Origin: a virus
DNA: 24,490 nucleotides
IMG/VR virus record: IMGVR_UViG_3300006330_000001
Coordinates: 1-24,490 of that record
Strand: one strand, 5' to 3'
Made by a program: the position numbers and the translations under genes. Below, piece by piece: positions 1 through 24,490 of this stretch (position 1 is the first letter of the stretch; each line of letters starts with the position of its first letter). The notes under the pieces are model-generated. The model worked only from the letters and a program-made list of their open reading frames with translations, did not search any database and was not told the origin of the DNA.

Positions 1-97
1 AGAGCGCATCAACCAATTGGGCGGCATCTCGTTGCGACAGTCGGTTCCGGCCGAAAATCCGCCGGCACTTGCCCCATAGTCCCGTCAAGCGCGTCAT
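1..97 (-). CDS. possible host gene start, partial, unknown
   Basis: An open frame starts with ATG at 97 and runs off the left edge of the window (32 codons visible). It begins MTRLTGLWGKC and continues with a basic stretch and ..QRDAAQLVDAL. It lies on the host side of the proposed attachment site, so it would be a chromosomal gene downstream of the tRNA. No family is recognisable and the ribosome binding site is weak (GAGG only one base from the ATG). A second overlapping frame of 31 codons exists here, so the call is tentative. Confidence 0.25.
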   Translation of the reverse strand, partial: MTRLTGLWGKCRRIFGRNRLSQRDAAQLVDAL

Positions 98-125
98 TCC
101 TCATGCGGCCCGATCGAGCCGGTGA

Positions 126-182
126 TGGTGCGGACGGCGGGACTTGAACCCGCAATTCCAGGGGAAGGCGGATTTTAAGTCC
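126..182 (-). other. prophage attachment site: 3' part of tRNA-Leu(UAA)
   Basis: Read on the minus strand this is the 3' portion of a leucine tRNA: anticodon loop CTTAAAA (anticodon TAA at 177-175), 3' anticodon strand TCCGC, a long variable arm, T stem GCGGG/CCCGC with loop TTCAAGT, acceptor strand CGTCCGC, then A and CCA ending at 126. The 5' side of the anticodon stem matches for only three bases (GGA) and then changes to unrelated A-rich sequence, so no complete tRNA is present. Temperate phages and islands commonly integrate into tRNA 3' ends and leave exactly this partial copy at the distal junction. The orientation implies host DNA at 1-125, prophage from about 183 rightward, and the intact tRNA beyond the right end. 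Only the second att copy would prove it. Confidence 0.8.
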
Positions 183-232
183 TAATTTTATCCCCTTTTT
201 TCAGTCGCCATTCCGGCATGTTTGCGGTTTGT

Positions 233-736
233 TCATGCACGGCCATCTGCGGGCCTCCGGGATTTGTCGGAATGGGAAAGGTCCGCTGCGATGATCCGCT
301 TTGTCGCGTCGCCCACGGCATAGGCGCGACTGCGCGGAGCGATCGGAAAGATGCCGGCGAACTCGTCGCGCTTCGGTGCGGCCGGCGCCTGGGCGCGCCG
401 TTCGGGTCGGCGGGGCGGGGGTGGCAGGGCAGGCGTCGATCCGTCCACGGTGATATGGACGATGCAGCCGAAGGTGTCGGCGCTCCGGAAGATGGCGCGC
501 GCCACGGCGACCAGGCCGGCGACCTCCTGCACCCGGTCGGGCCAGATATAGCCCAGCTGCACACCGCGCTCCGAATAGACCGCGACCACCGGCCGGCCGC
601 CGCGCACGCCGCGCTCGCGACGCAGCGTCAGCGGGTCGCCCGGCCGCGCGCGGTCAATTTCCGCGCGCCGCTCGGCGCTACGGGCCGTGACGCGATCTGC
701 ACCCACGACGGGCAGGGAGAATGCGCTGTCGAACAT
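233..736 (-). CDS. HIRAN domain protein
   Basis: 167 residues from ATG 736. Residues about 6-85 match the HIRAN pattern: a conserved start FSLPVVGADR, then RPGDPLTLRRE, VVAVYSERGVQLGYIWPDR and a hydrophobic close FGCIVHITVDG. HIRAN domains in eukaryotic HLTF/Rad5 bind 3' DNA ends; small stand-alone bacterial versions have no settled role. The C-terminal half is a proline/arginine-rich linker and a short tail, probably disordered. The frame stays open upstream to a TTG at 868, but the family-like start and the HIRAN core favour ATG 736; no clear Shine-Dalgarno sequence precedes either. It is the last gene before the attachment site, after the lysis genes, so it may be a lysogenic-conversion or DNA-handling accessory gene. 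The 194 bases between it and the next gene hold only a 21-codon frame. Confidence 0.65.
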   Translation of the reverse strand: MFDSAFSLPVVGADRVTARSAERRAEIDRARPGDPLTLRRERGVRGGRPVVAVYSERGVQLGYIWPDRVQEVAGLVAVARAIFRSADTFGCIVHITVDGSTPALPPPPRRPERRAQAPAAPKRDEFAGIFPIAPRSRAYAVGDATKRIIAADLSHSDKSRRPADGRA

Positions 737-930
737 AGCAGGAACATAGCGGCCGGACAGGCTGCGCGCAACGGTGGCCAGGTCGTACGCGATTATCCGC
801 CTACCTTGCTGGTTACCTTCTCTCGTGACACAGTCCCGTCCGACTCCGGTCGGGCATCGTGTTATCAACCCCCCGATGGCTGCAATCGCCCGGCCGGGGT
901 CACCGGGAACTCCCAGCGTCCACGCTTCAT

Positions 931-1113
931 CTATTGCCCTTCGCGTTGGCCCGCACTATCCGGCGCCCGATCCTGCCGCTCATCATCGCGGCGTTCGGCA
1001 GGGTCACCTTTGATGGACCGCACGAGCGCGCGACCCGCCGCCACGATATAGCCGACACCTTCGATCAGCAGGCCCACTTTGCCGAGGCCGCGTGCGATCT
1101 TGCCCAGCCCCAT
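931..1113 (-). CDS. small membrane protein in lysis cassette
   Basis: 60 residues. One hydrophobic segment at about residues 13-31 (VGLLIEGVGYIVAAGRALV) follows a short basic, glycine-rich start, and the C-terminal half is highly charged (Arg/Asp/Glu). It begins 34 bases after the stop of the endolysin gene, with only a weak AGGTG eight bases before the ATG. Position and topology fit a lysis accessory (pinholin- or spanin-like), but no lipobox or spanin coiled coil is visible, so the role is unassigned. Confidence 0.5.
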   Translation of the reverse strand: MGLGKIARGLGKVGLLIEGVGYIVAAGRALVRSIKGDPAERRDDERQDRAPDSAGQREGQ

Positions 1114-1147
1114 CAGCTGGGCACCTGGCGGGAGGCCAAGAACCCCC

Positions 1148-1861
1148 TCACTTCGCCACCTCGCCGGTCTTCACCCGCAGCCACTCGATGAAATCGCCGA
1201 CCGTCTTGCCCTCGAGGATCGACGGGTTCGCGGCGGTTGCTGCGGCGCCAGCGATCAGGTCGGCGCGCTCCCCTTTGCCGGCCGCCAGGATCGATCCGGC
1301 CGTGACGCGGCCAAGGAAGTGGGCGGCATAGAGGGTCGCCCGGTTGATCGGCACGCCGCGCGACCGCAAATAGGCGGCGTTCTTGGCAGTGAAGGTCCGG
1401 GCGCGCGCCAGCTGCTCTTCCGGCGACGGCTTCAGTCCCCCGAACGCCGGGCGCAGGGTCGGGCCCCATGTGCCGCCTTCGCCGATCCAAGTCGAGCGGA
1501 TGAACTGATACAGACCCGACGCGCTGGACGACGGTGCCTGCGCATAAGGCTTGTCGCTGCTCTCGATCTTCGACAGCATAGGCCAGTAGCTATCCGGGAT
1601 GCCCGCCGCGTCGATCTGGTCGACCACCGGCGGCTTGAGGCTGTCCAGCATGGCGATGGTATCGCGGCCGCACCAACCGTCACGCTTCAAGCCATACTTG
1701 CCCTGGAACAGGCGCACAAAGGTATCGTCATCGACAGGAAGGCGGCCGGGCGCTTTGACGCCCAGGTGCCCGAGCGTCGCCGCGCCGGCAATGCCGTCTT
1801 CCTTGAGGCCGAAGCGCCCCTGATACAGGCGCACGAAAGCATCATCAGAAATGATGGTCAT
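1148..1861 (-). CDS. endolysin, lytic transglycosylase/lysozyme-like
   Basis: 237 residues. Two similar repeats open the protein, at about 6-30 and 45-69 (FVRLYQGRFGLKEDGIAG and FVRLFQGKYGLKRDGWCG), each resembling a compact peptidoglycan-binding motif. A lysozyme-fold domain follows: candidate catalytic Glu100 in LSKIESSDKPYAQ, then SASGLYQFIRSTW at 113-125, the typical GLYQF signature of SLT-type transglycosylases, and LYAAHFLG at 177-184. It would cleave the glycan strands of the cell wall. No signal peptide is seen, so export would depend on the neighbouring holin. GAGGATCTT before the ATG provides a Shine-Dalgarno sequence. The holin-like gene lies 39 bases upstream. The fold call is firm; the exact cleavage chemistry is not. 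Confidence 0.85.
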   Translation of the reverse strand: MTIISDDAFVRLYQGRFGLKEDGIAGAATLGHLGVKAPGRLPVDDDTFVRLFQGKYGLKRDGWCGRDTIAMLDSLKPPVVDQIDAAGIPDSYWPMLSKIESSDKPYAQAPSSSASGLYQFIRSTWIGEGGTWGPTLRPAFGGLKPSPEEQLARARTFTAKNAAYLRSRGVPINRATLYAAHFLGRVTAGSILAAGKGERADLIAGAAATAANPSILEGKTVGDFIEWLRVKTGEVAK

Positions 1862-1900
1862 AAGATCCTCGCAATGTGAAAGGGTGAGGCGCGCAGCCTC

Positions 1901-2305
1901 TTATTCGTCGGAGTGGCCCGCCAGCCGCTTGGCGCTCAGTTCGGTCTGCACGGCGTTGCGCAGTTCGCCCTTGCTCTCCGTCACGTCCCTCGACAGGTCG
2001 CGGAGGGTGATCGCCTCCACCTGGCGCATGAAGCGTTCCGTATAGAGCTTGACCACTCGCTCCGCGCCAATGGTCGCGCCGGCCGAAACGAGCGCCGCCG
2101 CCTCGCCGCTGACGCCGAACTGCGTCACCAGCCAGTAAGCGATCAGCCCGACCATCGGCAGCAACAGGATGTCGGCCATCAGCAGCGACGGCCGCACCTT
2201 GATCCCCTTCTTGATCAGCAGCGCATATTTCGCCGCCAGCCCGAACGTCAGGCCGATCCATATCCAAGCATATTTGGCGAAAGCCGCCTCAATCCATGGC
2301 GACAT
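1901..2305 (-). CDS. putative holin
   Basis: 134 residues from ATG 2305, chosen because GGGAG lies about nine bases upstream; in-frame starts at 2332 and GTG 2383 are less likely. Hydrophobic segments fall at about residues 13-29 (YAWIWIGLTFGLAAKYA) and 43-62 (ADILLLPMVGLIAYWLVTQF), with a weaker one at about 65-82, and a charged C-terminal tail predicted helical (TLRDLSRDVTESKGELRNAV). Size, topology and position directly before the endolysin fit a holin, which would permeabilise the inner membrane at lysis. No named holin family is recognised with certainty. A short hairpin (1886-1900) follows the stop but lacks a U tract. Confidence 0.6.
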   Translation of the reverse strand: MSPWIEAAFAKYAWIWIGLTFGLAAKYALLIKKGIKVRPSLLMADILLLPMVGLIAYWLVTQFGVSGEAAALVSAGATIGAERVVKLYTERFMRQVEAITLRDLSRDVTESKGELRNAVQTELSAKRLAGHSDE

Positions 2306-2392
2306 CGCCGATGCTCCCTGTTGTGTATTCATGGCGGACGCGCCCCTGACGGTGCGGCGATTCGTCTCGACGCGGGCGACCACGCGATACCC

Positions 2393-4195
2393 CTAGATCA
2401 GTACCGCTTTGCCCGCTTGCGGCACCGCTGCGGCCATGCGCTCAATCTCTCGAATACGAGGATGAACGCCGTCTGTCGTGGCCGGCGAAAAGACCGCTGA
2501 GCCAGCAGCCGACACCGCCACATTGGTGCTGCGATCGAGCGTCACCAGCCAGTCACCGGGCTCGCCGCTATAATCGACGACCGCGGCCAATTGCGCTCCG
2601 TTTGCACCCCAGCGGAGGATTTCGCCGCGCGCGGGTTCGTCGACCACGCGGATTGTCGAGTAGCCGGCGGCCCCGTCCGTTCCAGCCTGTGCCGCCAGCG
2701 TCGTCGTCCAGGCTGCTGGCCATTTACCCTGCGTGGCAGAATAGGCAGGGCCGATCAGATCGACGAAGCCCTGGATCACACCGCCCATGAGCGAAGCCTT
2801 GTCCGCGTCGAGCAGATAGTAATTGCCGGTTTGCCAGACGCCGCCGTTGGCGTTGTAAGTCTGGCTGGCGACGGTCAGATAATTGTCGGTCGAGGCGGAG
2901 GTGCGAGGCGTGGTGCCAATCGCGATCACAGGCACGTTTGCATAGCGCGCGCGCAATCGGGTGATGAGGTCAAGCCAATCCGCTTTCATGGTCGGATAAT
3001 TGGCCTGATGGTCGTTAATGCTCATCTGGTCGATGACGCAGGTGAAAGGCCATTTGCCGTTGTTGAGCGCGATCAGTTCGTCCAGCACATCCCAGCGCTT
3101 GGTGGCGTTGGCGGCAAGTTCGCGACGTGATGCCGCCCCCGGCACGCCCATCAGGAAATGCGGGATGCGCCCGCGACCGCCCGGTGCGTCGAGCCAGCGT
3201 CGAAGCCAACCTTTGTTACGGCGCGCATCGGCCGACTGCGGCGAATCGTTCTGCCGCTCGCCGATACTGTCGTTGACGCCCAAGGTGACCGGCCGACCGT
3301 CCCAGCCTTTCGCCACCATCATGTCCGGCCCATAAAGTTCCGGCTGCGCCGTGCCGCCATAGGCGGTATCCAACGCGGCGGTGCTGGCCGTAGAAGTGCC
3401 GATCAGCGCAATCAGCGTTGCCGCATCGGCCGCGCCCCACACCCGTTCCCCGCGATGCTTCTCGATCTGGTAGACCGGGATTTGCTTTTCGCCCTCAGCC
3501 GTATGGTAGAGCGTGTAGATTGTCACCAGCGTCTCGGCTGCAATCGGCGTAGCCAGCGCAAGATCATCGGTCCATGCGCCATTCGCACCGCTGGCGATAG
3601 CGGTGCCATCTGCGCCACCGAATTTGAGCCGTGACAGGACGCCGCCCGCTTCGACCCAGACGCCGTCGATCGTCGTCGCGTTGCCCGGCAGCACCGTTTC
3701 CTGCGGGCTGCTGCCACTTGTCGTAACGCCAAAGCCGGAAAAGTGCAGGCGCAGATGGTTGATCGCATATTGTGGCGAACCAAAGACCAGCTTCGTCATG
3801 ACATAGTTGGTGCCTGCCGCCGCCGTCACGAGCGACCCTGACGGCTGCCTGGCTCCTGATGCCCAAAACATGTAGCGCGTGGGATCTCCACCCCCACCCC
3901 GACTTGTGCCAAGGGGATCTGCAAATGATGCGATCCCTAGCGACACGGCCTGCAGCGCCACTTCCAGTGGCACAGTCACCCGACGCAGTTTTTTCAATGC
4001 CCCACTCTCGATGTTGATCTCAACCGGGTCTGCGGAACTCACAGCGCCGCCGGCAGCCAAGGATCGAGCATCAAGCGGATCCGCTGCCGCCGCTGTCCCA
4101 GCGCGAACGCAGGCCGAGGCAATCGCCTCATCAACTTCAAGTCGCAACGGCACGGCATTGGGAAAGCGGGGGTCCCACAGCAAGATCTTCTTCAT
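2393..4195 (-). CDS. tail-associated SGNH/GDSL hydrolase
   Basis: 600 residues; AAGGA lies nine bases before the ATG. The N-terminal ~250 residues look structural, starting MKKILLWDPRFPNAVPLRLE, with beta-rich sequence after. From about 300 the SGNH hydrolase blocks appear in order: GVNDSIGE with candidate nucleophile Ser310, a glycine block MGVPGAA at about 349-355, DQMSINDHQ with Asn394, and TTDGVHPR with Asp575 and His578. Such enzymes remove acetyl or other ester groups; in phage tails they modify capsule or O-antigen during adsorption. About 100 residues between VDLIGPAYS and the Asp-His block hold a beta-rich insert. It is the last gene of the receptor-binding region, before the holin. 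Substrate is unknown; presence on the virion is inferred from position. Confidence 0.75.
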   Translation of the reverse strand: MKKILLWDPRFPNAVPLRLEVDEAIASACVRAGTAAAADPLDARSLAAGGAVSSADPVEINIESGALKKLRRVTVPLEVALQAVSLGIASFADPLGTSRGGGGDPTRYMFWASGARQPSGSLVTAAAGTNYVMTKLVFGSPQYAINHLRLHFSGFGVTTSGSSPQETVLPGNATTIDGVWVEAGGVLSRLKFGGADGTAIASGANGAWTDDLALATPIAAETLVTIYTLYHTAEGEKQIPVYQIEKHRGERVWGAADAATLIALIGTSTASTAALDTAYGGTAQPELYGPDMMVAKGWDGRPVTLGVNDSIGERQNDSPQSADARRNKGWLRRWLDAPGGRGRIPHFLMGVPGAASRRELAANATKRWDVLDELIALNNGKWPFTCVIDQMSINDHQANYPTMKADWLDLITRLRARYANVPVIAIGTTPRTSASTDNYLTVASQTYNANGGVWQTGNYYLLDADKASLMGGVIQGFVDLIGPAYSATQGKWPAAWTTTLAAQAGTDGAAGYSTIRVVDEPARGEILRWGANGAQLAAVVDYSGEPGDWLVTLDRSTNVAVSAAGSAVFSPATTDGVHPRIREIERMAAAVPQAGKAVLI

Positions 4196-4249
4196 TTCTG
4201 TTCGTCCTTAACGTCGATCGTGGGGTGGACTGTTCATATGAAAGCCCAT

Positions 4250-4495
4250 TCAGGCGGGGAGCCTGCTGTTGAAGCTACATTCGAAATCGGCATAGTTGCC
4301 GCCCATCGGAACCGTGCCGGTCCGAATGTCCTGCATCGCATCGCAGTCGGTGATCACATTCTTGTATATCCGACCGGACACCGGGCGACCGATGAAAAGG
4401 GCGACGCCGCATTCGCTGATCCGGTTGCTGTATACGAGGAAGTCGATACGTTCCGGGGTCGTTGTCGGGCTTCCGCCGGTGCCCGAAATGCTCAC
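4250..4495 (-). CDS. short beta-helix-like fragment
   Basis: 81 residues from a GTG start whose bases overlap the stop of the upstream gene (GTGA), so translation is probably coupled. The middle, FLVYSNRISECGVALFIG.. followed by ..GRIYKNVITDCDAMQDI, resembles two rungs of a right-handed parallel beta-helix of the pectate-lyase type, as found in phage depolymerases. At 81 residues it is far too short to be a complete beta-helix enzyme, which needs several hundred residues. It is either a remnant of a lost depolymerase domain or a small accessory protein. Family assignment is by appearance only. Confidence 0.55.
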   Translation of the reverse strand: MSISGTGGSPTTTPERIDFLVYSNRISECGVALFIGRPVSGRIYKNVITDCDAMQDIRTGTVPMGGNYADFECSFNSRLPA

Positions 4496-5322
4496 GCCAG
4501 CGCGATTTCGCCCGCGTAGGCGCTGACGATGTCTGCCAGCATCGCCTCGCGCAGAAGATCCTTGTCGGCCGTCACCATCTGTTCGTCGCAGATGAAGACT
4601 TCCGCCATGTCCCCCAGGAACATCTGCAGGCCCGCATTGCCGGCCGTGTTGAACTTGCCGCCGATCGCGACCGGACGCCCCGGCCCGGCCGGTTCCAGGA
4701 CGATGTTGGTTGCCCAGATGCGCGGCGTGACGGAGTTGACGCCGACCATCGGGGTCTTCGTCGCGGGGTCATAGCTGGCCCAGACCAGATAGCTGCCGCC
4801 AGCGACGAAGCCGACGCTGTTGGTCAGCTGGGGCGCGAGATTGCCATGCGACAGGCAGAGCGCGTTGTTCAGCATGTAGAACTGGACGTCGATGTCGCTC
4901 GTTTCCGCGCCGGAGGCGAAAAAGGTATAGGCCGTGCCCGTGAGGGCTACGCCTGCCCCCCACTTGATGACGGTGGCGAAGAAATAGCCCTTGGCGATAT
5001 CCAGCTCGAAGCCCTGGACGTGCAGCGGCAGCTCGCCCGCCGTCGAAGATCCCCCAGGGAACTTGATGACGGGCTTGGCGTCGCCGGCCATGCCGTTGCC
5101 GACCGTGATCGCGTCGTCGCTGGCATAGGCCATATGGCCCTTGCGACCCGCGACGCGCAGCACCTTGCCCGATCGGCGGACATTGCCGTCGGCAGGCTTG
5201 ATCCAGACTTTCAGCGGATCATAGGACAGCAGCCGGCGATCGCGCTCGGTCATTTCATAGGTAGGCCGCGCCGGCATGTTGGGCAGCGCGAAGGGGACGC
5301 GGGTGATAGCGGAAACGGCCAT
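4492..5322 (-). CDS. LamG/concanavalin-like tail protein
   Basis: 276 residues; GGAGG nine bases before the ATG gives a strong ribosome binding site. The sequence from about 95 to 265 is dominated by alternating beta strands with the pattern of a LamG/concanavalin A-like jelly roll: GYFFATVIKWGAGV, TFFASGAETSDIDVQFYML, SYLVWASYDPATKTPMVGVN and a closing ..MFLGDMAEVFICDEQM, which is typical of the last strands of such domains before a C-terminal helix. These domains bind glycans. The gene lies between the large fibre and the beta-helix fragment, so it is probably a surface-polysaccharide-binding tail component. No catalytic residues are apparent. Confidence 0.6.
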   Translation of the reverse strand: MAVSAITRVPFALPNMPARPTYEMTERDRRLLSYDPLKVWIKPADGNVRRSGKVLRVAGRKGHMAYASDDAITVGNGMAGDAKPVIKFPGGSSTAGELPLHVQGFELDIAKGYFFATVIKWGAGVALTGTAYTFFASGAETSDIDVQFYMLNNALCLSHGNLAPQLTNSVGFVAGGSYLVWASYDPATKTPMVGVNSVTPRIWATNIVLEPAGPGRPVAIGGKFNTAGNAGLQMFLGDMAEVFICDEQMVTADKDLLREAMLADIVSAYAGEIALA

Positions 5323-5325
5323 GAT

Positions 5326-8300
5326 TTAAGCCTCCTGAGTGGCAGCTAGGGTCTGGATGGTGGCGAAGACATCGAGCGGGCGCCCGTCGATCAGGCTGTA
5401 GCGGCGCCAGTCGGCGCGCTTGAACACGGTGCGCTGGCCGCCGTCGAAGCCCTGGGACGGCGGATTGGCGACGGCTTGATTACCATAGCCCATGCGCGCC
5501 GTCTCGACCGCGCCGGCGGGGATGGCGGCCGACATGGTGGCGACGATGCGCGTCGGGTTCGCCTGGTCGATCAGCGACGATGACACCGACACCGTCGTGC
5601 CTGCGCTGTTGTAGTGGGTGAGGCCGCCATTGGCAGCGGAGAGTATGATCGTCTCCGTGTCGCGGGCGACCGCATGGTTCATGGTGACGGTCAGCCTGGA
5701 GCCGGTCCACGTCGCCGACTCCATCATCAGCGCCGTCGTCTCGCCGCGGATCAGCCAGTCGGCCATCGCTTCGCCCGACAGCGCGCCCCGCCACGCTTCC
5801 TCCGGTGCCTTGTAGTGGATGCTGTCGGTATCGAAGTCGGTGAAGTAATGCGGCGGCAGGATGTGGATGTCCGCATTGTTGCGGGCCAGCTCCACCTGCG
5901 CCAGACCGGAATCTGCCGGCATGGCTTGGTTTCCTTTGGCCTGAATGGTCTGGTGATAGAAAAGCTGCGGCGCGATGGCCTGCCCGGTGCGCGACACGAT
6001 CGCGCTCTTCATGCCCGGCCACGCCGCCTCGACCTGCGCGCGGTAATTGGGGTTAACCCAGTCCGCCTCCCCCTGATCCATCAGGATATGGACCTCCAGC
6101 GCCAGCCCCTTGGCGTCGGCGATGGCCTTGGCGCTGTCGATCGATGCGAGCGCGTTCAGCCAGGGCTGCATCCAGTCGACGCCATCATGGATCAGCTTCG
6201 CGAAGGACAGCGATCCAAAGCCGAAGCTGGCGGACGCCAGATAGACCGAACCATCATAGCCGTTCGGGCCGTTGAGGTGCGTTGCCAGCGCGGTGACGAA
6301 GCTTTCGCGCGTCCAGCCGCCCCTCACGTCCGCGCCGACTTCCCCCAGGCCCTCGCGCATCGGCACGAGCGATGCGATGCGCGACGGGTCGATCGGGATG
6401 GTGCGGGACTCGACACCGCCGACGATCGCATCTCCATCCAAATTGCCCTGATAGGGGATGGTGCCGCCGTTCCAGGTCAGCAGCCGAGAGGGGAAGGCCG
6501 CGTTCCGGATCGGCATGGCCGTGCGGATGGTCTGCGGCCCGGTGACGCCGGCGGGATTGGTGCCATAGCTGCCGCCCGCGACGCTGTTCGATTGGCCGAT
6601 GACAAGGGCATAAACCATCTTCGTCGGCGCGGCCGTCGCCGGCTCGCTGACGTGCCAATGCGCATGACGCACCTTGTGCCGGTCGCGGATCGGGTCCGTG
6701 TCGTTGCAGCTGATCCGGACAAGCCCTGGCTTCGCGCCGTCGGGGCGCTGGATGACCTGATAACCCGTCACGCCATGCTGGCTGAAGGTCAGCTGGCGCT
6801 TCATGCGCGTGGGGCCGCTGGGGCTCTCCACCACCGCCCAAAGCTGCGGCACCTTGTTCTGGTCGCCCTGGATGGTGAGGCCGTCCAGCACGCGCGGGTG
6901 AAGGCGGATGCGCTGGCCCGGCTCGTAGCCGGCGAGCGGCTGTCCCACCTCGTCCCACTCGGTCACGCGCAGGAAGTCGAAGTCCGCCGTCGGCGGCGTG
7001 CCCAGCACCTCGCCATAGTCGGCGATCGTGCGGCGGTCGAACAGGTCGAAGGACAGGACGGGCTGTCCGCCCTGCGCGCGCACCAGGGGCATGCGTCCAT
7101 TGGCGACAATCCCTTCGCCGCCGTCCAGCTGCAGGTTGTGCAGCCTGACATGGCCGGTGACCGGATCGACGTAGAAGAAAGCGCCATTGTCGTCTTCGGC
7201 GAGGATCATCTTGCCATCCACGACATGCGCGCCTGCGACGGGCGGCGCACCAGCGCCGCGCGCGTCATACTGGCGCCGGGCCAGCGTCTCGGCCGACATG
7301 GCGGCGGTGCGGGCCTGCTGTTCGGCGGTAAGGCCGCTCTGCAACGCCTGCTCCTGCGCCGCGATCGCCGCCTGCCGCTCTGTGACTTCGGTCGACAATC
7401 CTTCGGCCAGGTCGCTCACTTCCTGGCCCAGCCCGCCGACATCGACACCGCCCAGGTCGGTGATGTCCTCGGGCGGCTCGATCGCGATCAGATCGGTCTG
7501 CTGACCGTTGCCATAGATGCGGACGAAGGGCAGGCCATAGACCGCGCTCGGCGGCACGACATAATCCAGATCGCCGGGCGCGCCATCCTTGCCGATCACG
7601 AAGCTGTAGGTCACCACGCCATCGGCGACGACAGGCGTCAGCACATCGCCCAGGCGCACATTGCTGACATTGTTCTTGTTCTGGTTGAGGTTCTGCCAGC
7701 GCAGCTCCACGCCGTTGTTCGCCGGGTCGGCCGGATCTGCCGCGCGCGCGATGCGATAAGTCAGGCGATAGGTGCGACCGGGATAGATCGGCACGGCGAT
7801 GCGCGGCGCGATGTCGACATAGCCCGCGACGGGATCGACATCCGCGCCCGCCAGACGCAGCGCAGCGCCATAGCCGGCCGCTGCGACCACGCTGCCGACG
7901 CTGACCGGCGCGCGGCCGAGCGGGTCGCCGGTGGTCGCGTTGGAGAAGAGCGCGCGGGCGTCGCCGGCACGCTCCGGTGCGCGGGGGATCAGCGCCTCGA
8001 CAGGGCTGACGCGCGCGTCCAGATCATCGGGCTGCACCGCGCTATCGGCCTTGGCGCCTTGCGCGCTGGTGGCGGTGTCATCCAGGGCATCTTGTAACCC
8101 GGTGACGCTGGCGATCGGCTGCGAGCCGGTATGGTTGGCCCGGTTCTTCAGATTGGCGTCCGTGTCGTTTGCCGTGGCGCCGGCCGCGATCCCCGACAGT
8201 TTCGTCCGCTCAGACGAAGTCATGCGCTTGAAGTCGGCGGCGTCCGCCAGTTGCTCGATCGATGCGCCCGGCTGGAGTGCGCTGTCGGCTTTACCGCCCT

Positions 8301-8742
8301 GTGTGCTGGTCGCCTTGCCCGCCAACGCGGCCGCCACGGCCGTGCTGATCGGCTTGTTGGCGTCGGAGGTATTGTCGACATTGCCCAGGCCGACGTCGCC
8401 CTTCGCCAGCGCCACATCGCCGGTCTTGCCCGCGACCTTCGTCACCGCATTGACCTGTGCGCCGGCGGCAATGCCGGCCAGCTTGTTGCGCTCGGCCGTG
8501 CTGATCCCCGCCGATGCCGGCGCGAAGTCTCCCACATTGGCGCCAGCTGCGCTGCCGAGGTCCGCCGCGTTCGCCTTCCCGGGAAGCGCCGTCTCGATCG
8601 CATCCAGCCGGCCGCTAAGCGCGCCCTCGGCGCCCTGCGCGCGAGAAGTCTCTGCTGCGAGCGCCGTCTTGTCCGCCTTCACCTCGAGCGGTTCGGCAAG
8701 CGCGGTTGTCACTACAAAGCTGCGAACATCGGAAAGCGGCAT
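5326..8742 (-). CDS. large tail fibre with SGNH esterase domain
   Basis: 1138 residues; GGAG eight bases before the ATG. The N-terminal 250 residues are a fibre shaft with repeated modules: TAERNKLAGIAAGAQVNAV and SSERTKLSGIAAGATANDT, TSTQGGKADSALQPG and TSAQGAKADSAVQPD, plus GDVGLGNVDNTSDANKPIS, a motif widespread in phage fibres. A middle region (about 260-700) is beta-rich. An SGNH/sialate-O-acetylesterase-like domain spans about 708-1000: IGQSNS with Ser718, DQGEAD at 889-894, and TDSIHY with Asp973 and His976. The C-terminal ~140 residues form a beta domain. The likely role is receptor binding with deacetylation of a host surface polysaccharide. The catalytic residues look intact. Substrate is unknown. 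Confidence 0.85.
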   Translation of the reverse strand: MPLSDVRSFVVTTALAEPLEVKADKTALAAETSRAQGAEGALSGRLDAIETALPGKANAADLGSAAGANVGDFAPASAGISTAERNKLAGIAAGAQVNAVTKVAGKTGDVALAKGDVGLGNVDNTSDANKPISTAVAAALAGKATSTQGGKADSALQPGASIEQLADAADFKRMTSSERTKLSGIAAGATANDTDANLKNRANHTGSQPIASVTGLQDALDDTATSAQGAKADSAVQPDDLDARVSPVEALIPRAPERAGDARALFSNATTGDPLGRAPVSVGSVVAAAGYGAALRLAGADVDPVAGYVDIAPRIAVPIYPGRTYRLTYRIARAADPADPANNGVELRWQNLNQNKNNVSNVRLGDVLTPVVADGVVTYSFVIGKDGAPGDLDYVVPPSAVYGLPFVRIYGNGQQTDLIAIEPPEDITDLGGVDVGGLGQEVSDLAEGLSTEVTERQAAIAAQEQALQSGLTAEQQARTAAMSAETLARRQYDARGAGAPPVAGAHVVDGKMILAEDDNGAFFYVDPVTGHVRLHNLQLDGGEGIVANGRMPLVRAQGGQPVLSFDLFDRRTIADYGEVLGTPPTADFDFLRVTEWDEVGQPLAGYEPGQRIRLHPRVLDGLTIQGDQNKVPQLWAVVESPSGPTRMKRQLTFSQHGVTGYQVIQRPDGAKPGLVRISCNDTDPIRDRHKVRHAHWHVSEPATAAPTKMVYALVIGQSNSVAGGSYGTNPAGVTGPQTIRTAMPIRNAAFPSRLLTWNGGTIPYQGNLDGDAIVGGVESRTIPIDPSRIASLVPMREGLGEVGADVRGGWTRESFVTALATHLNGPNGYDGSVYLASASFGFGSLSFAKLIHDGVDWMQPWLNALASIDSAKAIADAKGLALEVHILMDQGEADWVNPNYRAQVEAAWPGMKSAIVSRTGQAIAPQLFYHQTIQAKGNQAMPADSGLAQVELARNNADIHILPPHYFTDFDTDSIHYKAPEEAWRGALSGEAMADWLIRGETTALMMESATWTGSRLTVTMNHAVARDTETIILSAANGGLTHYNSAGTTVSVSSSLIDQANPTRIVATMSAAIPAGAVETARMGYGNQAVANPPSQGFDGGQRTVFKRADWRRYSLIDGRPLDVFATIQTLAATQEA

Positions 8743-8745
8743 GGC

Positions 8746-9114
8746 TTACTCCGGCAGGAGATTGATTTGGCCGTAGATCAGAAGCGGAGATTCCCCGGCC
8801 TTGGTGAAACGGATTTTGTGGGAGAGGCGGACGACCTCATATTGACCTTCGACAGCGCCGAAGATGCTGCCGTAGATGCTAACCAAGACCTGCCCGTTGT
8901 CGGCATCGGTCAGGACAACGCCAGTCACGTCGCGGCTTGTTTCGATGCCGGCGACGGCGATAGTGGAGGCATCGCCAGACTGTTCACGAAACTCCATCGC
9001 CGCATCTATGCCGGTGAGGTTTACCGGATCGCCATTCACGTCGCGAGCAAGCAGCGTGAATTGCTTCGCCCCGGAGCGGGGAACAGCAATGTCCATCTGC
9101 CAGGAACCCGACAT
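8746..9114 (-). CDS. small tail tip/baseplate protein
   Basis: 122 residues from the ATG that overlaps the upstream stop (TGATG at 9116-9112); a TTG one codon earlier is less likely. The sequence is all-beta in character: MDIAVPRSGAKQFTLLARDV, then DPVNLTGIDAAMEFREQSGD, and GQYEVVRLSHKIRFTKAGES. The opening, with a 'D.NG.P.NLTG' turn, resembles the N-terminal domain of baseplate upper proteins of the BppU type, a similarity I note but cannot confirm. It sits just before the large fibre gene, so it may link the fibre to the tail tip. Confidence 0.6.
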   Translation of the reverse strand: MSGSWQMDIAVPRSGAKQFTLLARDVNGDPVNLTGIDAAMEFREQSGDASTIAVAGIETSRDVTGVVLTDADNGQVLVSIYGSIFGAVEGQYEVVRLSHKIRFTKAGESPLLIYGQINLLPE

Positions 9115-9812
9115 CAAGCCGCCTCCGCAAGAGAGACTGACCGATCTTCAATGAAACTGACTGCCATTTCGGCGCTTCGGCCAAAGGACAGGGGAGGGCT
9201 CAGATCCTGACCCAAGGCGAGCTTGCAAATGGCCATGGGCCAGTCGAATGTCACGGCCTCACCAGCGCTGATCGGGTCCCGGATGGGGGGCACGAATGAA
9301 AACGTCGCTTGCTGCCCGACCCGTGCGATAATGCGTTCGATCTTGAAGGCTCGGCCAGCAACCATGCCCTTCATGCCAGCCTGCAAGCGCGCGCCTTGGC
9401 TGACATTCACCGCCATCTGAGTCGGAATCGCACCAGGTGGTGTCACGACGCTGGCTACGATATATGGGACTGCGTATCGGACCTCAGTGGGGAAATCCGG
9501 ATCATTCGAGAATAGCTGCGATGGCCGCGCAGGGGCGCTACCGTTTGCCGGGCGAGGCGCGGTGTAAAGGGATACCAGCGGGACAAAGAAGCGGCGACCC
9601 GGCATGTAAGCTGTCCAAGCGTCCCACAGGCGTATCAGCGCGGGGGTTCTCAGGGCGATCCCTGAATAGGTTATTTCCCAACGTCCGCCGCCATCGGTCT
9701 GGATCGCGGTCTGGTCGCCGTTGATTGCGGTGCCGCCGTCGATCATCATCGGCACCACGTCCGCCTTGACGATCTGCGGGTTGAACCGGTGCGTGGGAAA
9801 GATGGGGAGCAT
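9114..9812 (-). CDS. tail protein, unknown
   Basis: 232 residues starting MLPIFPTHRFNPQIVKADVV. It is beta-rich, with GGGRWEITYSGIALRTPALI, an aromatic run AWTAYMPGRRFFVPL and a C-terminal part TFSFVPPIRDPISAGEAVTF. No family is recognised with confidence, but this kind of protein is common beside tail tip genes in alphaproteobacterial phages. No Shine-Dalgarno sequence precedes the ATG; the conserved CGTCCGTAGC motif lies 32 bases upstream. The next gene overlaps by one base at the stop. Confidence 0.6.
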   Translation of the reverse strand: MLPIFPTHRFNPQIVKADVVPMMIDGGTAINGDQTAIQTDGGGRWEITYSGIALRTPALIRLWDAWTAYMPGRRFFVPLVSLYTAPRPANGSAPARPSQLFSNDPDFPTEVRYAVPYIVASVVTPPGAIPTQMAVNVSQGARLQAGMKGMVAGRAFKIERIIARVGQQATFSFVPPIRDPISAGEAVTFDWPMAICKLALGQDLSPPLSFGRSAEMAVSFIEDRSVSLAEAA

Positions 9813-9844
9813 GGCTGCAAACGTGGCGACGCAGCTTGCCTCAA

Positions 9845-9854
9845 GCTACGGACG
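9845..9854 (-). repeat. intergenic motif CGTCCGTAGC, copy 1
   Basis: Exact 10-mer on the minus strand, seven bases after the stop of the 9862-10383 gene and 32 bases before the ATG of the 232-residue tail gene, which lacks a Shine-Dalgarno sequence. One of five exact copies in the window, all in the same orientation and all between genes. Confidence 0.7.
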
Positions 9855-9861
9855 GGACGCG

Positions 9862-10383
9862 TTACTGCTCGATCAGCAAAGCATTCGCGGTCGCGCCGGC
9901 CAATACGGACACTAACCCCGTTAGAATGGCTTGCTGCTGCACCAGGATCTGCGCGCCGGTCTTTGTCGGCGTTCCTGTGACGGTCGATCGTGTTGGACCG
10001 GACAGGACGGACGTGGTGGCTGGAAGCGGGATTACCGCGGGCGGATTTGCGAACCCGCCTGACGTGTAATTCAGGGTTGCAACCCCTTGCGCGTTGGTCT
10101 GCGCTGATGCGGTCATTACGCGCTTGGCGGCGTTGAAGTTGAACGCATCCGCCTTGGCTGCGACATAGCCGGCAGTTCCGAGATACAGGCCGATCTGCGG
10201 CTTCGCCCCTTGGCCGCCAGCCCAATCCACGACCTTGATGAGGGTTCGAACGCCGTCCTGCTCGCCAGCTAGCACAGGCGACCAGCCGTTATCGCCATTC
10301 GAGCCAGGCGAACCGTCCCGCACCTCGCCGAACGTCCTGACGCCGCCATTGCGCCATGTCGTGATGACCTTCCGCAAGCTCAT
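9862..10383 (-). CDS. small fibre/tip protein with collagen-like turn
   Basis: 173 residues. The ATG overlaps the upstream stop (ATGA), indicating coupling to the hub gene. Residues 20-40 contain a short collagen-like stretch, RDGSPGSNGDNGW, followed by DGVRTLIKVVDWAGGQGAKP, a combination often seen at the C-termini or linkers of phage tip proteins. The middle has a beta segment with TASAQTNAQGVATLNY, and the end (..GAQILVQQQAILTGLVSVLA..) is hydrophobic and helical, perhaps an oligomerisation element. Probably a tail-tip appendage translated together with the J-like hub. No exact family known to me. Confidence 0.6.
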   Translation of the reverse strand: MSLRKVITTWRNGGVRTFGEVRDGSPGSNGDNGWSPVLAGEQDGVRTLIKVVDWAGGQGAKPQIGLYLGTAGYVAAKADAFNFNAAKRVMTASAQTNAQGVATLNYTSGGFANPPAVIPLPATTSVLSGPTRSTVTGTPTKTGAQILVQQQAILTGLVSVLAGATANALLIEQ

Positions 10384-12584
10384 GATATCACCACCGATCC
10401 GGCATAGGTTGGGGATCCGGCGACACCTGCTGCGCTGACCGTAACCAGCCAGTAATGGCGCGTCGAGCCGCTGGGCTGGCCAGTGTCGTCGTAAACTTGG
10501 TTCGCGCCCAAGGTGCCGGGAAAGTCGCCATTGACCTGGTTTGCCGTGTTGAAATTGTTGGTGCCGTTGCGGAAAAGCCGGGTTGCCGAATAATTCGAGC
10601 TGGTGGGATCGCGCCAGGCAATCAACGCCTGCCCAGTGGTCGGGCTGGTCACAGCGGTATCGGTCACTGGAGCGGGAGCAAGGCCGGCCGTCGACGTGCT
10701 GACTGACGCCATCTCCGACCATTCGGAAATGCGCCCATCGCCAACGCCATAGGCCACCTCGACATCGATACCGACGTTGATGGGGACGCCCGTTGTCAAT
10801 AGTTGTGCGGATGGACCTGGATCAATGTCTGAATATGCCTGCTCCAGCCAACTTCCGCCATCTGTGGTGACGCGCCAACGCGCATACCAAGTGATGTCTG
10901 ACCGATCGAAGCCATCCACCGTGATGCGGATGCGCGCGCCGCTTCCTGCATCTCCTATTTCCGCTTCAGCGCTAGCAATGATCGGAGTAGCGAGAGGTGC
11001 TGGAGCGACGCGGTCGCCTTCAGCCGCAGGCTCCCCCTCTTCGGTGGCAGGATTCCAAGCATCGATATTGGCATTCGCGGCTACCCAGGTGAACGTGACG
11101 CCGCCGGTGGCGACATTCCGGGTGATTGCTGTAATCTCCGCGACGCCGTCGAAGAATATCGTCCCTGCTTCCTCAATGCGAAGGTTGATATAGCGCTGGC
11201 TGCGCGCGATGCGCCCCGCCACGTTGGTCGTGACCGTGCCGCGGTAAGGCGCATTGGCCCGCGCCATGCGCCGCTTCGCCAACCTGCGGACCTGACCCCA
11301 TGAGGGAGTCTGTAAGTCCAGCGTTTCCGACAGCAGCGCCCCGCGCTCTGTGATGTCATCCTCATCACGCCAGGCATCGCATTCGACGCTGTTATATTCG
11401 TGCGCCTTCGAGACGTAGGAACAGACGATCTCGTTGACTGCGCTGTCATCATCGACGCCAACGCCTTGCCAATCATAGGCGATGATATGCTCAGGGCCGA
11501 TGGAGACAGTTGGTGCCTGGAACTTGCCGGCGTGGACCGCCACGGAACCATCGGCCTGCGTCGCCATCCACCCGTCGCAAAGCTGGAGTAGCCCTGCCTT
11601 GGTTTCGCCGTGGGGGGCAACCAGCGAATGTGACAAGCAGGACCGGTAACGCGCCTCGGTGCCCCCTGCTTTGAGCGTCACAGCCTCATCACAGACATCG
11701 GACGCGGTGCGCCAGCTTGCGAGGGATGGAGCGATCTTGCGGTTATAGAAAGCAACCCGAAGCGCCATCAGTTCGGCGGCATATCCCGGATCAGTGACGG
11801 GGATCGTGGGCTTGGGGGCCTCCCTATAGAGCATATAGTGCATGAGCTGGCGGATCGGGTTTTCCGTCCAGGTCCATGCGCTGTGGTCGCAGGGGTCTGC
11901 CGCCCATGGATCAGGGCACTTCTGCCATTTGGCGGCGATAGAGGCGGTTGGGACGCCGCTCGGGTAGCGCTTGAGGAAGTTCTTGGACTTTACCGAGGCA
12001 AAGCGCGTATAGATCAGGCAGACGCCATCGCCGCGGTGATTGCTGGTCCAGACTCCGGGCAGATCATCTATGATGACGGGGATAGTGGTCCCTGGCGTCC
12101 GCCCATCCGTCCAGTAGAACCGCGTCGTGTCGTCGCCATAGCGGCCATCGGACAGACTGTTGATGAGGCCGCCGGGGTAGCTGACGCCCGACTTATGCGT
12201 TACCTTGTCATCGCCGAGATAGAAGGCGACAGGCGAGGTCATCGGACCATCATGAACCGCATAGCCGTCGATCGCGGCCCCGTTGTTGCCGGTTTCGTAC
12301 AGGAAATAGGCCCCGTAGAGGCGGCTTTCGCCATAGGCGCCGACGCGGGGGGGGCGCGAGGTTTTGATCGCCGTCGATGAGGCTGGCGTCGGCGTGGGCG
12401 GCGGTCGATCAAGGGCCGCGATCCCACCAGCTAGAGTTCCGCCGATCGCTGCGCCAAGAGGTCCGCCAAGGCTGGTCCCGATGGCGGTGAAGGCCACCGA
12501 GCGGACAAGATTGCCAAGATCGCGATCGATCAAGGAAATCGGTGCCGTCACAACCCCGATGATACGGCCCAGCGTCCTACCCAT
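10380..12584 (-). CDS. J-like tail hub / host specificity protein
   Basis: 734 residues from the ATG at 12584, whose first bases overlap the upstream stop by eight; an upstream in-frame ATG at 12614 is possible. A glycine/alanine-rich hydrophobic N-terminus (VAFTAIGTSLGGPLGAAIGG) precedes a beta-rich core of about 500 residues (YGESRLYGAYFLYETGNNG, MHYMLYREAPKPTIPVTDPG, AYDWQGVGVDDDSAVNEIVC), the layout of phage tail-tip attachment proteins that close the tube and bear fibres. The last ~200 residues contain fibronectin III-like repeats (ITWYARWRVTTDGGSWLEQ; ATRLFRNGTNNFN; HYWLVTVSAAGVAGSPTYAG). The gene follows DUF6950, the usual order in siphoviruses of this type. It would contact the host receptor or the cell surface. 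Confidence 0.75.
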   Translation of the reverse strand: MGRTLGRIIGVVTAPISLIDRDLGNLVRSVAFTAIGTSLGGPLGAAIGGTLAGGIAALDRPPPTPTPASSTAIKTSRPPRVGAYGESRLYGAYFLYETGNNGAAIDGYAVHDGPMTSPVAFYLGDDKVTHKSGVSYPGGLINSLSDGRYGDDTTRFYWTDGRTPGTTIPVIIDDLPGVWTSNHRGDGVCLIYTRFASVKSKNFLKRYPSGVPTASIAAKWQKCPDPWAADPCDHSAWTWTENPIRQLMHYMLYREAPKPTIPVTDPGYAAELMALRVAFYNRKIAPSLASWRTASDVCDEAVTLKAGGTEARYRSCLSHSLVAPHGETKAGLLQLCDGWMATQADGSVAVHAGKFQAPTVSIGPEHIIAYDWQGVGVDDDSAVNEIVCSYVSKAHEYNSVECDAWRDEDDITERGALLSETLDLQTPSWGQVRRLAKRRMARANAPYRGTVTTNVAGRIARSQRYINLRIEEAGTIFFDGVAEITAITRNVATGGVTFTWVAANANIDAWNPATEEGEPAAEGDRVAPAPLATPIIASAEAEIGDAGSGARIRITVDGFDRSDITWYARWRVTTDGGSWLEQAYSDIDPGPSAQLLTTGVPINVGIDVEVAYGVGDGRISEWSEMASVSTSTAGLAPAPVTDTAVTSPTTGQALIAWRDPTSSNYSATRLFRNGTNNFNTANQVNGDFPGTLGANQVYDDTGQPSGSTRHYWLVTVSAAGVAGSPTYAGSVVIS

Positions 12585-12978
12585 GAAGACACCACACAGC
12601 CAGAACCGCGTCATGCTCTACGGACGCGAAGGCAAGCCCCCGCTCAGCAACAACGCACCACCGCTTGCCGGTGAAGATTGCCCCGGCCTCTTGATTGAGG
12701 ATGCGCAGGATGCCGATGTCTCCGGGCTGCGCATCGTCTTGCCGCCTTACGAGGCCAGCATCAGCCAATCCCCGCTCGAACAAGGCCAGCAACCCGCCGC
12801 CGACATTGATCAGGTCGTGCGCCTCGCTATCGGTGCCATAAGTCCCACGCCAGGCCGCCATCGGATCAGCCAGGCCGTTGTCAATCGCCCACTGCGCCGG
12901 CATGGTGCAGCAATCCCATATGCCAGGTTCGCGGCGACGCTGCCCGGCCTCCAGCAGCCATGCGCCAAGGTCAATCAC
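12577..12978 (-). CDS. DUF6950 family NlpC/P60-like tail protein
   Basis: 133 residues from a GTG whose bases overlap the upstream stop (GTGATTGA); an ATG at 13068 would overlap the previous gene by about 98 bases and is unlikely. The pattern GIWDCCTMPAQWAIDNG near the start, DPMAAWRGTY, GDIGILRI and a final AVLAVW match the DUF6950 family, which sits where lambda-like phages carry the tail-tip NlpC/P60 peptidase (gpK). The Cys-Cys pair would hold the candidate nucleophile. It may trim peptidoglycan during entry, but activity is unproven. A nine-base copy of the CGTCCGTAG motif lies inside its 3' end. Confidence 0.7.
   Translation of the reverse strand: MIDLGAWLLEAGQRRREPGIWDCCTMPAQWAIDNGLADPMAAWRGTYGTDSEAHDLINVGGGLLALFERGLADAGLVRRQDDAQPGDIGILRILNQEAGAIFTGKRWCVVAERGLAFASVEHDAVLAVWCLHG
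12618..12626 (-). repeat. partial motif CGTCCGTAG inside DUF6950 gene
   Basis: Nine-base match on the minus strand followed by A instead of C. It is within coding sequence but lies 33 bases before the preferred ATG (12584) of the hub gene, the same spacing as the intergenic copies. It could be chance. Confidence 0.4.
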
Positions 12979-13531
12979 TTGGCCCGAACCTGCGCGATGT
13001 GCCTGCTGTGATCCCGCCGACATTGCTGAAAATCGCGTCTGTCGGATATTTGCGCCGTTGGTCGGCATCGGTGAAATAGGCGTTACTGGCTCGGGCGCGG
13101 ATGCTGTCCCCCTGCACGATGGTCAGGGTGATAGACCGCGTGACCTGACCGTCATTGCTTTGAGGGCGGCTGACGGTCAGGGAGCGGGCTTCGAAAGTCG
13201 CCTCCCATTCGATCGACGCAATCGACCAGTCGTCATTGTAGCGGATCGTTCCGACATAGACGGGGGCGTATCGGACGCTCTCGGCATCTTCGATCGCCAG
13301 CCTGATCGCCGTTTCCGATACCCCGCTGATGGTGAGGTCCAGACGCTCGGTCGTTCCGTTGATGAGGGTCTGCCAGTCCGGCACCCCGACCAGTTCGCCA
13401 CCACCAAGAGCGATCATAGGCGAGGGGACAAACGCATCGGCGGGGATCAGCAGATTGCCGTGGCCCCCATGGATCAGGGCAGGGTCATCGCAGTCGATGA
13501 AGGCAATGTAGCTTTCGCGGTAGAAGGGCAT
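12971..13531 (-). CDS. tail tip protein, unknown
   Basis: 186 residues. The ATG overlaps the tape measure stop (TGATG), so translation is coupled. The N-terminus MPFYRESYIAFIDCDDPALI is followed by a beta-rich body (RLDLTISGVSETAIRLAIED, WEATFEARSLTVSR) and a C-terminal FTDADQRRKYPTDAIFSNVG. The 'TDADQ..YP.D..F..V' signature is one I associate with proteins between tape measure and DUF6950 in alphaproteobacterial siphoviruses. By position it would be a distal-tail or tip adaptor, though no experimentally defined homologue is known to me. Confidence 0.65.
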   Translation of the reverse strand: MPFYRESYIAFIDCDDPALIHGGHGNLLIPADAFVPSPMIALGGGELVGVPDWQTLINGTTERLDLTISGVSETAIRLAIEDAESVRYAPVYVGTIRYNDDWSIASIEWEATFEARSLTVSRPQSNDGQVTRSITLTIVQGDSIRARASNAYFTDADQRRKYPTDAIFSNVGGITAGTSRRFGPSD

Positions 13532-16488
13532 CAGGTGCCATCCCGCTGGAACTGCGCCAGGCGGGCGGGCATGGCCTTGGTGACGACTTTGCCCATCGCA
13601 CCGGCGGCTTGCTGAGCCTGCCGCCCGCTTAGGGTCAGAAGCTCTCGCGCAAAGCCTTCGGGGGTGACGCTGTTACGAGCGTCGATGCTGATCTGCTGGT
13701 TGATGGTCGCGGCGTCGGAGCGCGCGCTCAGCCTGTGGTTCGGAACGACCACGCCGGCCTGCTGGGGGACGAACATCTCCCGCCCGCTTTCGCCGACCAT
13801 ATAGGGCGTGCCAGCCTTCACAGCGCCGCCGATCGCGCGCCCGCCGCCAAACAGGCTTCCAGCCAAGGAACTGAAGAAGCCTCCGATACCTCCGCCGCTA
13901 GAGCCCGCCTGCGAAAGCGCTTCCGTGATCGGCTTGATCAGCACGTCCTCAATAAGCATGTTCAACAGGCCTGAAAGCAGCGGGTCTTTGATGCCGATCT
14001 GCTTTTCGATGCCGCTGCGGATGCTGTCGCGGACATATTGCAGTTCGTCCACGACATAGCCTTCGACCAGATCGCGAGTTTCGCCTTCGTCGCGTTCAAG
14101 CTGGTCGCGATAGGCTTCCAGAGGCGACTGGTTCGCCCGTTCGGCAGCGCTATGGCGGCTGTCGCTAACTTCCCCAAGAACGCCTAGGGCGGCTTGCGCG
14201 CGCCGGCCTTCTGCGGAGTTAGCGCCCTCTAGCTTGATAATGGCATCAAGCTGCGCCCGCTGATAGCGCTCCTCCAAATCGATCGACGCAAGAGCAAGCC
14301 GCTTGCGTTCGGCGCTGCTCTCGGCAAGGTCATACTGATTGCGCAGGATTTCCTGGTCGGCACGGAATCGTTCGTCGGCCGCGTCTTGCGCCTGACGGGC
14401 AAGCTCGATTTCAAGATCGCGGGCGATGCGCTGGCCATAGCGACCGGGCTGCACAACGATTTCGCCATCCTCGCCCTGCGCGCCGTAGAGACGGTCGATC
14501 GCTGCCATCGCCGCTTTGCGCTGGGCATCGGTCAGGTCTTTGTTCGCCTTGATTTCGGCGACACGCTCCTTGCGCTCTTCGGTCAGGATCTGGCGCTGGA
14601 GTTCGGCGCGTTGTTCTGCGCTCGTTGCGAGGTCCAGCTTGGCCTGCAATTCTTCCTGGCGCAGGCGGGATAGATCGCGTTCGGCCGCTTCGGCGTCGGG
14701 ACCGGAGGGAGTGGATTTCGAGCCGCCAGTTTTCGTCTTGGGAGGTTTGACCGGCGGCGAGGAAGGCGTTTCCTTGAAATCGTTGAGCGACGTATTGATT
14801 ACGTCGGTATAAGCCTCGCGCGCAGCCGCCTCGTTCTTGATGGCCGCATTGAGGTTTTCGCGCTCCTTCTTTTCTGCCTTAGCGGCCTCAGCCTGCGCGC
14901 CCGGAAACAAGGTATCGCGCACAGAGCGGGTGAGACGTCCTATCGCGCCCACGGCACTGCCACTGGACTGATTTGCCGGGTCGCGGGCTGCCTGTGCCGC
15001 GCGACGGTCTAGAGCAGCTTGCGCTTGTTCGCGGTTAGCGCGAGCTATGGAAACGGATGCCTTTGCCTGCTCAATAGCTGCCTGCTTGGCCTGAGCGGCG
15101 ACACGGCCCCATGCCTGAGCAAGAAGGTTCGCCTCCCCCGTCAGGTTGGCAGTGGCAGTGAGCGCATCCCGCTCTTTCTTGGTCAGGTTGTTGGTTTCGG
15201 CCGCCGCCTGTGCCTTTTTTTGGCGGGCCGCATCGAACTGTGATGCCTGATCGGCGATCGCCGTAGATAGCGATTCAGAGGACGCCTGCGCCTCAGCTTG
15301 GCGTGCGGACAGGACGGCAATACCGGCACCCAATGCAAGGACGGCGGCACCCACAGGGCCACCTACAGCAGCCAGTAGAGCGCCACCCGTGCGTGCGGCC
15401 ATGCCTTGAGCGACTGAAAGGCTGGTGACAGATGCCGCCGCCAACCGTGCAGCCGAGGCTTCACCCAGCAATGCCGCGTTGGCCTGATACGTCGCGCCTG
15501 CCAGCGCCTCGGCGGTGAGCGCAGCGCGGGTGTTGGCGGCTGCCAGAGCAATGGAGGAAGTGGCAGAAGCGCCGGCCGCTGCGACATAGCGAACGCCCAT
15601 GACGGTCGCGATGACGGCCAGTGCGGTCGATACAGTGTCCAGATTGTTCGCCAGCGACTGAATGCCAGATGCTAGCGCCCCTGCCGCGCCACTGCTTGAC
15701 GCCGCTGATCCGACGAACTCAATCAGACGATTGTTGAGGCTGGTGAATGCGCCTTCCAGAGTGAGGGTAGCGTTCGCGGCTTTTCCTTCTACCACTCCTG
15801 CCCCTGCCAGAATGGCCTGGAAAAACTCCTGAGAAGTTACATTCCCATCGTAAACTGCCTTGCGCAGCTTCTGGACTGAACCTGCATATTTTTCAGACGC
15901 TGCGGCAGCTTCAAGCAAGGGACGAAGGCCGCCTTCGTTTATCTGAGCCCATTCTTCAGCCTGAAGCTTTCCATTGCTGAATGCCTGAACGAGCCCCAGC
16001 ACAGCACCCGATGCTTCCGCCGAACTCTTCCCGGTGATGATCAGGGATTGCGCTACCGCTTCGTTGATGCGCATGATCTGCGCCTGTGTAGCGCCAAGCT
16101 CGCCCCCGGCTTGAGACAGGTTGCCGTAAAGGTCGGCAAGAGTATTGACGGACACGCCGTATTTTCCGCCCAGATCGAGCAGCTTGGCCTGTGTCTGCGC
16201 AAGCGCCTCACCTTCCAAGCCAGCGACACGCAGGCTGTTTTGAAGGCGGGTGTAACTATCCGTCAGGGCGATTACTTGCTGCGCGCCGAAAAGGCCGGTC
16301 AGCGCCTTAAAAGCCGATCCAATCTTGCCCGAGGACAGCGCAATCTGCCGCTCCAGCGCGACCATCTGCCGCTGTTGCGCCTGCGTGACCCGCTCGAAAG
16401 TGGCTGCCGACCTACGAAGATCGGCCTCATATTTGCCGACGCGAGCCTCAAACTCGACAATCACTTCGTCTGCGGTTGGCATTGCCAT
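13531..16488 (-). CDS. tail tape measure protein
   Basis: 985 residues from ATG 16488; a second ATG two codons on (16482) is equally possible and would give the 31-base spacing to the upstream motif. Residues about 75-240 match the tape measure N-terminal domain: YTRLQNSLRVAGLEGEAL, SVNTLADLYGNLSQAGGELG, SAEASGAVLGLVQAFSNGKL, then QKLRKAVYDGNVTSQEFFQ. A hydrophobic stretch follows (GGPVGAAVLALGAGIAVLSA), then a long Lys/Glu/Ala-rich coiled-coil region (about 400-740), then a glycine-rich end with GGGRAIGGAVKAGTPYMVGE and MFVPQQAGVV typical of tape measure C-termini. It sets tail length. Length at about 1.5 angstrom per residue suggests a tail of roughly 150 nm. Confidence 0.92.
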   Translation of the reverse strand: MAMPTADEVIVEFEARVGKYEADLRRSAATFERVTQAQQRQMVALERQIALSSGKIGSAFKALTGLFGAQQVIALTDSYTRLQNSLRVAGLEGEALAQTQAKLLDLGGKYGVSVNTLADLYGNLSQAGGELGATQAQIMRINEAVAQSLIITGKSSAEASGAVLGLVQAFSNGKLQAEEWAQINEGGLRPLLEAAAASEKYAGSVQKLRKAVYDGNVTSQEFFQAILAGAGVVEGKAANATLTLEGAFTSLNNRLIEFVGSAASSSGAAGALASGIQSLANNLDTVSTALAVIATVMGVRYVAAAGASATSSIALAAANTRAALTAEALAGATYQANAALLGEASAARLAAASVTSLSVAQGMAARTGGALLAAVGGPVGAAVLALGAGIAVLSARQAEAQASSESLSTAIADQASQFDAARQKKAQAAAETNNLTKKERDALTATANLTGEANLLAQAWGRVAAQAKQAAIEQAKASVSIARANREQAQAALDRRAAQAARDPANQSSGSAVGAIGRLTRSVRDTLFPGAQAEAAKAEKKERENLNAAIKNEAAAREAYTDVINTSLNDFKETPSSPPVKPPKTKTGGSKSTPSGPDAEAAERDLSRLRQEELQAKLDLATSAEQRAELQRQILTEERKERVAEIKANKDLTDAQRKAAMAAIDRLYGAQGEDGEIVVQPGRYGQRIARDLEIELARQAQDAADERFRADQEILRNQYDLAESSAERKRLALASIDLEERYQRAQLDAIIKLEGANSAEGRRAQAALGVLGEVSDSRHSAAERANQSPLEAYRDQLERDEGETRDLVEGYVVDELQYVRDSIRSGIEKQIGIKDPLLSGLLNMLIEDVLIKPITEALSQAGSSGGGIGGFFSSLAGSLFGGGRAIGGAVKAGTPYMVGESGREMFVPQQAGVVVPNHRLSARSDAATINQQISIDARNSVTPEGFARELLTLSGRQAQQAAGAMGKVVTKAMPARLAQFQRDGT

Positions 16489-16513
16489 GGATGGTCATGG
16501 CGGGCAGGTTCAT

Positions 16514-16523
16514 GCTACGGACG
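16514..16523 (-). repeat. intergenic motif CGTCCGTAGC, copy 2
   Basis: Exact 10-mer on the minus strand, 31 bases before ATG 16482 (or 25 before ATG 16488) of the tape measure gene. It is preceded by TAG, as in copies 3 and 4. It also lies 22 bases upstream of the divergent plus-strand membrane protein gene. No Shine-Dalgarno sequence precedes the tape measure start. Confidence 0.7.
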
Positions 16524-16545
16524 CTAGGAAGCAGGGAGGCTCATC

Positions 16546-16845
16546 ATGTTGCAGCTTATTGGGTGGCTTGGCTGCCTGTATCTGGTGGTGAAGGCGCTGG
16601 AGTTGGCTGCCAGCTCAAGCTTCCGAGACGAGAACGGCAATATGAAGACGACGGCGATGGCTGCGGCAGTCCTCGCATGGTTTGGCGCTGCTGGGTTCGC
16701 CCTGCTGTTCCTTGGACAAGGGGCGGCGCTTCAAACTTTAACGCCAAGCACCTCAGAGGCCGACGATCTAAGCGCTCGAATCAGGCAGCAGTGCATTGAG
16801 TTATCACAAACTCCTGAAGAAGCGGAAAAGTGCGGAGGAAATTAA
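16546..16845 (+). CDS. two-helix membrane protein, inverted moron candidate
   Basis: 99 residues and the only convincing phage gene on the plus strand. A clear ribosome binding site (GGGAGG, seven bases from ATG) precedes it. Two hydrophobic helices fall at about 1-22 (MLQLIGWLGCLYLVVKALEL) and 36-58 (AVLAWFGAAGFALLFLGQG), separated by a polar loop; the C-terminal 40 residues are acidic with two cysteines (QQCIELSQTPEEAEKCGGN). It divides the chaperone and tape measure genes, normally neighbours, and its stop overlaps the opposing chaperone stop (TTAA). This is the arrangement of a moron, a separately expressed cargo gene; superinfection exclusion is one possible role. No sigma-70-like promoter is evident upstream. 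Confidence 0.7.
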   Translation: MLQLIGWLGCLYLVVKALELAASSSFRDENGNMKTTAMAAAVLAWFGAAGFALLFLGQGAALQTLTPSTSEADDLSARIRQQCIELSQTPEEAEKCGGN

Positions 16846-17078
16846 CCCAGCACCGCCACCCCACGCGCCTCAAGCCGCCGTCGCCGCTCTTCCGTTTCCT
16901 CGATTGAGGGTGGGTCAGGCAGCTCGTCGCCGGTCTTGTGCGCCAGCTCCCAATTGTGAAGCATCGCCTGATATTCGTAGAGGGTGAGGGCTTTGGCTTC
17001 GGATGGAGGGATGCCCCCCATCATGGCGCAGTTGGCGAGAATCTGACCGATGTCTATTCGGTCGCTTCCGCCTCGTCC
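16842..17078 (-). CDS. tail assembly chaperone, -1 frameshift extension (T-like)
   Basis: An open -1 frame continues from the slippery site with no stop: GGA CGA GGC GGA AGC GAC.. gives GRGGSDRIDIGQILANCA and then runs into ..PPSEAKALTLYEYQAM.., ending 16842. Fusion to the first 124 residues of the upstream chaperone gives a 202-residue product, equivalent to lambda gpG-T. The fused part has the helix-rich C-terminus of that class, with an acidic/basic tail (IEETEERRRRLEARG). An internal ATG pair at 17024-17019 could start a 60-residue protein, but it lacks a good ribosome binding site, so frameshift expression is preferred. Confidence 0.75.
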   Translation of the reverse strand, partial: GRGGSDRIDIGQILANCAMMGGIPPSEAKALTLYEYQAMLHNWELAHKTGDELPDPPSIEETEERRRRLEARGVAVLG

Positions 17079-17449
17079 TTTTTTTTTGAGCCGTCCTTCT
17101 GCGCCGGCTCATAGCCCTGCATGAAGGTGTGCAGGATCGTGGCGGCCAGGTTCCAGCTTTCGATGAAGGGTCGAGCTTCGGGGCCGGTGACATAGCGATC
17201 AAGAAGGGCGGCGACTATGCTCGGCTTGCATTCGACCGCCTGACCGTCGACCGTCCCTCCGGAACCGCCCAGCAAGCCTTGGCGAATGATTTCCGCCACA
17301 TCGACCAGCCGCGAATGGCCGGCCATCACCCGCTCATAGACAGCCTGAATCCCGGCGTCGGACTTGCGCTCGATCTCCGCGCACGCAGCCCACGGCAGCT
17401 TGAAATCATAGATGCCGTCGCCGAAGTCCAGCGTCAGGTGATTCTGCAT
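17054..17449 (-). CDS. tail assembly chaperone, GTA_gp10-like (G-like)
   Basis: 131 residues from the ATG that overlaps the tail tube stop (TGATG); an upstream in-frame start would lie inside the tube gene and is rejected. DFGDGIYDFKLPWAACAEIE, KSDAGIQAVYERVMAGHSRL and VDVAEIIRQGLLGGSGGTVD match the GTA_gp10/tail chaperone family of alphaproteobacterial phages and gene transfer agents. It would bind the tape measure protein and guide tube assembly. The end is Lys/Glu-rich (KDGSKKKDEAEATE), and the three lysine codons form a slippery run that opens the -1 frame. Confidence 0.85.
   Translation of the reverse strand: MQNHLTLDFGDGIYDFKLPWAACAEIERKSDAGIQAVYERVMAGHSRLVDVAEIIRQGLLGGSGGTVDGQAVECKPSIVAALLDRYVTGPEARPFIESWNLAATILHTFMQGYEPAQKDGSKKKDEAEATE
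17078..17087 (-). other. programmed -1 frameshift site A AAA AAG
   Basis: Nine consecutive A and a G on the minus strand, read TCA AAA AAA AAG in the zero frame. This contains the canonical X XXY YYZ heptamer A AAA AAG at 17084-17078, eight codons before the zero-frame stop. A -1 slip leads into an open frame of 78 codons. This position, at the end of the G-like gene and before the tape measure, is where tail chaperone frameshifting is conserved in siphoviruses. Confidence 0.8.
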
Positions 17450-17904
17450 CAGTCGGCGTCGGCCCATTCGAGCAGGCCGGCGCCGGTAATGGTGATGCTC
17501 GCCTGGGTCCACTCGCCATCATTTCCAGTAATTTCGAACGACGAGATGAAGCCCGGCCCTTGCCAATAGCCGGCATCGACAGCAACTGCGGGCGCGGCCG
17601 GCTCATCCATGGCGAAGCGCCAGCTCTGATCTGATCCCATCAGGCCGCGGATCGCCGCCATCTGCGCCCGATTATAGAGGCCAGAACCCGTGATCGACCA
17701 GTCCTGCGCGCCGACCGCACGAACAGTCTGCCCCGCATCTTCCGGATCGGCGCAGTCGTAATCCGTCATTTCGAAGGCATTGGCGTAGGTGATCGTGATG
17801 CCGCGGGTGTTGATCCCGCAAAGCTGGGTGAACACCTCGGGATCAGCCCCGTCGCCGAACATGATGTCGGCGTAATTGCCCTTTACCTTCGCCGCGTATG
17901 CCAT
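17449..17904 (-). CDS. major tail tube protein
   Basis: 151 residues. The gene begins after a 67-base leader with GAGGG eight bases before the ATG. MAYAAKVKGNYADIMFGDGA and ..GINTRGITITYANAFEMTDY.. are followed by AVGAQDWSITGSGLYNRAQM and a terminal ..ISSFEITGNDGEWTQASITI.., the familiar strand pattern of the TP901-1-like major tail tube family, with the last strands and a final GAGLLEW. It polymerises around the tape measure protein to form the tail. It lies between tail completion and chaperone genes, the usual place. Confidence 0.85.
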   Translation of the reverse strand: MAYAAKVKGNYADIMFGDGADPEVFTQLCGINTRGITITYANAFEMTDYDCADPEDAGQTVRAVGAQDWSITGSGLYNRAQMAAIRGLMGSDQSWRFAMDEPAAPAVAVDAGYWQGPGFISSFEITGNDGEWTQASITITGAGLLEWADAD

Positions 17905-17960
17905 TGCCGATACCCTCGTTGATGAGATTTCCCCGACTTTGCGGAGCGGGGGAGGGAGGC

Positions 17961-17970
17961 GCTACGGACG
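17961..17970 (-). repeat. intergenic motif CGTCCGTAGC, copy 3
   Basis: Exact 10-mer on the minus strand one base after the TAG stop of the DUF3168 gene (TAGCCGTCCGTAGC). It is 56 bases before the tail tube ATG, the only copy with long spacing, and the tube gene has its own Shine-Dalgarno sequence. Confidence 0.65.
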
Positions 17971-17971
17971 G

Positions 17972-18376
17972 CTAAAGCTGCTCGACCAGCGTCATCGTGA
18001 ACATGACCACGCCGTGCCAGCTATCGGCCTCCGTGCCTTCCAGCATCTGGGTCCGCTCGACATGGCAATCAGGCAGTCCGTCCAGTACATCAGCAATCGC
18101 GGCTATCGCCTGTTCCGCATAAGCCTTGGGGTCGAGAATGTCGGCCGCCTTGTTCACGAACACATGGTAGGAGCTGTCCACGGAACCGCCTCGCCAGCAG
18201 GACGCGCGAAAAGGGTCGACGCTTTCAACGCCGTAGCGGCCGAATGGCTTGGCCGGACTTGCCGGGGTGACGGTGGGATAGAGCCGATCGGCGGGAATCC
18301 TGGCGGTGACGGACGGGGCTGCTTTCAGGGCCCTGATGACAGCGGATCGGGCTTCAATGGTCGGGCTGATCGTCAT
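17972..18376 (-). CDS. DUF3168 tail completion protein
   Basis: 134 residues. The DUF3168 pattern is clear: helix with VIRALKAAPSVTARIPADRL, then YPTVTPASPAKPFGRYGVES, a strand SYHVFVNKAADILDPKAYAE, a helix QAIAAIADVLDGL and last strands WHGVVMFTMTLVEQL. Members of this family sit at the head-proximal end of the tail (tail terminator/completion). The ATG is two bases after the stop of the 18379-18690 frame and within the end of a 56-codon frame, so translation is probably coupled to upstream genes. Confidence 0.8.
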   Translation of the reverse strand: MTISPTIEARSAVIRALKAAPSVTARIPADRLYPTVTPASPAKPFGRYGVESVDPFRASCWRGGSVDSSYHVFVNKAADILDPKAYAEQAIAAIADVLDGLPDCHVERTQMLEGTEADSWHGVVMFTMTLVEQL

Positions 18377-18524
18377 TGTCAGGAGCCAGCCACAGGGGGA
18401 AGCTCATTGCCGTCCCGAGCATCGATACCAGGTTCCAGTCCGTCTCGGGATGATCCGTTTCCATTCGCGCCAGGATCGCGTCCATCCACGCGCCGAGAAT
18501 GTCGATGTCGAACCTTTGCCCCAT
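18354..18524 (-). CDS. overlapping 56-residue gene, unknown
   Basis: An ATG at 18524 opens a frame, +1 relative to the gene on top of it, starting MGQRFDIDILGAWMDAILAR and ending ..SFPLWLAPDNDDQPDH, with its stop 23 bases inside the DUF3168 gene. Counting 48 codons of the shared region by hand, this frame has G or C at 38 third positions while the other frame has 21, and its amino acids look like a folded protein whereas the other frame gives Arg/Gly/Asp/Ser-rich sequence. So the true coding frame for 18524-18379 is probably this one. The ribosome binding site is poor (AAGG only two bases from ATG), so coupling or a frameshift from the upstream gene is possible. Confidence 0.5.
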   Translation of the reverse strand: MGQRFDIDILGAWMDAILARMETDHPETDWNLVSMLGTAMSFPLWLAPDNDDQPDH

Positions 18525-18690
18525 CGCCTTCGGACTTAACTGGTTTCACATCCTCTGTCGCCTTGCCTTTCGCGATAGCAGCGTCCGCAACCTCGCGCTT
18601 GACTGTGCCGGTCCATCCCGTCTTGAAATGCGTGACGGCGCGCGAAGGCCAGCGGTGATTATAATCGGCTGTGAAGGTGATCTTGGCCAT
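18379..18690 (-). CDS. small head-tail region protein
   Basis: 103 residues as an open frame. The first ~60, MAKITFTADYNHRWPSRAVT.. and TGTVKREVADAAIAKGKAT, match small unnamed proteins often found in head-tail modules of alphaproteobacterial phages. After about ..KSEGDGAK the composition changes abruptly and third-position GC falls, because another frame (18354-18524) appears to be the coding one there. The real protein may therefore be about 60 residues with an incidental read-through tail, or a frameshift has joined two genes. No Shine-Dalgarno sequence; the CGTCCGTAGC motif lies 31 bases upstream. Confidence 0.6.
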   Translation of the reverse strand: MAKITFTADYNHRWPSRAVTHFKTGWTGTVKREVADAAIAKGKATEDVKPVKSEGDGAKVRHRHSRRVDGRDPGANGNGSSRDGLEPGIDARDGNELPPVAGS

Positions 18691-18721
18691 GGCTGCATTG
18701 GCCGCCGCTGGCGCCTGTTTT

Positions 18722-18731
18722 GCTACGGACG
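18722..18731 (-). repeat. intergenic motif CGTCCGTAGC, copy 4
   Basis: Exact 10-mer on the minus strand one base after the TAG stop of the HK97 gp10-like gene (TAGCCGTCCGTAGC, same 14 bases as copy 3) and 31 bases before the ATG of the 18379-18690 gene. Confidence 0.7.
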
Positions 18732-18732
18732 G

Positions 18733-19146
18733 CTACAGCTTCCCGCCCCTAACGATGATCTGCACGCCCTTGGCGGCAAGGCGCTCACCGGCCTTGCGCA
18801 CCTTCTTGGCAGCGGGACGCATGAAGGGGCGAGCGGCAACAGTTTCATCTCCGAACTCCAGGCGCGCCGCGTATGGAGCATCGGCGATCGATTGCGCGGT
18901 AAGCGGCCCTGTGCGTTCGACATGCACGGACCTGTCCAGAAAGTGAGTGTCGGCGTTTGGCGGTTCGCCGGGCTTCGACGGCACATGGTTCTTGCCGCTC
19001 ACCGCGCCGGCAGTGATGCTCAAGGCGGCCTCGGTAGCGTGCATGTCAGCGAGCGTATAGACCAGCTTGGACGCTTCCTTGCGCATCCCGGCTGTCATGT
19101 TTTTAAGGCGTTTCAGGTGATCGCCGGCACCTTTGAACTTCGCCAT
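18733..19146 (-). CDS. HK97 gp10-like head-tail joining protein
   Basis: 137 residues from the ATG that overlaps the upstream stop (TGATG at 19148-19144); an ATG four codons earlier is less likely. The family signature is at the C-terminus: YAARLEFGDETVAARPFMRP followed by a basic helix, matching the '..EFGT..aRPFLRPA' of the HK97-gp10/tail component family. A middle segment VPSKPGEPPNADTHFLDRSV is also typical. It acts at the head-tail interface during assembly. The next gene begins 42 bases downstream. Confidence 0.85.
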   Translation of the reverse strand: MAKFKGAGDHLKRLKNMTAGMRKEASKLVYTLADMHATEAALSITAGAVSGKNHVPSKPGEPPNADTHFLDRSVHVERTGPLTAQSIADAPYAARLEFGDETVAARPFMRPAAKKVRKAGERLAAKGVQIIVRGGKL

Positions 19147-19247
19147 CAGCCCATCCACCCCCGCGCCAAAATCCCGCAGGCCAGGCCCAGCGCGAACATA
19201 TTCAACGCTAGATGAGCGATCATCAGCAGCTTTTGCTTGTTAGTCAC
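19146..19247 (-). CDS. 33-residue single-pass membrane peptide
   Basis: A short frame starts with GTG at 19247 that overlaps the upstream stop (GTGA) and ends with a TGA that overlaps the next ATG (TGATG). It encodes a basic start TNKQKL and a hydrophobic segment LMIAHLALNMFALGLACGIL, then ARGWMG. The exact fit of start and stop into the overlap pattern used by the rest of the operon argues that it is translated. A membrane peptide is unexpected inside a head-tail connector module. Function unknown. Confidence 0.55.
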   Translation of the reverse strand: MTNKQKLLMIAHLALNMFALGLACGILARGWMG

Positions 19248-19606
19248 GCCGCCCGCCCCCGACAAATCCAGTGGCTCGAAGCAGCGTCCCTCTCAGCGCT
19301 GGCGATCATCCACCGCTTGCCCTTTGCGCTGATCTGCAAGTCGGTCGTCACCTCGACGCCTAGCCCCGCCGACAAGATGATGATCCGCACATCGCCTTCG
19401 GAATATCCCTCACTCTGCCGCATGGCATGGGTCGCGCCGTCCACCTGGCACCGGCAGGGCACATCATCGCCGCCGCCGTAGCCGGTGATAGCGCCTTCAT
19501 CGTCATAGATCGGCTCTGTGCCGTCGCGGTGCAGCGTGCCGGGCAGATACAGCCCGCCCAGCGCCGCGCCGAAAATCGCTTCGATGCCGCCGTCCAATAG
19601 GCCCAT
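19244..19606 (-). CDS. head closure/connector protein, unknown
   Basis: 120 residues from the ATG that overlaps the DUF4054 stop (TGATG); longer open frame upstream is out-of-frame read of that gene and is rejected. MGLLDGGIEAIFGAALGGLY is followed by DGTEPIYDDEGAITGYGGGD and a beta-rich C-terminus ..VRIIILSAGLGVEVTTDLQI.. and KGKRWMIASAERDAAS. By order (after DUF4054, before HK97 gp10) it occupies the head closure/stopper position, but that role is inferred from position. Confidence 0.7.
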   Translation of the reverse strand: MGLLDGGIEAIFGAALGGLYLPGTLHRDGTEPIYDDEGAITGYGGGDDVPCRCQVDGATHAMRQSEGYSEGDVRIIILSAGLGVEVTTDLQISAKGKRWMIASAERDAASSHWICRGRAA

Positions 19607-20061
19607 CACCGCCCCCAAGGCGGAAGGACGCCCGCAAAGCCGTTGAACCCGCAACCACCCACGACAGCGCCGGTGCCAGTCACGCGAGGTCCGGCGATGC
19701 AAGGTCGGATCATCGCAAAAAAGGCGACCCCATAGCTGTTGGAGCCATAGACGCCCGCGCTCTGCGCCGATGCTGCGTCCGCCTTTTCCAGTTCGATCGT
19801 GCCGGACTTGATGCGCTTGAACCCGGACGCGCCTTGCGCCGCCATCTCGCTTTCTGCGCCGGTGCCGATCCCTGCGTCCGTCAGATACCATGCGGTTGCT
19901 CGCATTGTGGCCAGGTCTATGCGCGCGCCTAGGCAGTCTTGGAGCGGCTCGGTGAGGAGAACGGCCTGACCGGACCAGAAGTCATAGGCTGCATCGTCCA
20001 CGGCTGCGAAAGAGGGGAAGATCGAAACGAATGTCGCCTTGGTCGGCGCGGTGTAGGCCAT
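19606..20061 (-). CDS. DUF4054 head-tail connector adaptor
   Basis: 151 residues; AAGGA eight bases before the ATG. MAYTAPTKATFVSIFPSFAA and DAAYDFWSGQAVLLTEPLQD, then MRATAWYLTDAGIGTG and a Gly-rich C-terminus with YGVAFFAMIRPCIAGPRVTG fit DUF4054, a family found next to capsid genes in many tailed phages and taken as an adaptor on the portal. It is the first gene after the intrinsic terminator at 20077-20107, so its expression depends on read-through or a new start of transcription. Confidence 0.8.
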   Translation of the reverse strand: MAYTAPTKATFVSIFPSFAAVDDAAYDFWSGQAVLLTEPLQDCLGARIDLATMRATAWYLTDAGIGTGAESEMAAQGASGFKRIKSGTIELEKADAASAQSAGVYGSNSYGVAFFAMIRPCIAGPRVTGTGAVVGGCGFNGFAGVLPPWGR

Positions 20062-20076
20062 GGGTCAGTCCTTACG

Positions 20077-20107
20077 AAAAAGGCCGCCGCCCGTGTGAGC
20101 AGCGGCC
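20077..20107 (-). terminator. strong intrinsic terminator after head module
   Basis: On the minus strand GGCCGCTGC, loop TCACACGG, GCGGCGGCC, then TTTTT. The stem is nine base pairs with one G-T pair, followed directly by five T, a textbook Rho-independent terminator. It starts 23 bases after the stop of the 20130-20438 gene and ends 16 bases before the ATG of the DUF4054 gene. It would let capsid genes be expressed above connector and tail genes. Confidence 0.85.
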
Positions 20108-20129
20108 TCGGTTGCCCCCGGAGGTGCGG

Positions 20130-20438
20130 TTACTTCTTGGCGTCGGCGGGCTTGGTCAGGGCCTCTACCTGCTTGGTGAGGTCTTCCTTGTCCTTCGCCA
20201 GACCGTCGCGCTCGGTGGTCAGGGCCTCTACCTGCTTGGTGAGGTCGGCGACCTGTGCGGCGAGATCGTCCAGATCAGCCGAGCCATCATCGCTCGGCGG
20301 TGCCTTCCCCAAGTCGGGCACCGCCCCCTTGATCGCCTTGGGGTCGATTTCCTTCGACTCCCCCGGCTCCAGCCAGATGGTGCCCGTATCGGTGTTGATG
20401 CCGCGCGGGCCGGCGGTGTGGTTCGTGAACGTCTTCAT
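20130..20438 (-). CDS. coiled-coil head accessory protein
   Basis: 102 residues. The N-terminal ~45 (NHTAGPRGINTDTGTIWLEP, GESKEIDPKAIKGAVPDLG) resemble small proteins that follow the major capsid gene in many phages. The rest is a coiled coil with heptads: DLTKQVEALTTERDGLAKDK and a repeat DLTKQVEALTKPADAKK. The repeat is exact at DNA level (30 bases, twice), pointing to recent internal duplication. It lies three bases after the capsid stop and before the terminator, so it is probably made with the head proteins. Confidence 0.65.
   Translation of the reverse strand: MKTFTNHTAGPRGINTDTGTIWLEPGESKEIDPKAIKGAVPDLGKAPPSDDGSADLDDLAAQVADLTKQVEALTTERDGLAKDKEDLTKQVEALTKPADAKK
20154..20246 (-). repeat. 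30-base direct repeat inside coiled-coil gene
   Basis: Identical 30-base copies at 20154-20183 and 20217-20246 with starts 63 bases apart, hence 21 codons or exactly three heptads. They encode the repeated DLTKQVEALT coiled-coil segment. Being in frame with the heptad, the duplication lengthens the coil without disturbing its register. Confidence 0.85.
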
Positions 20439-20441
20439 GGC

Positions 20442-21371
20442 TTAGATCCCATCCCGATAGCTGACCGCCTTGGGGCGATAGATTTCCGTCTGGCCGACGT
20501 TCATGATGCCGTCGACACGCCAAGACATGGACGAAATCGCGTGCGGCGGCAGGAAGGTGAAAGCGCCGGGCAGGAAGCCCTCCAGAACGCCAGGATTGCG
20601 CGCATAGGCAACGATGCGCTTCGTCCCGCCCGAGCCGGCGGTCTCGAGCTCGCGCGCCGGCAGAATGTTCAGCGGCTGCTTGGTGATGGCCGTGTAGGCG
20701 TTGTTCTCCATCAGATACTTCAGGGCCGTGCCGCCGTAATCGGGCATGTTCGTGCGGTTGGCCTTCAGGAACTTGCTGGTGGGCAACAGCAGCGTGTCGG
20801 CCAGTTCGGTTTCCTTGGTGTTGATGTAGACATCGGTGAGGGCCGCGTCGACGTCGCCCACCATTTCATCCGGGGTCGCCGTATCCCAATCACCCGATGG
20901 CGCAGACGCCTGCGGCACGGTTGCGTTGTTCAGCAGGCCGGTGAAGCCTTTCTCGGTCGACCCGGTCATGAACCGATCATAGACGAACTTCTCGGCGATC
21001 TTGCGGGCATCCGATGCATCACGGGTCGGCAGGTCCACGCCCATGCGCGAGGCGCGGTTGACCTCCTGAAGCGAAAGCTCATAGCCGCAGCCCGCCAGGA
21101 AGAAGTTGCTGACGCCCTGAGCCATCTGAGCCGACACGTTGGGGATGTCGAAGCCCTTGCCGGAGAGATATTCGGCACGGCCAGCGGGTCCGTTCAGCGA
21201 AGTGACGACCGTGCCGACATCCCACATATCGCCGTCCTCATTGGTCGGGATATAGGTGGCATAGTCGAACGCCGGATACTTCTCTTCGAAGACCGTGGCA
21301 TGGGTGCGATAGAGCGCGGGGCGGGCGAAGCCGATTGCCTGCTGCGCGTCGGTGAAAATCTGACCACTCAT
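20442..21371 (-). CDS. major capsid protein (DUF2184 family)
   Basis: 309 residues from ATG 21371, preceded by AAGGGGG at a suitable distance; a longer frame upstream is not used. YTATYIP-type beginning (EKYPAFDYATYIPTNEDG), then LSGKGFDIPNVSAQMAQGVS, GYELSLQEVNRASRMGVDLP, ARKIAEKFVYDRFMTGSTEK and GFTGLLNNATVPQ match the DUF2184 major capsid family (HK97 fold), including the N-arm strand region and the 'IGNP..GL.N.P' segment. It forms the icosahedral shell. It is downstream of the protease/scaffold and cement genes, the expected order. Confidence 0.88.
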   Translation of the reverse strand: MSGQIFTDAQQAIGFARPALYRTHATVFEEKYPAFDYATYIPTNEDGDMWDVGTVVTSLNGPAGRAEYLSGKGFDIPNVSAQMAQGVSNFFLAGCGYELSLQEVNRASRMGVDLPTRDASDARKIAEKFVYDRFMTGSTEKGFTGLLNNATVPQASAPSGDWDTATPDEMVGDVDAALTDVYINTKETELADTLLLPTSKFLKANRTNMPDYGGTALKYLMENNAYTAITKQPLNILPARELETAGSGGTKRIVAYARNPGVLEGFLPGAFTFLPPHAISSMSWRVDGIMNVGQTEIYRPKAVSYRDGI

Positions 21372-21385
21372 TGCTTCATTCCCCC

Positions 21386-21859
21386 TTAGCGCTTCACGAT
21401 GCGGCAGATGCCGTTCGTCACGGTTTCGTCCGCGACCCACCCGGTCGCGATGTGGGTTGCGTCGGCCGCCGTGGAGCCGATGCCGTCAGCCGCGCCCGCG
21501 CCCGTGCCGACCGTGATCGCCTGGCCGTCCGAAACTGCGCCCGTGACGTTCACATAGATCGCGCCACCGGTGAGGATGCCGGCGGTCGAATACTGCGGGT
21601 AGGTGTCGACGGCGCCCGTCACGACGGTCGGGACGATCCCGCGATCAGCGATGGCCCAGCCAAGGAAGGTGGCCAGCGTGCCAACGGTGGTAACGCAGCC
21701 ATGATCGCTCGCCCCGCGATAGAGCGGCGCGCCGAAAGCTGCGCCCGCAGCGGATTCGACCGTGCGGCTGATGCGGTTGGAGGTTTCGCCGTTGGCGACC
21801 ATGCCGGGATACCCCTTGGCATAGTCCTCGGCGTAAGTGCTTTGAATCGTGATAGCCAT
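21386..21859 (-). CDS. capsid cement/decoration protein
   Basis: 157 residues; AAGGAG eight bases before the ATG, overlapping the upstream stop region. MAITIQSTYAEDYAKGYPGM, ANGETSNRISRTVESAAGAA and a beta-rich C-terminus ..GAIYVNVTGAVSDGQAITVG.. fit the phage cement (Gp24-like) family, small proteins that occupy the outer surface of the capsid and stabilise it. It sits between protease and major capsid genes, as usual for this family. Confidence 0.8.
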   Translation of the reverse strand: MAITIQSTYAEDYAKGYPGMVANGETSNRISRTVESAAGAAFGAPLYRGASDHGCVTTVGTLATFLGWAIADRGIVPTVVTGAVDTYPQYSTAGILTGGAIYVNVTGAVSDGQAITVGTGAGAADGIGSTAADATHIATGWVADETVTNGICRIVKR

Positions 21860-21871
21860 TGATCGCGCTCC

Positions 21872-23230
21872 TTACGCTGCGGCCGAGGTGGCGGGGGTTT
21901 TCCATGCATTGCGGCGAGCTTCGCTTGCCTTGCGCTGAGCATCGGCGAAGGCAGTTTCGGCATCGCCGAACGTCTGCACGCCATCAGCCAGAGCGCGACG
22001 CAGCGGGTCAGCCGGCGCGGCGTCCTTCAGCATCGCGAACGACGAAGCGAACTGCGCATCCGTCCAGTCCTTGGCATTCGCGGCGGCATCGCCCAGGTGC
22101 TTCAGCACGGCGGCCTTGATGATGGCCGGCTCATCCATCGCATCGGTGACGGTGACGCCCAGCGCCTTGGCCTTGTCGACCACCGCGGCATAAGCCTTGG
22201 CGGCGTCGCGAAGCTGGGCCGGCGTCGGCTTGGCGTCGGTCAATTCCTTGACCTTGCTTTCGAGCGTCGCCCTGTCGGTGGTGAGGGTGGCGACCTGCGT
22301 TTCCAGCTTCGCGACCTTGTCGCTTGCCGCGTCGCGGGCGGTGATGAGGGTCTTGATCGTGGCCTCGGCCGTATCGGCGTTGGACACGTCGACGGTCAGC
22401 CCGTCGATCAACATGGTCTTCACAGGCTTCTCCTGTTCAAGGATGTGGAAGGGGTAAACGTCCATCTTCATGCCGGCCTCGCCGGACTTGGCGTCGCCGC
22501 CCCCAAGTTCGGCCAGCGCGTTCTTCATCTGCTCCATCATGAGCATCTGACTCTTCTCGCCCTCTTTGCCGGTAGTCGGGGCAGAGCCGTTCATGTGTTT
22601 CTCGTGGAGCGCTATGGCCTTCTTGAGCCATGCGGCGGCCTCTTTCGCTCCATCCTGCAACGCGATAGGCAACGCGTCGCAGATCGCGGCATCGCCGATG
22701 CGGCACGACGGACCGGCCCTGCCCCGGTCCACGATCGCGACGTGATTGCCAGTTATGGACTTCTGACGGGCAACGCACTTGGTGCCGTCTGCGGCAGCGA
22801 AGTCACCGAACTGGAGGTCGGCCGCGTAGCCGTTCGACAATTCACGCTTGCCACCATTCACGGCGGCGATGGCGCTGGCGTCGGTCAGCAGCAGGTCGAA
22901 CGCGAGATATTCGCCGTCGCGCATCGCGCCCATGACGACGCCGCGCGCATGATCGCGCCAGTTCGTGGAGTTGACCGCCTCGCGCGGGTGATTGTCGGTG
23001 ACGGGCTTGCCGATGAAGCTATGCGCGGATTTGCTGTCGAACACGGCACTGTCATCGCGCAGCACGTTGACCATGCCGGCATCGCGCAGGCCATGCTTGT
23101 TCTCGGGGTCGATTTCGCTGCCCAGATAGGCGTAGGTTCCGGTGCGAGCCGCCTTTGCCCTGACAGCGAGGTAGCCGTCAGCCGTGCGGCGGGGCGCGTC
23201 TAGGGTCAGGGCGTCGGAGAATAGCACCAT
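21872..23230 (-). CDS. DUF2213 prohead protease with scaffold domain
   Basis: 452 residues from ATG 23230; an upstream ATG at 23248 is also open, but the family-like start is MVLFSDALTLDAPRRTADGY, and neither has a Shine-Dalgarno sequence. The N-terminal ~190 residues carry DUF2213 signatures: SFIGKPVTDNHPRE, DHARGVVMGAMRDGEYLAFD and GGKRELSNGYAADLQF, a family regarded as phage maturation proteases. A helical, coiled-coil C-terminal part follows (..DKVAKLETQVATLTTDRATL..), the expected scaffold. It would shape the prohead and be cleaved on maturation. The CGTCCGTAGC motif lies 32 bases upstream. Confidence 0.85.
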   Translation of the reverse strand: MVLFSDALTLDAPRRTADGYLAVRAKAARTGTYAYLGSEIDPENKHGLRDAGMVNVLRDDSAVFDSKSAHSFIGKPVTDNHPREAVNSTNWRDHARGVVMGAMRDGEYLAFDLLLTDASAIAAVNGGKRELSNGYAADLQFGDFAAADGTKCVARQKSITGNHVAIVDRGRAGPSCRIGDAAICDALPIALQDGAKEAAAWLKKAIALHEKHMNGSAPTTGKEGEKSQMLMMEQMKNALAELGGGDAKSGEAGMKMDVYPFHILEQEKPVKTMLIDGLTVDVSNADTAEATIKTLITARDAASDKVAKLETQVATLTTDRATLESKVKELTDAKPTPAQLRDAAKAYAAVVDKAKALGVTVTDAMDEPAIIKAAVLKHLGDAAANAKDWTDAQFASSFAMLKDAAPADPLRRALADGVQTFGDAETAFADAQRKASEARRNAWKTPATSAAA

Positions 23231-23262
23231 GGGGCGGGTGTGCCGCATGGTGCGAGAGGGGT

Positions 23263-23272
23263 GCTACGGACG
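23263..23272 (-). repeat. intergenic motif CGTCCGTAGC, copy 5
   Basis: Exact 10-mer on the minus strand. Its internal TAG is the stop codon of the 46-residue gene at 23264-23404 (CGT CCG TAG). It is 32 bases before ATG 23230 of the DUF2213 gene. Confidence 0.7.
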
Positions 23273-23404
23273 GGAGGGGTGACGCCTTTTGGATGGCAGC
23301 GTGATCGTGACGCTATCCGGCCCAGACTCGCGTTTCACGATTTTAGCCTGCCCTGTATCAATTAAGTGCTGCATCCATGGCGGCAAATTCAGTTGCCCAG
23401 TCAT
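23264..23404 (-). CDS. 46-residue basic protein, unknown
   Basis: A short frame starts with an ATG that overlaps the stop of the upstream gene (TGATG at 23406-23402) and ends in the TAG within the repeated motif. The product begins MTGQLNLPPWMQHLIDTGQA, continues KIVKRESGPDSVTITLP and ends SKRRHPSRP. Coupling by overlap and codon composition like its neighbours argue it is real. The basic tail could bind nucleic acid, but no family is recognised. Confidence 0.55.
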   Translation of the reverse strand: MTGQLNLPPWMQHLIDTGQAKIVKRESGPDSVTITLPSKRRHPSRP

Positions 23405-23646
23405 CACCCTTCCTCCAGCATGGCGTCGATCATGGTTTCCCATGCAAATCGAGGGTCACAGCCGTTCGCCTCCATGTGGTTGTAGGCGCGGTCAAGCATC
23501 ACATCGCTCGGCTCCCGGATCGCTGCGAGGACAATCGGCACGATCATCTTCGCGATGCCATATTCGCTCATCGCGTGGCTTGTGGGGTCAACGTGGCCGA
23601 CTAGGGCCTTTTCTACCGCGTCGACGGCGCGTTCAAGCGGAGTCAT
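23404..23646 (-). CDS. 80-residue helical protein, unknown
   Basis: The ATG overlaps the stop of the upstream gene (ATGA). The product is helical throughout: PLERAVDAVEKALVGHVDPT, GIAKMIVPIVLAAIREPSDV, MLDRAYNHMEANGCDPRFAW. There is one Cys and no membrane segment of sufficient length. No family is recognised. Genes of this kind, between head morphogenesis and protease genes, are often non-structural accessory genes. Confidence 0.65.
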   Translation of the reverse strand: MTPLERAVDAVEKALVGHVDPTSHAMSEYGIAKMIVPIVLAAIREPSDVMLDRAYNHMEANGCDPRFAWETMIDAMLEEG

Positions 23647-23993
23647 GCCACCTTCTTCCGAAGATTAACCTCTATCCTGTCGAGTTCGGCGCGCAGATTT
23701 TCGATCTGTTCCAAGCCGTCTGGAGCGAAATGCGTTTCAATTATGTCATCAATGGGGAATGAGCGAACAATCCAATGCTCATCCTTTTCTCCGAATGCGC
23801 CCTGCGCATCATAAATCTCTGGATGAAGAGCAAACCTGATCTTCCCGCCTTCGAATGTGGCATGGGCGTTCCAGCGAAACGCCAGCGCCTGCTGGGCTAT
23901 CTCCCAAACAGCACCATCGCTGTCATCGCTGTCGGCGAGCAGTTCAATGATCTTTGCGGAATTCGATTTCTTGCTATTGTCAGCGTTAGCCAT
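23643..23993 (-). CDS. 116-residue protein, unknown
   Basis: Starts at ATG 23993, chosen because GGAG stands six bases upstream; an ATG four codons before is inside that binding site. The N-terminal part is polar (ANADNSKKSNSAKIIELLAD), the centre has mixed strand and helix with several aromatic residues (VWEIAQQALAFRWNAHATFE, DEHWIVRSFPIDDIIETHF), and the end is a charged helix (NLRAELDRIEVNLRKKVA). No family is recognised. Overlap with the next gene by four bases suggests a shared mRNA. Confidence 0.65.
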   Translation of the reverse strand: MANADNSKKSNSAKIIELLADSDDSDGAVWEIAQQALAFRWNAHATFEGGKIRFALHPEIYDAQGAFGEKDEHWIVRSFPIDDIIETHFAPDGLEQIENLRAELDRIEVNLRKKVA

Positions 23994-24080
23994 CTCGCAC
24001 TCCATTGCGTTGTGGTCAGGGTCGGCGGTGTTCCCGCACCGCTGGCCCGCATGATAGCAGCGAATCGCCGGGTTTCCTAG

Positions 24081-24490
24081 CTAATCCACCTCATCCAGCA
24101 GCGCGATATAAGCTTGCTCCCGACACCCACACCATGGCTGCATCCCGGCGCGATCATCTGCAGGGATCGCCTCGCCGCCATCGCGGGGTTTGCCTGTTCG
24201 GCTTTCATAGACCTTGCCGTCGCGCGCCTTGTGCCAGGACCGCGGATGCGCCTTCCCGCTATGCCTCCAGCGGAACTGCGTCAGCCCAGCTTCCGCCTGT
24301 CGTTCGCGGTCTAGCTGGGACGATAGCTTGCTGTTCTGGTCGGCGGCGATGCGAACTGCCCGTGCCCTGCTGCCGTCGACCTCTGCGCGGATCTCCCGCG
24401 CGACCTCGCGCACGGGAGCGCGCCGCTCATAGCCCCGGAACACCGCGTCCGCGATCTTCCCTTTCGTTACGTCAGAGACATTCGTCACCA
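24081..24490 (-). CDS. phage head morphogenesis protein (Mu F/SPP1 gp7-like), C-terminal part
   Basis: The open frame continues to the right window edge, so this is a C-terminal portion of about 135 residues. The family signature is well preserved: GSRARAVRIAADQNSKLSSQ, then LTQFRWRHSGKAHPRSWHKA and GKVYESRTGKP, ending PADDRAGMQPWCGCREQAYI. In this family (PF04233) the conserved Arg, Asp-Gln, Trp, His and CGCR residues recur as here. It is a minor capsid protein needed for head assembly, usually encoded next to the portal gene, which is therefore expected just beyond the edge. Confidence 0.85.
   Translation of the reverse strand, partial: VTNVSDVTKGKIADAVFRGYERRAPVREVAREIRAEVDGSRARAVRIAADQNSKLSSQLDRERQAEAGLTQFRWRHSGKAHPRSWHKARDGKVYESRTGKPRDGGEAIPADDRAGMQPWCGCREQAYIALLDEVD

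Follow-up and report, generated by a model that had tools for sequence, protein, structure and literature searches.

The complete IMG/VR virus record analysed here (24,490 bases, hereafter referred to as the window) probably contains a mosaic receptor-binding locus, in which a tail fibre with a SASA-type esterase domain is combined with a LamG-like protein, an older tailspike has been replaced, and a second, unrelated carbohydrate esterase of 600 residues is most likely borne on the virion. In the best reading of the locus, the two enzymes would be polysaccharide deacylases that were acquired independently of each other.

The late genes of the window all lie on the minus strand and include those for the head maturation protease, the major head protein, the major tail protein, and the tape measure. 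The last of these is followed by genes for distal tail proteins and a phrog_5616 tail protein, then by the fibre region and the genes for a holin-like protein and a candidate endolysin, which is the order of a siphophage. An earlier reading made from the letters alone (the sequence-only reading) had placed the fibre, the LamG-like protein, a beta-helix ORF, and the 600-aa protein on this strand, and all four were recovered at the same positions (Table 1). An AAGGA-type ribosome site is present upstream of the 600-aa esterase gene; no promoter or terminator signals stand out at the locus.

Table 1. Features of the receptor-binding and lysis region of the window
Feature	Position	Strand	Remarks
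Tail fibre, 1138 aa	5326..8742	minus	Variable N-terminal part to ~470; conserved C-terminal module ~470-1138
SASA-type esterase domain of the fibre, residues 708-1005	5728..6621	minus	GQSN at residue 716, QGEAD at 890, DSIH at 973; predicted nucleophile Ser718, His976
Possible Ig/CopC-like beta-sandwich, fibre residues ~1003-1111	5410..5736	minus	Low confidence, predicted model
LamG/ConA-like partner protein, 276 aa	4492..5322	minus	Adjoins the esterase gene in relatives
C-terminal stub of a beta-helix tailspike, 81 aa	4250..4495	minus	Homology to the L015 spike
600-aa esterase, whole gene	2393-4195	minus	
N-terminal anchor module of the 600-aa esterase, residues 1-95	3911..4195	minus	Two tandem repeats
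CBM-like beta domain of the 600-aa esterase, residues ~104-300	3296..3886	minus	Within the stretch that aligns to the PbeAcXE CBM-like domain
SGNH catalytic domain of the 600-aa esterase, residues 301-600	2393..3295	minus	NDSIG at residue 308, SIND at 392, DGVH at 575; Ser310, Asn394, Asp575, His578
Holin-like protein, next gene after the 600-aa esterase	1901..2383	minus	phrog_6384, E 7e-5
Endolysin candidate	1148..1861	minus	Two peptidoglycan-binding repeats and a transglycosylase-like domain

The N-terminal repeats of the fibre also occur in tail proteins from Gordonia, Arthrobacter, and Synechococcus. Its C-terminal module is 70-82% identical in Sphingobium prophages, in which the N-termini differ. 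Within the fibre family, the serine of GQS, the glutamate of QGE, and the histidine of DxxH are invariant in all eight sequences (8/8), down to 20% identity. The fibre domain of the window itself has no match to Pfam SASA (PF03629); the connection is provided by relatives found with the family profile, two of which score around the cut-off of 24.8 bits (L133, 25.0 bits; L132, 24.7 bits; E 2e-5). The AlphaFold2 model of the module is poor (mean pLDDT 39.5, from 8 sequences only), and the fold assignment of the fibre consequently rests on transitive homology. The top match of this low-confidence model is the Pan3 tailspike (PDB ID: 9VYH; E 3e-12, Z 11.7, rmsd 10, ~16% identity), and SASA-fold esterases (7kmm, 1zmb, 2apj, and SIAE) are matched at Z 7.4-8.5. 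The C-terminus, in the same model of mean pLDDT 39.5, resembles an S-layer domain (Z 9.4 over 82 residues). Judged by its sequence links through distant relatives, the fibre esterase is of the SASA type, with a predicted enzymatic activity.

The 276-aa protein encoded next to the fibre has no Pfam match and does not reach the gathering score of Laminin_G_3 (PF13385), to which its relatives in L132, L104, and L105 give matches with sub-threshold scores (E 1e-4 to 0.02). By these sequence comparisons it is LamG-like rather than a LamG member, a fold assignment weaker than those of the esterases. Its pairing with the esterase fibre is robust. The fibre module and the LamG-like protein recur together in four Sphingobium genomes at about 67-83% identity, and the cassette occurs in L095-L098, in L005-L007, and in the distant L104, L105, L106, L132, and L133, the most distant members being loosely alignable. 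In all relatives with readable flanks (L005, L006, L007, L095, L097, L104, L105, L106, L132, and L133), the esterase gene has a neighbour coding for 260-311 aa that aligns with the LamG-like protein of the window or weakly matches Laminin_G_3; in L132 this neighbour is located on the opposite side of the esterase gene. The lectin-like partner proposed between the two esterases is supported. Likewise, the identities in the Sphingobium genomes agree with the sphingomonad host that had been surmised, and a Sphingobium-like host is supported by these sequence comparisons. One copy of the cassette belongs to a contractile-tailed prophage (L096, sheath phrog_23), and those in L097 and L006 stand beside phrog_5616 and central-fibre-J tail proteins of the siphovirus type. 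The presence of the fibre module in both kinds of prophage indicates that it moves between tail types.

The start of the 81-aa ORF overlaps the stop of the LamG-like gene (GTGA). Its product aligns with positions ~782-852 of the 867-aa spike of prophage L015 (33% over 72 aa, E 2e-5), with a score reached by none of 1000 shuffles; the L015 spike itself gives weak Beta_helix and NosD matches (E 0.003-0.005). This homology removes the beta-helix fragment from the receptor-binding cluster in which the sequence-only reading had included it: by sequence, the ORF is a C-terminal remnant of a lost right-handed beta-helix tailspike and no working part. In the L015 prophage the genes are ordered as spike, holin-like gene, SGNH gene, and integrase-like ORF. 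In L006 and L095, a holin-like protein 82-83% identical to that of the window follows directly after the LamG-like gene, without the stub and without the 600-aa esterase. Apparently, the fibre-LamG cassette displaced the spike in the lineage of the window and took its place, leaving the last 81 codons behind; this order of events would be the simplest account of the arrangement.

The 600-aa protein belongs to an entirely different family. It matches the phrog_8480 profile with E 2.3e-82 (residues 102-596 on profile positions 35-523 of 528); its Pfam GDSL_2 match is weak and below the cut-off. A tblastn search with this protein gave 70 phage records, every one from Rhizobium, and an alignment-based scan of IMG/VR for the family gave 93 places, 80 of which were kept. 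In the family of G002 (Sphingobium abikonense), a set of 298 genomes without a positive control, in which absence is to be taken as soft, the phrog_8480 enzyme was found at only one partial, weak place. Ser310, Asn394, and His578 are invariant in the aligned sequences (36/36), as are Arg107 and Arg248, and Gly353 is present in 34/36.

Sequence searches of the PDB with both esterases and with the alignments A1, A5, A7, and A8 returned noise only, which made a comparison of folds necessary. The AlphaFold2 model of the 600-aa protein (pLDDT 82, pTM 0.77, 38-row alignment) has as its top structural match the acetyl esterase PbeAcXE (residues 104-600; Z 27.1, rmsd 3.4, 345 residues), followed by a polyvinyl alcohol esterase at Z 26.6 and by the next fold group at Z 13. 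The second of these matches implies that the two-domain layout does not fix the substrate. As in the SGNH superfamily, the protein combines the Ser/Gly/Asn/His blocks I, II, III, and V with an alpha/beta/alpha fold (Z 12-27). Sequence profile and predicted model together indicate that the 600-aa protein is a carbohydrate esterase of the phrog_8480/PbeAcXE-like architecture, with a predicted activity. The two esterases are unrelated in profile (hhalign probability 0.1), and this value, together with the residues conserved in 36/36 and 8/8 sequences, bears out the proposal that two different esterases of the SGNH type are present and that both retain their catalytic residues. The SGNH fold expected for both could be predicted for the 600-aa protein, whereas the fibre model is too poor for this, its SASA-fold matches being no more than suggestive.

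Residues 1-95 of the 600-aa esterase, beginning with MKKILLWD, fall outside the phrog_8480 core, and the score of the repeat within them was reached by 3/1000 shuffles. The same module precedes other C-terminal domains (in L002 another SGNH domain, in L003 Calx-beta and SGNH, and in L004 Calx-beta with a LamG-like end) and is found with strong scores in two genomes of the Sphingobium family (Sphingomonadaceae). Because of this domain sharing, it appears to be an attachment module exchanged among proteins of sphingomonad phages and fused here to a catalytic core like that in rhizobial phages. A homology between the anchor and the small proteins preceding the esterase genes of Rhizobium phages was also considered and is unsupported by shuffling (in the best case, Y5A_067, 10/300 shuffles reach the score). 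The N-terminal anchor most probably attaches the 600-aa esterase to the virion. The single receptor-binding cluster of the sequence-only reading is supported for the fibre and its LamG-like partner, which form a unit of their own; the 600-aa esterase has a different anchor and another origin, and the genes of its relatives are found in head modules or close lysis cassettes.

These locations are relevant to a possible, though rather unlikely, alternative: the 600-aa esterase could be cargo of the lysis region, and late stripping or modification of polysaccharide would help the progeny to escape from slime or debris, or would block re-adsorption. Its gene is located directly ahead of those for the holin and the endolysin, and many rhizobial prophages have the homologue in overlap with the stop of a gene for an Rz1-like lipoprotein. 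Anchor or SGNH proteins also come after lysis-type genes in L002, L003, and L015, and the holin occupies the place of the esterase in L006 and L095, which are otherwise near relatives with respect to the fibre and LamG-like genes. On the other hand, inspection by eye shows no evident signal peptide in the 600-aa protein of the window, which argues against simple secretion, and in named lytic Rhizobium phages the homologue is surrounded by portal, capsid, and head-tail genes, where a gene coding for ~84-107 aa often comes just before it (in RHph_TM3_3_3, the homologue directly follows the portal gene). Modular N-terminal domains are, moreover, typical of virion attachment, and the 600-aa esterase has one of this sort. 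As the positions of the homologous genes vary, position does not decide between a role in adsorption and one in release; the virion-borne enzyme is the reading preferred here. A bolder version of it, which we regard as improbable, would treat the 600-aa family as exchangeable deacylases mounted by alphaproteobacterial phages on small adaptors off the tail tip (possibly the head) and directed against O-acyl groups adjacent to glucuronic acid, a motif common to rhizobial exopolysaccharides and sphingans; with the fibre esterase they would form a two-site deacylation machine.

Two other explanations concern the activity itself. One of the SGNH domains might be a lectin-type binding module that has retained the fold without being an enzyme. 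The LamG-like partner and the CBM-like domain are binding folds, and some members of the 600-aa family have Ser or Glu in the column of the catalytic Asp; the protein of the window nevertheless keeps Ser, Asn, Asp, and His, and the Ser/Glu/His of the fibre are invariant throughout its family, which leaves this explanation with little probability. It is even harder to regard the 600-aa protein as a lysophospholipase or thioesterase. The PHROG label reads "lysophospholipase L1-like esterase" and E. coli TesA is among the matches at Z 12, but TesA is aligned over ~176 residues as against ~345 for the two-domain carbohydrate esterases at Z 26-27, and TesA, with its 178 residues, has nothing that corresponds to the CBM-like domain. 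This last explanation is very improbable.

With both proteins taken as carbohydrate esterases, the fibre, working with the LamG-like protein, would bind an acylated surface polysaccharide, and its esterase would strip the ester groups while leaving the chain uncut, bringing the virion to the cell surface during adsorption. The virion-anchored 600-aa esterase could then remove esters at another position or from another polymer. By analogy, an acylated exopolysaccharide containing glucuronic acid is a reasonable first guess for the substrate, since the PbeAcXE-type site binds glucuronic acid and the Glc-GlcA step is shared by rhizobial exopolysaccharides and sphingans. The sphingan target suggested in the sequence-only reading gains indirect support in this way. 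In PbeAcXE, the glucuronic acid neighbouring the acetylated xylose is held where the two domains meet (PMC9105624). Rhizobial exopolysaccharides contain glucuronic acid and O-acetyl groups (PMC7589315), sphingans contain glucuronic acid, acetyl, and glyceryl groups (PMC9104527), and the Rhizobium PssDE transferase pair complements Sphingomonas SpsK, the Glc-GlcA step being common to both polymers (PMC7589315). In the PbeAcXE family, Arg139 and Arg193 or their equivalents bind the glucuronic acid carboxylate; an arginine 4-5 residues after the serine and Arg248, both conserved in the alignment of the 600-aa family, are candidates for such positions. Both proteins are concrete candidates for testing on acylated exopolysaccharides (rhizobial exopolysaccharides, sphingans), where control of the acyl content would be useful. 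The stub beside the cassette, for its part, makes a swap of receptor-binding genes readable directly from DNA.

In Klebsiella prophages and in phage G7C, tail fibres of the SGNH type have esterase activity, and it has recently become clear that phage esterases which shave esters from surface polysaccharides are a common alternative to depolymerases (PMC13123978). In its general plan, the window fibre may be likened to G7C gp63.1 and the Klebsiella prophage fibres, in which a fibre-borne esterase deacetylates the surface polysaccharide and leaves it uncleaved. Unlike them, it is accompanied by a conserved LamG-like protein, and a second esterase is encoded in the same phage. The best structural match of the fibre module, the tailspike of the cyanopodophage Pan3, derives from the low-confidence model.

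For the 600-aa protein, the glucuronoxylan acetyl esterases of the PbeAcXE/FjoAcXE type (PDB IDs: 7TOG, 7TOH, and 7TOJ) show the same two-domain layout (Z 27). In PbeAcXE a CBM-like domain precedes the SGNH domain, the serine motif is GNSI, and the catalytic Asp-His lie in DXLHP (PMC9105624), as compared with NDSI and DGVHP in the window; at ~14% identity, the sequence profiles do not connect. The phrog_8480 proteins of Rhizobium phages (for example RHEph01 gp54, RHph_TM30 gp328, and B1VFA_091) share the CBM-like and SGNH core at 30-50% identity, but the window has another anchor, common to sphingomonad-type phage proteins. The closest relative of the 600-aa esterase is that of L015 (47% identity), with which it forms a deep branch outside the main rhizobial clade (tree support 98/95, long branches); a recent transfer from rhizobial phages is unsupported by this tree. 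In RHph_TM30, the beta-helix gene gp326 and the second SGNH gene gp327 immediately precede the phrog_8480 homologue, a precedent for adjacent esterases.

SGNH fibre deacetylases, the phrog_8480 family, and adjacent SGNH genes as in RHph_TM30 are thus already known. As far as the present comparisons show, the window adds to them two unrelated esterase families together in a sphingomonad phage, an esterase-fibre/LamG cassette that occurs across tail types, an anchor with interchangeable carbohydrate-active domains, and the stub of a tailspike.

Since the gene of the phrog_8480 esterase, the family of the 600-residue SGNH protein of the window, sits within the head/packaging module in lytic Rhizobium phages (L009, L010, L011, L126, L127, L128, and L130), usually behind a gene for a small protein, the enzyme could possibly be borne on the head in these phages. 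There, the gene adjoins portal or major capsid genes. In many rhizobial prophages (L018-L046, L061, L071-L072, and L076-L084), it comes last in the lysis cassette, with its start overlapping the stop codon of a gene for an Rz1-like lipoprotein.

The cassette of the fibre with its SASA-type esterase module and the LamG-like protein recurs, as in the window, in a Sphingobium lactosutens prophage (L097). Downstream of its lysozyme, this prophage encodes a 103-residue protein resembling L338C gp169 (E 6e-5), which precedes a phrog_8480 esterase in a Rhizobium phage, and then a 420-residue protein with a faint match to NodB-type polysaccharide deacetylases (E 0.18). Sphingobium abikonense NBRC 16140 (G002:C3) carries two divergent copies of the cassette (L096 and L105), spaced about 86 kb apart on one contig.

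Residues 1-95 of the 600-residue esterase form an anchor module shared with other phages. One carrier (L003) also encodes a protein of 786 residues in which a GH5 cellulase domain is clear (PF00150, E 4e-33); it is probably a tail protein degrading polysaccharide. In an 806-residue protein (L004), which by eye has repeats resembling Calx-beta and, at its C-terminus, a LamG-like end, the N-terminal MKKILLWD anchor presents a lectin-like domain in place of an enzyme.

Positions of the features discussed
Record	Position	Feature
Window	20442-23248	head proteins
Rhizobial prophages	about 5400-6001	overlap of phrog_8480 esterase start and Rz1-like gene stop
L097	12006-13579	103- and 420-residue proteins
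L003	4273-6633	786-residue protein
L004	8001-10421	806-residue protein

Rhizobium phage RHph_TM3_3_3 and a further record (L128, L047), both of which carry the phrog_8480 esterase as well, have head proteins related to those of the window, with identities of 46% for the MCP and 45-46% for the decoration protein.
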